Shown here one piece after another: positions 1 to 64,000 of a DNA stretch of 64,000 bases (the stretch's first letter is position 1; each line of letters starts with the position of its first letter). The DNA comes from Pseudomonas sp. MUP55. GTDB lineage: Bacteria > Pseudomonadota > Gammaproteobacteria > Pseudomonadales > Pseudomonadaceae. The notes under the pieces were generated by a model. That model was not told the origin of the DNA, searched no databases, and saw nothing but the letters and a program-made list of their open reading frames with translations. The stretch spans positions 2,666,001-2,730,000 of the forward strand of contig NZ_CP138214.1 of the NCBI RefSeq assembly GCF_034043515.1, written 5' to 3'. The translations under genes and the position numbers were made by a program.

Positions 1-2
1 AC

Positions 3-125
3 CAGTACTACGGCGGCGAATTGAGCCGCTTTGGTTTGCCTTTGGCGTTGATCGGTGGATTCGTGCTTAAAGGTATGGTCGTCAAATGGCTACCCTACAC
101 TCTGTGGTATCTGGTGGTGAGCTGA
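3..125 (+). CDS. C-terminal end of a membrane protein (partial)
   Basis: An open frame enters from the left edge and ends with TGA at 123-125. The 40 visible residues are hydrophobic (a GLPLALIGGFVLKG stretch, then LPYTLWYLVVS) and look like a final membrane segment. The stop shares its last A with the ATG of the next gene (TGATG), which suggests translational coupling and one operon. The family cannot be told from this fragment. Confidence 0.55.
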   Translation, partial: QYYGGELSRFGLPLALIGGFVLKGMVVKWLPYTLWYLVVS

Positions 126-1048
126 TGAATACCGACTATCTGCTACAACTGGCTTACCAACGCTTGCAGGCTGACCACAACGACGGCGCAATCGACGCGC
201 TGCGCCAGTTGCTGGCCAATGACCCCGATTCGGCTGAAGCCCACGCCCTGCTGGCGATCTGCTTGATGAACATGCGTCGCCTGCATGCCGCCAAGCGCGA
301 AGTGCAGTTGGCCTTGGCTCTGGATGCGCAATTACCGCTTGCACACTATGCGGCAGCACAGGTGGCTATCGCCTCACGCAAGTTCAAACAGGCGCAGGAG
401 CATGTGAACCGACTGTTGGATATGGAACCGCTCAACCCGGTTAATTACCGGTGCCTGGCGGATCTTTATCAGTTGACCGGACGCCTCGCGCAGAGCCGCG
501 AACCGCTGGAAAAAGCCCTGGAACTGGGCCCCGATGACCCTGCCAACCTAGTGGCGATGGCGCAGTTCCATCATGCCAGCAACCGTTGGGACCAAGCTTA
601 TCAATTCGCACGTCACGCGCTGCAGGCTGACCCTTCGAATGCGTCGGCGGTGGTGGTGCTTGGGCATTTGTTGCTGCGCGAAGGTGATATCAACGGCGCT
701 CGTGACCATGCGATCTGGGCCCTGCAGGAAAACGCAACCAACGTTGCGGCGTTGCACCTGCTGACGGCCGTCAAGGCACGCGAAAATGTGTTCCTTGGCG
801 CATGGTGGCGTTTTAACAGCTGGATGAACGAGCGTAGCGCCACCCACGCCGTCATCCTGCTGTTGTGTATGTTCGTGGTCTATCAAGTGGCGGTGATCAC
901 CTTGACAGACATTGGCTATCCGCGAGTGGCCGAGACGATCAATTGGCTCTGGCTGGCATTTGCCGCCTACACTTTCGCGGCGCCGCAAATTTTCCGACGT
1001 TTGCTCGACAAGGAGCTTGTGCAGGTCAAGCTCTCCAAGGATTTTTGA
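125..1048 (+). CDS. TPR-repeat protein with C-terminal membrane anchor
   Basis: This is a 307-residue protein. The first ~220 residues are consecutive 34-residue TPR-like helical pairs (repeated A/L/Y positions and DP turns such as ANDPDSAEAHALL, GPDDPANLVAMA and ADPSNASAVVVLG), a scaffold for protein-protein contacts. The C-terminal 80 residues hold two hydrophobic segments (about 235-260 and 270-295), so it is probably an inner-membrane protein with a cytoplasmic TPR domain. I prefer the ATG at 125, coupled to the upstream stop, over the in-frame ATG at 86, which would lie inside the upstream gene. The partner and pathway are unknown. Confidence 0.75.
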   Translation: MNTDYLLQLAYQRLQADHNDGAIDALRQLLANDPDSAEAHALLAICLMNMRRLHAAKREVQLALALDAQLPLAHYAAAQVAIASRKFKQAQEHVNRLLDMEPLNPVNYRCLADLYQLTGRLAQSREPLEKALELGPDDPANLVAMAQFHHASNRWDQAYQFARHALQADPSNASAVVVLGHLLLREGDINGARDHAIWALQENATNVAALHLLTAVKARENVFLGAWWRFNSWMNERSATHAVILLLCMFVVYQVAVITLTDIGYPRVAETINWLWLAFAAYTFAAPQIFRRLLDKELVQVKLSKDF

Positions 1049-1099
1049 TGGGCCTGGCCTCGTCACCCACGTATTTGCTGAACCTCAGAGGTTGTTCAC

Positions 1100-1360
1100 A
1101 TGTCATCGTTTGCTGAAATGATCGAAAACATCACCCCCGACATCTACGAGAGCCTCAAGCTCGCCGTGGAAATCGGCAAGTGGTCGGACGGGCGCAAGCT
1201 CACCGCCGAGCAGCGTGAGCTGTCGCTGCAGGCGGTGATCGCCTGGGAAATCCAGAACCTGCCCGAAGACCAGCGCACCGGCTACATGGGCCCGCAGGAA
1301 TGCGCGTCGAAATCGGCACCGGTGCCGAACATCCTGTTCAAGTCGGATGCGATCCATTGA
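1100..1360 (+). CDS. DUF1315 (YeaC-like) protein
   Basis: This 86-residue protein begins MSSFAEMIENITPDIY. The pattern of an acidic N-terminus, a central KWSDGRKLT segment and a YMGP motif near the C-terminus is typical of the small DUF1315/YeaC family, which is widespread in gammaproteobacteria and has no established function. It has no signal peptide or membrane segment, so it should be cytoplasmic. Its stop overlaps the likely TTG start of the DUF2797 gene, so the two are probably co-translated. Confidence 0.85.
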   Translation: MSSFAEMIENITPDIYESLKLAVEIGKWSDGRKLTAEQRELSLQAVIAWEIQNLPEDQRTGYMGPQECASKSAPVPNILFKSDAIH

Positions 1361-2187
1361 TTGAAATTGGTCGCGGTGCAGTCAGCAAAATGTCGGCGCA
1401 ACTGGGTGAGCCGACCGTTCAATACGCATTTCGTCTGGGCGATACCGAGGTGCCGGTCAATCCGTTGATCGGCACGCATATTCGCCTGGAGTTCCTCGGT
1501 GCCATTCACTGCAGCCATTGCGGCCGCAAGACCAAGACCAGCTTCAGCCAGGGCTATTGCTACCCGTGCATGACCAAGCTGGCCCAGTGTGACTTGTGCA
1601 TCATGAGCCCCGAACGTTGCCATTACGAGGCCGGCACCTGCCGCGATCCGGGCTGGGGTGAAACCTTCTGCATGACCGACCACGTGGTCTACCTGGCCAA
1701 TTCGTCGGGGATCAAGGTTGGCATCACCCGGGCCACGCAGTTGCCGACCCGTTGGCTCGACCAGGGTGCCAGCCAGGCGCTGCCGATCATGCGCGTGGCC
1801 ACTCGCCAGCAATCGGGTTTTGTCGAGGATCTGTTTCGCAGCCAGGTGGCCGACAAGACCAACTGGCGCGCGCTGCTCAAGGGCGATGCGCAAACCGTGG
1901 ACCTCAAGCAGGTACGCGATCAATTGTTCGCCTCCTGCGCCGAGGGCTTGCTCGGTTTGCAGGAACGCTTTGGCCTGCAGGCCATCCAAACCATTGCCGA
2001 CATCGAGCCGATCGAAATCCGTTACCCGGTGCAGCAGTACCCGGCCAAGATCGTCAGCTTCAACCTGGACAAGAATCCGATTGCCGAAGGCACGTTGCTG
2101 GGAATCAAGGGCCAGTACCTGATCTTCGACACCGGCGTGATCAATATTCGTAAATACACGGCCTACCAGCTCGCCGTGCATCAGTAG
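1357..2187 (+). CDS. DUF2797 zinc-ribbon-like protein
   Basis: A 276-residue protein of the DUF2797 family. Near residue 50 it has a cysteine cluster (CSHCGRKTKTSFSQGYCYPC) followed by more Cys (CDLCIMSPERC), a likely zinc site. The middle part (VYLANSSGIKVGITR, then RWLDQGASQA) resembles a GIY-YIG fold core; this is an inference. The family's usual opening (IEIGRGAVSKM) is only reached without an ATG. TTG at 1357 overlaps the stop of DUF1315 and gives the normal length. ATG at 1390 is the alternative; the longer frame from 1300 would run inside the upstream gene. The function is not established. Confidence 0.8.
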   Translation: MIEIGRGAVSKMSAQLGEPTVQYAFRLGDTEVPVNPLIGTHIRLEFLGAIHCSHCGRKTKTSFSQGYCYPCMTKLAQCDLCIMSPERCHYEAGTCRDPGWGETFCMTDHVVYLANSSGIKVGITRATQLPTRWLDQGASQALPIMRVATRQQSGFVEDLFRSQVADKTNWRALLKGDAQTVDLKQVRDQLFASCAEGLLGLQERFGLQAIQTIADIEPIEIRYPVQQYPAKIVSFNLDKNPIAEGTLLGIKGQYLIFDTGVINIRKYTAYQLAVHQ

Positions 2188-2200
2188 AAGGATGCCACCC

Positions 2201-4858
2201 ATGCGCACCGAACAACCGAAGATGATTTACCTGAAGGACTATCAGGCGCCGGACTACCTGATCGACGAGACGCACCTGACCTTCGAGTTGTTCGAGGACC
2301 ACAGCCTGGTCCACGCGCAGCTGGTGATGCGCCGCAATCCCGAGCGCGGCGCGGGGCTGCCGCCGCTGGTGCTCGATGGGCAGCAACTGGAGCTTTTGAG
2401 CGTCAACCTTGCCGACCAGGCGCTGACGGCCGCCGACTACCAGTTGACCGACAGCCACCTGACGCTGCAGCCCAACAACGAAACCTTCACCCTGGACACT
2501 ACGGTCAAGATTCACCCGGAAACCAACACCGCCCTGGAAGGCCTGTACAAATCCAGCGGCATGTTCTGCACCCAGTGCGAGGCCGAAGGTTTCCGCAAGA
2601 TCACCTACTACCTGGACCGTCCGGACGTGATGAGCGTGTTCACCACCACGGTGATCGCCGAGCAGCACCGCTACCCGGTGCTGCTGTCCAACGGCAACCC
2701 GATCGCCAGCGGCCCCGGCGAAGACGGTCGGCACTGGGCGACCTGGGAAGACCCGTTCAAGAAACCGGCCTACCTGTTTGCCCTGGTGGCCGGTGACCTT
2801 TGGTGTGTCGAAGACAGCTTCACCACCATGACCCAGCGCGAGGTGGCGCTGCGCATCTACGTCGAGCCGGAAAACATCGACAAGTGCCAGCACGCCATGA
2901 CCAGCCTGAAAAAATCCATGCGCTGGGACGAAGAAACCTACGGTCGCGAGTACGACCTCGACATCTTCATGATCGTGGCGGTCAACGACTTCAACATGGG
3001 CGCCATGGAGAACAAGGGCCTCAACATCTTCAACTCCAGCGCCGTACTGGCCCGCGCCGAAACCGCTACCGATGCCGCGCACCAGCGCGTCGAAGCCATC
3101 GTCGCCCACGAGTACTTCCACAACTGGTCGGGCAACCGCGTGACCTGCCGCGACTGGTTCCAACTGTCGCTCAAGGAAGGCTTCACCGTGTTCCGCGACT
3201 CGGGCTTCTCCGCCGACATGAACTCGGCGACAGTCAAGCGCATCCAGGACGTGGCGTACCTGCGCACTCACCAGTTCGCCGAAGACGCCGGCCCCATGGC
3301 CCACGCGGTGCGCCCGGACAGCTTTATCGAAATCTCCAACTTCTACACCCTGACCGTGTACGAAAAGGGCTCGGAAGTGGTCGGCATGATCCACACCTTG
3401 CTCGGCGCCGAAGGTTTCCGCAAAGGCAGCGACCTGTATTTCGAGCGCCACGACGGCCAAGCCGTGACCTGCGACGATTTCATCAAGGCCATGGAAGACG
3501 CCAACGGCGTGGACCTCAGCCAGTTCAAGCGCTGGTACAGCCAGGCCGGCACGCCGCGTCTGGCGGTGAGCGAGTCCTACGACGCAGGGGCCAAGACCTA
3601 CAGCCTGACCTTCCGCCAGAGCTGCCCGCCAACCCCGGACAAGGTGGAAAAGCTGCCGTTCGTGATCCCGGTCGAGCTGGGCCTGCTGGACAGCCAGGGC
3701 GCTGGCATTGCCTTGCGTCTGGCCGGTGAAGCGACGGCAGGCGGTACTTCCCGTGTGATCTCGGTGACCGAAGCCGAGCAGACCTTCACCTTTGTCGATG
3801 TCGCAGAAAAGCCGTTGCCTTCGTTGCTGCGTGGCTTTTCGGCGCCGGTGAAACTGAGCTTCCCGTATGACCGCGACCAACTGATGTTCCTGATGCAGCA
3901 CGACAGCGACGGCTTCAACCGCTGGGACGCCAGTCAGCAGCTGTCGGTTCAGGTGTTGCAGGAACTGATCGGTCAACATCAGGCAGGGCAACCGCTGAAG
4001 CTGGATCAATGCCTGATCGAGGCATTGCGCACGGTCTTGAGCGACGAAAGCCTGGACCAGGCCATGGTCGCCGAAATGCTCTCCTTGCCGAGCGAAGCCT
4101 ACCTGGCTGAAATCAGCGAAGTGGCGGACGTCGATGCCATCCACGCCGCCCGCGAATTTGCCCGCAAGCAGTTGGCCGACCACCTGTTCGAAGGCCTGTG
4201 GCTGCGCTATCAGGCCAACCGTGACCTGTCCCGCCAGACGCCGTACGTGGCCGAGGCCGAGCACTTTGCCCGCCGCGCCCTGCAGAACATCGCGCTGTCC
4301 TACCTGATGCTCAGCGCCAAGCCTGAAGTGCTGGCGGCGACGCTGGACCAGTTCGACACCAGCGACAACATGACCGAGCGCCTGACGGCCCTGGCCGTGC
4401 TGGTGAACTCGCCGTTCGAAACGGAAAAAGCCCAGGCGCTGGCGGTGTTTGCCGAGAACTTCAAGGACAACCCGCTGGTCATGGACCAGTGGTTCAGCGT
4501 GCAGGCCGGCAGCACCCTGCCGGGCGGGCTGGCGCGGGTCAAGGCGTTGATGGAGCACCCGGCGTTCACCATCAAGAACCCGAACAAAGTGCGCGCACTC
4601 ATTGGCGCGTTTGCCGGGCAGAACCTGATCAACTTCCATGCCGCGGACGGCTCGGGCTACCGCTTCCTGGCGGACCTGGTGATCCAGCTCAATACGCTGA
4701 ACCCACAGATTGCTTCGCGCCAATTGGCACCCCTGACGCGCTGGCGCAAATACGACGCCGCGCGGCAAGTGCTGATGAAGGCGCAGCTGGAGCGCATTCT
4801 TGGCTCGGGCGAGCTGTCCAGCGATGTGTTTGAGGTGGTCAGCAAGAGCCTTGCCTGA
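2201..4858 (+). CDS. pepN: Aminopeptidase N (M1 metallopeptidase)
   Basis: This 885-residue protein has the size and architecture of bacterial PepN, a cytoplasmic zinc aminopeptidase that trims N-terminal residues from peptides. The exopeptidase motif GAMEN is at residues 267-271, and the zinc site HEYFH at 303-307 is followed by the third ligand Glu about 19 residues later (LKEGF). The N-terminal beta domain, catalytic domain, beta sandwich and C-terminal helical domain are all represented by length. I chose the ATG at 2201 because AGAAGG lies about ten bases upstream; the ATG at 2192 is too close to it. It is the last gene of the forward run and ends just before a REPIN. Confidence 0.96.
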   Translation: MRTEQPKMIYLKDYQAPDYLIDETHLTFELFEDHSLVHAQLVMRRNPERGAGLPPLVLDGQQLELLSVNLADQALTAADYQLTDSHLTLQPNNETFTLDTTVKIHPETNTALEGLYKSSGMFCTQCEAEGFRKITYYLDRPDVMSVFTTTVIAEQHRYPVLLSNGNPIASGPGEDGRHWATWEDPFKKPAYLFALVAGDLWCVEDSFTTMTQREVALRIYVEPENIDKCQHAMTSLKKSMRWDEETYGREYDLDIFMIVAVNDFNMGAMENKGLNIFNSSAVLARAETATDAAHQRVEAIVAHEYFHNWSGNRVTCRDWFQLSLKEGFTVFRDSGFSADMNSATVKRIQDVAYLRTHQFAEDAGPMAHAVRPDSFIEISNFYTLTVYEKGSEVVGMIHTLLGAEGFRKGSDLYFERHDGQAVTCDDFIKAMEDANGVDLSQFKRWYSQAGTPRLAVSESYDAGAKTYSLTFRQSCPPTPDKVEKLPFVIPVELGLLDSQGAGIALRLAGEATAGGTSRVISVTEAEQTFTFVDVAEKPLPSLLRGFSAPVKLSFPYDRDQLMFLMQHDSDGFNRWDASQQLSVQVLQELIGQHQAGQPLKLDQCLIEALRTVLSDESLDQAMVAEMLSLPSEAYLAEISEVADVDAIHAAREFARKQLADHLFEGLWLRYQANRDLSRQTPYVAEAEHFARRALQNIALSYLMLSAKPEVLAATLDQFDTSDNMTERLTALAVLVNSPFETEKAQALAVFAENFKDNPLVMDQWFSVQAGSTLPGGLARVKALMEHPAFTIKNPNKVRALIGAFAGQNLINFHAADGSGYRFLADLVIQLNTLNPQIASRQLAPLTRWRKYDAARQVLMKAQLERILGSGELSSDVFEVVSKSLA

Positions 4859-4884
4859 CACGCAAAGCCTGAATCACACCATTC

Positions 4885-4982
4885 AAAATGTGGGAGGGGG
4901 CTTGCCCCCGATAGCGGTGCATCAGTTGGCTTATTCAGCGACTGACACGCTGCCATCGGGGGCAAGCCCCCTCCCACATTTT
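4885..4982. repeat. REPIN (paired REP, GTGGGAGGGGGCTTGCCCCC type)
   Basis: Two inverted REP arms (AAAATGTGGGAGGGGGC and its complement) flank about 50 bases. It lies between the convergent pepN and cupin genes and ends directly against the cupin stop codon. It may also act as a bidirectional terminator or mRNA 3' stabiliser (inference). Confidence 0.9.
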
Positions 4983-5390
4983 CTATTTTGATGCTGCAAG
5001 CGGCGTCAGCACCTCGGCCTTGTCATCCAGCACCATCACCACCAGCAACTTGGCGGGCTGGGTCTGGCTGGCGTTGCTCGATTCAAAGTGCCGCGAACCT
5101 GCGGGCTCGTAGAACGAATCGCCGACCTTGTAGGTAATCGCTTTGCCGTCGTTGACCCGCGAGATGATCTGGCCTTCCAGCACATAAGCCACGGCAGTGC
5201 CGGTGTGGCTGTGGGGCACGGTGGCCTGGCCGGGGGCGTAGTCCACGGTGAGCATGATGGTTTTCTTGCCGGGCACGTTGGTCAAGGCGTGCTCTTGCAG
5301 CACCTTGAGGGTTTCCTGGTTGTACACCGGTTCATGGGCGAAGGCAGTCAGCGAAGTGAGTATCGCGGCGGCGGCGAGCAGTCGTTTCAT
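4983..5390 (-). CDS. Secreted cupin-domain protein
   Basis: A 135-residue protein. The start at 5390 gives a clean Sec signal peptide (MKRLLAAAAILTSLTAFA, cleaved before HEP). The remainder is a single cupin barrel with the first metal motif PHSHTGTAVAYVLEG and the second PAGSRHFESSNA. The upstream in-frame extension to 5837 overlaps the MocR gene and is not plausible. It is probably a periplasmic metal-binding cupin; the substrate is unknown. It lies 83 bases downstream of the MocR regulator on the same strand. Confidence 0.82.
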   Translation of the reverse strand: MKRLLAAAAILTSLTAFAHEPVYNQETLKVLQEHALTNVPGKKTIMLTVDYAPGQATVPHSHTGTAVAYVLEGQIISRVNDGKAITYKVGDSFYEPAGSRHFESSNASQTQPAKLLVVMVLDDKAEVLTPLAASK

Positions 5391-5473
5391 GAGGGGGCTC
5401 CACATAGTTCGAGATGTGTTCACCCTACGCCCACGGGCGCGGTCGACCAATGACCAATCCGCCGGAAAACCCG

Positions 5474-6907
5474 CTAGCCAATCTGCTGCAGGATGTCGCG
5501 TACCTTGTCCAGCGCCGGGTCGATATCGAGGGTTTCGATGGCCCCGAAGCCGAGAATCAGCCCCGAGCGTACCGGCGTATCGTGAAAAAACCCATCCAGG
5601 GGGTACAGGCCCACCTCCACCTTGCGCGCTCGTTCCATCAGCAACGGTATATCCACCGGCACCTTGCACAGTGCCGCCAGATGAAACCCCGCCACCGTCG
5701 GCACTGCCTCGAACCAGGGCGACAGGTCGCCCGCCAGGCGCTGCAGAATCCGCTCGCGACGCCCCGCATACACGCCGTGACAGCGGCGGATATGTTTGAG
5801 CAGGTAACCTTCGCTGATGAACTTGGCCAGCGCCCATTGCGGCAGGGTGGAGCTGTGCTGATCGGTCAATTGCTTGGCCTTGAGCACGGAGCCATGGATC
5901 GCCGGCGGCAGCACCGCGTAGCCCAGGCGCAGCTCAGGCAGCAGGGTCTTGGAAAAGGTGCCGACGTAAGTCACCACGCCTCGGGTATCCATGCTTTGCA
6001 GCGAGTCGGTGGGGCGGCCCTGGTAGCGGAACTCGCTGTCGTAGTCGTCTTCGATAATGATCGCGCCGAGCTCGATGGCACGGTCCAGCAGGGCCTTGCG
6101 CCGCGCCAGGCTCATGGGCATGCCGAGGGGGAACTGGTGGGACGGAGTCACGTACACCAGTCGCGTGCCATCAGGGATCTGGTCGACCTGAATGCCCTGT
6201 GCGTCCACCGGAACGCTGGCGACCCTGGCCCCCATCGCCACGAACAACTGACGCGCCGGGCTGTAACCAGGGTCTTCCATCGCGACGATGCTGCCGGGTT
6301 CGAGTACCACGCGGGCGATCAGGTCCAGCGCCTGCTGCGCGCCATTGGTCACCACGATGTCAGCAGCGCGGCAGTTCACCCCGCGAGAAAACGCGATGTG
6401 CCCGGCAATGGCGTCGCGCAGTGCGGGCAGGCCTTCGGGTTGGCTGTAGAACCCACTGTTCTGGGCGATGCGGCGCAGCGCATCCTGGGTGCAGCGCCGC
6501 CACTCTTCTTGGGGAAACTGATTGCGTGTGGTTGCTCCACCGATGAATTCGTAGCGCAGGATGTCGTCGCGGGCGGGGTGGCGCATGGGCGAGGGCAGCG
6601 ACGCCCATTTGCCCAGGTTGGCGGCGCAGGCCAGGTCCGTGGCGGTCTGCACAAGGCCTTGCTGCGGTGCCCACGCGTTGACGAAGGTGCCCCGACCAAT
6701 CCGGCCCACCAGCAGGCCTTCGTACGTCAAGGTGGCGTAGGTGTCCGATACCGTTTTGCGCGAAACGCCCAGTTGCTCGGCGAGCAGTCGGCTGGGCGGC
6801 AACTGCGCGCCGGCTGACAGGCGCCCGGTGGCGATGGCTTCGCGCAGTTGCTGGTAAAGCTGGGCAGCCAGGTCCTTGCGGCCGTTGATGACGAGGTGCA
6901 GTTCCAT
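5474..6907 (-). CDS. MocR-type GntR/aminotransferase-fold regulator
   Basis: A 477-residue protein. It has an N-terminal GntR winged helix (about 10-80, with SRLLAEQLGVSRKTVSDTY) and a fold-type I aminotransferase domain. The PLP-contact motifs VTNGAQQALDLIARV and EDDYDSEFRY and the lysine segment YVGTFSKTLLPELRLGY are all present, so it probably binds PLP as an effector sensor. Regulators of this type often control vitamin B6, GABA or amino-acid genes. The target here is not known; the divergent or adjacent genes and the inverted repeat at 6924-6958 are the obvious candidates. Confidence 0.9.
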   Translation of the reverse strand: MELHLVINGRKDLAAQLYQQLREAIATGRLSAGAQLPPSRLLAEQLGVSRKTVSDTYATLTYEGLLVGRIGRGTFVNAWAPQQGLVQTATDLACAANLGKWASLPSPMRHPARDDILRYEFIGGATTRNQFPQEEWRRCTQDALRRIAQNSGFYSQPEGLPALRDAIAGHIAFSRGVNCRAADIVVTNGAQQALDLIARVVLEPGSIVAMEDPGYSPARQLFVAMGARVASVPVDAQGIQVDQIPDGTRLVYVTPSHQFPLGMPMSLARRKALLDRAIELGAIIIEDDYDSEFRYQGRPTDSLQSMDTRGVVTYVGTFSKTLLPELRLGYAVLPPAIHGSVLKAKQLTDQHSSTLPQWALAKFISEGYLLKHIRRCHGVYAGRRERILQRLAGDLSPWFEAVPTVAGFHLAALCKVPVDIPLLMERARKVEVGLYPLDGFFHDTPVRSGLILGFGAIETLDIDPALDKVRDILQQIG

Positions 6908-6923
6908 GTTTCATCCTGGGACA

Positions 6924-6958
6924 GATCGATCTGCGCCAAGGTTACGCGCAAATCGATC
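6924..6958. promoter_or_regulatory. 35-base inverted repeat upstream of the MocR gene
   Basis: GATCGATCTGCGC at 6924-6936 and GCGCAAATCGATC at 6946-6958 are complementary except at one position, separated by nine bases. It lies 17 bases upstream of the MocR start and 18 bases beyond the 3' end of the SDR gene, so it is an operator candidate for autoregulation. A terminator is less likely because no T run follows. Confidence 0.55.
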
Positions 6959-6976
6959 CGAAGAAACCAGGCGCTA

Positions 6977-7744
6977 TCAGGACAGGAAACCACCGTCCAC
7001 GTTCAGCGACACGCCGGTGGTGTAGCTCGACGCATCGCTGGCCAGGAACAGCACTGCGCCGGCCATTTCGCTGGGGTCGGCCACGCGCTTGAGCGGGATC
7101 TGTGCCAGGGCCATTTTCAGGATCGCGTCGTTCTTGACCAGCGCCGAGGCGAACTTGGTGTCGGTCAGGCCTGGCAGCAGCGCGTTGCAGCGGATACCGA
7201 ACGCGGCGCATTCCTTGGCGAACACCTTGGTCATGTTGATCACGGCGGCCTTGGTCACCGAATAGATGCCCTGGAATACCCCCGGGGAAATGCCGTTGAT
7301 CGAGGCCACGTTGATGATGCTGCCCCCGCCGTTGTCGCGCATCAGCTTGCCGGCTTCCACCGACATGAAGAAGTAACCGCGGATGTTCACGTCGACGGTT
7401 TTCTGGAACGCACCGAGGTCGGTGTCCAGCACGTTGCAGAACTGCGGGTTGGTCGCGGCGTTGTTGACCAGGATGTCCAGGCGGCCGAACTGTTCACGGA
7501 TGCTGGCGAACACCTGGGTGATCTGCTCCATTTCACCGATATGGCAGGCAATCGCGGTGGCCTTGCCGCCGTCGGCGATGATCGCGTCGGCGACGTGCTG
7601 GCAGCCTTCCAGTTTGCGGCTGGAAACAATCACGTGGGCGCCTTGCTGGGCCAGCAGCTTGGCGATGGCCTCGCCGATGCCACGGCTGGCGCCGGAAACG
7701 AAAGCAACCTTGCCGTCGAGGTCGAACAGGTGGGTCTTGGACAT
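6977..7744 (-). CDS. SDR family oxidoreductase
   Basis: A 255-residue classical short-chain dehydrogenase. The NAD(P)-binding motif GASRGIGEAIA is near residue 17, NNAAT near 92, and the catalytic tetrad follows (N, then S in SIINVASIN, then Y-x-x-x-K in YSVTKAA). The start at 7744 (MSKTHLFDLDGK) follows AAGGAACCCC in the mRNA; the longer frame would overlap the upstream gene. It lies 22 bases after the APH-like gene, so the two form an operon. SDR/phosphotransferase pairs like this often sit in acyl-CoA or fatty-acid catabolic settings, but the substrate is not shown here. Confidence 0.9.
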   Translation of the reverse strand: MSKTHLFDLDGKVAFVSGASRGIGEAIAKLLAQQGAHVIVSSRKLEGCQHVADAIIADGGKATAIACHIGEMEQITQVFASIREQFGRLDILVNNAATNPQFCNVLDTDLGAFQKTVDVNIRGYFFMSVEAGKLMRDNGGGSIINVASINGISPGVFQGIYSVTKAAVINMTKVFAKECAAFGIRCNALLPGLTDTKFASALVKNDAILKMALAQIPLKRVADPSEMAGAVLFLASDASSYTTGVSLNVDGGFLS

Positions 7745-7766
7745 GAGGGGTTCCTTGTGATTGTTA

Positions 7767-8834
7767 TCAGAGGGCGGACTTGCCAATGACCGCCAGGCTC
7801 ATCTGCTCCAGCAGCTTGTTCATGTGGATGAACTGGGCGAAGCGTTTGTCCTGGGTCTGGCCGTGGAAGAAGCGGTAGTAGATCTGCTGCACGATGCCGG
7901 CCAGGCGGAACAGGCCGTAGGTGTAATAGAAGTCGAAATTGTCGATCTGGATGCCCGAGCGTTCGGCGTAGTAGTCGACGAACTGGCGGCGGGTGAGCAT
8001 GCCGGGCGCATTGCTTGGCTGGCGACGCATCAGTTGCACGGGCGCGGGGTCGGCGGCTTCGATCCAGTAGGCGAGGGTGTTGCCCAGGTCCATCAGCGGG
8101 TCGCCCAGGGTGGTCAGCTCCCAGTCCAGCACCCCGATGATCTGCATCGGGTTGTGCGGGTCGAGGATCACATTGTCGAAGCGATAGTCGTTGTGCACGA
8201 TGCTGGAGGTCGGGTGATCGGCCGGCATCTTGTCGTTGAGCCAGGCGCGCACGACTTCCCAGCGCGGCGCATCGGGGGTCAGGGCTTTTTCGTAGCGCTC
8301 GCTCCAGCCACGGATCTGGCGTTCCACATAACCCTGGGGCTTGCCCAGGTCGGCCAGGCCGCAGGCGCTGTAGTCGACCTGATGCAGCTCGACGAATTTG
8401 TCGATAAAGCTCTTGCACAAGGCTTCGGTGCGGCTCGCGTCCAGGCCCAGTCCCGCCGGCAGGTCCGAGCGCAGGATGATGCCGTTGACCCGCTCCATCA
8501 CGTAAAATTCGGCGCCGATCACCGTCTCGTCGGTGCAATGCACATAGGCTTTGGGGCAGTACGGAAAGCCATCCTTGAGTTGGTTGAGGATGCGGTATTC
8601 ACGGCCCATGTCGTGGGCAGACTTGGCCTTGTGGCCGAACGGCGGGCGACGCAACACGAATTCCTGGTCCGGGTATTCCAGCAGATACGTCAAGTTAGAC
8701 GCGCCGCCGGGGAACTGGCTGATCTTGGGGGGGCCGTGCAGGCCGGGGATATGGGCCTTGAGGTAGGGATCGATCAGGCTGGCATCAAGTTCTTCGCCGG
8801 GGCGAATCTGGGTCGATTGGTCGTTAAGCGCCAT
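7767..8834 (-). CDS. APH-like phosphotransferase family protein (ACAD10-type)
   Basis: This 355-residue protein has the aminoglycoside-phosphotransferase fold. It contains the ATP-binding lobe (FPGGASNLTYLLE, then FVLRRPP), the catalytic loop with HNDYRFDNVILD, and the metal-binding DWELTTLGDPLMDL. This subfamily is related to the kinase part of ACAD10 and is usually found with acyl-CoA dehydrogenase or SDR genes, not with drug resistance. It is the first gene of an operon with the SDR gene downstream. Confidence 0.88.
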   Translation of the reverse strand: MALNDQSTQIRPGEELDASLIDPYLKAHIPGLHGPPKISQFPGGASNLTYLLEYPDQEFVLRRPPFGHKAKSAHDMGREYRILNQLKDGFPYCPKAYVHCTDETVIGAEFYVMERVNGIILRSDLPAGLGLDASRTEALCKSFIDKFVELHQVDYSACGLADLGKPQGYVERQIRGWSERYEKALTPDAPRWEVVRAWLNDKMPADHPTSSIVHNDYRFDNVILDPHNPMQIIGVLDWELTTLGDPLMDLGNTLAYWIEAADPAPVQLMRRQPSNAPGMLTRRQFVDYYAERSGIQIDNFDFYYTYGLFRLAGIVQQIYYRFFHGQTQDKRFAQFIHMNKLLEQMSLAVIGKSAL

Positions 8835-8993
8835 GCTTATCCCTTCTGCTTATTTTTGAGGCCTTGGACTATTGGCTAATCTAATGCGCACCGCAGCCCA
8901 GCGACAAGGTCGGGGCCGCTTAATAGGTTAGCGTGTTGGGGGATGATCAGCAGGCTTGATCCACTCCAGCAGCCGGTCACCTGGGGGGACGGG

Positions 8994-9947
8994 CTATTCG
9001 TTGCGCGACGGCAGGGTTACCGGTGTGAGTACCGGGCGACCGGCGAAGTATTCCACCAGGTTGTCGGCGACCCGTTGCACGGTATCGTGAGCCGCTTCCG
9101 GCGACAGGCCGGCCACATGGGACGTCAGTACGGTATTGCTCAAGCGCTTGAGCGCGTCGGGCACCTTGGGTTCGTCGTCGAATACGTCCAGGGCGGCGCC
9201 GCCGATACGCCGCTGTTCCAGCGCAGCCACCAAGTCGGCAGTCACCACCACGCTGCCCCGGCCGATGTTGACCAGATAGCCGTTGGGCCCCAGGGCATCG
9301 AGCGCGTGGCGATCGATCAGGTGGCGAGTGCTGGCGCCACCGGGCGTGGCCAGGATCAGAAAATCGCAGGTGCGCGCCAGTTCCACGGCGGTTGAACAGT
9401 AGGTGTAATCCACATCATCGCGGGGTTGGCGGTTGTGGTAGCTCACCTCCATGCCGAACCCCAGGGACGCGCGCCGGGCAATCTCCAGGCCCACCGCGCC
9501 CAGCCCGAGGATCCCCAACTGCTTGCCGCCCAGGGAAGGGCGCATCACCTTTGGCCACTCGCCACGGCGCACGGCGGCGTCAGTCTGGGGAATGCCGCGC
9601 ACCAGAGACAGCAGCAAGGCCATGGCATGGTCGGCCACCGACGGTGCATTCACCCCGGCGCCATTGGTTACCACAATGCCTCGGTTGGCGGCGGCCTGCA
9701 GGTCGACATGTTCGTAGCCGGCACCGATCACGCAGATGATTTCCAGCAGCGGCAGCGCGGCGATTTCATCGGCATACAGCCCCAGCGGGCCACGGGTGAG
9801 CACGGCCTTGATCTGGCCACCGTGGGTCTTGATCGCCTGGGCGCGTTCGGCAGGCGTGGGCGCGAGGATCACATGGAAATCATTGCTCTCGATGATTTGC
9901 AGGTATTCATTGATGGTCTCAACCAGGACCAGAACAGTGGTAGTCAT
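8994..9947 (-). CDS. D-isomer specific 2-hydroxyacid dehydrogenase
   Basis: A 317-residue NAD(P)-dependent dehydrogenase of the glyoxylate/hydroxypyruvate reductase type. The Rossmann motif LGILGLGAVGLEIA is near residue 145. The catalytic Arg lies in NIGRGSVV, the Glu in DDEP, and the His in TSHVAGLSPEA. The ATG at 9947 follows GGAAGAA and removes 33 unlikely N-terminal residues. A stem-loop separates it from the upstream cysteine hydrolase gene, so the two may be separate transcripts. The natural substrate is not determined. Confidence 0.9.
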   Translation of the reverse strand: MTTTVLVLVETINEYLQIIESNDFHVILAPTPAERAQAIKTHGGQIKAVLTRGPLGLYADEIAALPLLEIICVIGAGYEHVDLQAAANRGIVVTNGAGVNAPSVADHAMALLLSLVRGIPQTDAAVRRGEWPKVMRPSLGGKQLGILGLGAVGLEIARRASLGFGMEVSYHNRQPRDDVDYTYCSTAVELARTCDFLILATPGGASTRHLIDRHALDALGPNGYLVNIGRGSVVVTADLVAALEQRRIGGAALDVFDDEPKVPDALKRLSNTVLTSHVAGLSPEAAHDTVQRVADNLVEYFAGRPVLTPVTLPSRNE

Positions 9948-10015
9948 CGCAGGGTTCTTCCTGAAGTGCTTGAGCGCATGAGTATGCGTGATTTGTAAGA
10001 AGGATCGTAGGTTGC

Positions 10016-10045
10016 TGCGGGAGCGAGCTTGAACTCGCTCCCGCA
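10016..10045. repeat. Stem-loop of REP-like sequence
   Basis: TGCGGGAGCGAG and CTCGCTCCCGCA form a perfect 12-bp stem with a six-base loop, three bases after the cysteine hydrolase stop. It resembles a single short REP and may work as the transcript end of that gene. No T run follows on either strand. Confidence 0.6.
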
Positions 10046-10048
10046 CCT

Positions 10049-10573
10049 TCAGAAGGTGACGTCAGCGGCGCGCACGCGCTTCACAAACGCCCCGGCCAGC
10101 GTGGCGTTGTGGTGTTCAATGATCGCCTCGGCCGCTAACGCCGGGGTGTCCATGCAGGTATGGGCGTCCTCCGGCAACACCACCGAGAAGCCCAGTTCTA
10201 CCGCGACTCTGCTGGTGGTGTCGACGCAGAACTGGGTCTTCATGCCCACAATTACCAGTTCATCGACCTGCGCCTGTGCCAGCTGTTGCGCCAGGTCGGT
10301 GCCCAGGAAACAGCTGGGGCGGGTCTTGTTGAACAGGTGATCGCGGGATTGGTCGACATCCAGGCCTTCCCACAGCTGCCACAGCGCGCTGCCGGCTTCG
10401 ATGTGCGAACCGGCCGGGCCGGTATGGCGCGCGACGAAGAGGGGGGCGCTGGCTGTGCGGGCGCGCCGGATCAGCTGGTTGATGGCGTGCAGCACCCGTT
10501 CGCGCTCGAAGGGTTTTTGCGGTCCGTCGTACAGGCCGGTTTGCATGTCGATGATCAGCAGGGCGGTTGCCAT
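10049..10573 (-). CDS. Isochorismatase-fold cysteine hydrolase
   Basis: A 174-residue protein. The catalytic Asp is in LLIIDMQTG near residue 10, a Lys follows in the central part (FNKTRPSCF), and the nucleophile Cys lies in MKTQFCVDTTSR. This marks a nicotinamidase-type amidohydrolase, not a true isochorismatase. The start at 10573 has AAAGGAG upstream; the in-frame extension to 10699 would run through the terminator at 10610-10640. That upstream terminator and leader ORF suggest attenuation of this gene. The substrate is unknown. Confidence 0.87.
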   Translation of the reverse strand: MATALLIIDMQTGLYDGPQKPFERERVLHAINQLIRRARTASAPLFVARHTGPAGSHIEAGSALWQLWEGLDVDQSRDHLFNKTRPSCFLGTDLAQQLAQAQVDELVIVGMKTQFCVDTTSRVAVELGFSVVLPEDAHTCMDTPALAAEAIIEHHNATLAGAFVKRVRAADVTF

Positions 10574-10609
10574 GGTGTTGCTCCTTTTGAGTGCCGGATG
10601 GCGGAGCAC

Positions 10610-10640
10610 AAAAAAGGCCCCGTCCATTGCTGGCGGGGCC
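10610..10640 (-). terminator. Intrinsic terminator / attenuator upstream of the cysteine hydrolase gene
   Basis: On the minus strand GGCCCCG and CGGGGCC form a 7-bp stem with an 11-base loop followed by six T. It lies 37 bases before the start of the cysteine hydrolase gene, where a terminator makes sense only for a short upstream transcript or an attenuator. Confidence 0.75.
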
Positions 10641-10661
10641 TTGGGTAACTTCGGGGTGTCG

Positions 10662-10748
10662 CTAGTTTGATCCCCCACAGCAACCGCACGACCCGCCATA
10701 AGCGGTCGTGGTGGTGGTGCGGGTGAGGCACAACTGAAGAGGGTTCAT
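10662..10748 (-). CDS. Putative leader peptide, Thr- and Cys-rich (28 aa)
   Basis: A 28-codon ORF starts at ATG 10748 with MNPLQLCL, then R-T-T-T-T-T-AYGG, then SCGCCGG, and ends with TAG 22 bases before the terminator stem. Runs of one amino acid, small size and the terminator just downstream are the hallmarks of transcription-attenuation leader peptides. A hairpin (10687-10710, arms CACGACC and GGTCGTG) lies inside the ORF. Part of it (GGCGGG) could pair with CCCGCC of the terminator's 5' side. This is an inference from layout only; I do not recognise the peptide. Confidence 0.45.
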   Translation of the reverse strand: MNPLQLCLTRTTTTTAYGGSCGCCGGSN

Positions 10749-10754
10749 GCCTGG

Positions 10755-10784
10755 ATCATGCTGGGGCAGGTGCGAGGCTGTCAA
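10755..10784 (-). promoter_or_regulatory. Candidate sigma-70 promoter for the leader transcript
   Basis: On the minus strand TTGACA (10784-10779) and CATGAT (10760-10755) are separated by 18 bases. The leader ATG begins only six bases after the -10 box, so the transcript would be leaderless or nearly so. Confidence 0.4.
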
Positions 10785-10898
10785 CGCGCACACGGGTTTT
10801 TAAAGCGATCAACGCCCTGCGGGGCATGCCCGGTCGGCTGCACCGCCTGACCGCTGCTCAGCTAAGTCTTTGCTTATTCGAGAGAATCCCGGACAATC

Positions 10899-10943
10899 GC
10901 GCCCCTGTTGAGGTCGGGGCGCTGCCTGTCAGGTTTTTCTGAC
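10899..10943 (+). other. Two stem-loops before the transporter gene
   Basis: GCGCCCC (10899-10905) pairs with GGGGCGC (10916-10922), and GTCAG (10928-10932) pairs with CTGAC (10939-10943) around a GTTTTT loop. They lie 36 bases before the transporter start and may shape its 5' untranslated region. The rest of 10785-10898 shows nothing I can name. Confidence 0.4.
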
Positions 10944-10978
10944 TCGTCCCGGCCGTGTGAATGCGGAGATCCGACCGG

Positions 10979-12256
10979 ATGAATGATCAGGCCAATAGCG
11001 TCGACCAACGCTATGCAACGACACCTGCAACGCTCACAAGCTGGAGCCGCCAGGACACCACCTGGATGCTTGGGCTATTCGGCACCGCCATCGGCGCCGG
11101 TACCTTGTTCTTGCCGATCAACGCGGGCCTGGGGGGCTTCTGGCCACTGGTGATCCTGGCGCTGCTGGCCTTCCCGATGACGTTCTTTGCCCACCGCGGG
11201 CTGACCCGTTTCGTACTGTCCGGCCGTGAAGGCTCCGACATCACTGACGTGGTCGAAGAGCATTTCGGCCTCAAGGCCGGCGCGCTGATCACCTTGCTGT
11301 ACTTCTTTGCGATCTTCCCGATCCTGCTGATCTACAGTGTGGCGCTGACCAATACCGTCAGCAGCTTCATGGAACACCAACTGCACATCATGCCGCCGCC
11401 TCGGGCCATCCTGGCGTTTGTGTTGATCCTCGGCCTGCTGGCGGTGGTGCGTTGTGGTGAACAGGTGATCGTCAAGGCCATGAGCCTGATGGTGTACCCG
11501 TTCATTGTCGCGTTGCTGTTCCTTGCCGTGTATCTGGTGCCGCATTGGACGGGCGGTATTCTCAGCACTGCCAGTGAGATCCCTGCACCGTCGGCCCTGC
11601 TCAACACCCTATGGCTGGCCATTCCGGTGATGGTGTTCTCGTTCAACCATTCGCCGATCATTTCGGCCTTCGCGGTGGACCAGAAGCGTCAGTATGGCGT
11701 GCACGCCGACGAGCGCAGCTCGCAGATCCTGTCTCGCGCGCACTTGCTGATGGTGGCGATGGTGCTGTTCTTCGTGTTCAGCTGCGTGCTGACCCTGTCG
11801 CCGGCGCAGTTGGCCGAGGCGAAAGCGCAGAACCTGTCGATCCTGTCGTACCTGGCCAACCACTTCGACAACCCGACCATTGCCTTCGCCGCGCCGCTGA
11901 TTGCATTCGTGGCAATTGCCAAGTCGTTCCTGGGCCACTACATCGGTGCCAGCGAGGGCCTCAAGGGCCTGGTACTGAAAACGGGTCGCCGCCCGGCAGC
12001 CAAGACGCTGGACCGCATGACCGCTGCTTTCATGCTGGTGGTGTGCTGGATCGTCGCCACGCTTAACCCGAGCATCCTGGGCATGATCGAGACCCTGGGC
12101 GGGCCGGTCATTGCCTCGATCCTGTTCCTGATGCCGATGTACGCCATCCGCAAGGTGCCGGCCATGGCCAAGTACCGTGGGCAGGCGTCGAATGTGTTTG
12201 TCACTGCGGTGGGCCTGGTGGCGATTACAGCGTTGGTCTACTCGCTGATTGCTTAA
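10979..12256 (+). CDS. HAAAP-family serine/threonine-type transporter (SdaC/TdcC-like)
   Basis: A 425-residue inner-membrane protein with about eleven hydrophobic segments. The opening FGTAIGAGTLFLPINAGLGG is the signature of the hydroxy/aromatic amino acid permease family, and FNHSPIISAF lies in the middle. SdaC and TdcC of this family are H+/Na+ symporters for L-serine or L-threonine, so import of one of these is the likely role. The ATG at 10979 has GGAG ten bases upstream and is preferred to the ATG at 10961. Degenerate copies of its last ~17 codons occur downstream within a REPIN array. Confidence 0.88.
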   Translation: MNDQANSVDQRYATTPATLTSWSRQDTTWMLGLFGTAIGAGTLFLPINAGLGGFWPLVILALLAFPMTFFAHRGLTRFVLSGREGSDITDVVEEHFGLKAGALITLLYFFAIFPILLIYSVALTNTVSSFMEHQLHIMPPPRAILAFVLILGLLAVVRCGEQVIVKAMSLMVYPFIVALLFLAVYLVPHWTGGILSTASEIPAPSALLNTLWLAIPVMVFSFNHSPIISAFAVDQKRQYGVHADERSSQILSRAHLLMVAMVLFFVFSCVLTLSPAQLAEAKAQNLSILSYLANHFDNPTIAFAAPLIAFVAIAKSFLGHYIGASEGLKGLVLKTGRRPAAKTLDRMTAAFMLVVCWIVATLNPSILGMIETLGGPVIASILFLMPMYAIRKVPAMAKYRGQASNVFVTAVGLVAITALVYSLIA

Positions 12257-12290
12257 GCCCTGACACAGCCTCCAAGGACTACAGATATCC

Positions 12291-12384
12291 AAATGTGGGA
12301 GGGGGCTTGCCCCCGATGGCGGTGTATCAGTCAACTATGAATTGACTGGACCACTGCTATCGGGGGCAAGCCCCCTCCCACATG
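12291..12384. repeat. REPIN, array unit 0
   Basis: Inverted REP arms (ATGTGGGAGGGGGCTTGCCC and complement) with a 50-base spacer containing GTATCAGTCAACTATGAATT. It starts 34 bases after the transporter stop. It is followed by AACGCCGCGTATCTT, a match to the left arm of the terminator at 13077-13115. Confidence 0.9.
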
Positions 12385-12450
12385 TGTTTGGTGGTGCTGC
12401 TGAGGCTGTATTCCAGGGATAAAACGCCGCGTATCTTCAGCTTGCGGTTC

Positions 12451-12538
12451 GCTGCGATGGGCTGGATGGCGATTACTACTCTGGTTTACTTGCTGGCTGC
12501 TTAAGACCTGACACAGCCTGCAAAGACTACAGAGACCC
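12451..12538 (+). pseudogene. Decayed copy 1 of the transporter 3' end
   Basis: This stretch reads GCG ATG GGC TGG ATG GCG ATT and ends CTG GCT GCT TAA. It aligns codon by codon with the last 17 codons of the transporter (MGWMAITTLVYLLAA against VGLVAITALVYSLIA) and continues into the same 34-base post-stop sequence. It has no start and is not a gene; it is part of a 248-base tandem duplication. Confidence 0.75.
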
Positions 12539-12632
12539 AAATGTGGGAGGGGGCTTGCCCCCGATGGCGGTGTATCAGTCAACTATGAATCGACTGGACC
12601 ACTGCTATCGGGGGCAAGCCCCCTCCCACATG
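12539..12632. repeat. REPIN, array unit 1
   Basis: Near-identical to the unit at 12291-12384 (period 248), with the same spacer motif and the same downstream GTGTTTGGTGGTGCTGCTG tail. Confidence 0.9.
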
Positions 12633-12693
12633 TGTTTGGTGGTGCTGCTGGGGCTGAATTCCAGGGATAAAACGCGGCGTATCTTCAGCTTGC

Positions 12694-12781
12694 GCTGCGA
12701 TGGGCTGGGTGGCGATTACTACCCTGGTTTACTTGCTGGCTGCTTAAGGCCCAACACAGCCTCCAAGGACTACAAAGATCC
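12694..12781 (+). pseudogene. Decayed copy 2 of the transporter 3' end
   Basis: Same arrangement as copy 1 (GCG ATG GGC TGG GTG GCG ATT ... CTG GCT GCT TAA). It is closer to copy 1 than to the functional gene end, which implies that copies 1 and 2 arose from each other or from a different allele. Confidence 0.75.
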
Positions 12782-12875
12782 AAATGTGGGAGGGGGCTTG
12801 CCCCCGATGGCGGTGTGTCAGTCAACTATGAATCGACTGGGCCACTGCTATCGGGGGCAAGCCCCCTCCCACATG
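12782..12875. repeat. REPIN, array unit 2
   Basis: Third near-identical unit (period 243), again followed by GTGTTTGGTGGTGCTGCTG and a terminator-arm remnant (TAACGCCGCTTATCT). Confidence 0.9.
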
Positions 12876-12939
12876 TGTTTGGTGGTGCTGCTGAGGCTGT
12901 ATTCCAGGGATAACGCCGCTTATCTCCAGCTTGCGTTTC

Positions 12940-13060
12940 GCTGCGATGGGCTGGGAGAGACCCAAATGTGGGAGAGGGCTCGCCCCCGATGGCGGTGTAT
13001 CAGTCAACTATGAATTGACTCGACCACTGCTATCGGAGGCAAGCCCCCTCCCAACATTTG
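12940..13060. repeat. Truncated array unit 3: 16-base gene-tail remnant plus degenerate REPIN
   Basis: GCTGCGATGGGCTGGG (12940-12955) is what remains of the gene-tail copy; about 61 bases are missing relative to unit 2. The REPIN (12964-13060) has several mismatches (GGAGAGGGCTCGCC and ATCGGAGGC), so it is probably the oldest unit or one no longer under homogenisation. Confidence 0.8.
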
Positions 13061-13076
13061 TTTGTATTCCAGGCAC

Positions 13077-13115
13077 AAAAAAACGCCGCGTACCTTGCGA
13101 TACGCGGCGTTTTTT
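13077..13115. terminator. Bidirectional intrinsic terminator
   Basis: ACGCCGCGTA and TACGCGGCGT form a 10-bp stem with an eight-base loop, preceded by a run of A and followed by six T. It can end both the transporter transcript (+) and acnB (-). Its left arm is repeated in each array unit upstream. Confidence 0.88.
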
Positions 13116-13129
13116 ACATCAACACACCG

Positions 13130-15739
13130 TTAAGCTTGAATCACCGGGATGTTGGCGCTTGCTGCGATCTTGCGGAACTCGGCGATCTGGTCGAAGTTCA
13201 GGTAGCGGTAGACGTCACTGGCCATGGTGTCCAGTTTCGCCGCGTAGCCCATGTACTCTTCAACAGTCGGCAGACGGCCCAGGGTAGAGGCCACTGCCGC
13301 CAGCTCGGCCGAGGCCAGGTAGACGTTCGCACCATCGCCCAGACGGTTCGGGAAGTTACGGGTCGAAGTCGACACAACAGTCGAATTCGGCTCTACACGT
13401 GCCTGGTTACCCATGCACAGCGAGCAGCCCGGCATTTCCATGCGCGCGCCAGCCTTGCCGTAGATGCCGTAGTAGCCTTCTTCGGTCAGCTGGTGAGCGT
13501 CCATCTTGGTCGGCGGCGACAGCCACAGACGGGTTGGCAACTGGCCCTTGACCTGCTCCAGCAGTTTACCGGCTGCGCGGAAGTGACCGATGTTGGTCAT
13601 GCACGAACCGATGAACACTTCGTCGATCTTCTCACCGGCAACGCTGGACAACAGACGGGCGTCGTCCGGGTCGTTCGGCGCGCAGAGGATCGGCTCGTTG
13701 ATCTCGGACAGGTCGATCTCGATGATTTCGGCGTATTCGGCGTCGGCATCGGCTTCCATCAGCTCCGGGTTGGCAACCCAGGCTTCCATCGCTTGGGCGC
13801 GACGTTCCAGGGTGCGTGCATCGCCGTAGCCTTCGCCGATCATCCAGCGCAGCAGGGTGATGTTGGAGTTCAGGTACTCGGTGACCGAGTCCTTGGACAG
13901 CTTGATGGTGCAACCGGCAGCCGAACGTTCAGCCGAGGCGTCGGAGAGCTCGAACGCCTGTTCCAGCGTCAGGTCGTTCAGGCCTTCGATTTCCAGGATG
14001 CGCCCGGAGAAGGCGTTCTTCTTGCCTTTCTTCTCTACTGTCAGCAGACCCGACTGGATCGCGTAGTAAGGAATGGCGTGCACCAGGTCACGCAGGGTGA
14101 TGCCAGGCTTCATCTTGCCTTTGAAGCGCACCAGGATCGATTCCGGCATGTCCAGTGGCATGACGCCAGTGGCGGCGGCGAACGCAACCAGGCCGGAGCC
14201 GGCCGGGAACGAGATGCCCATCGGGAAACGGGTGTGGGAGTCACCACCGGTACCGACGGTGTCCGGCAGCAGCATGCGGTTCAGCCAGCTGTGGATGATG
14301 CCGTCGCCTGGACGCAGCGATACACCGCCACGGGTCATGATGAAGTCAGGCAGGGTGTGGTGGGTAGTCACGTCGATCGGCTTTGGATAGGCCGCGGTGT
14401 GGCAGAAGGACTGCATCACCAGATCGGTCGAGAAGCCCAGGCACGCCAGGTCCTTGAGTTCGTCGCGGGTCATAGGACCGGTGGTGTCCTGAGACCCCAC
14501 GGTGGTCATCTTCGGCTCGCAGTAGGTGCCAGGGCGAACGCCTTTGCCTTCCGGCAGGCCGCAGGCCTTGCCGACCATCTTCTGTGCCAGGGTGAAGCCT
14601 TTGCCGGTGTCGACAGGCGCTTCAGGCAGCTTGAACAGGTCGGTTGGGCCCAGGCCCAGTTCGGCACGCGCCTTGTCGGTCAGGCCGCGACCGATGATCA
14701 GCGGGATACGGCCGCCGGCGCGGACTTCGTCCAACAGCACCGGGGTCTTCATTTCGAAGGTGGTGATGACTTCGTCGGTGCCGTGTTTGCAGACTTTGCC
14801 AGCATGTGGATACAGGTCGATCACGTCGCCCATGTTCATGTTGGACACGTCGAACTCGATCGGCAGGGCGCCCGCATCTTCCATGGTGTTGTAGAAGATC
14901 GGAGCGATCTTGCTGCCGAAGCAGAAGCCGCCGGCGCGCTTGTTCGGAACAAAGGGAACGTCGTCGCCGAAGAACCACAGCACGGAGTTGGTCGCCGATT
15001 TACGCGAGGAACCGGTACCGACCACGTCACCGACGTAGGCGATCGGGAAGCCTTGGCCGCGCATCTCTTCGATCTGCTTCATCGGGCCGGTCTTGCCTTG
15101 CTCGTCCGGTACGATGCCTTCACGGGCCATTTTCAGCATGGCCAGGGCGTGCAGCGGGATGTCAGGGCGCGACCAGGCGTCCGGGGCAGGGGACAGGTCG
15201 TCGGTGTTGGTTTCGCCGGTGACCTTGAACACACGCAGGCTGATCTTGTCGGCCAGGGTAGGACGGTTGCGGAACCATTCGCCGTCAGCCCAGGACTGGA
15301 TCACGCCTTTGGCATGTTCGTTACCGTTGCGAGCTTTTTCCGCCACGTCGTGGAACGCATCGAACATCAGCAGGGTGTGCTTGAGCTGGGCAGCCGCGAC
15401 AGGCGCCAACTCGGCGTCGTCCAGCAGCTCGACCAGGGTCACGATGTTGTAGCCGCCTTGCATGGTGCCCAGCAGTTCAACAGCGCGTTTCTTGTCGATC
15501 AGGGGGGAGGTGGCTTCGCCCTTGGCCAGGGCGGACAGGAAGCCGGCCTTGACGTAGGCAGCTTCGTCAACGCCCGGTGGAATGCGGTTGGTGATCAGGT
15601 CAACGAGGAATTCTTCTTCGCCAGCCGGGGGATTTTTCAGCAGCTCGACCAGGCCTGCGGTTTGTTCGGCGTTAAGCGGCTGGGGAACGATACCCAGGGC
15701 TGCACGCTCTTCGATATGTTTGCGGTAGGCTTCAAGCAC
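13130..15739 (-). CDS. acnB: Aconitate hydratase B
   Basis: This 869-residue protein has the length and sequence character of AcnB, the main TCA-cycle aconitase that interconverts citrate and isocitrate with a [4Fe-4S] cluster. Near the C-terminus the cluster cysteines are visible in [13 protein letters not shown] and [12 protein letters not shown]. The N-terminal HEAT-like helical domain characteristic of AcnB ([15 protein letters not shown] onward) is present. The start is GTG at 15739 with GAGGG eight bases upstream; the ORF begins nine codons earlier without support. It ends at the shared terminator 13077-13115. Confidence 0.96.
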
Positions 15740-16135
15740 AGTTATTACCCTCATCAGTGGTCCCACGGGACGCTCATCCAGGAACGGCCGGCACGCATGC
15801 GCTCGGGGGCTTTTTGGGCCGCAAAGCCAGCGCTGCCGGCATTCCTTACAGAAGCTGCTTTCAAAGTTTTACGCCTGCAGAACGGAGCTGATGAGGGTTG
15901 GCGAGGGCGTTGACCTACCGAGTCATTCACCATCGCCAACACCGTTCTGAAGGAACGACTGTGCTCGTGACGCTTTGAAAACAGCTTCCAGCGGATTATT
16001 GGCGCCTTACAAGGCCGGGTGATTCTACGGCAAAAAAAATCTAAAGGTAAGTTGCGTCACCAAGTTTGCAGGGTGATCAACCTTAGACAAAGGGCTAACA
16101 TGGCGCACTGTTTCGCTGATCTGTGTGTTTCGCCC
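15740..16135. other. Intergenic region between acnB and the DUF1289 gene
   Basis: About 400 bases hold the divergent promoters. I see no tRNA, repeat or convincing terminator. The ORF reading right from 16019 begins in an A-rich stretch and has no ribosome site, so it is not used as a start. Confidence 0.5.
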
Positions 16136-16606
16136 ATGCCCAACCAAACCATCAAGACCCCCTGCGTCGGCCTGTGCTCCACGGTCTACGGCGATCTCGT
16201 GTGCCGCGGCTGCAAGCGCTTTCACCACGAAGTGATCCTGTGGAATGGCTATAACGAAGAAGAAAAGCGCGCGGTCTGGCTCAGGCTCGAGCAATTGCTG
16301 GTGCAGGTGATGGCCGGGAAGGTGGAGATTTTCGACCCCAAGACCCTGCGCGGGCAGTTGGAGCAACGCAAGATTCGTTTCGTGCCGCACCAATCGGAAT
16401 ATTGCTGGGCCTATCAACTGATTGCGCGTGGAGCGCGGGTGATCAATAACCTGGAGGCTTATGGCATGGTGCTGCTGCCGGAGTTTCGCGACTGGCCCCT
16501 GCCGGACCTGCGCGATGCGATTGACCGCGAGTTCTTTATCTTGTCCGAGGCGCATTACCAGCGCTATATCGCCCCGGGTTTCCTCAAAGATGCGCTATCT
16601 ACCTGA
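16136..16606 (+). CDS. DUF1289 domain protein
   Basis: A 156-residue protein beginning MPNQTIKTPCVGLC. The four-cysteine pattern C-x3-C then VCRGCKRF near the N-terminus is typical of DUF1289, a small putative zinc-binding domain found in gammaproteobacteria; here it has a C-terminal extension of about 100 residues. The ATG at 16136 matches the usual start of the family but has no clear ribosome site. ATG at 16100 with AAGGG upstream is the alternative (12 more residues). Function not known. Confidence 0.8.
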   Translation: MPNQTIKTPCVGLCSTVYGDLVCRGCKRFHHEVILWNGYNEEEKRAVWLRLEQLLVQVMAGKVEIFDPKTLRGQLEQRKIRFVPHQSEYCWAYQLIARGARVINNLEAYGMVLLPEFRDWPLPDLRDAIDREFFILSEAHYQRYIAPGFLKDALST

Positions 16607-16613
16607 CCGCACA

Positions 16614-16718
16614 GATCAAAATGTGGGAGGGGGCTTGCCCCCCGATGGCGGTGTATCAGCCACTTATGAATCGACTGAACCACTGCTATCGGGGGCAAGC
16701 CCCCTCCCACATTTGATC
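16614..16718. repeat. REPIN flanked by GATCAAA/TTTGATC
   Basis: Standard GTGGGAGGGGGC-type paired REP between convergent genes. The inverted symmetry extends beyond the arms to GATCAAAATG and CATTTGATC. Confidence 0.9.
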
Positions 16719-16727
16719 TTCATTGCT

Positions 16728-17591
16728 TCAGGATTGAGTGGCCAGTTCTTCTAAGTGGTCCATCAGCGACTGCGGCTTGAGCACCAGCACATCGCTTTGC
16801 ACCGCATCCAGCACCACCTCCGCCGTGTTGCCGATCAGCGCCCCGGAAAGGCCGGTGCGCGCCACGGTGCCGATAATGGTCAGCGCTGCCTGCAACTGCT
16901 GAGCGATATGGGGAATCAGCACATCCGCCGGGCCTTCCTTGATATGCAGGTGTGCATCATCCACGTCGAACTCGGCCTGGAAGGCCCGGCACTGCTCGCG
17001 GTAACGCGCCTCGATGGTTTCGGTGAGCTGAAACGTCGGGTCCGCCGCCGACAGCATCGGCGATGGGTGCGCGCTGATCACGTGCAACTGCGCCTTGGCC
17101 AGGCTGGCAATATCAAAGCCATGGTCGATGATGGAGTTGTGCAATGAACGGTGTTCGCTGTCGGTATTGCCCACGTCGATGGCCGCCAGAATCACTCCGC
17201 CAGCCCAAGGCGTAGCGGTCTTGACCAGCAGCACGGGCGTGGGGCAATAGCGCAAGAGTTTCCAGTCTGCCGGGGTCAGCAGGGCTTTTTTCAGCGGGCT
17301 GTCGGGAAAGTGCTGCTTGATCACCAGGCCGCAGCCCTCGGCCTGCTGCACATCGACGATGGTCTCGTGCAGGCTGTCGTTCCACGCTTGTTCGGTGGTG
17401 ACGCTATACCCGTCCTCCTGCAGGCCGGCCTTGAGCACGCTCAGCAGCGCCGAATGCTCGTGCTTCTTGTCACACACCAGCAAATGCAGGTGCGCGTCGG
17501 TCACCCCGGCGATCAGCTTGGCGCGCTTGAGGGCCAGGCTTTCGGAATGCTCGGGCTCGATGACCACCAGGATGCTGCGGATGGCTTGCAT
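16728..17591 (-). CDS. Tandem universal stress protein (UspE-like)
   Basis: A 287-residue protein made of two Usp domains. The N-terminal one begins SILVVIEPEHSES; the C-terminal one begins GVILAAIDVGN and contains the nucleotide-binding pattern TIIGTVARTGLSGALIGNTAE. This matches the UspE group of tandem Usp proteins involved in stress tolerance. It is cytoplasmic and monocistronic between a REPIN and miaE. Confidence 0.88.
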   Translation of the reverse strand: MQAIRSILVVIEPEHSESLALKRAKLIAGVTDAHLHLLVCDKKHEHSALLSVLKAGLQEDGYSVTTEQAWNDSLHETIVDVQQAEGCGLVIKQHFPDSPLKKALLTPADWKLLRYCPTPVLLVKTATPWAGGVILAAIDVGNTDSEHRSLHNSIIDHGFDIASLAKAQLHVISAHPSPMLSAADPTFQLTETIEARYREQCRAFQAEFDVDDAHLHIKEGPADVLIPHIAQQLQAALTIIGTVARTGLSGALIGNTAEVVLDAVQSDVLVLKPQSLMDHLEELATQS

Positions 17592-17738
17592 GGTCGGTTC
17601 TCCAGGAAGGGGCCTGCAACAACTATAGTTGCTGCGCGCCTGGCGTCATGTTGATGCACATCAAGGGCCATGGCTGGTGGTCTGCGGCGGGGTCGGTATA
17701 ATCGGCGGCCTTTTTGTCACCCTTTGCCCGTGAGCCCG

Positions 17739-18341
17739 ATGATCCTGCCCGAAATCCACGAATTCCTCGGCTGCCGCACCCCCGACGCCTGGGTCCAGGC
17801 CGCGCTGGCCGATCAGGACACCCTGCTGATCGACCACAAGAACTGCGAATTCAAGGCTGCCAGCACCGCCCTGAGCCTGATCGCCAAGTACCACGGCCAT
17901 ATCGACCTGATCAACATGATGTCGCGCCTGGCCCGTGAAGAACTGGTGCACCATGAGCAGGTGATGCGCCTGATGAAAAAGCGCAAGGTGGAACTGCGTC
18001 AGCTGTCGGCTGGGCGATACGCCTCGGGTTTGCGCAAGGTCGTGCGCAACCATGAGCCGGTTAAACTGGTGGACACTCTGGTGGTCGGGGCCTTTATCGA
18101 AGCGCGCAGTTGCGAGCGTTTCGAAGCGCTGGTGCCGCATTTGGACGAAGAACTCGGCAAGTTCTACTTTGGTTTGCTCAAGAGCGAAGCGCGGCACTTT
18201 CAGGGTTACTTGAAATTGGCGTACCAGTACGGCGACGCCAAGGACATCGCCCAGGTGATCGAGCGGGTGAGGGCGGCCGAGCAGGACTTGATCGAGTCAG
18301 CCGACGTCGAGTTCCGCTTTCACAGTGGCGTGCCAGCCTGA
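17739..18341 (+). CDS. miaE: tRNA-(ms2io6A)-hydroxylase
   Basis: This 200-residue protein is of the MiaE family, a diiron monooxygenase that hydroxylates the isopentenyl group of ms2i6A at position 37 of tRNAs reading U-starting codons. The ferritin-like helices carry the diiron ligands (E in KNCEFKAAS, E and H in REELVHHEQV, E in GAFIEARSCERF, E and H in SEARHFQGYL). GTG at 17730 is a possible earlier start; neither has a strong ribosome site. Its last 45 bases overlap the convergent MFS gene. Confidence 0.92.
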   Translation: MILPEIHEFLGCRTPDAWVQAALADQDTLLIDHKNCEFKAASTALSLIAKYHGHIDLINMMSRLAREELVHHEQVMRLMKKRKVELRQLSAGRYASGLRKVVRNHEPVKLVDTLVVGAFIEARSCERFEALVPHLDEELGKFYFGLLKSEARHFQGYLKLAYQYGDAKDIAQVIERVRAAEQDLIESADVEFRFHSGVPA

Positions 18342-19499
18342 GGCCACAGCCACGCCGATCAAAGCGGTGATCCCGGTCAACAGCAGGATCACCGTCTGTG
18401 TGCCAAACGGTGCAGCCAGCACGGCAATCATCAAGCCCGCCAAGGGTTGAGCGAGGTTGTTGAGCAAGGTGATCACCCCCACCGTCTTGCCGAAGTCCTG
18501 CACCGGAATCACCCGCTGCCGGGTGCTGCGCAGGTAGACATTGAACATCTTGTCGAAACCGCTCACCAGCAAAAAGCCCACCGCGTATGCCCATACGTTG
18601 GGGCTGATGGCGGTAATCAGCGCGCCGACGGCAATCATCGAATACGACAGCCCGCCGAGCACCTTCAGCGCCAGGGTCGACCGTGCGAGGTAGAACAGAA
18701 TCACCACGGTGACCAGCGCGCCCGCCGCTTGCAGCAGGGCGTAGGCGTTGTTGTGCGCCGCGTATTGCCCGGTGACCATGGCCGCCGACGTGGCCAGCGT
18801 TACGCCCACGATCAGGTTCACACCGATGGCCAGGGTGATGATGCGCTTCAACTCCACCAGGTTGCCGATGTGGCCGAAGGCGATGCGCAGGGGTTGTAAC
18901 CAGACCCCCACGTGCTGCTGCGCGGGAGGCTGCAGGTTAACCGCGGTGTGGCGCTGCCAGACCCGCATCGCAAGGTCCGCCAGCACAAACAGCGCGGCGA
19001 CCCCCAGCACCACCCAGGGCCATGCCCAGACCTGCAGCACCAGCGCCGCCATCAACGGCCCGAGTACCAGGCCGCTCTGGTCGGCGATCTGTGAGTAGGA
19101 CAAGGTCCTGGCGTAGGTGTAGTGCTGGAAGATATGCGGCATCAGCACTTCCCGCGCCATGATGCCCTGAGTGGTCAGCACCCCGCACAACGCGGACAGG
19201 ATCACCAGCCAGTGAATACCGTCGAACAGCCCATGCAGCGCCACCGCCACCCCACAGGCGAGGGCCCGATACACTTGGCTGATATGCAGGATGCGCACGG
19301 GTGAGAACCTGTCGCACAACGCCCCGCACACGGGGAATGCCAGGTAGCGCGGCAGTGATTCGACGAAGAATGCAAGGCCGGCCCAAGACACACTGCCGGT
19401 GGTCTGAAACACGATCAGCGGCACGATGAACAGCAGGATCTGGTCCGCCAGCCGCGACAGGAACAGCGAAATGAAGAACGCCAGGTAATCCTTGCGCAT
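18297..19499 (-). CDS. MFS transporter
   Basis: A 400-residue inner-membrane protein with about twelve hydrophobic segments, starting MRKDYLAFFISLFLSR. The loop CDRFSPVR after the second or third segment is the usual MFS cytoplasmic motif. It resembles the EntS-like group of exporters in length and N-terminal style, but no substrate can be assigned. The 3' end overlaps miaE tail-to-tail by 45 bases. Confidence 0.85.
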   Translation of the reverse strand: MRKDYLAFFISLFLSRLADQILLFIVPLIVFQTTGSVSWAGLAFFVESLPRYLAFPVCGALCDRFSPVRILHISQVYRALACGVAVALHGLFDGIHWLVILSALCGVLTTQGIMAREVLMPHIFQHYTYARTLSYSQIADQSGLVLGPLMAALVLQVWAWPWVVLGVAALFVLADLAMRVWQRHTAVNLQPPAQQHVGVWLQPLRIAFGHIGNLVELKRIITLAIGVNLIVGVTLATSAAMVTGQYAAHNNAYALLQAAGALVTVVILFYLARSTLALKVLGGLSYSMIAVGALITAISPNVWAYAVGFLLVSGFDKMFNVYLRSTRQRVIPVQDFGKTVGVITLLNNLAQPLAGLMIAVLAAPFGTQTVILLLTGITALIGVAVASGWHATVKAELDVG

Positions 19500-19656
19500 G
19501 AAGCTCCCTGTCAATGGCGTAAAAGAGTGCAGGCTATTTGTTAAAAACTCTTAAAAGCATGAAGCTTCCCGGCACCGCACGCGGCCGCTGCTCCGGTCGG
19601 CCAGCTTGCCACCTATAATGCCGGCCTTTCAATCTGCATTTCTACACTGAGAACTT

Positions 19657-20364
19657 ATGGAAAACCTGGGTCTGGGCAAGGTGCTGATCGTCGAGGACGA
19701 TGAAAAGCTGGCAGGGCTGATCGCGCATTTCCTGTCGCAGCATGGTTTCGAGGTGCGGGTGGTGCACCGGGGCGATCTTGCCCTGGCGGCCTTCCTGGAG
19801 TTCAAGCCGAAAATGGTCGTGCTCGACCTGATGCTGCCGGGCCAGAGCGGCTTGCATGTGTGTCGCGAGATTCGCAATGTGTCCGACACACCCATTGTGA
19901 TCCTCACCGCCAAGGAAGATGACCTGGACCATATCCTGGGCCTTGAGTCCGGTGCCGATGATTATGTGATCAAACCGATCAAACCGCCGGTCTTGCTGGC
20001 GCGCCTGCGTGCGCTGCAGCGGCGGCAGGTACCCGAGCCGACGGTGCGCGATTACCTGGAATTCGGCCGCTTGTCGATCGATCGCAGTTGCCGGGTGGTG
20101 CGCCTGGGCGATGAGAAGATCGACCTCACCACCATGGAGTTCGAACTGCTGTGGCTGCTGGCGAGCAGTTCGGGGACCATCCTCTCGCGCGACGACATCC
20201 TCAACCGCATGCGCGGCATTGCCTTCGACGGCCTGAACCGCAGCGTCGATGTCTACATCAGCAAACTGCGCGGCAAGCTCAATGACAACCCACGCGAACC
20301 GGTGTGCATCAAGACCATTTGGGGCAAGGGCTACCTGTTCAATCCGTTCGCGTGGGAGGTCTGA
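19657..20364 (+). CDS. OmpR-family response regulator (RstA-like)
   Basis: This 235-residue protein has a receiver domain with the acidic pocket EDDE (13-16), phosphoacceptor D57 in VVLDLMLPG, a conserved T/K pair (ILTAKED and VIKPIK) and a C-terminal winged helix (RSVDVYISKLRGKL). It matches the RstA type. The histidine kinase gene starts at the next base after its stop, so the pair is co-transcribed. Confidence 0.92.
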   Translation: MENLGLGKVLIVEDDEKLAGLIAHFLSQHGFEVRVVHRGDLALAAFLEFKPKMVVLDLMLPGQSGLHVCREIRNVSDTPIVILTAKEDDLDHILGLESGADDYVIKPIKPPVLLARLRALQRRQVPEPTVRDYLEFGRLSIDRSCRVVRLGDEKIDLTTMEFELLWLLASSSGTILSRDDILNRMRGIAFDGLNRSVDVYISKLRGKLNDNPREPVCIKTIWGKGYLFNPFAWEV

Positions 20365-21642
20365 ATGCTGCGCCTGTATCTGCGCTTGTACCTGATCCTC
20401 GCGCTCGGCCTGGCCGGTGCGATCTGGCTGGTCAACTATGGCCTCGACGCGTACATGCCCGAATCCAACGAAACCTATAACCGCGAGGCCCTGCGCGGCC
20501 CGGCGTGGGCGTTGGTGGAGCAACTGCGGCCGGTGCAGGGAGAGGCGCGCCAGGCGCGTCTGGACCAGTTGCAACCGCATTACGGGCTGCGTTTGCGGCT
20601 GGTTGAGCGCGACAGCCAGCACTTGAGTGAGCGCGAACAGGCACTCCTGGCAAGCGACCAGGTGGTGGTGCGCGAGGACTTCATGAAGTTCCTTGCGCCC
20701 ATCGACGATGGCCCGCAATTGCTCGAAATCCAATTGCCGGAAGAGCCGAAATGGCTGTACCTGTGGGCCTATGGCTTCCTCGGCGTGAGCCTGGCCATCG
20801 TGTTGTATTTCTGGGTGCGCCCGCACTGGCGCGACCTGGAGCACATCCGGCTGGCGGCGCAGCGCTTTGGCGACAACGACCTGGGCTCACGCATCCTGTT
20901 GCCGCGCCGCTCCACCGTGCGCGCGCTGGCCGGGCACTTCAACCAGATGGCCGAGCGCATCGAAAGCCTGATCGCCAACCAGCGCGAACTGACCAACGCG
21001 GTGTCCCATGAACTGCGCACACCCATCGCGCGCTTGTCCTTTGAACTCGACCAACTCAAGCAGCAGGCCGACCCGCGTGAAAGCCGCGAACTGATCGCCG
21101 ACATGTACGCCGACCTTGGCGAGCTGGAGGAAATGGTCTCCGAACTGCTGACCTACGCCAGCCTGGAGCGCGGCGCGACCCAGGTCACCCGCGAAAACAT
21201 CGAGGCCCACAGTTGGCTGGACAGCGTGATCGGCAGCGTGGCGCTGGAGGCCGAGGCCGCGGGGGTGCAGTTGTCGTTGCGCACCTGTGAGGTCGATATC
21301 ATTCGCATCGAGCCGCGCTTCATGGCTCGCGCGGTGATCAACCTGCTGCGCAATGCCATTCGTTATGCCGAGCGTCGGGTTGAGGTGTCGCTGGTCAAGT
21401 TCGGCAGCGGTTACGAGTTGCGGGTTAACGACGATGGTCCTGGCATTCCACTGGAGGGCCGGGGCAAGGTCTTTGAACCCTTCATGCGCCTGGACGCCAG
21501 CCGCGACCGCCGCACCGGTGGCTTTGGCCTCGGTCTGGCGTTGGTCCAGCGCGTCAGCCAGTGGCATGGCGGGCAGGTGCAAGTGCTGGATTCGGAGTGG
21601 GGTGGGGCATCGTTTCGGATGACCTGGGCGTACGCCGGGTAA
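20365..21642 (+). CDS. Sensor histidine kinase (RstB-like)
   Basis: A 425-residue inner-membrane kinase. Membrane segments lie at about 5-25 and 132-152, enclosing a ~105-residue periplasmic sensor. A HAMP linker and the H box NAVSHELRTPIARL with His215 follow, then N (NLLRNAIRYA), G1 (VNDDGPGIP) and G2 (GGFGLGLALV) boxes. It forms a two-component system with the preceding regulator. In enterobacteria RstB responds to PhoP and magnesium or acid; the signal in Pseudomonas is not shown by sequence. Confidence 0.92.
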   Translation: MLRLYLRLYLILALGLAGAIWLVNYGLDAYMPESNETYNREALRGPAWALVEQLRPVQGEARQARLDQLQPHYGLRLRLVERDSQHLSEREQALLASDQVVVREDFMKFLAPIDDGPQLLEIQLPEEPKWLYLWAYGFLGVSLAIVLYFWVRPHWRDLEHIRLAAQRFGDNDLGSRILLPRRSTVRALAGHFNQMAERIESLIANQRELTNAVSHELRTPIARLSFELDQLKQQADPRESRELIADMYADLGELEEMVSELLTYASLERGATQVTRENIEAHSWLDSVIGSVALEAEAAGVQLSLRTCEVDIIRIEPRFMARAVINLLRNAIRYAERRVEVSLVKFGSGYELRVNDDGPGIPLEGRGKVFEPFMRLDASRDRRTGGFGLGLALVQRVSQWHGGQVQVLDSEWGGASFRMTWAYAG

Positions 21643-21668
21643 TACAGGACGGAACAAACCCTGATGTA

Positions 21669-21765
21669 CCTGTGGCGAGGGAGCTTGCTCCCGCTGGACT
21701 GCGCAGCAGGCCCATTGTTTGGGGCCGCTGCGCGGCCCAGCGGGAGCAAGCTCCCTCGCCACAGG
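21669..21765. repeat. REPIN (GTGGCGAGGGAGCTTGCTCCC type)
   Basis: Paired arms CCTGTGGCGAGGGAGCTTGC and complement, of a second REP family distinct from the GTGGGAGGGGG type. It lies after the histidine kinase gene. Confidence 0.9.
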
Positions 21766-21792
21766 TGACTTCTCGCTTCTGCTGCTTCTCAG

Positions 21793-21948
21793 CTAGAACG
21801 CGTATTCCAGCGCACCCATCACCGACGCCTGCAAGCGCTGCTCCACAATCGCGCGCTTGCCTGCCTTGTCCGCCAGATACTGCACATCCAATAACGTCGA
21901 GAAGCGCGTGTTTTCGTTGATCGGCACGCTCCGCATCAGGCGGTTCAT
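21793..21948 (-). pseudogene. Possible remnant of an outer-membrane protein C-terminus
   Basis: A 51-codon frame ends NTRFSTLLDVQYL, a KAGKR turn, then AIVEQRLQASVMGALEYAF followed by stop. The alternating polarity of two strands around a short turn and the terminal Phe look like the last hairpin of a beta-barrel protein with its BAM signal. No matching upstream barrel exists, because the beta-lactamase-fold gene ends six bases before it. It may be a deletion scar or just a chance frame. Confidence 0.4.
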
Positions 21949-21953
21949 CCAGG

Positions 21954-23786
21954 TTAGAAATTCAAGCGTTTGAGGGGCGATTGCATGCGTTTGAAGGCGT
22001 AGCCTGAAGCACTCAGGCCATTGATCTGGCGGCTGACGGTGTCGCCCAGGCCGTAGCCGCTGCCGGCCACGACCGCGTGGGCGTTATCGACGGGCAGCAG
22101 GATGTAGTCGGTCAACGGCTCATCGTGCAGTTGGCCGCGCACCACCAAAAAACCTTCTTCCAGGCGCACGCTGATGCCGCTCACCGGTGCATCGGGCTCG
22201 TGGGTGTTGAGCACCTCGTAGGTGCCGACGGTGTCTGCCCACGCCATGGGCAGCGGCGGTGGCTCAATGCGTTCGCCCACGGCAAGGCGCTGGCCATGGC
22301 TGCGCACGGTGAGGATCTGGCGGCCTTGTACCCGGACCACGTCCAGCTGCACACGGCCCAGTTCGCCAAGGTCCTTGAGCCAGAAGCCGAGAATTTTCTT
22401 TTGCGCGCGCAACCAGCCCTGATCGTCGCGCAGCAGCTCGAAGTCGCACCCGCCCAGTTCGCCGGAGAGGCGCCCGTGATCATCCCTGATACGGAACACG
22501 CCCCAGGAAGTCGCATAAAACCCGGCCAGGCGCTTGCGGTCGACCGCCGCCGACACCTGGCGCAGCTTGAGGCCGTGGCTCGGTGCCTGGCAGTCGTCGG
22601 CGCACACCGACTTACCGGTCTGCGCCTTAAGCATCAGGCGCAGGATGTCGGTGGACAACGCCACCACCATGTCTTGGGCATTGCTGTCGTTGGCCATGAT
22701 GATCACGGCCAGTTGCTCGTCCGGCAGCACGCTCAATTGCGCGGCGAAATCATCACCGCCACCGCTGTGCTGATAGGCACGGATGCCGGGGCCGACAGGC
22801 TCATCACCGCACGGCGCGAGAAACCAGCCCAGGCCCATCTGGCAATCAAAATCCAGGGCGTTGCCGGTGTTCTGCTGGGTGAACATCTGGTCAATCGAAG
22901 CGCTGTTGAGCACCCGATTGCCTTTGTAGACACCGTTGGCGAACAGCATTTGTACGTAGTGGCTGAGGTCCTTGGGGCTGGCCCACAGGCTCCCGGCGGC
23001 GAGGTCACGTATCTGCGCGTCGTTGCTGGCCTTGCCCTCTTCGTAGCCCAGGGCGCGGTAGTTCAGTTGTGCAGCGGTGCCGACAAAGCTCGACTGGTTC
23101 ATCTCCAGAGGCTTGAGCAGGCTGCTCTGCAGTTGCGCCTCGAAGCTTTTGCCGCTGCTGCGCTCGATCGCCGCCCCCAGCAGGGCATAGCCCAGGTTGG
23201 AGTAAGCCACCTGGGAACCCGGTGGGCTGCTCAGCCACACGCCGGAAACGCGCTGCGGCATCTGGCCCATGGCGTAAGTGCTGTGCAGGTCGCGCAGATG
23301 TTCGCTGGGCAAGCCGGATTGATGGCTGAGCAAACGGCGCACGGTGATCGCACGATCCGCCTCGTCCTGGTCGCTGTGGAACCGCGAACGCACATGGAAC
23401 TCGCGCAAGGTGTGCTGCAGCGGAGCGTCCAGCGCCAGGCGCTGTTGCTCCACCAGTTGCAGTGTCGCCGTGGCGGTGAGCAGCGTGGAGATACCCCCGG
23501 CGCGAAAGGCCGTGTTGGGCGTCACCGGCACGCCATGGGCCTTGTCGGCCAGGCCGAAGCCGCTGGCCCAGATCAGTTGCTGGCCGTGGACCGGGGCAAT
23601 CGACAAGCCCGCCACATTGTCCCGGGCCATCTCCCGCGGAATACGGCTTTGCAGGTAGCGGATGATGGTGGCGTAATCGCCTTTCTGAATCGACGGCGGG
23701 GCTGGCGCTTGCCCCTGGCAACCGAGGGTGCCCAACAGGCAACCCAGCAGCGGTATACCGCGTAGCGTGCGAAACATGACGAGCAT
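21954..23786 (-). CDS. Beta-lactamase-fold (class C/esterase) protein lacking SxxK
   Basis: A 610-residue exported protein: signal peptide with Cys23 (imperfect lipobox TLGC), a serine beta-lactamase-type domain to about 370, and an uncharacterised C-terminal region. The second and third motifs are recognisable (VAYSNLGYALLG and YQHSGGG). The first motif is not. Where relatives have FRxGSxSKLFTA this protein has FRAGGISTLLTA, so Ser and Lys are replaced by Gly98 and Thr101. It is therefore probably catalytically dead or uses another chemistry. It sits next to a terpene gene pair. Confidence 0.82.
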   Translation of the reverse strand: MLVMFRTLRGIPLLGCLLGTLGCQGQAPAPPSIQKGDYATIIRYLQSRIPREMARDNVAGLSIAPVHGQQLIWASGFGLADKAHGVPVTPNTAFRAGGISTLLTATATLQLVEQQRLALDAPLQHTLREFHVRSRFHSDQDEADRAITVRRLLSHQSGLPSEHLRDLHSTYAMGQMPQRVSGVWLSSPPGSQVAYSNLGYALLGAAIERSSGKSFEAQLQSSLLKPLEMNQSSFVGTAAQLNYRALGYEEGKASNDAQIRDLAAGSLWASPKDLSHYVQMLFANGVYKGNRVLNSASIDQMFTQQNTGNALDFDCQMGLGWFLAPCGDEPVGPGIRAYQHSGGGDDFAAQLSVLPDEQLAVIIMANDSNAQDMVVALSTDILRLMLKAQTGKSVCADDCQAPSHGLKLRQVSAAVDRKRLAGFYATSWGVFRIRDDHGRLSGELGGCDFELLRDDQGWLRAQKKILGFWLKDLGELGRVQLDVVRVQGRQILTVRSHGQRLAVGERIEPPPLPMAWADTVGTYEVLNTHEPDAPVSGISVRLEEGFLVVRGQLHDEPLTDYILLPVDNAHAVVAGSGYGLGDTVSRQINGLSASGYAFKRMQSPLKRLNF

Positions 23787-23924
23787 CCGAAGGGTGGTTT
23801 GGAGGCTCGAATGCTAAGGCCGTGGCGGCGCGCAATCTTTGAGTGCTTTGTCGGGAAACTGTCAAAGACTGTTAACGCAAATGCGGCGGGCGTGGACTGT
23901 TAAGCGTTGCATCAAGGTCGCTGG
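23787..23924. other. Intergenic region before the beta-lactamase-fold gene
   Basis: 138 bases upstream of the beta-lactamase-fold gene and downstream of the terpene synthase. CTGTCAAAGACTGTTAACG is slightly repetitive, but no defined site is claimed. Confidence 0.3.
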
Positions 23925-25001
23925 TTACTGCCCCTGGAAGCGTATTTCCCGATAGCGCGGCACTGCCAAGTGCCAGGCAATGTTGCCGCGCCATTGGTTA
24001 TGCAGGGCTTGAGCACAAGTCATCGCTTGCTCCTGAGCGCGGGTATCATAGCCCAAGGCGTTCAGGTGTGCGGGCAGCTCCGCTTGTGCCGCTGCGAACC
24101 TTTTTGCCCACTGTCCGATGCGTTGTGACACTTCGTTTGCGGCTTGCAGCGCCGAATAGCCTTGGGTGTGTCTTAGGTGAGTCAGTAAGTTGTAGATGTC
24201 TTCATCAGGGTCTTCCATGATCTGAAAAGACAGTAAATCGTTAACCGCCTTGAGTAGATTCAGGGCCAGGCTTCGCAATTCCTGCCAGGGGGAGCTGTAG
24301 TACAGCGCTGAGGATAAGTGAACGTTTTGCACCCAATAGGTGAACTCCAGGCAGACTTGAAAGCCTCCAGCGTTTTGCCAGAGGGTTTCATAACCTTCTA
24401 CCCCGGGTTGCGAGTGGTGGATGCGATGCATCAATGCGGTAGTGCAGGGCACCAGGTATGTTAGGTATTGCTCGGCAACTCGCTGTTTCCAGAGCGCAGG
24501 CATCAAGCGTGAAGCACGTCGCATGATATCTGCAAGGGCGCAGGCCAACGGTTCTCGGGACGTGGTGGTGCGTGAGAAAGCACTGGCGTAGACATCACGA
24601 ATCACGCGCTCGAGGGCTTCCGGGTCATTGCAATCTTCGTCGGCAAGATCGTCCTGGCAACTGAACCAGCCCACCAGATCAGAAAGAATGAGCAATAATT
24701 CAAGCGGCGCATCACTCCACATGTAACCGGCGTAGGTACCGGGAATGTAAATATCCAATAGATGGGCCGTACGAGGTGTGTTGTCCAACCCCATGTTCCT
24801 GAGCCACTGGCGTGTGTGCTGCTGAGCCTGCTCCGTAAAAGGGCTAAGAGGAAAATCCGCCGTCTCAAGCTCAACAGGTAAATGAAAGGGGGCAATGGTC
24901 GGCTGGGCGAGATGCGGCCCGCCCTTTTCGTGGGCGCGTCGGTTTGCCCCAATGGCTGCTGGTTGCTTATTGAGATTAATCGGTGTTAATGGGGCTTTCA
25001 T
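23925..25001 (-). CDS. Class I terpene synthase
   Basis: A 358-residue all-helical protein of the bacterial terpene cyclase type. The aspartate-rich metal motif is DDLAD at 117-121 (context FSCQDDLADED). The second metal motif begins N254-D255-L-L-S258 as in the NSE triad, but position 262 is Met and the Glu is at 263, one residue late. A C-terminal PRY near 350 matches the Arg-Tyr pair closing the active site. It should cyclise a prenyl diphosphate, probably made by the divergent synthase at 25225. The coding sequence is less GC-rich than its neighbours, which suggests transfer. No strong ribosome site precedes ATG 25001. Confidence 0.85.
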   Translation of the reverse strand: MKAPLTPINLNKQPAAIGANRRAHEKGGPHLAQPTIAPFHLPVELETADFPLSPFTEQAQQHTRQWLRNMGLDNTPRTAHLLDIYIPGTYAGYMWSDAPLELLLILSDLVGWFSCQDDLADEDCNDPEALERVIRDVYASAFSRTTTSREPLACALADIMRRASRLMPALWKQRVAEQYLTYLVPCTTALMHRIHHSQPGVEGYETLWQNAGGFQVCLEFTYWVQNVHLSSALYYSSPWQELRSLALNLLKAVNDLLSFQIMEDPDEDIYNLLTHLRHTQGYSALQAANEVSQRIGQWAKRFAAAQAELPAHLNALGYDTRAQEQAMTCAQALHNQWRGNIAWHLAVPRYREIRFQGQ

Positions 25002-25224
25002 AGGACAGTGTGTCGTCGAGTAGGGCGGTGACGTTAGTGTTCAGTACTCAATATAGGTCGGTTGAACGCAAGGCTTATATGTATTTGGAATTAGTGTGCC
25101 GAAAGTTATAGAATTTTGACTGTGTCATTTAGTTGAGTTTTCGCGGGAAAAGTCTAGTGTTCAGATAAGCGTCAATGGTGCTTTCGTAAAGCAGTGGCCT
25201 GCGAGTAGTTGAAGGTCTTTACGC
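25002..25224. promoter_or_regulatory. AT-rich divergent promoter region of the terpene gene pair
   Basis: These 223 bases separate the two divergently transcribed terpene genes and are clearly more AT-rich than the rest of the window. A possible forward promoter is TTGGAA (25085-25090) and TATAGA (25107-25112) with 16 bases between. No regulator gene is linked to it. Confidence 0.4.
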
Positions 25225-26238
25225 GTGAATAGCGTCGCGGAAGAAGGAGAGAGTAAACGCTCTCAGACTATCAACAACGAGGCCTGTAAGATGATTCATT
25301 CCTGCTTGTCATTCGATGGTAAGTGGTACTTAAACGCCAGAGCCCAGTGGTTTGAGCCCTTCAGGTATCAAGAACGCGTCCCTGGAAAACTTGTGCGAAC
25401 AGAACTCACATGGGCGCTCTCAGCGCTGTACGGTTTACCTTCCGCCCAGACTCACGCCCTCTGTGCGGCCATCGAAGAAATGAACCTTTCGTCACTGATA
25501 CATGACGATTTGCTTGACGGTGACGCGTTACGCCGCGGGATCCCTGCAGTATGGAAGCATTATGGTGCAGAGGTCGCATTGGTGTCGGGAATGTTCGGTT
25601 ACCTGGATGGCCTTCGAATCCTGACTGAGCTCAATGATCTAAACGTGGTACGTGCCGGTATACAAAGCCTTGAGCAGCTGCATGTAGGGCAATACCTTGA
25701 TGCCAAGGTAAGTGCCGGTAATACGTTACCCACCCTTGAAGAATATGGGCGTATTGCGCAAGCCAATACGGGCTGTTTTTTTGTATTTCCGTTAAAGGCT
25801 TGTCAATGTCTAAAGCTGTTGGAACCCAAGACGTATTCGCTGCTCAAACGCATGATGTTGCTGATGGGTATCTACTACCGTTACACCAACGATTATTGTG
25901 ATATCAATCATATTCCGCATTTCGAAAAGAAAGGATTCGCTATGGATTTGGAGGGAGGGCCGAAGTCTTTCCTGATGATCCTGGCAGGTAAGGCATTAAT
26001 AAAAGGCTCGCTCACTTCAGAGCAGAAAAAACAGATCATCCGCAGTTATGGAGACGCCGGTGTATTTGACGCTGCCCTGCGCTTGATGGAGGATACTTAT
26101 GGGCAGCTTTTGCGCTATCTAGATGCTATCAAGCAACGAAATAGCACAGTCGATATTCATGCGCTGGAACGGTTTTTACTCAGTATCCATTTCCAACCTG
26201 AGCCGGATGACGATTACTACAAACAGGTACTCAGATAA
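25225..26238 (+). CDS. Isoprenyl diphosphate synthase (FPP/GGPP synthase-like)
   Basis: A 337-residue protein. The first aspartate motif is D94-D95-L-L-D98 after IH. The pyrophosphate-binding segment VPGKLVRTEL replaces GGKRLRP. The second aspartate motif is N222-D-Y-C-D226, an Asn variant of DDxxD. GQYLDAKV and a GGPKS segment are also family features. It should condense IPP with allylic diphosphates to supply the terpene synthase. GTG 25225 with GAAGG is used; ATG 25291 with GAGG is a good alternative. Chain length cannot be read safely. Base composition is like the terpene synthase, unlike the flanking genes. Confidence 0.83.
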   Translation: MNSVAEEGESKRSQTINNEACKMIHSCLSFDGKWYLNARAQWFEPFRYQERVPGKLVRTELTWALSALYGLPSAQTHALCAAIEEMNLSSLIHDDLLDGDALRRGIPAVWKHYGAEVALVSGMFGYLDGLRILTELNDLNVVRAGIQSLEQLHVGQYLDAKVSAGNTLPTLEEYGRIAQANTGCFFVFPLKACQCLKLLEPKTYSLLKRMMLLMGIYYRYTNDYCDINHIPHFEKKGFAMDLEGGPKSFLMILAGKALIKGSLTSEQKKQIIRSYGDAGVFDAALRLMEDTYGQLLRYLDAIKQRNSTVDIHALERFLLSIHFQPEPDDDYYKQVLR

Positions 26239-26291
26239 AGTCGAACGTCGCAGACAGTGGTGGCCGCGACGTAGGGGTATACCTTCGTTGG

Positions 26292-27577
<1,286 letters not shown>

Positions 27578-28450
27578 ATGCTGCGCTCCCATCTGCCCCT
27601 CAACGCCCTGCGCGCCTTCGAGGCCTCCGCCCGGCACCTGAGCTTCACCCGGGCTGCCATCGAGTTATGTGTGACTCAGGCGGCAGTCAGTCATCAGGTC
27701 AAAAGCCTGGAGGCGCAACTCAATGTCACCCTGTTCAAGCGCCTGCCGCGCGGGCTGATGCTCACCCGTGAAGGCGAAACCCTGTTGCCGGTGCTGCGCG
27801 AGTCGTTCGACCGCATCGCCCATACCCTGGGCCAGTTCGAGGCCGGGCATTACCGTGAAGTGCTGGCGGTAGGCGCGGTGGGTACTTTTGCCGTGGGCTG
27901 GCTGTTGCCGCGCTTGCCGGATTTCCAGAGCCGCTACCCGTTTATCGACCTGCGCCTGTCCACCCACAACAACCGCGTGGACGTGGCCGCCGAAGGCCTG
28001 GATTACGCGATCCGTTTTGGCGCCGGCGCCTGGCACGGCACCGAGGCCTGCCAATTGCTGGCAGCACCGCTCAGCGTGCTCTGCGTGCCGCACCTTGCCG
28101 AGCAGTTGCACACGCCGGCCGACCTGTTGAAACACACGTTGCTGCGTTCGTACCGCGCCGATGAATGGAGCCTGTGGTTCCAGTCCGCCGGACTGCCGGC
28201 GGACACCCTGGTGCCGCGCAGCATCGTGTTCGATTCGTCATTGGCGATGATGGAAGCAGCGCTGCAAGGCGTGGGCGTGGCCCTTGCGCCGCCGACGATG
28301 TTTTCACGGCAACTGGAAAGTGATGTGATCCGCCAGCCATTCGAGGCGGGGATTACCACCGGCAGTTACTGGCTGACACGCTTGCAGTCGCGGGCCGAGA
28401 CGCCGGCGATGCTGGCGTTCAAGGCGTGGTTGCAAGCCAGTGCGGGCTGA
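27578..28450 (+). CDS. ampR: LysR-family regulator of ampC
   Basis: A 290-residue LysR protein. It has an N-terminal helix-turn-helix (LNALRAFEASARHLSFTRAA and LCVTQAAVSHQVKSLE) and a co-inducer domain with AVGTFAVGWLLPRL and LSTHNNRVDVAAEGLDYAIR, which match AmpR closely. AmpR binds UDP-MurNAc peptides as repressor and anhydromuropeptides as activator ligands. It is transcribed away from ampC. A REPIN follows. Confidence 0.92.
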   Translation: MLRSHLPLNALRAFEASARHLSFTRAAIELCVTQAAVSHQVKSLEAQLNVTLFKRLPRGLMLTREGETLLPVLRESFDRIAHTLGQFEAGHYREVLAVGAVGTFAVGWLLPRLPDFQSRYPFIDLRLSTHNNRVDVAAEGLDYAIRFGAGAWHGTEACQLLAAPLSVLCVPHLAEQLHTPADLLKHTLLRSYRADEWSLWFQSAGLPADTLVPRSIVFDSSLAMMEAALQGVGVALAPPTMFSRQLESDVIRQPFEAGITTGSYWLTRLQSRAETPAMLAFKAWLQASAG

Positions 28451-28485
28451 GGTGGGCAACCCTGGCTAAGAAGCAGCAGCGCTAA

Positions 28486-28633
28486 CCTGTGGCGAGGGAG
28501 CTTGCTCCCGCTGGGCCGCGAAGCGGTCCCAAACAATGGGACTGCTGCGCAGTCCAGCGGGAGCAAGCTCCCTCGCCACGGGTACGATGTTCGCTTTTAC
28601 TGACGGGCATCGGGGCAAGCACCCCTCCCACCG
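28486..28633. repeat. REPIN (GTGGCGAGGG type) plus half REP tail
   Basis: The paired arms run from 28486 to 28582. They are followed by TTTTACTGACGGGCATCGGG and a partial GGGGCAAGC-CCCTCCCAC arm to 28633. The same composite is seen at 35443-35590 and, inverted, at 33036-33100. Confidence 0.85.
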
Positions 28634-28644
28634 TTTGATTGTGT

Positions 28645-29532
28645 CTAGGCGAGGTACTTGCGAAACCATCCCAGGGTTCGTTCCCAGGCCAGGTTCGCCG
28701 CCGCTTCGTCATAACGCGGCGTCGAATCGTTGTGAAAGCCGTGGTTGGCGCCCTTGTAGATAAACGCCTCGTAGGTCGTACCCGCAGCCTTCAGCGCCTG
28801 TTCATACGCTGGCCAACCCTCATTGATGCGCGCATCCAGCTCACCGAAATGCAGCATGATCGGCGCCTTGATGCGCGGCACGTCCTTGGCCTCGGGCTGG
28901 CGTCCGTAGAACGACACGGCCGCGCCCAATTCCGGGTAGGCCACCGCCGCCGCATTGGTCACGCCGCCGCCATAGCAGAAACCGGTGATGCCGACTTTGC
29001 CGGTGCTGCTGTCGTGGTGCATCAACCACTCGATGGCGGCGAAGAAGTCGTTCATCAGCTTGGTCGGGTCGACGGTCTGCTGCAGGGCCACGCCTTTTTC
29101 GTCGTTGCCGGGGTAGCCGCCCACCGATGTCAGTCCGTCCGGTGCCAGGGCGATGAACCCGGCCTTGGCCAGGCGCCGCGCAACGTCTTCGATATACGGA
29201 TTAAGGCCACGGTTTTCATGCACCACCACCACCGCGGGCAATTTGCCGGCGGCCTTGGCCGGACGCACCAGATAGCCGCGTACCGTGCCATTGCCCTTGG
29301 GCGATGGGTAGGTGATGTAGTCGGCGACGATATCGGGATCGGTGAATTTCACCTGTTCGGCGAGGGCGTAGTTGGGACTCAGGGCGGCGAGCAGGGCCGA
29401 GGCGGTCAGGCCGCCGAAGGTAAACAGCGCGGCGCGGTCGAGAAATTCGCGGCGGTTGAGCTTGCCGTGGGCGTAGCCGTCATAGAGTTCCAGCAGTTCG
29501 GGCGCAAAGTCTTTGGCGGTCAGACGAGTCAT
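28645..29532 (-). CDS. Dienelactone hydrolase family protein with Tat-like signal
   Basis: A 295-residue alpha/beta hydrolase. The catalytic triad is visible: Cys in GITGFCYGGGV, Asp in HFGELDARIN and His in ANHGFHND. Near residue 27 a twin-arginine pattern (NRREFLDRAALFTFGG) precedes a hydrophobic stretch, so it is probably exported by Tat, as in the YghX-type branch of the family. True dienelactone activity is uncertain because no aromatic catabolic genes are nearby. ATG 29532 is the only reasonable start. Confidence 0.87.
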   Translation of the reverse strand: MTRLTAKDFAPELLELYDGYAHGKLNRREFLDRAALFTFGGLTASALLAALSPNYALAEQVKFTDPDIVADYITYPSPKGNGTVRGYLVRPAKAAGKLPAVVVVHENRGLNPYIEDVARRLAKAGFIALAPDGLTSVGGYPGNDEKGVALQQTVDPTKLMNDFFAAIEWLMHHDSSTGKVGITGFCYGGGVTNAAAVAYPELGAAVSFYGRQPEAKDVPRIKAPIMLHFGELDARINEGWPAYEQALKAAGTTYEAFIYKGANHGFHNDSTPRYDEAAANLAWERTLGWFRKYLA

Positions 29533-29575
29533 CGGTGCAGTCCTCGATCAGCGGTTGCGTCAATGTAGTTAAGGT

Positions 29576-30070
29576 TCAGTCCGTGCGGCCATGGGCGGCG
29601 GCGGCCAGTTGGCCGGTGTCGACCCGCACGAACACCGAGTCGCCAACGGCCGTGAGCACCTCGCCGGCATAGACTTCGCAGATCACCCGCGTCTTGCGCG
29701 CCACCTCGCCCTCGACCCGGGCGCGCAGGGTCAGCGTGACGCCCATGGGGGTCGGCTTGATGAATTTGATCCCCAGGTTACCGGTCACGCAGTCGATGCG
29801 CGGCAGGCTGCCGGGTTCACGCTGTTCGGCGCGGTAGTGGTAGGCCATGGCGGTCCAGTTGGAGTGGCAGTCCACCAGCATGGCGATCAGGCCACCGTAG
29901 ACCAGGTCCGGCCAGCCGCTGTATTTGGACTGCGGCAGATGTTCGGCGACGACGTGGACACCATCGTCGTGCCAACGACTCTTGATATGCAGGCCGTGGG
30001 AGTTGCTGGCGCCGCAGCCGTAACAGATGCCTTCGGGTGCGGTGATGTCCTGAAGCGAAGCGCTGTGCAT
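29576..30070 (-). CDS. PaaI/hotdog-fold thioesterase
   Basis: A 164-residue protein with hotdog-fold features: CYGCGASNSHGLHI at the N-terminus and the central helix GGLIAMLVDCHSNWTAM, where the Asp is the usual catalytic residue. It probably hydrolyses acyl-CoA thioesters. ATG 30070 has AAGGA six bases upstream. It sits 59 bases after the EamA transporter on the same strand. Confidence 0.83.
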   Translation of the reverse strand: MHSASLQDITAPEGICYGCGASNSHGLHIKSRWHDDGVHVVAEHLPQSKYSGWPDLVYGGLIAMLVDCHSNWTAMAYHYRAEQREPGSLPRIDCVTGNLGIKFIKPTPMGVTLTLRARVEGEVARKTRVICEVYAGEVLTAVGDSVFVRVDTGQLAAAAHGRTD

Positions 30071-30129
30071 GCAAAGTCCTTGTGAGAGCAGGGGCGACAC
30101 TTCTGTTTAGCAGGCCTTGGGCCGTGACG

Positions 30130-31020
30130 CTAGCGCGCGAACCGCTTTGCACCGGCCACGCAGCCGATGACCGCGACGGTGACCAGCAGCATGCCGAGGC
30201 TGACCTGCTCATGCAGCAGGCCCGCCGCCAGCGCCAGCCCAAAGAACGGTTGCAGCAACTGCAACTGGCCGACCGCGGCGATGCCACCCTGGGCCAGGCC
30301 GCGATACCAGAACACAAAGCCGATCAACATGCTGAACAGCGCGACATACCCCAGGCTCAGCCAGGCCGGCAGGCTGATGCCACTGAACGACGCGGGCGCC
30401 AGCAGCAGGCTCAACGGCGCGACGACGGGCAACGACACCACCAGCGCCCAGCAAATCACCTGCCAGCCCCCCAGGCTGCGCGACAGCTTGGCGCCTTCGG
30501 CATAGCCTAAACCGCACACCAGCACCGCCAACAGCATCAGTACGTCGCCTGCGGGCGCGGCGCTCAGGCCCTGGGCGAAGGCGTAACCCATCACCAGCGC
30601 ACTGCCCGCCAGCGAAAACAACCAGAACACCGCACGCGGTCGCTCACCGCCGCGCAGCACACCGAAGATCGCCGTCGCCAGCGGCAGCAGGCCGATAAAC
30701 ACGATGGAGTGCGCGGAGGTCACGTACTGCAGCGCCAGCGCAGTCAGCAGCGGAAAGCCGATTACCACGCCGAACGCGACGATGATCAAGGGCGCCCATT
30801 GCGCGCCGGTGGGGCGTTTTTCCTTGAACAACCGCAATAGGCACAGGCCCAGGATGGCCGCCAGCGTGGCGCGCAGCATGGTGAGGAACACCGGGTCGAA
30901 TTCCATCACCGCCACGCGCGTGGCCGGCAACGAACCGCTGAAAATCACTACGCCGATAAAGCCGTTGATCCAGCCCTGAGTGCTGCTGTCCAGGGTGCCG
31001 AGGGGGGAGGAGCGTTCCAT
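30130..31020 (-). CDS. EamA/DMT-family transporter
   Basis: A 296-residue inner-membrane protein with ten hydrophobic segments arranged as two EamA repeats. Such proteins usually export amino acids or metabolites. It is divergent from a MocR gene; the 74-base gap contains overlapping palindromes (31071-31095), so it is the likely target of that regulator. Confidence 0.87.
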   Translation of the reverse strand: MERSSPLGTLDSSTQGWINGFIGVVIFSGSLPATRVAVMEFDPVFLTMLRATLAAILGLCLLRLFKEKRPTGAQWAPLIIVAFGVVIGFPLLTALALQYVTSAHSIVFIGLLPLATAIFGVLRGGERPRAVFWLFSLAGSALVMGYAFAQGLSAAPAGDVLMLLAVLVCGLGYAEGAKLSRSLGGWQVICWALVVSLPVVAPLSLLLAPASFSGISLPAWLSLGYVALFSMLIGFVFWYRGLAQGGIAAVGQLQLLQPFFGLALAAGLLHEQVSLGMLLVTVAVIGCVAGAKRFAR

Positions 31021-31070
31021 GGGGGCTGTCCGAAAAAGGGAAGTTGCGTGCAGGCCATCCTAGGGTTGAA

Positions 31071-31095
31071 GATTGTGACAATCAAAAAATTGTCA
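31071..31095. promoter_or_regulatory. Overlapping perfect palindromes between EamA and MocR genes
   Basis: GATTGTGACAATC (31071-31083) is a perfect odd palindrome. TGACAAT (31076-31082) and ATTGTCA (31089-31095) form a second perfect inverted repeat with a CAAAAA spacer. The last base is the A of the MocR start codon, so binding here should block MocR expression and could control the divergent transporter. Confidence 0.6.
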
Positions 31096-32435
31096 TGGAT
31101 ACATCTACGATGCCGCGCGCCCGCTACAAGTCGCTGGTCGACACCTTCGCCGAGGACATCCGTTCGGGAAAGCTGCCGCCCGGCACACGCCTGCCCACGC
31201 ATCGCCAACTCGCCGCCGAGCATGGCCTGGCACTGGCCACGGCGAGCCGCGTGTACACCGAGCTGGAAGCGATGGGGTTGGTCAGCGGCGAAACCGGGCG
31301 TGGCACCTTTGTGCGCGAAATCGCCTTGCCGCCGGGGCAGGGCAGTGGGCAGATGCCCGTCGCGGCGGGCCTGCTCGACCTGAATTTCAATTACCCGTCC
31401 TTGCCCGGCCAGGCAGAGCTTTTGCGCAGCGCGCTGCGTCAGTTGGCGTTGTCTGGCGACCTGGAGGCGCTGCTGCGCTACCAGCCCCATGCCGGCCGCC
31501 TGCACGAGCGCGCGGCGGTGGCGCGGCACCTGTTGCATCGCGGGCTGGCGGTGCAGGCTGAACAGGTCCTGATGACCAGCGGTGCCCAGCATGGCCTGGC
31601 GGTCGCCATGATGGCGTTGCTCAAGCCCGGCGATGTGGTTGCCGTCGACGCCTTGACCTATTCGGGCTTCAAGGTACTGGCCGAGACCCTGCACCTGGAA
31701 ATCGTCGCCATCCCGGCCAGCGCCAACGGCCCGGACCTGGATTACCTGCAGGCCTTGTGCCGCAGGCGCACGGTGCGCGCGGTCTACAGCATGCCGACCC
31801 TGCATAACCCGCTGGGCTGGGTCATGAGCCTGGCGCAACGCGAGCAACTGGTGGCGATTGCCCGGCAGCACCAGCTGATGATTATCGAAGACGCTGCCTA
31901 CGCCTTCCTTGCCGAACACGCACCGCCGCCGGTGGCGAGTTTGGCGCCGGAGCGCACCGTGTACGTCGGTGGGTTTTCCAAGAGTGTCGCCACTGGCCTG
32001 CGCGTGGGTTTTATCGCGGCGCCACCGGCTTGGGTCAAGGCGTTGGAACGCACGGTCATGGCCACCACCTGGAACGTGGCGGGGGTGATGAGTGCGCTGG
32101 CCGTGGCCTGGATCGAAGATGGCACTGTCGCGCAACTGGAGGCGCAAAAGCGCGAGGACGCCCAGGCGCGGCAGCGCCTGGCTGCGCAGGTGCTGAACGG
32201 GCTGAGCTATATCAGTCATCCCTCGTCGTATTTTCTGTGGCTGCCGCTGGCGCAAGAGGCACGCGCCGATCAGGTCGCCATGAGCCTGCAGCGCGAGGGT
32301 ATCTCGGTGTCCACTGCCGAGCCCTTCGCGGTCTCGGCCCATGTGCCCCATGCGTTGCGACTGGCGTTGGGGTCGGTGTCGATGGCGGCGTTGCGCGAGG
32401 CGTTGATCAAAGTGCGCAAGGTGGTGCAATGGTGA
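31095..32435 (+). CDS. MocR-type GntR/aminotransferase-fold regulator
   Basis: A 446-residue protein. It has a GntR winged helix (YKSLVDTFAEDIRSGKLPPG, then THRQLAAEHGLALATASR) and an aminotransferase-fold domain with SGAQHGLAVAMMAL, IEDAAYAFL and the PLP lysine segment YVGGFSKSVATGLRVGF. ATG 31095 overlaps the operator; the longer frame from 31044 would include it. It probably controls the divergent EamA transporter. A hairpin ends the gene. Confidence 0.9.
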   Translation: MDTSTMPRARYKSLVDTFAEDIRSGKLPPGTRLPTHRQLAAEHGLALATASRVYTELEAMGLVSGETGRGTFVREIALPPGQGSGQMPVAAGLLDLNFNYPSLPGQAELLRSALRQLALSGDLEALLRYQPHAGRLHERAAVARHLLHRGLAVQAEQVLMTSGAQHGLAVAMMALLKPGDVVAVDALTYSGFKVLAETLHLEIVAIPASANGPDLDYLQALCRRRTVRAVYSMPTLHNPLGWVMSLAQREQLVAIARQHQLMIIEDAAYAFLAEHAPPPVASLAPERTVYVGGFSKSVATGLRVGFIAAPPAWVKALERTVMATTWNVAGVMSALAVAWIEDGTVAQLEAQKREDAQARQRLAAQVLNGLSYISHPSSYFLWLPLAQEARADQVAMSLQREGISVSTAEPFAVSAHVPHALRLALGSVSMAALREALIKVRKVVQW

Positions 32436-32456
32436 GCCGTCGCTGAACGGCTCACC
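32431..32456. terminator. Stem-loop between convergent genes
   Basis: GGTGAGCCGT and ACGGCTCACC form a perfect 10-bp stem with a six-base loop, overlapping the MocR stop codon and lying before the 3' end of the NTF2-like gene. No T run follows, so it is a weak intrinsic terminator or a 3' stabiliser. Confidence 0.6.
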
Positions 32457-32464
32457 GGCAAGGG

Positions 32465-32896
32465 TCAGTATTTGTAAGCCTGGCGCCCGATCAGCAGCCA
32501 TTTGCCGTGCTGCTTCTGCCAGACCTGGAAGTTATCGATGTCGGTCGGCACTTCGACACCACTGTTCACCGCCAGCGCGTGGAAGTGGTTGCGCACCAAT
32601 GCGGTATCGCCGTTCAGGGTGATGCTCTGGTTCTGCATTTCCAGTGTCTTGAACGCGCTCTTGTGGGTTTCCAGGTCTTCGATGAACTGCGCCTTGTTCT
32701 GCACCTTGCCGCTGGAGTGGCCGTAGGTGAGGGTGTCCGCAGTCAGCGCGTGAAGCTGCTTGAGGTCCAGGTGCAACATGGCCTGGGTCAGTTGATCCAC
32801 CGCCTGGGCCACATCCTTCTCGGCGGGTGCCGGTGCGGCTGCGACGTAGCCGGAGAACAGGCACAGAAAACCGATCAGCGCTTTGACGTTTTGCAT
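32465..32896 (-). CDS. Secreted NTF2-like (DUF4440-type) protein
   Basis: A 143-residue protein with a signal peptide (MQNVKALIGFLCLFSGYVAA, cleaved before APAPAEK) and an NTF2/SnoaL-like cone fold (QLHALTADTLTYGHSSG, then FQVWQKQHGKWLLIGRQAYKY). ATG 32896 has AAGGAA seven bases upstream. It is probably a small periplasmic ligand-binding or enzyme-like protein of unknown role, monocistronic. Confidence 0.82.
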   Translation of the reverse strand: MQNVKALIGFLCLFSGYVAAAPAPAEKDVAQAVDQLTQAMLHLDLKQLHALTADTLTYGHSSGKVQNKAQFIEDLETHKSAFKTLEMQNQSITLNGDTALVRNHFHALAVNSGVEVPTDIDNFQVWQKQHGKWLLIGRQAYKY

Positions 32897-33035
32897 GGGT
32901 AATTCCTTATTGTTGTGGGGACGACATGACGAGGTCTGTCGTCGTACAACCATGCATTAAATAAGCAGGCAAAGAAAAGGGGGAGCTGGAAATATTCTGA
33001 AATTACTTGGCTATCGAGTTGGAGTTCGGCCGAAC

Positions 33036-33100
33036 GTGTGGGAGGGGGGTAAGCCCCAATGCCAGTCAGTCAAGGCCTGTGGCGAGGGAGCTTGCTCCCG
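33036..33100. repeat. Composite half-REPs
   Basis: A partial GTGGGAGGGG arm, then ATGCCAGTCAGTCAAGGCC, then a single complete GTGGCGAGGGAGCTTGCTCCC REP. It is the inverted form of the composite at 28486-28633 and 35443-35590. The second arm of the REP is missing where the next element begins. Confidence 0.75.
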
Positions 33101-33105
33101 TTACA

Positions 33106-33224
33106 GATCGTTCCCACGCTCCCGCGTGGGAATGCCTCCTGGGACGCTCCGCGTTCCGCCAACAGCTGCAGGGGTGACGCAGAGCGTCACGGGCTGCGTT
33201 CCCACGCGGAGCGTGGGAACGATC
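33106..33224. repeat. 119-base element with 16-base terminal inverted repeats (MITE-like)
   Basis: GATCGTTCCCACGCTC at 33106 and GAGCGTGGGAACGATC at 33209-33224 are perfect inverted ends. Inside are further palindromes (CACGCTCCCGCGTGGG and GACGCAGAGCGTCAC). No ORF is inside. It looks like a small nonautonomous mobile or REP-like element next to a truncated REP. Confidence 0.7.
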
Positions 33225-33244
33225 ACTCCTGCATGGGGCTGTGA

Positions 33245-34951
33245 TCAGCTGGCTGACAACGGCGGCGTGCGCGGTGGGATCATGCGTTTGCTGCCGGTGG
33301 CTTCAAACGCCGAAGCAAAGCGCAGCAGCGCCGAATCGTCGTAGGCACGCCCGGCAAACGTCAGCCCGACCGGCATGCCGATGTCCGCCATCACGCCCAT
33401 CGGCACGGTGACGGTGGGCACGCCGAGGTGGCGAATGGCGAGGTTGCCGTTGGCCACCCAAACCCCGTTGCTCCAGGCAATGTCGGCGCTGGCTTCGTTG
33501 ACATCGGCATCGGCCGGGCCGACATCGGCCACGGTCGGAAACAACACCGCGTCGAGCCCCAGGTCGCTCATCCAGTCTTCCAGGTCCAGTCGGCGGGTTT
33601 GCTCCAGGCCGCGCAAGCCGTCGGGCAGGGTGCTGATCTCGTTCCACGGCGTGATACCGCGCTGGGCCATGCGCACGTATTCGTCCATGCCGGCGGCCAG
33701 GTCGTCTTCGCGGTTGGGCAGGGTGCCGGGGTCGTGGGGGAAGATTTTCGGGCCATCGACATCCGCCAGGCGGTTCAGCGCCGGGTCGCCGTTGGCGCGC
33801 AGGAAGTCATCGAACGCCCAGGCCGACAGTTCCCACAACTCATTGTGCAGGAACTGCTTGGACACCAGGCCACGGTTGAACACCGTGGGCGCGCCGGGGC
33901 GGTCGCCTTCGCAATTGGACACCAAGGGGAAGTCCACTTCGATGACTTCGGCTCCGGCGGCTTCCAGCGCCTTGCGCGCGGCTTGCCACAGCTCGATCAC
34001 CGAGGCACGGGTGTGGATTTTCTGCCCGGTCGGCCCGCCAATGCCGGGCTTTTCACTGGTGCCGGCCTCGGGGTCGGCGTTGATGTACATGCGCGGCACG
34101 CCGAAGCGTTTGCCGGCCAGAGCCGCGCTGCCTGCGGCGAGTTCGGCGTAGGACGCCGGGCGTACCGAGCTGACGCTGGGGATCGGCACCCAGGGCTGCA
34201 GGCGCCACAGGTCGCCACGGGTGTCCGGGTCTTCGGCCACCACCACGTCTAGCACTTCCAGCAGGTCGGCCATGGTGCGCGCAAAGGGCACCACCACGTC
34301 CATGGTCGGGGTCAACGGCCAGTTGCCGCGTACCGAAATCACCCCACGGGAAGGCGTGTACGCACACAAGCCGTTATTGGAGGCCGGGCCGCGACCGCTC
34401 GACCAGGTTTCTTCGGCCAGGCCAAACGCGGCGAAGCTGGCTGCCGTCGCCGTACCGGCGCCGTTGGACGAGCCGGAGGCGAACGGCGCGGTGAGGTAAT
34501 CGGCGTTGTAAGGGCTTTCGGCACGGCCATAGACGCCACGTTGCATGCCGCCGTTGGCCATGGGCGGCATATTGGTCTTGCCCAGGCAGATAGCGCCACC
34601 GGCCCGCAAGCGCTCGATGGTGAAGGCATCACGGTGGGCGACCAGTTTGGCGAACGCCGGGCTACCGGACGCGGCGGTCAGGCCCTTGACCAGGTAACTG
34701 TCCTTGGCGGTATAGGGAATGCCGTCCAGCGGCCCCAACGTCTGGCCGTTCGCCCTGCGTGCATCGGACGCCTCGGCTTCCTTCAACGCGTCGGGGTTGC
34801 GCACCACCACGGCATTGAGGGCGGTAGCGGTCTGCGGGCCGTCATAGGCCTCGATTCGCGCAAGATAAGCCTGGACCAGTTCAACGGCAGTGGTCTGGCC
34901 GGATTCAAGCGCAGCGCGCAATTGGGCAATGGAAACTTCGGTAACGTGCAT
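33245..34951 (-). CDS. Amidase-signature family protein
   Basis: A 568-residue amidase-signature enzyme. The catalytic Lys is in PYTAKDSYLV, the cis-Ser in ASGSSNGAG, and the nucleophilic Ser in ETWSSGRGPAS, which aligns with the usual DTGGSIRIPAS but has Trp-Ser in place of Gly-Gly. It hydrolyses amide bonds, substrate unknown. No signal peptide is evident. ATG 34951 is used; the codon before it is GTG and could also start. Confidence 0.87.
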   Translation of the reverse strand: MHVTEVSIAQLRAALESGQTTAVELVQAYLARIEAYDGPQTATALNAVVVRNPDALKEAEASDARRANGQTLGPLDGIPYTAKDSYLVKGLTAASGSPAFAKLVAHRDAFTIERLRAGGAICLGKTNMPPMANGGMQRGVYGRAESPYNADYLTAPFASGSSNGAGTATAASFAAFGLAEETWSSGRGPASNNGLCAYTPSRGVISVRGNWPLTPTMDVVVPFARTMADLLEVLDVVVAEDPDTRGDLWRLQPWVPIPSVSSVRPASYAELAAGSAALAGKRFGVPRMYINADPEAGTSEKPGIGGPTGQKIHTRASVIELWQAARKALEAAGAEVIEVDFPLVSNCEGDRPGAPTVFNRGLVSKQFLHNELWELSAWAFDDFLRANGDPALNRLADVDGPKIFPHDPGTLPNREDDLAAGMDEYVRMAQRGITPWNEISTLPDGLRGLEQTRRLDLEDWMSDLGLDAVLFPTVADVGPADADVNEASADIAWSNGVWVANGNLAIRHLGVPTVTVPMGVMADIGMPVGLTFAGRAYDDSALLRFASAFEATGSKRMIPPRTPPLSAS

Positions 34952-35075
34952 CACTTTTTTTTCGCCGCCTTCAGGTGGGGGTATGGCGGCAGTCTACGTA
35001 CAGATATTTGCGAGTGCCAGCTTACTGCTATGGTAAGCGGCTTGATCATCCACATCGCGCTCCAAGGAGGAGAAC

Positions 35076-35390
35076 ATGCCCAGACCCTATATCGCCCTGG
35101 CCGGATTGCTCGGGTTTTCGTTGTACACCGCCGCCACGATGCTGACGGCCGAGCAATCGCTGATCGCGTTTGGACAGGAATTGATGTCGCGGCCGGATAC
35201 CGCGCAGGTGGTGATCGACCTCTACCTGATGGCGATACTGGCGTGTGTGTGGATGTACCGGGATGCGCGGAGCAAAGGGCGCTCGGTGGCTTCAGTGCTG
35301 CCCTACTTTTTGCTGACGGCGGTGTTCGTTTCCGTGGGGCCGCTGCTGTATATCGTCGTCAATGGTTTTACACGACGCACCGAACGCTAG
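35076..35390 (+). CDS. DUF2834 membrane protein
   Basis: This 104-residue protein has three hydrophobic segments (about 5-25, 44-62 and 72-95) and the pattern IDLYLMAILACVWMYRDAR typical of DUF2834. A strong AAGGAGG lies ten bases before the ATG. Function unknown; small integral membrane protein. Confidence 0.85.
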   Translation: MPRPYIALAGLLGFSLYTAATMLTAEQSLIAFGQELMSRPDTAQVVIDLYLMAILACVWMYRDARSKGRSVASVLPYFLLTAVFVSVGPLLYIVVNGFTRRTER

Positions 35391-35442
35391 AAACCTGTGT
35401 GGCACTTGCTCCTGATGCCACTTAGTTAAGCCGAACACCGCT

Positions 35443-35590
35443 CCTGTGGCGAGGGAGCTTGCTCCCGCTGGGCCGCGAAGCGGCCCCAAACAATGGGCCT
35501 GCTGCGCAGTCCAGCGGGAGCAAGCTCCCTCGCCACAGGTAGGGTGTAGGCCTTGACTGACTGGCATCAGGAGCAAGCTCCTCCCGCAGG
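35443..35590. repeat. REPIN (GTGGCGAGGG type) plus half REP tail
   Basis: The paired arms lie at 35443-35539. GCCTTGACTGACTGGCATC and a partial AGGAGCAAGCTCCTCCC palindrome follow to 35590, abutting the stop codon of the Fsr-like gene. Confidence 0.85.
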
Positions 35591-35592
35591 GC

Positions 35593-36804
35593 TCAGATGC
35601 CTTTGGTCGACGGCAGGAAGATCGTCAGGATGCCCGTCAACGGCAGGAACGAGCAGATCTTGTACACGTATTCGATACCGTGGTTATCCGCGAGCAGGCC
35701 CAGCAATGCCGCACCGATCCCGCTGAAACCGAACATCAGGCCGAAGAATATCCCGGCGATCATGCCGACATTGCCCGGCACCAGTTCCTGGGCGAATACC
35801 ACGATGGCCGAAAACGCCGAGGCGATGATGAACCCGATGACCACGCTGAGCACGGCGGTCCAGAACAGATCGACGTAGGGCAGGGCGAGGGTGAACGGTG
35901 CGGCGCCGAGAATCGAGAACCAGATGACTTTCTTGCGGCCGATCCGGTCGCCGATCGGCCCGCCGGCAAAGGTACCCACGGCCACTGCGCCGAGGAACAG
36001 GAACAGGTACATCTGGGAACCGGCGACCGACAGCTGGAATTTTTCGATCAGGTAGAACGTGAAGTAGCTGGTCAGGCTGGTCATGTACCAATACTTGGAG
36101 AACACCAGCAGCGCCAGCACCACCAGGGCGAAGGTCACCCGGCCCTTGGACAGACCGTGAGTCGGCTTGCTGCCTTGCTTGAGCTTGAACAGGTTGAGGT
36201 GGTGGCGGTACCAGCGGCTCAAGCCATACAGCACCAGGATTGCGAATACCGCAAACAGGCCGAACCAGGCGATGTGGCTTTGGCCGTAGGGAATGATGAT
36301 GGCCGCCGCCAGCAACGGGCCGAACGCACTGCCGGTGTTGCCGCCGACCTGGAACGTCGACTGCGCCAGGCCGTAGCGCCCGCCCGAGGCCAGGCGTGCC
36401 ACGCGGGAGGTTTCCGGGTGAAAGGTCGACGAGCCGACACCCACCAGCCCCGCCGCCAGCAAAATGGCCGGGAAGCTGCCGACAAACGCCAGCATCAGAA
36501 TGCCGACCAGGGTGCACACCATGCCGGCGGGCAACAGCCAGGGCTTGGGATGACGGTCGGTGTGGTAACCGATCCAGGGTTGCAGCAGCGATGCGGTCAG
36601 TTGGAAGGTCAGGGTGATCAGGCCGACCTGGGTGAACGTCAGGCCATAGTTGGCCTTGAGCATCGGGTAGATCGATGGCAGCACGGCCTGGATCAAGTCG
36701 TTGATCAGGTGCGCCAGGGCGCAGGCGCCAAGCACCCGCATGACCAACGGGCTTATCTGTGGGGCAGTGGTTGCAGCAGCGGGTGTCGCGGTGAGGGTCG
36801 ACAT
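35593..36804 (-). CDS. fsr: MFS transporter, fosmidomycin-resistance (Fsr) type
   Basis: A 403-residue, twelve-segment exporter. LAHLINDLIQAVLPSIYPMLK near the N-terminus, GYHTDRHPKP after segment two and GSSTFHPETSRVA are characteristic of the Fsr family (drug efflux in E. coli). ATG 36804 (MSTLTATPAA) gives the usual N-terminus; the extension to 36906 is unlikely. It follows the operon of another MFS gene by 171 bases but is probably independently transcribed. Confidence 0.88.
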   Translation of the reverse strand: MSTLTATPAAATTAPQISPLVMRVLGACALAHLINDLIQAVLPSIYPMLKANYGLTFTQVGLITLTFQLTASLLQPWIGYHTDRHPKPWLLPAGMVCTLVGILMLAFVGSFPAILLAAGLVGVGSSTFHPETSRVARLASGGRYGLAQSTFQVGGNTGSAFGPLLAAAIIIPYGQSHIAWFGLFAVFAILVLYGLSRWYRHHLNLFKLKQGSKPTHGLSKGRVTFALVVLALLVFSKYWYMTSLTSYFTFYLIEKFQLSVAGSQMYLFLFLGAVAVGTFAGGPIGDRIGRKKVIWFSILGAAPFTLALPYVDLFWTAVLSVVIGFIIASAFSAIVVFAQELVPGNVGMIAGIFFGLMFGFSGIGAALLGLLADNHGIEYVYKICSFLPLTGILTIFLPSTKGI

Positions 36805-36975
36805 GCAGGCATTCCATACAAGGCAGCGAACAGGGCCAGACACTACGTGAACTGCCAGCCCATTTCTAATTGTTTCAGGAGCTATGCTAGCCTGATCCTG
36901 GATCAACTGGCCATCCTGCCGGTGCCGCTGTTATCAAAGGCGCAGCCTGCCAACCTGCGTATCGACCCCATCCGC

Positions 36976-38163
36976 TCAAGTAGCGCTGCTGGTCACAGGC
37001 GCAGGCCGGGGGTGGCGTGACGCCAGGTACGCCAGCAAGGTGGCGACCCCCAGCAATGCCGCGCTCAGCTCGAACGTCGCCTGGTAGCCGCGCAGGTCGA
37101 AGGCCACGCCGCCGACCGTGGCGCCCGCAGCAATCGCCAGTTGGATGATGGCCACCATCAACCCGCCGCCGGCCTCGGCGTCGTCAGGCAAGGTGCGCGA
37201 CAACCACGTCCACCAGCCCACCGGTGCGGCGGTGGCCACCAGGCCCCAGCTGCCCAGCAACACGCTGGTCATGATGGTCGAACCGCCGAACTCCACCAGC
37301 GCCAGCGCGATGCCCGCCATGATCACCGGGATGGCGATCAGCGTCGGGTACAGGTTGTGCTTGAGGAAGCGTTCAATCAGGAACGTACCCGTAAGGCCGG
37401 CCAGGCCAAGCACCAGCAGCATCAACGACAGCGTGGTCACGTCGACCCGGGTGACGCTTTCCAGGAACGGCCGCAGGTAGGTGAACAGCATGAACTGGCC
37501 CATGAAGAACACGCTCACGGCCACCATTCCCAAGGCCACTGCCGGGTTTTTCATCAAGCGCAGCACGTTGGCGGATTTGGTCTCGGTCGGGTTTTTCAGG
37601 GCGGGAAGGCTCACCAGCAGCCACACCAGTGCAATCACGGCCACCGGCACCACGCAGAAAAACGCCCCGCGCCAGCCGATGATCCCGCCGAGAAAGCTGC
37701 CCAGCGGCGCCGCGATCACCGTCGCCAGGGCATTGCCGCCGTTGACGATGGCCAAGGCACGCGGCACCTGGGCCTCTGGCACCAGGCGCATCGCCGTGGC
37801 CGCCGACAGTGACCAGAAGCCGCCAATCGCCACGCCGATCAACGCACGCCCGAGCATGAACACCAGGTAGTTCGGCGCGAACGCCACCACGCTGCCCGAG
37901 ACAATCATCAAAAGCGTCAGCGCCATCAACAGGCGTTTGCGGTCCACCCGTGCGGCAACCGAGGCGATCACCAGGCTGGTGAGCAGGGCAAACACCCCGG
38001 ACACCGAGATGCCTTGCCCGGCCTGGCCTTCGGTGATGTGCAGGTCGGCGGCCAGCGGCGTCAGCAGGCTCACCGGCATGAACTCGGAGGCTACCAGGGC
38101 GAAGGCCGCCAGTGACATGGCCAGCACGGCGCCCCAGTGTTGGGTTTGAACAGTCTTGGACAT
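36976..38163 (-). CDS. MFS transporter (NepI/YdhP-like efflux)
   Basis: A 395-residue, twelve-segment transporter. FALVASEFMPVSLLTPLAADL and VAARVDRKRLL are typical of the DHA1 efflux branch including NepI (purine ribonucleoside efflux) and AraJ/YdhP. Its start overlaps the stop of the alpha/beta hydrolase gene by one base, so the two are translationally coupled and probably function together, with the divergent AraC regulator as controller. Confidence 0.88.
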   Translation of the reverse strand: MSKTVQTQHWGAVLAMSLAAFALVASEFMPVSLLTPLAADLHITEGQAGQGISVSGVFALLTSLVIASVAARVDRKRLLMALTLLMIVSGSVVAFAPNYLVFMLGRALIGVAIGGFWSLSAATAMRLVPEAQVPRALAIVNGGNALATVIAAPLGSFLGGIIGWRGAFFCVVPVAVIALVWLLVSLPALKNPTETKSANVLRLMKNPAVALGMVAVSVFFMGQFMLFTYLRPFLESVTRVDVTTLSLMLLVLGLAGLTGTFLIERFLKHNLYPTLIAIPVIMAGIALALVEFGGSTIMTSVLLGSWGLVATAAPVGWWTWLSRTLPDDAEAGGGLMVAIIQLAIAAGATVGGVAFDLRGYQATFELSAALLGVATLLAYLASRHPRPAPVTSSAT

Positions 38164-39185
38164 TACTTCAAATGGCTCTGGAAGAAGGAGGTGAGCTTGG
38201 CGAACGGGATCAGGCCGACCCGGTCGTAGAGATCGACGTGCCCTGCGTTCGGGATAATCAGCAACTCCTTGGGCTCGGCGGCGCGCTGGTAGGCGTCTTC
38301 GCTGAATTCACGGGAGTGAGCGTCAGCCCCGGCAATCAGCAGCAGCGGGCGTGGGGAAATCGTCTCGATGTCGTTGAAGGGGTAGAAGTTCATGAACTTC
38401 ACGTTGCTGGTCAGCGTCGGCCGGGTGGTGGTCAGCTTGGATGCGCCGGCCGGGGTGACTTCGCCACGCGGGGTGCGGTAGAAGTCGTAGAACTCATCGC
38501 CCACGGCGTTGCCGGTGAGGGTTTGTGGCGTGCCGCCGGTGTAGACGGTGTCGCCGCCCTGGAACTCGACATAGCGTTGGTTGGCCGCCTCGCGCAGGAT
38601 CTGCTGGCGCTGCTGCAGGGTCACGCCGTGCTTGAGGCCGTTGCGGTTGGCCGCGCCCATGTCATACATGCTGACGGTGGCGATGGCCTTGATGCGCGGG
38701 TCGATCTTCGCCGCGCTGATCACGAAGCTGCCGCTGCCACACACGCCGATGGCGCCGATACGTTCACGGTCGACCAGCGGGCGGGTGCCGAGAAAGTCCA
38801 CGGCGGCGCTGAAGTCTTCGGTGTACATGTCTGGGAGCACAGCGTTGCGCGGCGTGCCGGCGCTTTCGCCCCAGAACGACAGGTCCAGGGACAGCGTGAC
38901 AAAGCCCTGTTCGGCCATTTTGGTGGCGTAGAGGTTGGCGCTTTGCTGGCGCACGGCGCCCATCGGGTGGCCGACCACAATCGCCGCGTTCTTGGAGCCG
39001 GCGGCAAGGTTTTTAGGCGTGAACAACGTGCCGGCAACCTTGAGGCCGTATTGATTGTTGAAGGTGACGTTCTCGGCTGTCACCTTGTCGCTTTTGTAGA
39101 AGTTGTCAGCACCGTTGGACATATCGGCTCCTAATGAGGAAAGGGAGGTCACCAGCAAACCCAGCGCGAGCAAGAGGCGTTTCAT
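38163..39185 (-). CDS. Exported alpha/beta hydrolase with Cys nucleophile elbow
   Basis: A 340-residue protein with a Sec signal peptide (MKRLLLALGLLVTSLSSLGA). It has an alpha/beta hydrolase core with an oxyanion region VVGHPMGAV, a nucleophile elbow GAIGVCGSGS (Cys in place of the usual Ser), a late acid in LLIAGADAHSREF and a His in NAGHVDLYDR. It resembles DltE/DUF-type peptidase-like hydrolases. ATG 39185 follows AAGGAACATTCCT. The first gene of an operon with an MFS exporter, divergent from araC-type gene 39364. Confidence 0.85.
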   Translation of the reverse strand: MKRLLLALGLLVTSLSSLGADMSNGADNFYKSDKVTAENVTFNNQYGLKVAGTLFTPKNLAAGSKNAAIVVGHPMGAVRQQSANLYATKMAEQGFVTLSLDLSFWGESAGTPRNAVLPDMYTEDFSAAVDFLGTRPLVDRERIGAIGVCGSGSFVISAAKIDPRIKAIATVSMYDMGAANRNGLKHGVTLQQRQQILREAANQRYVEFQGGDTVYTGGTPQTLTGNAVGDEFYDFYRTPRGEVTPAGASKLTTTRPTLTSNVKFMNFYPFNDIETISPRPLLLIAGADAHSREFSEDAYQRAAEPKELLIIPNAGHVDLYDRVGLIPFAKLTSFFQSHLK

Positions 39186-39363
39186 AGGAATGTTCCTTGT
39201 GAAGTGTCCGGGCATTTTCCCCATGGCAGCAGTGCTTCTGTAGTGCATTTGAGTGGATTACTTGCCTGATCCTCTGAGTTTCATAGTCTGACGAAGACGC
39301 AAGGAACAGGCGCAGGTAAAGTCCGCTCAAGAACAGTTAAGTGAAAAATTGAAAGGGGCCGCC

Positions 39364-40260
39364 ATGTCGACCAATCAATCCGCGCTGGACGCGCTGACCG
39401 ACTGCATCGGTGCTCGCGTCCCGTCGCCCGGCGACTTCCCGATGCCGATTGCCGGTCTTGGGTTCTATCGCCGCGAACAGCCGGCCGCACCGGTGGTGTG
39501 CATGGTCGAGCCGAGCATCGTGCTGGTGGTGCAGGGCGAGAAGCAGTTGTGGGTCGGCGGCGAAGGCTATACCTACGACACGTCGCGATTTTTGCTGACG
39601 TCGCTGGATATTCCGGCCAATTCCGAAGTGCTGGTCGCCAGCCCCGAGCAGCCGTGCCTGGGGCTGATGTTCAAGCTGGACCTGCGCATGCTCGCCGAAC
39701 TGATCGCCCAGGGCGACCTGCCGCCCACGCGCGAGCGCGCGATGATGAAGGGAGTGGGCATCGGCACGGTCACCGACGGCATGCTGACGGCGTTCGTACG
39801 GCTGGTGGCGCTGCTCGATGAGCCTGAAGCGATACCGGTGCTGGCGCCGTTGATCCAGCGCGAGATTCACTACCGCTTGTTGAAGAGTGACCAGGCTGGC
39901 CGGCTGCGCCAGATCTGTTCGGTGGACGGGCAGGGCTATCGGATCGCCAAGGCCATCGATTGGCTGAAATTGAATTTCGATACGGCACTGCGCGTGGAAG
40001 AACTGGCCGCGCGCGTGCAAATGAGTGCGGCAACCTTTCACCATCACTTTCGGCAGCTCACCTCGATGAGTCCGTTGCAATATCAGAAATGGTTGCGCTT
40101 GAACGAGGCGCGACGCTTGATGTTGAACGAGCACCAGGACGTGTCCAGTGCCGCGTTCAAGGTCGGCTATGAAAGCCCGTCGCAGTTCAGCCGTGAGTAC
40201 AGCCGGCTGTTTGGCGTGCCGCCCAAGCGCGACATGGCCGCGCTGCGGGGCAAGGCGTAA
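39364..40260 (+). CDS. AraC-family transcriptional regulator
   Basis: A 298-residue protein. It has an N-terminal AraC_N domain (PVVCMVEPSIVLVVQGEKQL) and a C-terminal double helix-turn-helix (LRVEELAARVQMSAATFHHHFRQ and VSSAAFKVGYESPSQFSREYSR). ATG 39364 follows AAAGGGG; an in-frame TTG at 39349 is possible. Divergent from the hydrolase-MFS operon, which it probably activates. Confidence 0.92.
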   Translation: MSTNQSALDALTDCIGARVPSPGDFPMPIAGLGFYRREQPAAPVVCMVEPSIVLVVQGEKQLWVGGEGYTYDTSRFLLTSLDIPANSEVLVASPEQPCLGLMFKLDLRMLAELIAQGDLPPTRERAMMKGVGIGTVTDGMLTAFVRLVALLDEPEAIPVLAPLIQREIHYRLLKSDQAGRLRQICSVDGQGYRIAKAIDWLKLNFDTALRVEELAARVQMSAATFHHHFRQLTSMSPLQYQKWLRLNEARRLMLNEHQDVSSAAFKVGYESPSQFSREYSRLFGVPPKRDMAALRGKA

Positions 40261-40273
40261 TACCAAGGCTATT

Positions 40274-40372
40274 TGTAGGAGCGAGCTTGCTCGCGAAGCA
40301 CTCAGCCCTCCCGCTTTTATTCAGAATGAACGCGTTGCCTGGACGTTTTTCGCGAGCAAGCTCGCTCCTGCA
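40274..40372. repeat. REPIN of a third type (TAGGAGCGAGCTTGCTCGCGAA)
   Basis: Arms TGTAGGAGCGAGCTTGCTCG and its near-complement enclose about 45 bases. It is a different REP family from the two used elsewhere in the window, and lies between convergent genes. Confidence 0.85.
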
Positions 40373-40386
40373 TGACTGGTCGGGTG

Positions 40387-40893
40387 TCAGTGGTCTGCCG
40401 GGGCCAGGTTAGCGTAGAAGATGCAGCCGATCAGCCGTGCGAACAGGCTCAGGGTTTCCGGCAGGTTGGGGTCGTCGAACAGCATCGCACGCGAATCCAG
40501 CGCGCACAGCGCACCGAACAGGCGCCCGTCGGGCAGGAAGATCGGCGCGCCGGCATAGCTCTCAATGGCGTATTGCTTGACCACCGGGCGCGAGGCAAAG
40601 CGGCCGTCCTGGCTGATCTGCGGCACGAACAAGGCTTGAGGGTCGATGCAGAACTCACTGCACAGGGTGGTTTCCAGGTCGAGTACGTCATCGACGTGGA
40701 TGCCCATTTGCATGGGGTCGTAGGCGGAGCAGACCACCCATTCCAGGTCGGTGAATTTGGCGATGCCGGCAAAACGCATTCCGGTCAGGCGGGTGACCAG
40801 TTTAAGGATGTTGGTCGTCGCTTCGATTTCTGCAATGGCGGCGCGCTCGTCGGCGCTCAGTAGCGATTGGGCAGGGGTGACGCTTGAATCCAT
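40387..40893 (-). CDS. Single GAF-domain protein
   Basis: A 168-residue protein that is essentially one GAF domain (ILKLVTRLTGMRFAGIAKFT ... AIESYAGAPIFLPDGRLFGALCALD). The Y-x-G-x-P-I and LCALD patterns resemble fRMsr or phytochrome-linked GAF domains. No output domain is present, so it is a small-ligand or redox sensor acting in trans. Function unknown; monocistronic. Confidence 0.85.
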   Translation of the reverse strand: MDSSVTPAQSLLSADERAAIAEIEATTNILKLVTRLTGMRFAGIAKFTDLEWVVCSAYDPMQMGIHVDDVLDLETTLCSEFCIDPQALFVPQISQDGRFASRPVVKQYAIESYAGAPIFLPDGRLFGALCALDSRAMLFDDPNLPETLSLFARLIGCIFYANLAPADH

Positions 40894-40943
40894 GTGAGCA
40901 CTCCAATGCGTGGTCGCGGGCAGCGACCACGCACAGTCAGGTG

Positions 40944-42446
40944 TTAATTAATCCGCGGGTGCTGCTGCACCAGGTTCTCCCGCTTGGCCTGGAGCGCGGC
41001 AATTTCGGCGTCGATGTCTTCAATCTTCTGCTCGATATTGTCGTGGTGCTCCTGCAACAGCTCCTTGGCTTCCTCCATGTCGGAAGCTGCCGGGGCCGCG
41101 CCGCGCAGGGGTTTATTCGCGGTTTCCTTCATCGTCAGGCCAGTGACCAGGCCAACCACAGCGAACACCATCAGGTAGTAAGCGGGCATGTACAGGTCAT
41201 TGGTGCTTTCCACCAGCCAGGCCACTGCCGTTGGCGTAATACCGGCGATCAATACCGACACATTGAACGCGCTGGCCAATGCACTGTAGCGCAGATGGGT
41301 AGGAAACATAGCCGGCAGCGTGGAGGCCATCACGCCGATAAAGAAGTTCAGCACGATGGCCAGGATCAGCAGGCCGCTGAAGATCAGGCCGGTCTTGCCG
41401 CTGGTAATCAACATGAAGGCGGGGATGGACAGGCACAACAGGCCGATGCTGCCGGCGATGATGAAGGGCTTGCGACCGATCTTGTCGCTGACAAAACCGA
41501 TGAACGGCTGCACGAACAGCATGCCGACCATGATCGCGATGATGATCAGCACACCGCTGTTTTCGGCGTAGTGCAGGTTGTGCGACAGGTAGCTGGGCAT
41601 GTACGTGAGCAGCATGTAGTAGGTCACGTTGGTGGCCGCGACGATACCGATGCAGGTCAGCAGGCTGCGCCAGTGCTTGGTGGCGATCTCCTTGAACGAC
41701 ACCTTGGGGCCATGGCTCAGACCTTCGCGGTCGCCTTGTTCGAGCTTGTCCACGTGTTGCTGGAATGCCGGGGTCTCTTCCAGCGCGTGGCGCAGGTACA
41801 GGCCGATGATGCCCAATGGCAGTGCCAGGAAGAACGGCAGGCGCCAGCCCCAGTCCTCGAAGTCCGCCTCGCCGAGCACGGTGGAAATCAGCACCACCAC
41901 GCCGGCACCGAGTACGAAGCCGGCAATCGAGCCGAAGTCCAGCCAACTGCCGAGGAACCCGCGCTTGCGGTCCGGGGCATATTCGGCGACGAAGATCGAC
42001 GCGCCGGTGTACTCACCGCCCACCGAGAAACCCTGGGCCATTTTGCACAACAGCAACAGGATCGGCGCCCAGATGCCAATGGATGCATAGCCGGGAATCA
42101 GGCCGATGGCGAAGGTGCTCAGGGACATGATCACGATGGTGGCGGCCAGGACTTTCTGCCGCCCGTACTTGTCACCCAGCGCGCCAAAGAACAGGCCGCC
42201 CAATGGACGAATCAGGAAGGGCACGGAGAAGGTGGCCAGGGCAGCGATCATTTGTACGCTGGGGGACGCGTCGGGGAAGAACACCTTGCCCAGCACATAA
42301 GCGACGAACCCATAGACGCCAAAGTCGAACCATTCCATGGCATTGCCCAATGCGGCGGCGGTGATCGCCTTGCGCATCTTGTTGTCGTCGACAATGGTGA
42401 TGTCGTTCAAACCAATGGGTTTGACGCGTTTCTTACGTAATTTCAT
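40944..42446 (-). CDS. proP: Proline/betaine-type H+ symporter with C-terminal coiled coil
   Basis: A 500-residue MFS transporter with twelve hydrophobic segments. GNAMEWFDFGVYGFVAYVLG at the start, FGALGDKYGRQKVLA between segments two and three, and a long charged C-terminal heptad region (EEAKELLQEHHDNIEQKIED onward) are the marks of osmosensory ProP. It takes up proline, glycine betaine and ectoine under high osmolarity; the coiled coil tunes the osmotic threshold. ATG 42446 (MKLRKKRVKPIGLND) is used. Confidence 0.9.
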   Translation of the reverse strand: MKLRKKRVKPIGLNDITIVDDNKMRKAITAAALGNAMEWFDFGVYGFVAYVLGKVFFPDASPSVQMIAALATFSVPFLIRPLGGLFFGALGDKYGRQKVLAATIVIMSLSTFAIGLIPGYASIGIWAPILLLLCKMAQGFSVGGEYTGASIFVAEYAPDRKRGFLGSWLDFGSIAGFVLGAGVVVLISTVLGEADFEDWGWRLPFFLALPLGIIGLYLRHALEETPAFQQHVDKLEQGDREGLSHGPKVSFKEIATKHWRSLLTCIGIVAATNVTYYMLLTYMPSYLSHNLHYAENSGVLIIIAIMVGMLFVQPFIGFVSDKIGRKPFIIAGSIGLLCLSIPAFMLITSGKTGLIFSGLLILAIVLNFFIGVMASTLPAMFPTHLRYSALASAFNVSVLIAGITPTAVAWLVESTNDLYMPAYYLMVFAVVGLVTGLTMKETANKPLRGAAPAASDMEEAKELLQEHHDNIEQKIEDIDAEIAALQAKRENLVQQHPRIN

Positions 42447-42599
42447 GCGGGCCACTCTAGAAGCTGAACGGGGAGGTGCCATCGCCGCGATGGCACCACT
42501 CTGTCACTTCAGATACAAGCGGATACGAAATAATTCACCCACTGGGCTACTTTTTCTCGAATTAACCAAATGTCGTTCTGCGAGCCACCTGGAAACTCC

Positions 42600-42692
42600 A
42601 ATGTGGGAGGGGGCTTGCCCCCGATAGCGGTGTGCCAGTCAGCATATTTGAAGCTGACCCACCGCCATCGGGGGCAAGCCCCCTCCCACATT
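42600..42692. repeat. REPIN (GTGGGAGGGGGC type)
   Basis: Paired arms with a short GTGTGCCAGTCAGCATATTTG spacer. It lies in a 323-base gap between the divergent proP and the acetyltransferase gene. The rest of that gap (42447-42599, 42693-42769) should contain their promoters; nothing else was recognised. Confidence 0.9.
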
Positions 42693-42769
42693 GTCCAGCT
42701 GTGTGCCTACAGGGCCTGTACTTGCTGGTTAAACTGGGTTCGCAGCGTTATGCGCCCAATAGGAGCGTC

Positions 42770-43306
42770 ATGTGTATGCCAAACAACCCTTCACGCCTCA
42801 TCTACCGCCAACCACAGCCTGCTGACATCGGGCGATTATTCGCGATCTTCGGCGACCCGCAGACCAATCTGTTCAATCCTTCCGGCCCCATGGTCAGTAT
42901 CGATGACGCCCAGCGCCTGCTGGATCGCTGGCTCGACCAATGGTCTGCCCTGGGCTATGGCTGGTGGGCGATTGCGCGGCGTGAGGCGCCCGAGTACATC
43001 ATCGGTTTTGGCGGCATTGCGCCGCTCAACTACCTGACGGTGCCGCGCATCAACCTCGGTTATCGCTTCGCGGTCGAGGCCTGGGGGCAGGGCTATGCCA
43101 CCGAGGTGGGGCGCGACGCCCTGGTGCTGGCGTTTGAAACATTGGGCTTGCCGGAGGTTTTCGGGCTGGTTCGACCGGACCATGCCGCCTCGATCCGAGT
43201 GTTGGAGAAGATCGGCATGCAGCCATTCGGCGTGCTGGAGGATGTGCCCGGGAAAGCGCCAAGCCTGGTGATGCGCATTAGTCATCCTACAACTACCGAC
43301 TTCTGA
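42770..43306 (+). CDS. GNAT-family N-acetyltransferase (RimJ/RimL-like)
   Basis: A 178-residue protein with the GNAT fold: strand/helix pattern INLGYRFAVEAWGQGYATEV holds the acetyl-CoA pyrophosphate motif (G-Q-G-Y-A), and SIRVLEKIGMQPFGV is typical of RimJ/RimL relatives. The substrate is unknown. AGGAG precedes ATG 42770 closely; ATG 42776 is spaced better and is possible. The ORF's upstream part lies in the REPIN and is not coding. Confidence 0.87.
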   Translation: MCMPNNPSRLIYRQPQPADIGRLFAIFGDPQTNLFNPSGPMVSIDDAQRLLDRWLDQWSALGYGWWAIARREAPEYIIGFGGIAPLNYLTVPRINLGYRFAVEAWGQGYATEVGRDALVLAFETLGLPEVFGLVRPDHAASIRVLEKIGMQPFGVLEDVPGKAPSLVMRISHPTTTDF

Positions 43307-43398
43307 CATTTTCTACACCTTCGCAAATCCTCGCTGACGGCAATCTTTCAGATTGACACTGTTCAAACACCTCGATATAAAAGCCACAGTTGTACGAC

Positions 43399-43420
43399 GA
43401 CATATGACGTTACATATGTC
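43399..43420. promoter_or_regulatory. Perfect 22-base inverted repeat upstream of the ExuT-like gene
   Basis: GACATATG and CATATGTC are perfect 8-base arms with a 6-base ACGTTA spacer, 28 bases before the transporter start. TTGTACGAC lies just upstream. This looks like a GntR-type operator (FadR/UxuR-like), but no such regulator is in the window. Confidence 0.55.
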
Positions 43421-43448
43421 CTACCTAACAAAAATAAAAAGTGATGCC

Positions 43449-44852
43449 ATGAATCTGAACGAGCCCATCAGTGCCCATCGTGTTGGCCAGGCGGTCGGCA
43501 GCTATCGCTGGACGATCTGCGCGATGCTGTTTTTCGCCACCACCGTCAACTACCTCGACCGCCAGGTGCTCAGCCTGCTGGCGCCGCAACTTTCCACGCA
43601 ATTTGGCTGGAGCAACACCGATTACGCCAACATCGCGGCGGTATTTCAGTTCGTCTACGCGATTTCCATGCTGTTTGCCGGCCGGTTCGTCGACAAGATC
43701 GGCACCAAGGCCGCCTATGTAGTGGCCATCGGCATCTGGTCCACCGGCGCGATCATGCATGCGTTCTCGGTGCAGATGGGCGAGGGCATTGCAGCGGTCA
43801 GCAGTGCCATCGGCCTGGCGGTGATTCCGGTGTCGATTGCCGGTTTCATGTTGTCACGCGCGGTGCTGGCGATTGGCGAGGCGGGCAACTTTCCCATCGC
43901 GATCAAGGCCACGGCCGAGTACTTCCCCAAGAAAGAACGCTCCTTCGCCACCGGTATCTTCAACTCCGGCGCCAACGTGGGCGCGATCCTGGCGCCCATC
44001 TGTGTGCCATTGATCGCCGGCATGTGGGGCTGGGAAGCCGCCTTCATGGTTATTGGCATGCTCGGCTTCATCTGGGTGGCGGTGTGGGCCGCGGTGTACG
44101 AAAAACCCGAGCAGCAAAAGCGCCTGTCGGCCGAAGAACTGGCCTACATTCGCAGTGACCAGACGGTACAGCCGTTCACACCAGCCCCTGCTGGCGCCCC
44201 CGCGAAAAAAGTCTCGTGGTTCAAGTTGCTGACCTATCGCCAGACCTGGGCCTTTGCCTTCGGCAAGTTCATGACCGACGGGGTGTGGTGGTTCTTCCTG
44301 TTCTGGCTGCCCACATACCTGGCGGCGCAGTACGGCATGAAGGGCGCCGATATCGTGATGCCACTGGCGGTGCTCTACAGCATGACCATGGTTGGCAGTA
44401 TCGGTGGCGGCTGGTTTCCCAGCTACTTCATGGCGCGCGGCGACGCGCCTTATGACGGCCGCATGAAAGCCATGTTGGTGATCGCGCTGTTCCCGCTGGT
44501 GGTGTTGCTGGCGCAGCCGTTGGGCTACATCAGCTTCTGGGTACCGGTATTGCTGATCGGCGTGGGCGCGTCGGCGCACCAGGCGTGGTCGTGCAACATT
44601 TTCACCACGGTGTCCGACATGTTCCCGCAGAAAACCGTCGCGTCGGTGGTGGGTATCGGCGGCATGGCCGGGGGGTTGGGCGGGGTAGTGATGACCAAGA
44701 TCGGCGGCTGGGTATTTGACTACTACAAGTCCATCAATGACATCCACACCGGCTACATGATCATGTTTGCCATCTGCGCCCTGGCGTACCTGGTGGCATG
44801 GAGCGTGATGAAGACCCTGGTGCCGCGCCACAAGGAAATCACCGATCTCTGA
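43449..44852 (+). CDS. MFS sugar-acid transporter (ExuT/GudP-like)
   Basis: A 467-residue, twelve-segment protein of the anion:cation symporter branch. ATTVNYLDRQVLSLLAPQL at segment one and RAVLAIGEAGNFPIAIKATAEYFPKKER (only the RAVLAIGEAGNFP part is quoted as key) mark ExuT hexuronate/aldarate transporters. It probably imports glucuronate, galacturonate or glucarate. ATG 43449 is preferred; the longer frame crosses the operator. A strong hairpin ends the transcript. Confidence 0.88.
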   Translation: MNLNEPISAHRVGQAVGSYRWTICAMLFFATTVNYLDRQVLSLLAPQLSTQFGWSNTDYANIAAVFQFVYAISMLFAGRFVDKIGTKAAYVVAIGIWSTGAIMHAFSVQMGEGIAAVSSAIGLAVIPVSIAGFMLSRAVLAIGEAGNFPIAIKATAEYFPKKERSFATGIFNSGANVGAILAPICVPLIAGMWGWEAAFMVIGMLGFIWVAVWAAVYEKPEQQKRLSAEELAYIRSDQTVQPFTPAPAGAPAKKVSWFKLLTYRQTWAFAFGKFMTDGVWWFFLFWLPTYLAAQYGMKGADIVMPLAVLYSMTMVGSIGGGWFPSYFMARGDAPYDGRMKAMLVIALFPLVVLLAQPLGYISFWVPVLLIGVGASAHQAWSCNIFTTVSDMFPQKTVASVVGIGGMAGGLGGVVMTKIGGWVFDYYKSINDIHTGYMIMFAICALAYLVAWSVMKTLVPRHKEITDL

Positions 44853-44858
44853 GTGGAT

Positions 44859-44887
44859 GGGCCGGAGCGGGCAAGCCGCTCCGGCCC
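44859..44887. terminator. Strong stem-loop between convergent genes
   Basis: GGGCCGGAGCGG and CCGCTCCGGCCC form a perfect 12-bp stem with a GCAAG loop, seven bases after the ExuT-like stop and seven before the end of the sugar dehydrogenase gene. No T run on either side, but the stem is strong enough to act as a transcript end. Confidence 0.7.
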
Positions 44888-44894
44888 TATCGGT

Positions 44895-46187
44895 CTACTG
44901 ATTACGCGTGACTCGCCAGACCGTGTTGGCCAAGTCATCGGCAATGATCAGCGCGCCTTTGGGGTCCACCGTCACACCGACTGGACGACCACGGGTCTTG
45001 CCATCGTCGCCGCGAAAGCCGGTGGCGAAATCCACAGGTTCACCGGCCGGTTTGCCGTTGCTGAACGGCACGAAGATCACCTTGTAGCCCACCGGGTTAT
45101 CGCGGTTCCAACTGCCGTGTTCGCCAACGAATACTCCGTCGGCGAATTTTTCGCCCATGGCCGGGATGGAAAAATCCACACCGAGTGCCGCAACGTGCGA
45201 GCCCAGGCTGTAATCGGGCTTGATCGCCGCAGCCACCTTGGCCGGGTTTTGCGGCTGCGCACGCGGGTCGACGTTCTGGCCCCAGTAGCTGTAGGGCCAG
45301 CCGTAGAAGGCGCCTTCGCGCACCGAGCTGAGGTAATCCGGCACCAGGTCCGGGCCCAGTTCATCGCGCTCGTTGACCACTGTCCACAATTGCCCCGTGC
45401 CCGGCTGGATGCTCAGCGCGGTGGGGTTGCGCAGGCCGGTGGCGTAAGGCTTGTGCGCGCCGGTGGCGGCGTCGATCTGCCAGACCATTGCGCGATCGAT
45501 CTCCACTTCCATGCCGCGCTCGGTGATGTTGCTGTTGGAGCCGATGCCTACATACAACTGGCGTCCGTCCTCGCTTACCGCCAGGGACTTGGTCCAGTGG
45601 TGATTGATCTGCGCGGGCAGGTCAGTGAGTTTGCTCGGGGCGCCGCTGGCTTTGGTCTGGCCTTCGGTGTAGTCGAAGCGCACCAGCGCGTCCTGGTTGG
45701 CCACGTAGATTTTGCCGTCGGCGTAAGCCAGGCCATAGGGCGCGTTGAGGTTTTCGGCGAACACGGTCTTGAGTTCATAAGTGCCGTCACCGTCGGCATC
45801 GCGCAGCAGGGTGATGCGGTTGCCACTCTTGACCTTGGTGTTGCCCTCGGCCTTGATCAGGCTGGCGATCACGTCCTTGGGCTTGAGCTTGGCCGCACTG
45901 CCGCCACGACCTTCAGCGACGAGGATGTCGCCGTTGGGCAGTACCAGGGTTTGACGCGGAATCGCAAGATCGGTGGCGATGGCGGTGATGCTGTAGCCTT
46001 CCGGCACCTTGGGCTTCTGGTCGCCCCAGGCGGCGGGTTCGGCGATCTTCATGCTCGGCAGCAGGCTGCTTTGTTGAGCCGGCAACTTGGGGTCGGGGCC
46101 ATGGACCTGGGTATTGTCGCCTTCGCCGCCACACGCTGTGAGTAACAGCGCTGCGCTCAGCAGGGTCAATGCGGGGGTGGTTTTCAT
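44895..46187 (-). CDS. PQQ-type sugar/sorbosone dehydrogenase-like lipoprotein
   Basis: A 430-residue protein. The signal ends ALLLTAC, a good lipobox with Cys19, so it is a lipoprotein. The rest is a beta-propeller of the soluble glucose/sorbosone dehydrogenase type (repeated blades such as YGLAYADGKIYVANQD, LRNPTALSIQPGTGQLW and VFVGEHGSWNRDNPVGY). It probably oxidises sugars in the periplasm, with PQQ as cofactor in known relatives. Its start overlaps the stop of the membrane protein gene by ATGA, so they are coupled. Confidence 0.87.
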   Translation of the reverse strand: MKTTPALTLLSAALLLTACGGEGDNTQVHGPDPKLPAQQSSLLPSMKIAEPAAWGDQKPKVPEGYSITAIATDLAIPRQTLVLPNGDILVAEGRGGSAAKLKPKDVIASLIKAEGNTKVKSGNRITLLRDADGDGTYELKTVFAENLNAPYGLAYADGKIYVANQDALVRFDYTEGQTKASGAPSKLTDLPAQINHHWTKSLAVSEDGRQLYVGIGSNSNITERGMEVEIDRAMVWQIDAATGAHKPYATGLRNPTALSIQPGTGQLWTVVNERDELGPDLVPDYLSSVREGAFYGWPYSYWGQNVDPRAQPQNPAKVAAAIKPDYSLGSHVAALGVDFSIPAMGEKFADGVFVGEHGSWNRDNPVGYKVIFVPFSNGKPAGEPVDFATGFRGDDGKTRGRPVGVTVDPKGALIIADDLANTVWRVTRNQ

Positions 46188-46606
46188 TGGGTAGCTCCCG
46201 AACGCAGGTTAGTCAGGCCGATCCACGTGGCCACTACGGCCAGCAGCGTGACGATCGCCGACAGCACCAGACCGGTCGGCATCATGGCGTAGGCATCCTT
46301 GGCGTGCTGGAAAGCGTTGATCAGGCCCAGCACCCAGGCGGCCAGCAACAACAGGAAGTAGGCGACAGGGCGCCCGGCCTTGCGTTCGGCGCGCACCAGA
46401 TTGACCAGGGCGAACAACAGGGCAAACCCACTGAACACCAGCGCGCCGGCGATCAGCCAGGAGGCGAAGTTGGCCCATTGAATCTGGTAGGTCTGGCCGT
46501 AGGCAATGTCGCTGAGCAGGGCGCCCAGGAACAGCGGCCCGCTGCCGGCGAGCAAGGTCGCATGCAGCGGGCCCGGCGTGCGGCGATAGGCGGTGAGGGT
46601 AGTCAT
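46184..46606 (-). CDS. DUF2231-like four-helix membrane protein
   Basis: A 140-residue protein with four hydrophobic segments (about 20-37, 43-66, 80-98 and 108-130). The layout of conserved His (PGPLHATLL at the start and FQHAKDAYAMMPTG) resembles DUF2231 proteins that may bind haem. Translationally coupled to the sugar dehydrogenase lipoprotein; it may pass its electrons to the membrane (inference). Confidence 0.75.
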   Translation of the reverse strand: MTTLTAYRRTPGPLHATLLAGSGPLFLGALLSDIAYGQTYQIQWANFASWLIAGALVFSGFALLFALVNLVRAERKAGRPVAYFLLLLAAWVLGLINAFQHAKDAYAMMPTGLVLSAIVTLLAVVATWIGLTNLRSGATQ

Positions 46607-46804
46607 GAGTGGGGCAGCTCCTTATCGTTCGGCACGCCTGGTTAGACGTGCGATGACTTTGCATAGAGACTTTGCATAGGAAAGGAGCGCGCTGTTTGTG
46701 AGAAAGTTCACCCAGGGTTCGTGTCGGGATGTTTTTCGAACCCTTGACCGCAGGCTTCACCTAAGCCTTTAACCCTTCCCTGATTGCTTATGACAGGCGT
46801 TCCC

Positions 46805-47833
46805 ATGACTTATCCTCGCATCGGCTTTGCATGCCAGTACAAGCATCCCGAGCGGCTGCCGTCCGCCAGCGCCCTGAAGTTGATCGAAGGCCCGTTCAAC
46901 CCGCGCACCACCACACTGCGCTGGATGGACAGCGTCGAGCCGCAGGTGGCGCGGGATAAACTGGTCGAGGTGGTCACCCACAACCTGGCCGCGCAATTGC
47001 GCCTGCTGGCGTATGTCGCCGAACTGCCGCCAACCTTGCGCATGCTGCGCCTGAGCAGTGATCTGCTGCCGTTCTACAGCCACCCGAAAGTGGCCGCCGC
47101 GTATCAGGACCCAGCCATCGCGCGCCAGTTGCAGGAAGGCTTTGCCGCCATCGGTGAGCTGGCGCGGGCATCGGACATTCGCCTGTCGTTCCATCCCGGC
47201 CAGTACTGTGTGCTGGGCTCGGAAAACCCCGGCGTGGTGGAGAACAGCCTGGCGGAATTTGAATACCACGCCGACATGATCCGCATGATGGGCTACGGCC
47301 GGCGCTTCCAGGACCTCAAATGCAACGTGCACATCGCCGGGCGCCTGGGCGTGGAGGGCACGCGGGCGGTGTGGCCGCGCCTGTCCGAAGTGGCGCGTAA
47401 CTGCATCACCTTTGAGAATGACGAAAAGACCTACGGCCTGGACCATTGCCTGCAGGTCGCCGACCTCGCACCGGTGGTGCTGGACATTCACCATTGCTGG
47501 ATCAACGAAGACCACTACATCGACCCCGACTCCCCACGTGTGGCCCAGGTGATCGACAGCTGGCGCGGCGTCCGGCCCACGATGCATTACTCCCAGCCCC
47601 AGGAAAGCCTGCAGGCGCTGGGCTTTGACGCCGAGCATAAGCTGGAAATGGCGGCCTTGTTGCAAGTGGTCTCCAAGCGCGACCTCTACGCCCACAGCGC
47701 GCAAATGTGGAATCGCTGGACAAACGACTACGCGCTGCAGTTTCTCGACCGCTTCGACATCATGCTCGAAGCCAAGGACAAGAACCTGGCCGCCCTGGCG
47801 TTCTACCGGTATTGGCAGCAACGCGCGGCTTGA
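46805..47833 (+). CDS. uvsE: UV damage endonuclease UvsE-like
   Basis: A 342-residue TIM-barrel protein of the UVDE family. IGFACQYKHP opens the first strand; metal ligands are seen in SFHPGQYCVLG, HADMIRM, CNVHIAGR, TFENDEKTYG, DIHHCW and HSAQMWN. UvsE nicks DNA 5' to UV photoproducts. ATG 46805 is used. It is followed by a small P-loop protein 39 bases on. Its own 198-base upstream region has no other feature. Confidence 0.88.
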   Translation: MTYPRIGFACQYKHPERLPSASALKLIEGPFNPRTTTLRWMDSVEPQVARDKLVEVVTHNLAAQLRLLAYVAELPPTLRMLRLSSDLLPFYSHPKVAAAYQDPAIARQLQEGFAAIGELARASDIRLSFHPGQYCVLGSENPGVVENSLAEFEYHADMIRMMGYGRRFQDLKCNVHIAGRLGVEGTRAVWPRLSEVARNCITFENDEKTYGLDHCLQVADLAPVVLDIHHCWINEDHYIDPDSPRVAQVIDSWRGVRPTMHYSQPQESLQALGFDAEHKLEMAALLQVVSKRDLYAHSAQMWNRWTNDYALQFLDRFDIMLEAKDKNLAALAFYRYWQQRAA

Positions 47834-47872
47834 AACATGGCATGCTTTACCGCCCGACAAAGGAAGCGTCCC

Positions 47873-48352
47873 ATGGCTACCCTGCACCTGCTCTGCGGCA
47901 AGATTGCATCCGGCAAGTCCACCCTCGCCAGCCGCCTGGCCACTGATCACGCTGCCATCCTGCTCAGCGAAGACCATTGGCTGGCCACGCTGTATCCCGG
48001 GCAGATCAAGACCATCGCTGATTACCTGGCCTGTGCCCGGCAGATCCGCGGTGTGGTGGAGCCGCTGGTGATTGAGCTGCTGAAGTCGGGCGTGAATGTG
48101 GTGCTGGATTTTCCGGCCAATACCCTGGCCAATCGCGAATGGCTGCTCGGCCTGGCGCAGGCCGCCCAGGTAACGCACTGCCTGCATTACCTGGAGCTGG
48201 ACGACGCCGCCTGCCGTGCTCGACTGCACGCACGCAACGCCAGCGGCGAGCATGATTTCGCCGCCACCGATGCTGAATTCGACCTGATCACCCGCCACTT
48301 TTGTGTGCCGAGTAAGGAGGAGGGGCTGGTGATCGAGGTGCATCGCCTGTGA
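47873..48352 (+). CDS. Small P-loop ATPase/kinase (AAA_33-like)
   Basis: A 159-residue protein with Walker A CGKIASGKST near residue 8 and a basic lid C-R-A-R-L-H-A-R-N further on. It resembles zeta-toxin or nucleoside/aminoglycoside kinase-like AAA_33 proteins. No antitoxin is adjacent. ATG 47873 has AGGAAG upstream. Its stop overlaps the GTG start of the nucleotidyltransferase (GTGA), so the two act in one operon. Confidence 0.83.
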   Translation: MATLHLLCGKIASGKSTLASRLATDHAAILLSEDHWLATLYPGQIKTIADYLACARQIRGVVEPLVIELLKSGVNVVLDFPANTLANREWLLGLAQAAQVTHCLHYLELDDAACRARLHARNASGEHDFAATDAEFDLITRHFCVPSKEEGLVIEVHRL

Positions 48353-49125
48353 GTGCTGAACGACCTATGGGTATTGACGCCAACGGCTATGTTGTCACCG
48401 TCGGCGCGGTGCCCGTGCAGCCTGAGTTCGAGCCCTTGCTGGCGGATGTGGTGGCGACGCTTTCACAGCCCGCCTTCGGGCTGGATGGCATTTACCTTTA
48501 TGGCAGTGTCGCCAGGGGTGATGCCAGTGCCGAAGCGTCCGACCTTGATCTCACCCTGATCCTGCGTGATGCCCCCGACGCGCGCATGCTCGAGCAGCTT
48601 GAACTGGCGCGGCTGGCGCTGGAGCAGCGGCATACCTGTGTAACCAAGGTCGATTTCGACATGGGTCACCGCGCACAGGCATTGGCGCCGGAGAACCACA
48701 ACCGCTGGGGGTTTTGGCTCAAGCATCATTGCCGATGCCTGTGGGGCGATGACCTCGCGGTGCGGTTCGAGCTATTCAAACCCTCCCGTGACATCGCCCT
48801 GGCGCTTAATGGTGATTTTGCAGAGGTGCTGGGCAATTATCGTGCAGCTATTGCTCAAGCCGAGGCAGTGGAGCAGCGTCTGCGCTTACAGCGCGAAGCT
48901 GCGCGCACGTTGATTCGCTCCACTCATACGCTGCGTTCACCAGAGGCATCGATGTGGCCGCAAACGCTGGAAGAGCATGTAGCAATGTTCCGGCAGCATT
49001 ACCCGGCAATGATCACCCAAATCGCGTACTTCCTGTTCGAAGCCAGAAATCCCAGCGCCGAGCGCGAGGCGTTCCTGCTGCGTCTTGATGCATTTGCTAA
49101 CTGGATAGCTGCCCAGCCAGAATAA
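48349..49125 (+). CDS. Nucleotidyltransferase-fold protein
   Basis: A 258-residue protein with a minimal nucleotidyltransferase domain: YLYGSVARGDASAEASDLDL carries the GS-x10-DxD pattern, and VDFDMGHRA gives a third acidic residue. The C-terminal half is helical. It could modify a small molecule, RNA or protein. GTG 48349 overlaps the upstream stop. Its 3' end is duplicated in the REPIN region just downstream. Confidence 0.85.
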   Translation: MSAERPMGIDANGYVVTVGAVPVQPEFEPLLADVVATLSQPAFGLDGIYLYGSVARGDASAEASDLDLTLILRDAPDARMLEQLELARLALEQRHTCVTKVDFDMGHRAQALAPENHNRWGFWLKHHCRCLWGDDLAVRFELFKPSRDIALALNGDFAEVLGNYRAAIAQAEAVEQRLRLQREAARTLIRSTHTLRSPEASMWPQTLEEHVAMFRQHYPAMITQIAYFLFEARNPSAEREAFLLRLDAFANWIAAQPE

Positions 49126-49134
49126 TCCCCACAA

Positions 49135-49241
49135 CCTGTGGCGAGGGAGCTTTCTCCCGCTGGGGCGCGAAGCAGCCCGCTCTTAGCTTTAAAGAATGGG
49201 CCTGCTGCGCAGTCCAGCGGGAGCAAGCTCCCTCGCCACAA
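49135..49241. repeat. REPIN (GTGGCGAGGG type), unit 1
   Basis: Paired arms nine bases after the nucleotidyltransferase stop. Followed by GTGATCGGAAAGGGATCAATC, which recurs 219 bases on. Confidence 0.9.
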
Positions 49242-49275
49242 TGACCGTTGTGATCGGAAAGGGATCAATCAAATG

Positions 49276-49352
49276 CGCGAGCGCAAGGCGTTCTCGCTGG
49301 GTATTGATGCATTTGCTAACTTAATAGCTGCCAGCCAGAACAAACCCCACAA
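49276..49352 (+). pseudogene. Decayed copy of the nucleotidyltransferase 3' end
   Basis: GAGCGCAAGGCGTTCTCGCT through TGATGCATTTGCTAACTTAA matches the last ~22 codons of the gene (DAFANLIA against DAFANWIA). A base is missing, so the stop is lost, and it runs into the same CCCCACAACC before the next REPIN. Confidence 0.8.
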
Positions 49353-49460
49353 CCTGTGGCGAGGGAGCTTGCTCCCGCTGGGGCGCGAAGCGGCCCCGCT
49401 CTTAGCCTTAACGAATGGGACTGCTGCGCAGTCCAGCGGGAGCAAGCTCCCTCGCCACAG
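49353..49460. repeat. REPIN (GTGGCGAGGG type), unit 2
   Basis: Second copy, followed again by GTGATCGGAAAGGGATCAATC and AAATGCGCG, after which the duplication ends near 49499. Confidence 0.9.
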
Positions 49461-49511
49461 TGACCATTGTGATCGGAAAGGGATCAATCAAATGCGCGTC
49501 CGAACAAGCGC

Positions 49512-50066
49512 TCAACCCAGCAGCGCTTGGGTCTCGACCACTCTGGCATAGTCCATCGCCAGGTTACTCAACGACAGCGCATGCACGTCTTCCGCCGGCC
49601 ATAGCCGTCCCGACAGATCGGTCTGGTCGAAGGTAAAGCAGGCGTCCGCGACCACGATCACGTCAAAGCCCAGGTTGCCAGCCGAGCGTGCCGTTGCCTC
49701 GACGGAGTTGTTGGTAATGACGCCAACGATCACCACTTGCCTGATCGAGCGTGTGTGCAGCCAGCGCTCCAGCCCCGTAGCGGTAAACGCATCCGGAACG
49801 TTTTTTTCCATTACCTGTTCATGGGCGAGGGGCTGCAGCGCGTCCTGGAATTCGCAGCCGGGCTGTCCTGGCCAGAACACCGAGCCAGGGGAACGAGAGA
49901 TATGCCGCACATGGATAACCGGGCGTTGCGCCTGTCGCCATGCACCAAGGAGTTGCTCTATGTGCCGCTCAGCGTCTGGGTTATTGCGCCGGCCAAGCGA
50001 GGCGCCGGCCATGCCTTTTTGCATGTCGATGATCACCAACGCCGCGTTCATCGCTAACGGATCCAT
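49512..50066 (-). CDS. Isochorismatase-fold hydrolase with Ser in place of the catalytic Cys
   Basis: A 184-residue protein. The Asp motif ALVIIDMQKG is present and a Lys lies in VMEKNVPDAF. The position of the nucleophile reads VITNNSVEATARSAGNLG, so Ser replaces the Cys of cysteine hydrolases (TNxCVEAT). TNNSVEAT proteins form a known branch of the fold, so this need not be a decay. ATG 50066 has AAAGGA upstream. Confidence 0.85.
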   Translation of the reverse strand: MDPLAMNAALVIIDMQKGMAGASLGRRNNPDAERHIEQLLGAWRQAQRPVIHVRHISRSPGSVFWPGQPGCEFQDALQPLAHEQVMEKNVPDAFTATGLERWLHTRSIRQVVIVGVITNNSVEATARSAGNLGFDVIVVADACFTFDQTDLSGRLWPAEDVHALSLSNLAMDYARVVETQALLG

Positions 50067-50159
50067 GGTCTGTCCTTTGACGTTCGAAGGGCGAAACATA
50101 ACAGCCAGGGCAGGGCGGCGGACAGTGATTTGCGCGCCATGTGCCCGGGCTTCAATCCG

Positions 50160-50723
50160 TCACACCGGCAACAACCCCGCCTCCTGATAGCTCTGCACCA
50201 ATTCATCATACAAACCAATATCCGCCCGGGTGCGAGCGATCAATTGTGCGCCGGCGATGGCGGTGTAAATCGCACGGGCGCGGCGCTGGCACGTGTCTTC
50301 ATCGCCCAGCTTGAGCTCGGCCAGCCGTGCGGCCAGCCACGCCACGTTGATTTCGGCGAACGCGACGACTTCCTGTTTCACAGGCTCAGGCAGGTCCTGG
50401 TATTCCGCCGCCATGAAGCTGGACAGGCACAGCCGGTTGCCGTTTTCGAGTGAGGTTCGAAAAATGCTCGGGTAGCGCCGCAGGCATTCGCGCGGGTCCG
50501 GCGTTTCGCGGTGGATCGCGTCGAGCACGTGGGCGGTGTCTTCCCAATAGCGTTTGGCGACTGCCGCGCCGAGGTCGGCCTTGCTCGGGAAGTGGTAGTA
50601 GATACTGGCGTTCTTGATCCCCACCGTTTCACCGATGCTGCGAAAGTTGATTCCGCTGTAGCCGAAATGCTGCGCCGCGATTTTGGCGGCTTCCAGAATG
50701 GCTTCTCGGGCGTTTTCGCTCAC
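50160..50723 (-). CDS. TetR-family repressor
   Basis: A 187-residue protein with a TetR helix-turn-helix (INFRSIGETVGIKNASIYYH FPSK) and a helical ligand domain. It is divergent from a glutathione S-transferase gene with two near-identical inverted repeats between them, so it likely represses both. The ligand is unknown. Confidence 0.9.
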   Translation of the reverse strand: MSENAREAILEAAKIAAQHFGYSGINFRSIGETVGIKNASIYYHFPSKADLGAAVAKRYWEDTAHVLDAIHRETPDPRECLRRYPSIFRTSLENGNRLCLSSFMAAEYQDLPEPVKQEVVAFAEINVAWLAARLAELKLGDEDTCQRRARAIYTAIAGAQLIARTRADIGLYDELVQSYQEAGLLPV

Positions 50724-50776
50724 GTGTTGAGTCCTCGGTGGCTGGGTGACAGTGCCGATTCTACACCTGAATAATT

Positions 50777-50852
50777 TTACCTGCCAACTGACAGGTAGAG
50801 GTTGACGGGCGCGAATAAAGCGCTCAGTCTTTACCTACCACTTGACAGGTAG
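50777..50852. promoter_or_regulatory. Two 22-base TetR operator candidates
   Basis: TTACCTGCCAACTGACAGG(TAG) at 50777-50798 and TTACCTACCACTTGACAGG(TAG) at 50831-50852 differ at three positions and have inverted TACCT/AGGTA ends. The first overlaps a possible tetR -35 (TTGGCA with TAGAAT 18 bases on, minus strand). The second ends 12 bases before the GST start codon. Confidence 0.7.
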
Positions 50853-50863
50853 GCGAGAAAATC

Positions 50864-51565
50864 ATGACATCCCAACACACCCGATCCGACAGCTCCACTG
50901 GCTCCATGATGAAAATCTACGACTGGTACAACGGCCCTTACCCAGCGCGTGTTCGCATCGCCCTGGCAGAAAAGGGGCTGCTTGCAGACACCCGGTTCGA
51001 GTCCATCAACCTCTGGGAAGGCGAGCACAAACAGCCTGCGTTTCTAGCCCTGAACTACTCCGGCACCCTGCCTGTGCTGGAGTTGCAGGACGGCACGCTG
51101 ATTGCCGAATGCACGGCCATCACCCAATACCTGGACAGGTTGGACGGCAACCCGCAGCTCACTGGCAAGACGCCGACGGAGCAAGGCCTGATTCACATGA
51201 TGACGCGCCGCGCGGAAATCGAATTGATGGATGCGGTCAGCGTTTACTTCCACCACGCCACCCCTGGGCTGGGGCCTCATGTCGAGCTGTACCAGAACGC
51301 CGAATGGGGCGAGCGCATGGGTGACAAGGCCGTACGCGGCATGCGTCACTTCGACGCCATCCTCCAGACTCGGCCCTTTGTGGCAGGCGACGCGTTCTCG
51401 ATGGCCGACATCGCCGTGCTCGGCGGCCTGATATTCGCGTCACTGGTCAAGCTGCCCGTGCCCGAGGAATGCCATGCGCTGCTGGCCTGGCATGCCAGGA
51501 TGAACGAGCGCGCCAGCGTCAAAACCTGGCACGCGATGGTGCAGGAGGGCGATCGACAAAACTGA
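50864..51565 (+). CDS. Glutathione S-transferase
   Basis: A 233-residue protein. The N-terminal thioredoxin-like domain starts MKIYDWYNGPYPARVRIALA with a glutathione-binding GTLPVLELQDGTLIAECTAI. The C-terminal helical domain has FVAGDAFSMADIAVLGGL. Probably detoxification, induced by the ligand of the divergent TetR. ATG 50864 is used; ATG 50906 is an alternative without a ribosome site. Confidence 0.88.
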   Translation: MTSQHTRSDSSTGSMMKIYDWYNGPYPARVRIALAEKGLLADTRFESINLWEGEHKQPAFLALNYSGTLPVLELQDGTLIAECTAITQYLDRLDGNPQLTGKTPTEQGLIHMMTRRAEIELMDAVSVYFHHATPGLGPHVELYQNAEWGERMGDKAVRGMRHFDAILQTRPFVAGDAFSMADIAVLGGLIFASLVKLPVPEECHALLAWHARMNERASVKTWHAMVQEGDRQN

Positions 51566-51696
51566 AAATCCGCACGCGCGCAGGGCCCGCCCATGGACGG
51601 CGGGCCGCTGTGCGTTTTTCATGATGGCGATTTGTTCGAAGCCATCTGCGTTTGCCTTTACACTGCGTGCCCCTATTTTCAGCAAGGATGCTTTGG

Positions 51697-53109
51697 ATGC
51701 GTTCGTTCGTCAGCGCTGTATGCCTTTCCATTACCTTCGCCGCCAGCGCCTGGGGCGAACCGCGCGCGTTTTCGGTGGACGATCCGAGCGGGCACTACCG
51801 GGTGGAAGTACTGTTCCCCGATGCGCCGCAAGACCTGCAACAACTGGCGCCGGCAGTCATCACCCTGCGCGACAAAACCACCCTCGCCATCCTGCAGCAA
51901 TTGCAAACCCCTGCCGGCAATGTGCCGCTGGATCAGAACGGCAAGACCAACGCCGATCACTTAACCGGGGAGCACGGCTTGTTGTACTTCGCGGATATGG
52001 ACGGCGATGGCCGTCAGGACCTGGCGATCCGCAACGGCAGCAGCGAGGATGACGAGAGCCAGTACCATTACGACGTCTACCTGCAGGACCCACAGCAGCC
52101 GCAATGGCGGCGCAACGGGCCGTTGTCGGAGCTGGCCAACGAAAACTTCGGCGGCATGTTTTCGGTCTCCGCCAGCGACAGCATTATCCATTCCCAAACC
52201 GACAAAGGTTGCTGCTGGACCCGCTCCAGTCGCCTGCAGATGCGCGACGGCCAATTGGTGCGGCTCAATTCCTACACCCAGGCAGAAGTCCCGCCTACGG
52301 GGTACGCTGAAAGTGACACCAGCATGCCCGGCGGTTACATGCTGCGCACCACCGGTGAATGGAAGGACGGCAAGTGGCTGGAGACGCCTCGCCTGGAAGG
52401 GCCGGTCAACGAAGACCCGCAGTACCTCGTCGGCACCCTCAAGGGCAAGATCCCGGTGCAGATCTGGTATCAGCAGCAGGGCGATGTACTGATTGGTGAG
52501 CTGCGCTATACCAAAAGCGGCAGTGGCGACTTGATCAAGCTGGTGGGCAATCAGGAGGAGTACGATGGCAAACCGTTTATCTACCTCTACGAGTATGCCG
52601 ATGACGGCCGCAGGACCGGCATCTGGCGCATCACCCGGCAAACCGTCGCGCCTTATGCCTACACCGGCACCTGGGTCAGCGGCAACACGCGCAACACGCC
52701 GGAACTGGCCATCGATTTGCGCCAGGAAGACCGCGCTGCGCAATACAAAAAACTCGGCGATGTGCCCCGCGACCAGCGCAGTGGCCACTATCAGATGCGC
52801 AACGACTTCCTGGGCCGCGACGGTGACCTTGAGCTTAATATCCTGCCCGAGCGCGATGCCCAAGGCCGCGAAATCGCCGAGTTCAGCGTCACCCTCAAGG
52901 ACGCGGGCACTTCCAACGTCATCATCACTGAGCAGCACCGCGTGCCGATGGAAACCGATAACCTGATCATCGTGCGTGGCCCCCTGGCGCCCCAATCAAA
53001 CGGGCCGTACCACATACAACTGGTGAAGAATTTTGCGGTGATCAACCACAACTCCAGGCCGGACGCGCAGGATTACTTCACGGGGATGTACCGCAAGCAG
53101 CCTCGCTGA
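51697..53109 (+). CDS. Exported hypothetical protein with an EF-hand-like DxDGD loop
   Basis: A 470-residue protein with a signal peptide (MRSFVSAVCLSITFAASAWG) and no membrane segment. The N-terminal part has FADMDGDGRQDLAIRN, a calcium-loop/FG-GAP-like motif, and a Cys pair in KGCCWTRS. The C-terminal half is rich in beta strands. I do not recognise a named family; XAC2610-like periplasmic proteins share the loop. AAGGA eight bases upstream decides ATG 51697. Alone on its transcript. Confidence 0.72.
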   Translation: MRSFVSAVCLSITFAASAWGEPRAFSVDDPSGHYRVEVLFPDAPQDLQQLAPAVITLRDKTTLAILQQLQTPAGNVPLDQNGKTNADHLTGEHGLLYFADMDGDGRQDLAIRNGSSEDDESQYHYDVYLQDPQQPQWRRNGPLSELANENFGGMFSVSASDSIIHSQTDKGCCWTRSSRLQMRDGQLVRLNSYTQAEVPPTGYAESDTSMPGGYMLRTTGEWKDGKWLETPRLEGPVNEDPQYLVGTLKGKIPVQIWYQQQGDVLIGELRYTKSGSGDLIKLVGNQEEYDGKPFIYLYEYADDGRRTGIWRITRQTVAPYAYTGTWVSGNTRNTPELAIDLRQEDRAAQYKKLGDVPRDQRSGHYQMRNDFLGRDGDLELNILPERDAQGREIAEFSVTLKDAGTSNVIITEQHRVPMETDNLIIVRGPLAPQSNGPYHIQLVKNFAVINHNSRPDAQDYFTGMYRKQPR

Positions 53110-53209
53110 CACCGGTGATTGCCCACCTGCCCACTGAACCGCTACCCTCGGTTCGACTTCCCTATCCACGACCGTAACAGTGAGTCACGGTCTGCACTGA
53201 ATCAGGACG

Positions 53210-56200
53210 ATGAACGACTATTCTCTGAAACTGGCCAACTACTGGCGCACTTCGTTGGCCGACGCCGAAAACGGCAATGGCGCGTTATCCCCCCAACATG
53301 TCCAAACCTACGCTGCGGTGCCCCTGGGTGCATTAGCCGTCGGTTGTTTGCCGGTTGAACAGGTAGACAGTCTGTTTGCCGGCGAACCGGCACAAACCCT
53401 TCATGTGGATGTCACCCTACGCCCGTTTGTGTACGCCTCGCGCCTGGAGCACCGCCAGGTGCGCAAAGGGTTGCCGGCGTTCATCACACCGATCATCTGC
53501 CGGGTGTCGGTCACCCGCGACGGGCGTATCTATCCGACCGGACCCACGCTGGTGCCGCGCGATATCCTCGAACCCTTGGATCGCGACGCCTTCACCATCG
53601 GCGCGCAGCACGACCTGGATACCTTCCTGACCGCGCAGGACGCGCCGCAGTTCGAGCCGCCATCCGCCGGCGCGCAGGTCCAGCCCGAGCACTACCGCGA
53701 GCAATGGCTCACCTACCTGCGCTACTGCAAGACGATGTTCCAGACGGTCTGCAACGCCTGGAGCGGCGCGGACGACGGCTTTGATCCGGTCAGCTATTGC
53801 TACGTGTTCAAAGAGCAGAAGGCCGACGGTTTCAGCCGCAATATCGTTGCGCTGTACGATCACCTGCGCCTTGGCAAGCCGGATGTGCCGTTGTTCGAGC
53901 GCTTCGCGCAACGTGAGCGCATGCCCGATGAGCCGTGCCTTGCCGCCAACAGTCTGTTCGCCGGCCGAGGCGGGCACGCCGGTGACGAATACGCGCTGGC
54001 ACCTGCCCAACGCGACAGCCTCGCGCACCTGCTGGCGGGTGAGGCCGGGGATATCCTGGCGGTCAACGGGCCGCCAGGGACCGGGAAGACAACGTTGCTG
54101 TTGTCGGTGGTCGCATCGCTTTGGGCCAAGGCCGCAGCCGAGGGCGGCGAGCCGCCGATAATTGTTGCCAGTTCGACGAACAATCAGGCGGTCACCAATA
54201 TCATCAAGGCATTTGGTAAGGATTTTTCGGCAGGCACCGGTCCCTTTGCGGGGCGCTGGCTTCCCGATATCCGCAGCTTTGGCGCCTACTTTCCCAAGTC
54301 CTCAGCGGAAGCCGAGATGGCCCGCACTTACCAGACCAAAAGCTTTTACCTGGAGCTGGAGACGCAGGCTTATGTCGATAAGGCGCAGCAGGCCTATCTG
54401 GCGCATGCCGCCATCGCCTTCCCCGGGCAGACGCCGCCCACGCTCAAGAGCACCGTAGACAACCTTCAGGCGCAGATTCACCTACGTCTGAAGCACTTGA
54501 GCGATATCGAAAACGGGTGGGCAAGATTGAGCGCGGCGCGTGAGGCCCTGAAGGCCTTGCTCGGCGATAACCCCTACACGGCAATCGCTGGGCTTGAAGG
54601 CCAATGCCGGGTGCAGTCCGATCAGTTGGCAAGCGCCAAGGCACGCCTGAAAGACTTCCGGCACTACCTGGCCCATGAGTCGCTGATTTATACGCTGTTT
54701 GGCTGGTTTGGCCCGATTGCTGCCAAGCGCCTGCGCTTGGCCAAACTGCACATTGATGAAGCTGATGCACAGCTGCAGAGTGCCAGCGATGTGCATGAAA
54801 TCGAGCGCCGCTTAAGCGATACCGTGGCGCATTGTGCGCAAAGCCTGAAAATCCTCGAAACCCGGCGTGAGCATGTGGGGCAGTTGCTGCGAGGCGAACA
54901 GCGCGAGTTGTTGAACTGGCAGGCGGTGATTGGCCGGTTGCCTCATGCTGTCGGCAAGCCCGCGTCCGAGGTGACCCTGGACGACTGCGACAGCTGGGCG
55001 GACACCTCGTTGCGCTTCGAGATTTTCCTGCTGACCACCCATTACTGGGAGGGACGCTGGCTGTTGGAAGTGGCCGATGAATTGCCGCTGATTCTGAAAA
55101 ACCGCAATAAAAACGGCCGCAAAGCCTTGGAAAAAAACTGGCGGCGCTGGATGAAGCTCACGCCTTGCGTGGTCGCGACGTTCTACCGGTTGCCGGCGGA
55201 ACTGCGGAGCAGTCGCCATGACGGCAATGGTGTTGTCAAGGATTATGCGCTGAACTTCATCGACCTGTTGATCGTAGACGAAGCGGGGCAGGTGCTGCCC
55301 GAGGTGGCGGCGCCGTCGTTTGCCCTGGCGCGGCAGGCGTTGGTGATTGGCGACACTCAGCAAATCGAACCCATCTGGTCGGTGCCGCCGTCGGTGGATA
55401 TCGGCAATCTGCTCGCCGCCGGCCTGCTGTCGCGCAGCCGCGTGGACGATGAATACGAGGCCTTCTGTGACAGCGGACGCAGCGCCGCCAGTGGCAGCGT
55501 CATGGCCATTGCGCAGTCCACCAGCCGCTATCACTACGACCGCGACCTGGCACGCGGCCTATATCTGTATGAACACCGCCGCTGCTATGACTCCATCATC
55601 GATTACTGCAATGCGCTCTGCTACAAGGGCAAATTGCAACCGCGGCGCGGCGCCAAACCCCAGGGTGGCTTGCCGGGGCTGGGTTACCTGCACATCGACG
55701 GCCTGTGCCAGCAGAAGCAGGGCGGCAGCCGCCATAACCTGCTCGAAGCACTGACCATCGCTGCCTGGATCAAGGCCAATGAACAGCAGCTGACTCAGCG
55801 CTACGACAAGGAACTCTGGGAGATCCTCGGGGTGATAACCCCCTTTGGTGCTCAGACGCAGGCGATTGCCGAGGCGTGCGCTGCATTGGGCATTCGTACC
55901 GGCAAAGGCGACGGCGAAATGACGGTTGGCACCGTGCACTCCTTCCAGGGCGCCGAACGACCGGTGGTGATTTTTTCCGCGGTGTACTCCAAACATGCCG
56001 ACGGCGCCTTTATCGACCGGCGCGACAGCCTGTTGAACGTGGCGGTATCACGTGCCAAAGACAGTTTTCTGGTGTTCGGCGACATGGACCTGTTCAGCCA
56101 GATCCCCATCAGCAAACCACGTGGGCGGCTGGCGCACTACTTGTTGAACAGCTCGGAGAATGCGCTGGCGTTCGATTTCCAGCCGCGGGCGGACCTGCTG

Positions 56201-56713
56201 ACGGCGCGCACCGGCTTGAGTCATCTGCATGAATTTGCCGAACACGATCAGTTTCTGTTGCAGACGCTGGAAACGGCGCAGCAGCAGGTGCAGATCGTCA
56301 CGCCGTGGGTGCGGCTGCACCGGATGCGCGAGAGTGGCGCCCTCCAGGCCATGTGCGGCACCGTGCAACGCGGGGTGCCGGTAACGGTGTACACCGACTT
56401 GCGCTTCAACACCGCCATTGGCCAAGGCAATTGCGGCGGTGACCAAGGTAAAATCGCCGAATTCAAGGAGGCGCTTGCCACCCTGGAACACCACGACGTG
56501 CAGGTGCGCGTGGTCAACAAGGTGCACAGCAAACTGGTGATGGCCGATGAGGCGCTTTTATGTGTGGGCTCGTTCAATTGGCTGAGCGCGGCGCGCTCGG
56601 GCGATTATGTGCACCATGAAACGTCCATGGTCTACCGCGGGCCGGACGTCAGCAGCGAGTTGGCAATCAATCGAAAAAGCCTGGCGCAACGCCTGAGCTC
56701 GCACAAACTGTAA
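53210..56713 (+). CDS. SF1 (Upf1-like) helicase fused to a phospholipase D domain; Mokosh type II-like
   Basis: This 1167-residue protein contains Walker A GPPGTGKTT at 287-295, Walker B DEAG at 690-693 (context LLIVDEAGQVLPE), GDTQQIEP (motif III), TVHSFQGAERPVVIFS (motif V) and NVAVSRAKDSFLVFGD (motif VI). This is a COG1112-type SF1 helicase with a long helical insert between motifs I and II. The last ~180 residues form a phospholipase D-type unit with one HKD motif (H1106, K1108, D1113; then G1120-S-F-N). The same helicase plus PLD order in one protein defines type II Mokosh anti-phage systems. It stands alone, not in an obvious island. Confidence 0.8.
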   Translation: MNDYSLKLANYWRTSLADAENGNGALSPQHVQTYAAVPLGALAVGCLPVEQVDSLFAGEPAQTLHVDVTLRPFVYASRLEHRQVRKGLPAFITPIICRVSVTRDGRIYPTGPTLVPRDILEPLDRDAFTIGAQHDLDTFLTAQDAPQFEPPSAGAQVQPEHYREQWLTYLRYCKTMFQTVCNAWSGADDGFDPVSYCYVFKEQKADGFSRNIVALYDHLRLGKPDVPLFERFAQRERMPDEPCLAANSLFAGRGGHAGDEYALAPAQRDSLAHLLAGEAGDILAVNGPPGTGKTTLLLSVVASLWAKAAAEGGEPPIIVASSTNNQAVTNIIKAFGKDFSAGTGPFAGRWLPDIRSFGAYFPKSSAEAEMARTYQTKSFYLELETQAYVDKAQQAYLAHAAIAFPGQTPPTLKSTVDNLQAQIHLRLKHLSDIENGWARLSAAREALKALLGDNPYTAIAGLEGQCRVQSDQLASAKARLKDFRHYLAHESLIYTLFGWFGPIAAKRLRLAKLHIDEADAQLQSASDVHEIERRLSDTVAHCAQSLKILETRREHVGQLLRGEQRELLNWQAVIGRLPHAVGKPASEVTLDDCDSWADTSLRFEIFLLTTHYWEGRWLLEVADELPLILKNRNKNGRKALEKNWRRWMKLTPCVVATFYRLPAELRSSRHDGNGVVKDYALNFIDLLIVDEAGQVLPEVAAPSFALARQALVIGDTQQIEPIWSVPPSVDIGNLLAAGLLSRSRVDDEYEAFCDSGRSAASGSVMAIAQSTSRYHYDRDLARGLYLYEHRRCYDSIIDYCNALCYKGKLQPRRGAKPQGGLPGLGYLHIDGLCQQKQGGSRHNLLEALTIAAWIKANEQQLTQRYDKELWEILGVITPFGAQTQAIAEACAALGIRTGKGDGEMTVGTVHSFQGAERPVVIFSAVYSKHADGAFIDRRDSLLNVAVSRAKDSFLVFGDMDLFSQIPISKPRGRLAHYLLNSSENALAFDFQPRADLLTARTGLSHLHEFAEHDQFLLQTLETAQQQVQIVTPWVRLHRMRESGALQAMCGTVQRGVPVTVYTDLRFNTAIGQGNCGGDQGKIAEFKEALATLEHHDVQVRVVNKVHSKLVMADEALLCVGSFNWLSAARSGDYVHHETSMVYRGPDVSSELAINRKSLAQRLSSHKL

Positions 56714-56737
56714 CGAGCCGCAATGCCGCACCACACC

Positions 56738-56771
56738 GCTATGCCAGACAGCCACGCGCTGCTGGCATAGC
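56738..56771. terminator. Stem-loop after the helicase-PLD gene
   Basis: GCTATGCCAG and CTGGCATAGC form a perfect 10-bp stem with a 14-base loop, 25 bases after the stop. No T run follows. Confidence 0.5.
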
Positions 56772-56871
56772 CATACCGATCAGCAGCCCGCACGCGAAAC
56801 CCTGAGACTTCCCGGCGAAAATCTTCATAATGGCGGCCATTTTGTTTAGCTCGTTATTCTGGTGTGCCCGC

Positions 56872-59070
56872 ATGGAAATTAAGGTCAACTTTCTCGACAA
56901 CCTTCGACTTGAAGCCAAGTTCGATGATTTCACGGTGGTTGCCGACCAGCCGATTCGCTACAAGGGCGACGGTTCGGCGCCGGGGCCATTCGATTACTTC
57001 CTGGCTTCGTCGGCGTTGTGTGCGGCGTACTTTGTGAAGTTGTACTGCGCCACGCGCAATATTCCCACCGAGCATATTCGCCTGTCGCAGAACAACATCG
57101 TCGACCCGGAAAACCGCTACAACCAGATCTTCAAGATCCAGGTCGAGCTGCCAGCGGACATCTCCGATAAGGACCGCCAGGGCATCCTGCGCTCCATCGA
57201 CCGTTGCACGGTGAAAAAAGTGGTGCAGGCCGGGCCGGAATTCGTGATCGAGGAAGTCGACAACCTCGACGCCGATGCGCAGGCGTTGTTGATGCCCAAC
57301 TCGACGTCGGAGGCGGGCACCTACATCGCCGGCAAGGATCTGCCGCTGGAGCAGACCATCGCCAACATGTCGGCGATCCTGGCGCGCCTGGGCATGAAGA
57401 TCGAAATCGCCTCGTGGCGCAATATCGTGCCCAACGTCTGGTCGCTGCATATCCGCGATGCCCATTCGCCGATGTGCTTTACCAACGGCAAGGGCGCCAC
57501 CAAGGAAGGCGCGCTGGCGTCGGCATTGGGCGAATTCATCGAGCGGCTCAACTGCAACTTCTTCTACAACGACCAGTTCTGGGGCGAAGAACTGGCCAAT
57601 GCGGCGTTTGTGCATTATCCGGATGAGCGCTGGTTCCAGCCGGGCCCGAACGATGAGTTGCCCAGCGAAATCCTCGATGCCTACTGCCTGAAAGTCTACA
57701 ACCGCGACGGCGAGCTGCGCGGTTCGCACTTGTTCGACACCAACTCCGGTAACGAAGCGCGGGGCATTGTCTCGCTGCCGTTCGTGCGCCAGTCCGATGG
57801 TGAGGTGGTGTATTTCCCCTCCAACCTGATCGAAAACCTTTACCTGAGCAACGGCATGAGCGCCGGCAACACCTTGGCCGAAGCCCAGGTGCAGTGCCTG
57901 TCGGAGATCTTCGAACGGGCGGTGAAGCGCGAAATCATCGAAGGCGAATTCGCGCTGCCGGATGTCCCGGCCGAGGTCCTGGCCAGATACCCCGGCATCC
58001 TGGCGGGCATCGAAGGCCTGGAAGCCCAGGGCTTCCCGGTGCTGGTCAAGGATGCGTCCCTGGGCGGTGAGTTCCCGGTGATGTGCGTGACCCTGATGAA
58101 CCCGCGCACCGGCGGAGTATTCGCCTCGTTCGGCGCCCACCCGAGCCTGGAAGTGGCGCTGGAGCGCAGCCTCACCGAACTGCTGCAAGGCCGCAGTTTC
58201 GAAGGCTTGAACGACTTGCCGCAGCCGACCTTCGAAGCCCAGGCGGTCACCGAGCCGAACAACTTCGTCGAGCACTTTATCGACTCCAGCGGTGTGGTGT
58301 CGTGGCGCTTCTTCAGCGCCCAGTCCGATTATGAATTCGTCGACTGGGACTTCTCCGGCGCTGGCGAAGATTCCAACGCCCAGGAAGCCGCGACGCTGTT
58401 CGGTATCCTGGAAGGCATGGGCAAAGAGTCGTACATGGCGGTGTACGAACACCTGGGCGCCACTGCCTGCCGCATCCTGGTGCCGGACTACTCGGAAATC
58501 TACCCGGTGGATGACCTGATCTGGGACAACACCAACAAGGCGCTGTTTTTCCGCGAAGACATCCTCAACCTGCACCGCCTGGATGAGGCGCAGCTGCACG
58601 CGTTGGTCGAGCGCCTGATCGAAAGTGAGCTGGACGACTACACCGACATCACCACGCTGATCGGCATCGAATTCGACGACAACACCACCTGGGGCCAACT
58701 GACCATCCTGGAGTTGAAGCTGCTGATCTTCCTCGCGTTGCAGCAGCACGAGGAAGCAAAGGAATGCGTGGAAATGTTCCTGCAGTACAACGACAACACC
58801 GTCGAGCGCGGGCTGTTCTACCAGGCGGTGAACGCGGTGCTGGAGATGGAACTGGACGAGGACCTGGAACTGGCCGACTACGAGGCCAACTTTAGGCGCA
58901 TGTTTGGCAACGAGCGGATGGACGCGGTGATCGGCTCGGTCAACGGCAGCGTGCGGTTTTATGGGCTGACGCCAACCAGCATGAAGCTCGAAGGGCTGGA
59001 CCGGCATTTGCGCTTGATCGAGAGCTACAAGAAGCTGCATGCCGCGCGGGCCAACATCATCCAGGCCTGA
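56872..59070 (+). CDS. OsmC-YcaO fusion protein
   Basis: A 732-residue protein. Residues 1-140 are OsmC-like (GPFDYFLASSALCAAYFVKLYC). The YcaO core follows, with ATP-site elements GKGATKEGALASALGEFIER, CLSEIFERAVKRE and SLEVALERSLTELLQGR. A helical TPR-like tail comes last. YcaO proteins activate amide backbones with ATP; E. coli YcaO has been linked to ribosomal S12 beta-methylthiolation with RimO. No RiPP precursor or partner dehydrogenase is adjacent, so a housekeeping role is more likely than RiPP synthesis. ATG 56872 starts the OsmC domain (MEIKVNFLDN). Confidence 0.88.
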   Translation: MEIKVNFLDNLRLEAKFDDFTVVADQPIRYKGDGSAPGPFDYFLASSALCAAYFVKLYCATRNIPTEHIRLSQNNIVDPENRYNQIFKIQVELPADISDKDRQGILRSIDRCTVKKVVQAGPEFVIEEVDNLDADAQALLMPNSTSEAGTYIAGKDLPLEQTIANMSAILARLGMKIEIASWRNIVPNVWSLHIRDAHSPMCFTNGKGATKEGALASALGEFIERLNCNFFYNDQFWGEELANAAFVHYPDERWFQPGPNDELPSEILDAYCLKVYNRDGELRGSHLFDTNSGNEARGIVSLPFVRQSDGEVVYFPSNLIENLYLSNGMSAGNTLAEAQVQCLSEIFERAVKREIIEGEFALPDVPAEVLARYPGILAGIEGLEAQGFPVLVKDASLGGEFPVMCVTLMNPRTGGVFASFGAHPSLEVALERSLTELLQGRSFEGLNDLPQPTFEAQAVTEPNNFVEHFIDSSGVVSWRFFSAQSDYEFVDWDFSGAGEDSNAQEAATLFGILEGMGKESYMAVYEHLGATACRILVPDYSEIYPVDDLIWDNTNKALFFREDILNLHRLDEAQLHALVERLIESELDDYTDITTLIGIEFDDNTTWGQLTILELKLLIFLALQQHEEAKECVEMFLQYNDNTVERGLFYQAVNAVLEMELDEDLELADYEANFRRMFGNERMDAVIGSVNGSVRFYGLTPTSMKLEGLDRHLRLIESYKKLHAARANIIQA

Positions 59071-59191
59071 TTTTGCACAATCAATGTGGGAGCAACTGTC
59101 TTATTGGATTCAATTCAGAAGTCATTTTCATAGGCAGCAAAGCTCCCACAGCTTAGGCCGTGCAATGCTGAAGGAAATTGCTGCTACCGAG

Positions 59192-60124
59192 CTAATCGGT
59201 GCGCTCTTTCCATTCAGTGCGGTCACGCAGCATCGCGTTCAGACGTACCAACAAAACGCGCATACAGGCGATCAACGCGACTTTGGCGCATTTCCCTTTA
59301 TCACGTAGCGCCTTATATCGAGTCCCGAATTCTGGCTGGTCACGGATAACCACCCAACAGGCCATGTAAAGTGAGCGACGGGCTGAAAACCTTCCGCCAC
59401 TAATATGGCGTGCACCTTTATGCCTTCCGCTGTCGTTGTTGTACGGAGCGAGGCCCGCTAGTGCCGCGATAGGGCGCCCTCCAATCTCTCCCAGCTCAGG
59501 CAGGTAAGCCATAAGACTGGTGGCAGTAACCAGCCCGATTCCTTTGACTGAACACAGTCGAGCCACCTTTTCGCTATCTAACTCGTTCGCACTTTGACGA
59601 ATCAGTTGATCTATCGCCTCCACTGCCACGGTCAAATAGTCGATATGGTTCTGTAATGCAGGCTTTACCGCATCGCAGGAAGCTGTTTTCAGGCGTCGTC
59701 TGTCGTCATCTCTTTGCTGAACAAAATGCTCCCGCTGCTGGACCAACGCGCGCAGCTTATCGTGCTCCGGGCTTGTAACTCGGGCGCTTGGCGAGTCTAG
59801 AACAGCTGCATAGTGCGCAAGAGACTTTGCGTCTATCGGGTCGGTTTTGGCTTGTTTGCCCATCGCCCTGGAAAAACTCTTGGCTCGGTGCGGATTGATG
59901 CAGATGACATCAAGGCCCGCAGCCTGAAGCGCCTTCATGACTTTGCGCTCATAACCGCCAGTAGCCTCCAATACCACGCGACCAACCTGGTGAAGCAATA
60001 GCCACCCAATCAACCCAGGGAAATCTTCTTCGGCGTTAGCGCAATTTACCCCAACGTCAACCTGATTAACTCGAGCCTCAAGGCTGTCCTTGGAAACATC
60101 AATACCTGCTGGATAGGAAAACAT
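59192..60124 (-). CDS. IS110-family transposase (DEDD recombinase)
   Basis: A 310-residue protein. The RuvC-like DEDD residues are D9 (GIDVSKD), E53 (LEATGGYE), D95 and D98 (KTDPIDAK). The C-terminal Tnp20 domain has GIGLVTATSLMAYLPELG and the likely catalytic Ser region LAPYNNDSGRHKG ... HISGGR. It appears intact. ATG 60124 has AGGA upstream; TTG at 60130 is an alternative. Insertion is guided by a bridge RNA in characterised members. Confidence 0.93.
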   Translation of the reverse strand: MFSYPAGIDVSKDSLEARVNQVDVGVNCANAEEDFPGLIGWLLLHQVGRVVLEATGGYERKVMKALQAAGLDVICINPHRAKSFSRAMGKQAKTDPIDAKSLAHYAAVLDSPSARVTSPEHDKLRALVQQREHFVQQRDDDRRRLKTASCDAVKPALQNHIDYLTVAVEAIDQLIRQSANELDSEKVARLCSVKGIGLVTATSLMAYLPELGEIGGRPIAALAGLAPYNNDSGRHKGARHISGGRFSARRSLYMACWVVIRDQPEFGTRYKALRDKGKCAKVALIACMRVLLVRLNAMLRDRTEWKERTD

Positions 60125-60132
60125 AGCCAAAT

Positions 60133-60333
60133 CCTCTTACACTTAATGTGAGAGCGCTCTGGCTTGGCCCACGCTTGTAACTGTTCGAGGTGGGCTCGTT
60201 CAACTGTTCGGGCTCATGTCCAGAGCGGAGAGGTGAGTAGCAGCGTGGGCTCCCACACGTGCTTTAAGCACTCGGGGCATTCAGCTTGCTACTCACCGCT
60301 CTCACCCTCAGTCTAATCCTGGCTCAAGACACA
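60133..60333 (-). ncRNA. Putative bridge RNA of the IS110 element
   Basis: Read on the minus strand. Loop 1 is closed by GGTGAGTAGC/GCTACTCACC (60288-60297 and 60232-60241), with an inner hairpin GTGCTT/AAGCAC (60259-60271). Its 5' side holds GCCCC (60278-60274), identical to the target side GCAAGCCCC. Its 3' side holds TGTGGGAG (60257-60250), complementary to the other side CTCCCACA. Loop 2 is closed by GCTCTGG/CCAGAGC (60226-60220 and 60162-60156) and holds ACAGTTG (60207-60201) and ACAAG (60178-60174), matching the element's own ends (AGACAGTTG and CTTGTGTC). This is the target- and donor-loop design of IS110 bridge RNAs. Confidence 0.7.
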
Positions 60334-60335
60334 AG

Positions 60336-60416
60336 GGGGCTTGCTCCCGATGGCGGTGGTTCAGTCGACTAATCCAGTGGCTGACAGATGGCTATCGGGG
60401 GCAAGCCCCCTCCCAC
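60336..60416. repeat. Remaining part of the REPIN split by IS110
   Basis: GGGGCTTGCTCCCGATGGCGG continues the REP cut by the element; the second arm (ATCGGGGGCAAGCCCCCTCC) is complete. The nine-base beginning of the first arm lies on the far side at 59082-59090. Confidence 0.88.
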
Positions 60417-60501
60417 ATTTGGATTTGTGGTGTTCGGGCGATTGGATGGGGGCCAGCCCAATGCACGCCATAACGCGGGGCCTGAGCCGGGCGCCGTCAC
60501 C

Positions 60502-60591
60502 TGTGGGAGGGGGCTTGCCCCCGATGGCGGTGGTTCAGTCACCTGACCCAGTGACTGACAGACTGCTATCGGGGGCAAGCCCCCTCCCACA
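60502..60591. repeat. REPIN (GTGGGAGGGGGC type)
   Basis: A second, intact REPIN, 24 bases after which the gamma-lyase gene ends. Its spacer (GGCGGTGGTTCAGTC) matches that of the split REPIN, and the following bases are weakly similar, so the two may be an old tandem duplication. Confidence 0.88.
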
Positions 60592-60614
60592 TGGACCTGT
60601 GCTGTTTTGGCGAT

Positions 60615-61781
60615 TTATATACGCGCCAGGGCTTGGGCCAAATCCGCGCGCAAGTCTTCTACATCCTCAACCCCCACCGACAACCGCACCAACCCATCCC
60701 CAATCCCCAACTGCGTGCGCGTCGCCGCTGGGATGCTCGCGTGGGTCATGATTGCCGGGTGTTCGATCAGGCTCTCCACGCCCCCCAGGCTCTCGGCCAG
60801 GGCGAACACCTTCACGTTTTCCAGAAAGCGCCTGGCGCCCGCCAGGTCGGCATTCAAATCCACTGAAATCATCCCGCCAAACCCGCGCATCTGGCGCGTG
60901 GCCAGCTCGTGCTGTGGGTGGGATTTCAAGCCGGGGTAATGCACCCGTGACACCTGCGGTTGCTGTTCCAGCCAGGTCGCCAGTTCCAGCGCGTTGCGGC
61001 AATGGCGCTCCATGCGCAGGGCCAGGGTTTTGACGCCGCGCAGGGTCAGGAACGCCTCGAAAGGCCCGGCGATGGCGCCCACCGAGTTTTGCAAAAAGCC
61101 CAGGCGTTCGGCCAGCTCGGGGTTGTCGCCAACGATGGCGATGCCGCCGATCACGTCCGAGTGGCCGTTCAGGTACTTGGTGGAGGAGTGCACCACGATG
61201 TCGAAACCCAGCTCCAGCGGGCGCTGGATCCAAGGGCTGGCGAACGTGTTGTCAGCCACGCAGAGGATGCCGCGGGCGCGGCAGAGGCGGGCGATGGCGT
61301 TGAGGTCGGTCAGGCTCAGCAACGGGTTGCTGGGGGTCTCGACCCAGACCATGCGCGTGTCGTCCTGCAGCGACGCTTCAAATGCCGACAGATCACTCAG
61401 GTCGACATAGCTGAACCGATGCCCGGCGCTGCGCTGACGCACTTTGTCAAACAGGCGAAAGGTGCCGCCATACAGGTCATTGCCGGAAACGACGTGTGCA
61501 CCGGCATCCAGCAGCTCAAGCACTGTAGAAATCGCCGCCAGCCCCGAGGCAAACGCGAAGGCCTGGGTGCCGCCTTCCAGGTCGGCAACGCAGCGCTCCA
61601 AGGCAAAGCGCGTCGGGTTATGCGAGCGGCCGTAGTCGAACCCTTTGTGCACGCCAGGGCTGTCTTGCAGGTAGGTGGAGTTGGCGTAGATCGGCGGCAT
61701 CAGCGCGCCCGTGGTCGGGTCGGGGGATTGACCGGCATGGATCACACGGGTGGCAAACGCGCTTTTATCGGGCTGGCTCAT
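60615..61781 (-). CDS. Cystathionine gamma-lyase/synthase-type PLP enzyme
   Basis: A 388-residue Cys/Met-metabolism PLP enzyme. YGRSHNPTRFALE binds phosphate, GNDLYGGTFR and VWVETPSNPLL are conserved, VADNTFASPW holds the cofactor Asp, and the PLP lysine lies in VVHSSTKYLNGHSDVIGG. The overlap of its start with the stop of the cystathionine beta-synthase gene (ATGA, 61778-61781) argues for reverse transsulfuration (cystathionine to cysteine) rather than synthase activity. Length normal. Confidence 0.9.
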   Translation of the reverse strand: MSQPDKSAFATRVIHAGQSPDPTTGALMPPIYANSTYLQDSPGVHKGFDYGRSHNPTRFALERCVADLEGGTQAFAFASGLAAISTVLELLDAGAHVVSGNDLYGGTFRLFDKVRQRSAGHRFSYVDLSDLSAFEASLQDDTRMVWVETPSNPLLSLTDLNAIARLCRARGILCVADNTFASPWIQRPLELGFDIVVHSSTKYLNGHSDVIGGIAIVGDNPELAERLGFLQNSVGAIAGPFEAFLTLRGVKTLALRMERHCRNALELATWLEQQPQVSRVHYPGLKSHPQHELATRQMRGFGGMISVDLNADLAGARRFLENVKVFALAESLGGVESLIEHPAIMTHASIPAATRTQLGIGDGLVRLSVGVEDVEDLRADLAQALARI

Positions 61782-63154
61782 GCAAGGGATCTCCGTAGGT
61801 GGTTAAGCAGATCGACGCGGGTGATCAGGCCGTGGAAGCCCGAGGCGTCGGCAATGATGGCGACCAGGCCGCGATCCAGCTCCGCCTGCAGTTCGGCGAG
61901 GCTGGCGCTGGGGGCCAGGGTGTGAAGGGTGCGGGTCATGGCGCTGGCCACGCTCATGGAAAAATGCGTGGCGTCCTGGTGCAGGCCCAGCAGCAGGTCG
62001 GACTCATCGATAACCCCCGCCAGTTGCGTGCCGTCCACCAGCACCGGCAGCTGCGACACATCAGCCAGGCGCATGCGCTGGAAGGCGGTGAGCAGGGTGT
62101 CGTCGGGGCTGACGCTGATCACCCGGCCATCTTCGAAGCGGCGGGCGATCAGGTCGCGCAGGTCGCCGTAGTGCTTGTATTGCAACAGGCCGGCATCGTT
62201 CATCCATTGGTCGTTGTAGACCTTGGACAGGTAGCGCGTGCCGGTGTCGCACACAAAGGTGACCACGCGCTTGGGCTCGGTTTGCTCGCGGCAATAGCGC
62301 AGCGCGGCGGCGAGCAGGGTGCCGGTGGACGAGCCACCAAGAATGCCTTCGGCCTTGAGCAGTTGGCGGGCGTGGTCGAAGCTTTCTTCATCGCTGATGG
62401 AATAGGCGTGACGCACGCTGGACAGGTCGGCAATCGACGGAATGAAATCCTCGCCGATGCCCTCCACCGCCCAGGCGCCAGGGGTTGGCAACTGGCCGCT
62501 GCGGCTGTACTCGGCCATCACCGAACCCACCGGGTCGGCCAGCACCATCGCCAGTTCGGGCTGCACGCGCTTGAAGAAACGCGTCAGCCCGGTGAGGGTG
62601 CCGGCCGAGCCGACGCCCACCACAATCGCATCCACATCGTGCTGGGTTTGCGCCCAGATCTCCGGCGCGGTGCTGGTTTCATGGGCCAGCGGGTTGGCCG
62701 GGTTGTTGAACTGGTCGGCAAAGAACGAACCCGCAATGCCCTTGGCCAGGCGCGCGGCCACGTCCTGGTAATACTCGGGGTGGCCCTTGCCCACATCGGA
62801 GCGGGTGATATGCACCTCGGCGCCCATGGCCTTGAGGTGCAGGACTTTTTCCGTGGACATCTTGTCGGGCACCACCAGCACCACCCGGTAGCCTTTGGCG
62901 CGACCGACCAGCGCCAGGCCCAGGCCGGTATTGCCGGCGGTGGCCTCGATAATCGTGCCACCGGGGCGCAGCCGGCCATCGCGCTCAGCGGCATCGATCA
63001 TGGCCAGGCCAATGCGATCCTTGATCGAACCTCCTGGGTTTTGCGATTCAAGCTTGAGAAATAGGGTGCAAGGGCCGGTATCGAAACGGCTGACCTTGAC
63101 CAGCGGCGTGTTACCGATCAGTTCAAGTACGGCGGGGCGGGATAGGCTGGGCAT
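61778..63154 (-). CDS. Cystathionine beta-synthase with CBS domain pair
   Basis: A 458-residue enzyme. LIGNTPLVKV and the PLP lysine in NPGGSIKDRIG start the fold-type II domain; GGTIIEATAGNTGLGLA and GILGGSSTGTLLAAA contact the cofactor. Residues ~335-458 hold two CBS motifs (VISVSPDDTLLTAFQRMRL and a second one ending GLITRVDLLNHLR). It condenses homocysteine with serine. First gene of the two-gene operon; a 316-base upstream region has a REP-like repeat. Confidence 0.92.
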   Translation of the reverse strand: MPSLSRPAVLELIGNTPLVKVSRFDTGPCTLFLKLESQNPGGSIKDRIGLAMIDAAERDGRLRPGGTIIEATAGNTGLGLALVGRAKGYRVVLVVPDKMSTEKVLHLKAMGAEVHITRSDVGKGHPEYYQDVAARLAKGIAGSFFADQFNNPANPLAHETSTAPEIWAQTQHDVDAIVVGVGSAGTLTGLTRFFKRVQPELAMVLADPVGSVMAEYSRSGQLPTPGAWAVEGIGEDFIPSIADLSSVRHAYSISDEESFDHARQLLKAEGILGGSSTGTLLAAALRYCREQTEPKRVVTFVCDTGTRYLSKVYNDQWMNDAGLLQYKHYGDLRDLIARRFEDGRVISVSPDDTLLTAFQRMRLADVSQLPVLVDGTQLAGVIDESDLLLGLHQDATHFSMSVASAMTRTLHTLAPSASLAELQAELDRGLVAIIADASGFHGLITRVDLLNHLRRSLA

Positions 63155-63337
63155 GTCGTCACCTGGTTACGGGATGGGCGTAGGGTGGGGGGACAGCAGA
63201 ACGCAAGGCATGGCTAGAAACATAGGCCGGTCCCGCGTGGGGTGCAACCGGGTGGTCCGATGCGTGACTTTTTTTGGCGCATGGGCGGTGAAGGGTTAGG
63301 CCGTGGCGAGCACAGGCCTCGTAGGCAACCGAGATCA

Positions 63338-63452
63338 AATGTGGGAGTTGTCGAGCCCCGGCGAGGCTACGAAGGCGGCGGCATTGCTGGCCTATGTACC
63401 ACCTGACCCACCGCTATCGCGGCCTCGCTAAAGCTCGTGCGCTCCCACATTC
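63338..63452. repeat. REPIN-like repeat of a divergent type
   Basis: AATGTGGGAGTTGTCGAGCCCCGGCGAGGC and GCCTCGCTAAAGCTCGTGCGCTCCCACATT (quoted only as arm ends AATGTGGGAG and CTCCCACATT) form imperfect arms. The inner part differs from the other REP types in the window. The rest of 63155-63470 has the CBS operon promoter and nothing else recognisable. Confidence 0.7.
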
Positions 63453-63470
63453 CAACATTCACACACCCCA

Positions 63471-63953
63471 TCAGCGCCCGGCGATGGCGGCTTCGATCGT
63501 GGCGATGTCAATTTTGCCCATGGTCATCATGGCCTCGAACGCGCGCTTGGCAACCGCCGCATCCTTGCTGGTCACCGCATCAACCAGCACCCTTGGCGAG
63601 ATCTGCCATGACACACCCCATTTATCCTTGCACCAGCCACACGCGCTTTCCTGCCCGCCATTGCTCACGATGGCGTCCCACAACCGGTCGGTTTCCGCCT
63701 GGTCATCGGTGGCCACCTGAAACGAAAATGCTTCACTGTGCTTGAACGCCGCGCCACCGTTCAGGCCGATGCAGGGGATGCCCAGCACGGTGAACTCCAC
63801 CGTCAATGCATCGCCTTGCTTGCCGGACGGATAGTCGCCGGGGGCGTAGTGCACGGCCTTTACTTCGCTATCGGAAAATGTTTTGGCATAGAAGGTCGCC
63901 GCCTCCAGCGCATCGCCGTTGTACCAGAGGCAAATCTTGTTCTTGTCGTTCAT
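63471..63953 (-). CDS. VOC-fold protein (PhnB / 3-dmu-9_3-mt type)
   Basis: A 160-residue protein. ICLWYNGDALEAATFYAKTF at the start and FTVLGIPCIGLNGGAAFKHS, then CGWCKDKWGVSWQISP, are typical of the PhnB/3-demethylubiquinone-like VOC family. Most members have no known activity. ATG 63953 has GAGGAG upstream. The remaining bases to 64000 show no feature. Confidence 0.87.
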   Translation of the reverse strand: MNDKNKICLWYNGDALEAATFYAKTFSDSEVKAVHYAPGDYPSGKQGDALTVEFTVLGIPCIGLNGGAAFKHSEAFSFQVATDDQAETDRLWDAIVSNGGQESACGWCKDKWGVSWQISPRVLVDAVTSKDAAVAKRAFEAMMTMGKIDIATIEAAIAGR

Positions 63954-64000
63954 CGCAGTCTCCTCGGGTTGAAAGGTGCCTGAAGTTTAGACCACCGCTA

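Follow-up and report, generated by a model that had tools for sequence, protein, structure and literature searches.

The stretch of DNA analysed here, referred to as the window, comprises 64,000 nucleotides of the Pseudomonas sp. MUP55 genome. On its minus strand, positions 59093-60335 are occupied by an IS110-family insertion sequence of 1243 bp, which interrupts a REP and carries a recombinase (transposase) gene with a structured non-coding left end upstream of it. The features are as follows (window coordinates; hyphens in sequences set off the core):

59093-60335, minus strand: IS110-family element, one CT core being counted in the 1243 bp (11 copies aligned; flanks joined by script to give empty sites)
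59192-60130, minus strand: recombinase (transposase) reading frame, 312 amino acids from a TTG start, ATG being the third codon (ORF list; Pfam, NCBIfam and PDB matches)
60145-60305, minus strand: predicted bridge RNA, a covariance-model match (fold, consensus, covariance model)
60274-60282, minus strand: left target guide GAATGCCCC (7/9 identical to GCAAGCCCC; covaries in relatives)
60250-60258, minus strand: right target guide GTGTGGGAG (complementary to CTCCCACA; class agrees with the target in relatives)
60248-60249, minus strand: target-loop handshake position, CC (placed by analogy with IS621)
60201-60207, minus strand: left donor guide ACAGTTG (identical to the element's right end)
60174-60178, minus strand: right donor guide ACAAG (complementary to CTTGT of the left end; unchanged in 17/17 aligned sequences)
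60172-60173, minus strand: donor-loop handshake position, CG (CG in 75/76 readable copies)
60334-60335, minus strand: CT core, left end (read directly; copy alignment)
60310-60315, minus strand: -10-like hexamer TAGACT, 17 bases from TTGCTT after end joining (junction sequences)
59091-59095, minus strand: right-end TTG plus CT core, the first five bases of the -35-like TTGCTT (junction sequences)
60336-60351, minus strand: left part of the interrupted REP, ATCGGGAGCAAGCCCC (read directly; copy alignment)
59084-59090, minus strand: right part of the interrupted REP, CCCACAT (read directly; copy alignment)

The recombinase contains the domains PF01548 (9.8e-22) and PF02371 (3.4e-14) and scored 207.4 bits against NF033542, 'IS110 family RNA-guided transposase' (cut-off 140). 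It also matched the solved structures of ISCro4 and IS621 in the PDB. As compared by eye, the protein combines the DEDD/RuvC and Tnp (serine) recombinase parts of the IS110 bridge-RNA family, its catalytic D, E, D, D and S aligning with those of ISCro4; the roles of these residues are as given for IS621 (PMC11208158). All organism-named relatives among the matches listed belong to Pseudomonas (22/22 loci in one such set). In-frame TGA codons in the transposases of G010, G156 and G262 turned out to be ordinary stops, the match simply extending beyond them.

The genome holds 11 full-length, near-identical copies of the element, with six variable positions among them. All 11 interrupt a REP at ATCGGG(G/A)GCAAGCCCC-CT-CCCACAT and have one orientation relative to it; the original prediction had named copies at unrelated sequences as evidence against it, and none was found. 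At the left junction of the window copy, read on the minus strand, the flank GCAAGCCCC is followed by the core CT (60334-60335) and then TGTGTCTTG..., and at the right junction ...AAGACAGTTG is followed by CT (59091-59092) and CCCACAT. The AG (CT) is kept at both junctions, as had been claimed, and the CT core is present at both element ends and in the target. The exact 17-mer GCAAGCCCCCTCCCACA, corresponding to the target GCAAGCCCC-CT-CCCACA, occurs 1031 times (513 + 518) in the 5.95-Mb genome, so that the 11 copies occupy about 1% of such REP sites. That the element is programmed for abundant REPs is supported by these 11/11 copies and by the guide-target covariation described below; the original figure of 'hundreds' of sites was right in pointing to an abundant target and too low as a number.

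A reading frame of at least 60 codons spans the site at 8 of the 11 insertions, in GC-rich DNA. The flank read showed a clear inverted REP partner for 9 of the 11 copies, a degenerate one for L010 and none for L011; a preference for paired REPs was dropped, since, of the window's 18 REP-like sites (at most three mismatches), 16 also have a partner at a distance of 72-73 nt. Tandem arrays of REP pairs with a spacing of about 180-250 bp were seen at window positions 12294-13055 and at L195, the G188 empty site. At L031, L032 and L033 of the same genome as the window, the match to the element is confined to the terminal 34-56 bp of its right end, the rest being missing. At L131 (G228) and L168 (G265), incomplete copies of the element lie in tandem or nested; an N stands close to a junction in each, and they are perhaps assembly artefacts. 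A plasmid search returned 2400 matching records, none of them reaching 60% identity.

The gene upstream of the window copy was recovered in all six genomes searched. In G188 it is followed by an intact REP, CCAATGTGGGAGGGGGCTTGCCCCCGAT, where the window carries the element, and what appears by eye to be the same downstream gene lies further along. The element was absent from the 700 bases shown at each of seven loci beside the upstream gene; the G121 locus has one REP of the exact type and the remaining five have none by the pattern used. Looking in relatives for the element at REPs and for empty sites, as the original prediction had proposed, thus gave an intact REP in G188 and, as set out below, guides that track their targets.

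The left end had been predicted to fold into two bulged stem-loops on the minus strand, and this was borne out. The minus strand of the left end has a predicted folding energy of -87.6 kcal/mol (z -4.41), which none of 200 shuffled sequences matched, and the consensus fold of 17 aligned sequences from 16 genomes consists of an outer stem and two bulged hairpins. A structured RNA with two internal loops therefore lies in the left non-coding end, as in the IS110 bridge-RNA family. In statistics that benefit from having been computed on the alignment that also yielded the structure, standard pairs make up 98.5% of the cells across 43 pairs, both sides have changed in 10 of the 43 (shuffled mean 3.5; 0 of 500 shuffles reached 10), and pairing falls to 29-48% when partner columns are slid by one to three. 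Further pair types in the 17-sequence alignment were no more numerous than in shuffles (18 vs 19.7). At gathering scores, nothing in the window matched Rfam, and a covariance model was consequently built here from 15 of the 17 aligned sequences. It matched at E <=1e-8 in 36 of 398 Pseudomonas genomes, the present one among them, and locates the RNA at about 60145-60305, that is, within the 203 bases (60133-60335) originally assigned to it and not over their whole length. The donor loop of the window's own clade (window 60179-60210) has CGAACAGTT twice, the second copy being missing in the remoter aligned sequences.

For IS621, the 5' side of loop 1 is described as equal to the left target and its 3' side as the complement of the right target, with loop 2 doing the same for the element's ends (PMC11208160). 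The window copy reads in the same way, and what had been claimed for its two loops holds. In loop 1, the left guide GAATGCCCC is identical to the left target GCAAGCCCC at seven of nine positions, the last five being exact, and the right guide GTGTGGGAG complements CTCCCACA, its AG pairing with the CT core. In loop 2, ACAGTTG and ACAAG match the right and left ends by direct reading, and hence the joined ends; the former is constant in 16 of the 17 aligned sequences (G156b differs at the last base) and the latter in all, so that this nearly invariant loop leaves little scope for a covariation test. The core enters the guides as the AG of the right guides. After the left guide, in a fixed register, stand GA, AA, CG or AG, never CU, and left donor guides likewise have no CU after them; relatives with CG in this place could still pair the first core base. 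IS621 is described as having the core in each of its pairings, which we treated as a property of that element and not of the whole IS110 family.

The 86 loci examined yielded, from 85 of them, 86 RNA copies in 35 genomes, with 21 distinct guide pairs; the present genome entered with one of its 11 copies. The remoter elements L161-L166, L169-L172 and L174 were excluded for lacking CTTGTGTCT at the start of their left ends. A full, N-free left target was available for 81 of the 86 copies (five were dropped) and a right target for 69. For permutation, a guide string was taken as 13 nt, spacer bases counted in, and each different string was used once, paired with its commonest target. Left guides agreed with their targets at 82/108 positions over 18 distinct strings in a fixed register (shuffled mean 69.7; 3 of 20,000 shuffles reached this), and at 90/108 when three registers were allowed in data and shuffles alike (shuffled mean 74.7; 0 of 20,000, kinship being uncorrected). 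An earlier permutation on few elements had been weak (287 and 940 of 20,000), and its left-guide test was superseded by the larger set. The class of the right guide equalled that of the right target in 67 of 69 copies (CCCAC 62, CCTAC 4, TCCTA 1), and right guides for CCTAC or TCCTA stood at such targets in all five copies read. The loop 1 guides thus match both target strands and covary with them, the very point on which the original prediction could have failed.

Among the individual cases, G018 has the guide CATTCG at the target GAATTCG, G342 has AGCCAG at GAGCCAG, and G126 has AGCGCG at AAGCGCG with the register shifted by one base; G161 carries a right guide for CTTCCTA, and G127 and G374 carry right guides for CTCCTAC. 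There were four exceptions. The guide of G165 ends in G, yet its three copies all lie at CCCC-CT; the target of the G188 copy (L115) is short of one C and matches at 3/9 in the fixed register; the right guide of G156b is CCCCC at CCCAC (2 of 69 copies); and the G117 target CTCTACCCG fits its guide poorly (3/6). Two RNA copies of G402 have the right guide CATAC, and no right target was read for them.

We are highly confident that the element belongs to the IS110 group of transposons and uses RNA-guided recombination to insert into REPs. Guides and targets might instead agree merely through common descent with the host lineage, no guiding being involved. Kinship does bear on the data: C-type guides form one clade (98/97), so that the change at position -1 counts about once, the shuffles make no correction for it, and the within-host test described below is weak because left and right repeat types are linked. 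Against this, CCTAC right guides occur in two separate clades (G374 and G127) and TCCTA in G161, and in G342 the left guide and the donor-loop handshake base differ together, both fitting its target, which makes mere inheritance very improbable. Scarcely any weight falls on a target set by the recombinase or by folded REP DNA, with the loop matches a by-product of captured REP sequence: REPs are palindromic and some relatives' right ends (L167, L173) contain REP-like sequence, but the two sides of the loop correspond to opposite strands, the pattern of bridge-RNA guides and not of a single captured REP, differences in the targets are accompanied by differences in the guide bases with stem pairing kept, and the CCTAC and TCCTA guides lie where they should in 5/5 copies.

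Under RNA-guided insertion, the guides can be compared with the repeats that each host offers. REPs ending CCCC-CT or CCCG-CT were counted in 17 genomes, 13 of which have at least 100 sites of both together; in 12 of the 13, the left guide ends in the base of whichever type is commoner. The sole exception, G165, has a ratio of 290:16 for C, a G guide and 3/3 copies at C sites, so this base is not strictly read. In the recombinase tree the nearest row to the C-guide clade is G165 (83/75, weak), and since the C-guides form one clade, the agreement between guide and host repeat rests on about one change. On the right side, CCCAC and CCTAC were counted at AAGNCCG sites. Genomes with CCTAC guides are richer in CCTAC (G127 352:24, G402 94:51, G374 495:190, G126 29:0). 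Seven genomes with CCCAC guides were counted: G000 (7:2), G262 (194:2), G219 (298:3) and G228 (1064:6) are richer in CCCAC, G318 is even (396:393), and G289 (61:203) and G265 (361:432) are not CCCAC-richer.

These last three genomes hold CCG-CT repeats both with CCCAC and with CCTAC, and their guides are CCCAC. All eight distinct sites read are CCCAC (G289 three, G318 four, G265 one), which has a chance of about 0.003 by sampled abundance in what is a weak test. Stretches were fetched for this purpose (20 of G318, 20 of G289 and 12 of G265) and every CCG-CT-CC(C/T)ACA in them was counted, giving CCCAC:CCTAC ratios of 44:53, 23:28 and 74:18, respectively. The AACCCG sites, which bear most insertions there, are nearly always CCCAC already (17:2, 10:2 and 10:0, in the same order), so that left and right guide effects are inseparable within hosts; the result is a choice between repeat families and not a separate right-guide effect. 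AGGCCG-CT-CCTAC, the commonest CCTAC family (36/97, 22/51 and 18/92 of the sampled sites), accounted for none of the sites read. Across L268-L319 of these genomes the repeat families are linked, AACCCG-CT going with CCCAC and AGGCCG-CT mostly with CCTAC. Guides may evolve stepwise after the REP type of each host lineage, in that an element would settle despite a one-base mismatch (as in G165), its guide would then mutate (as in the window's clade), and the donor-loop handshake would follow later or never. We see the case for this sequence as evenly balanced; 'settle first, adapt later' is a reading of the data, not a proof.

In IS621, each right guide is followed by two bases that, once the strands have been exchanged, pair with the other partner, and handshake bases that pair with their own partner are reported to hinder the exchange (PMC11208158). 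The corresponding donor-loop bases here are CG in 75 of the 76 readable copies (10 of 86 were unreadable). Before the core, the targets of those 75 copies have CG in 67 and CC in 8, so that the last donor-loop handshake base is mismatched at C-type targets, the window element included. In the remaining copy, G342, the target has AG and the donor-loop handshake is CT, which fits. In the target loop, the handshake pair presents a C opposite the last G of the donor in 69/69 copies, and both bases fit in 29/69, a group that takes in all nine copies with altered donor ends (G018, G374). The C of the donor-loop handshake can here also pair with its own donor G, a configuration of the kind that, by the same report, hinders exchange in IS621.

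Joining of the ends would bring two promoter-like hexamers together. TTGCTT arises from right-end TTG, core CT and left-end T, followed by 17 bases and TA...T, in 17 of 18 distinct junctions. In G018 the right end is longer by one base and the left end shorter by one, giving TTGGCT-17-TAATGT, and its sister in the tree, G374, has TTGGCT-17-TAAGGT. The -35 hexamers match the consensus at 3/6 positions (G018, taken from its TTG, at the same first three) and the -10 hexamers at 3-5 of 6. In inserted copies TTG is replaced by CCC or CCG (TCG in G018). Judged from sequence, the circle junction would thus carry the rebuilt promoter known from the family. We propose that the element leaves as a circle, in which the joined ends would rebuild this promoter (TTG + CT + T, 17 bases, TAGACT) and give rise to a bridge RNA of roughly 160-170 nt. 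Loop 1 would then pair with both strands of the REP target GCAAGCCCC-CT-CCCACA and loop 2 with the circle junction ACAGTTG-CT-TGT, and the recombinase would join the two at the CT core. Insertion would separate the promoter halves again, and a settled copy would be quietened. The guides would suit a repeat that occurs about a thousand times in the element's own genome; a transposon aiming at its host's own repeat can gain about as many target sites, and these may also be safe ones.

The element resembles IS621, as described in PMC11208160 and PMC11208158, in its recombinase family, the RNA in the left end, the target loop preceding the donor loop, the REP target, the same-sense left and antisense right guides, the CT core and the circle-junction promoter. 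It differs in a predicted outer stem that closes both hairpins, whereas IS621 is described with a 5' stem loop (same sources), in the missing CU after the left guides, in right guides that match 7-8 nt as against 4 in IS621, and in the REP itself. IS110 elements in Pseudomonas REPs were already described in 2006 (PMC1525189). ISPpu9 and ISPpu10 of Pseudomonas putida are IS110-family elements inserted at one REP point (7/7 copies each) with a two-base repeat at the junctions (PMC1525189, PMC8450116), a likeness drawn from published descriptions. A figure legend names ISPpu10 as one of the elements in which loop pairing with target and donor was inspected (PMC11208160). For Asr9 and Ssr9, RNAs of ISPpu9, the 2021 interpretation was that they regulate expression of the transposase (PMC8450116). 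ISPa11, for which seekRNA-guided insertion into a Pseudomonas REP is described, is of the IS1111 type, with its RNA downstream of the transposase gene (PMC11187229), whereas the structured RNA here lies upstream, which sets the element apart from the IS1111 group.

Bridge-RNA IS110 elements in Pseudomonas REPs are therefore known; less familiar is a natural series of guides that differ along with REP types, and no paper on bridge-RNA guides following host REP types was found among titles and abstract openings (preprints not covered). Relatives that differ by one to a few guide bases, at correspondingly different repeats, form a natural reprogramming series for a programmable recombinase, and offer ready material for measuring how far mismatches are tolerated, whether the left guide must pair with the core, and how the handshake rule operates. 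In the elements of G117 and G127 (L167, L173), a complete REP-like sequence lies in the right end, between the stop codon and the terminal ACAGTTG. G188 also carries a second IS110 element (L161-L166) with a 39% identical recombinase, located in another interspersed repeat of the approximate form ...CTCGGTGTGCC-CT-CACTCCGGC; two strings in its RNA region, GTTGTGCCCT and GTGAGTGAG, fit that repeat target by eye.
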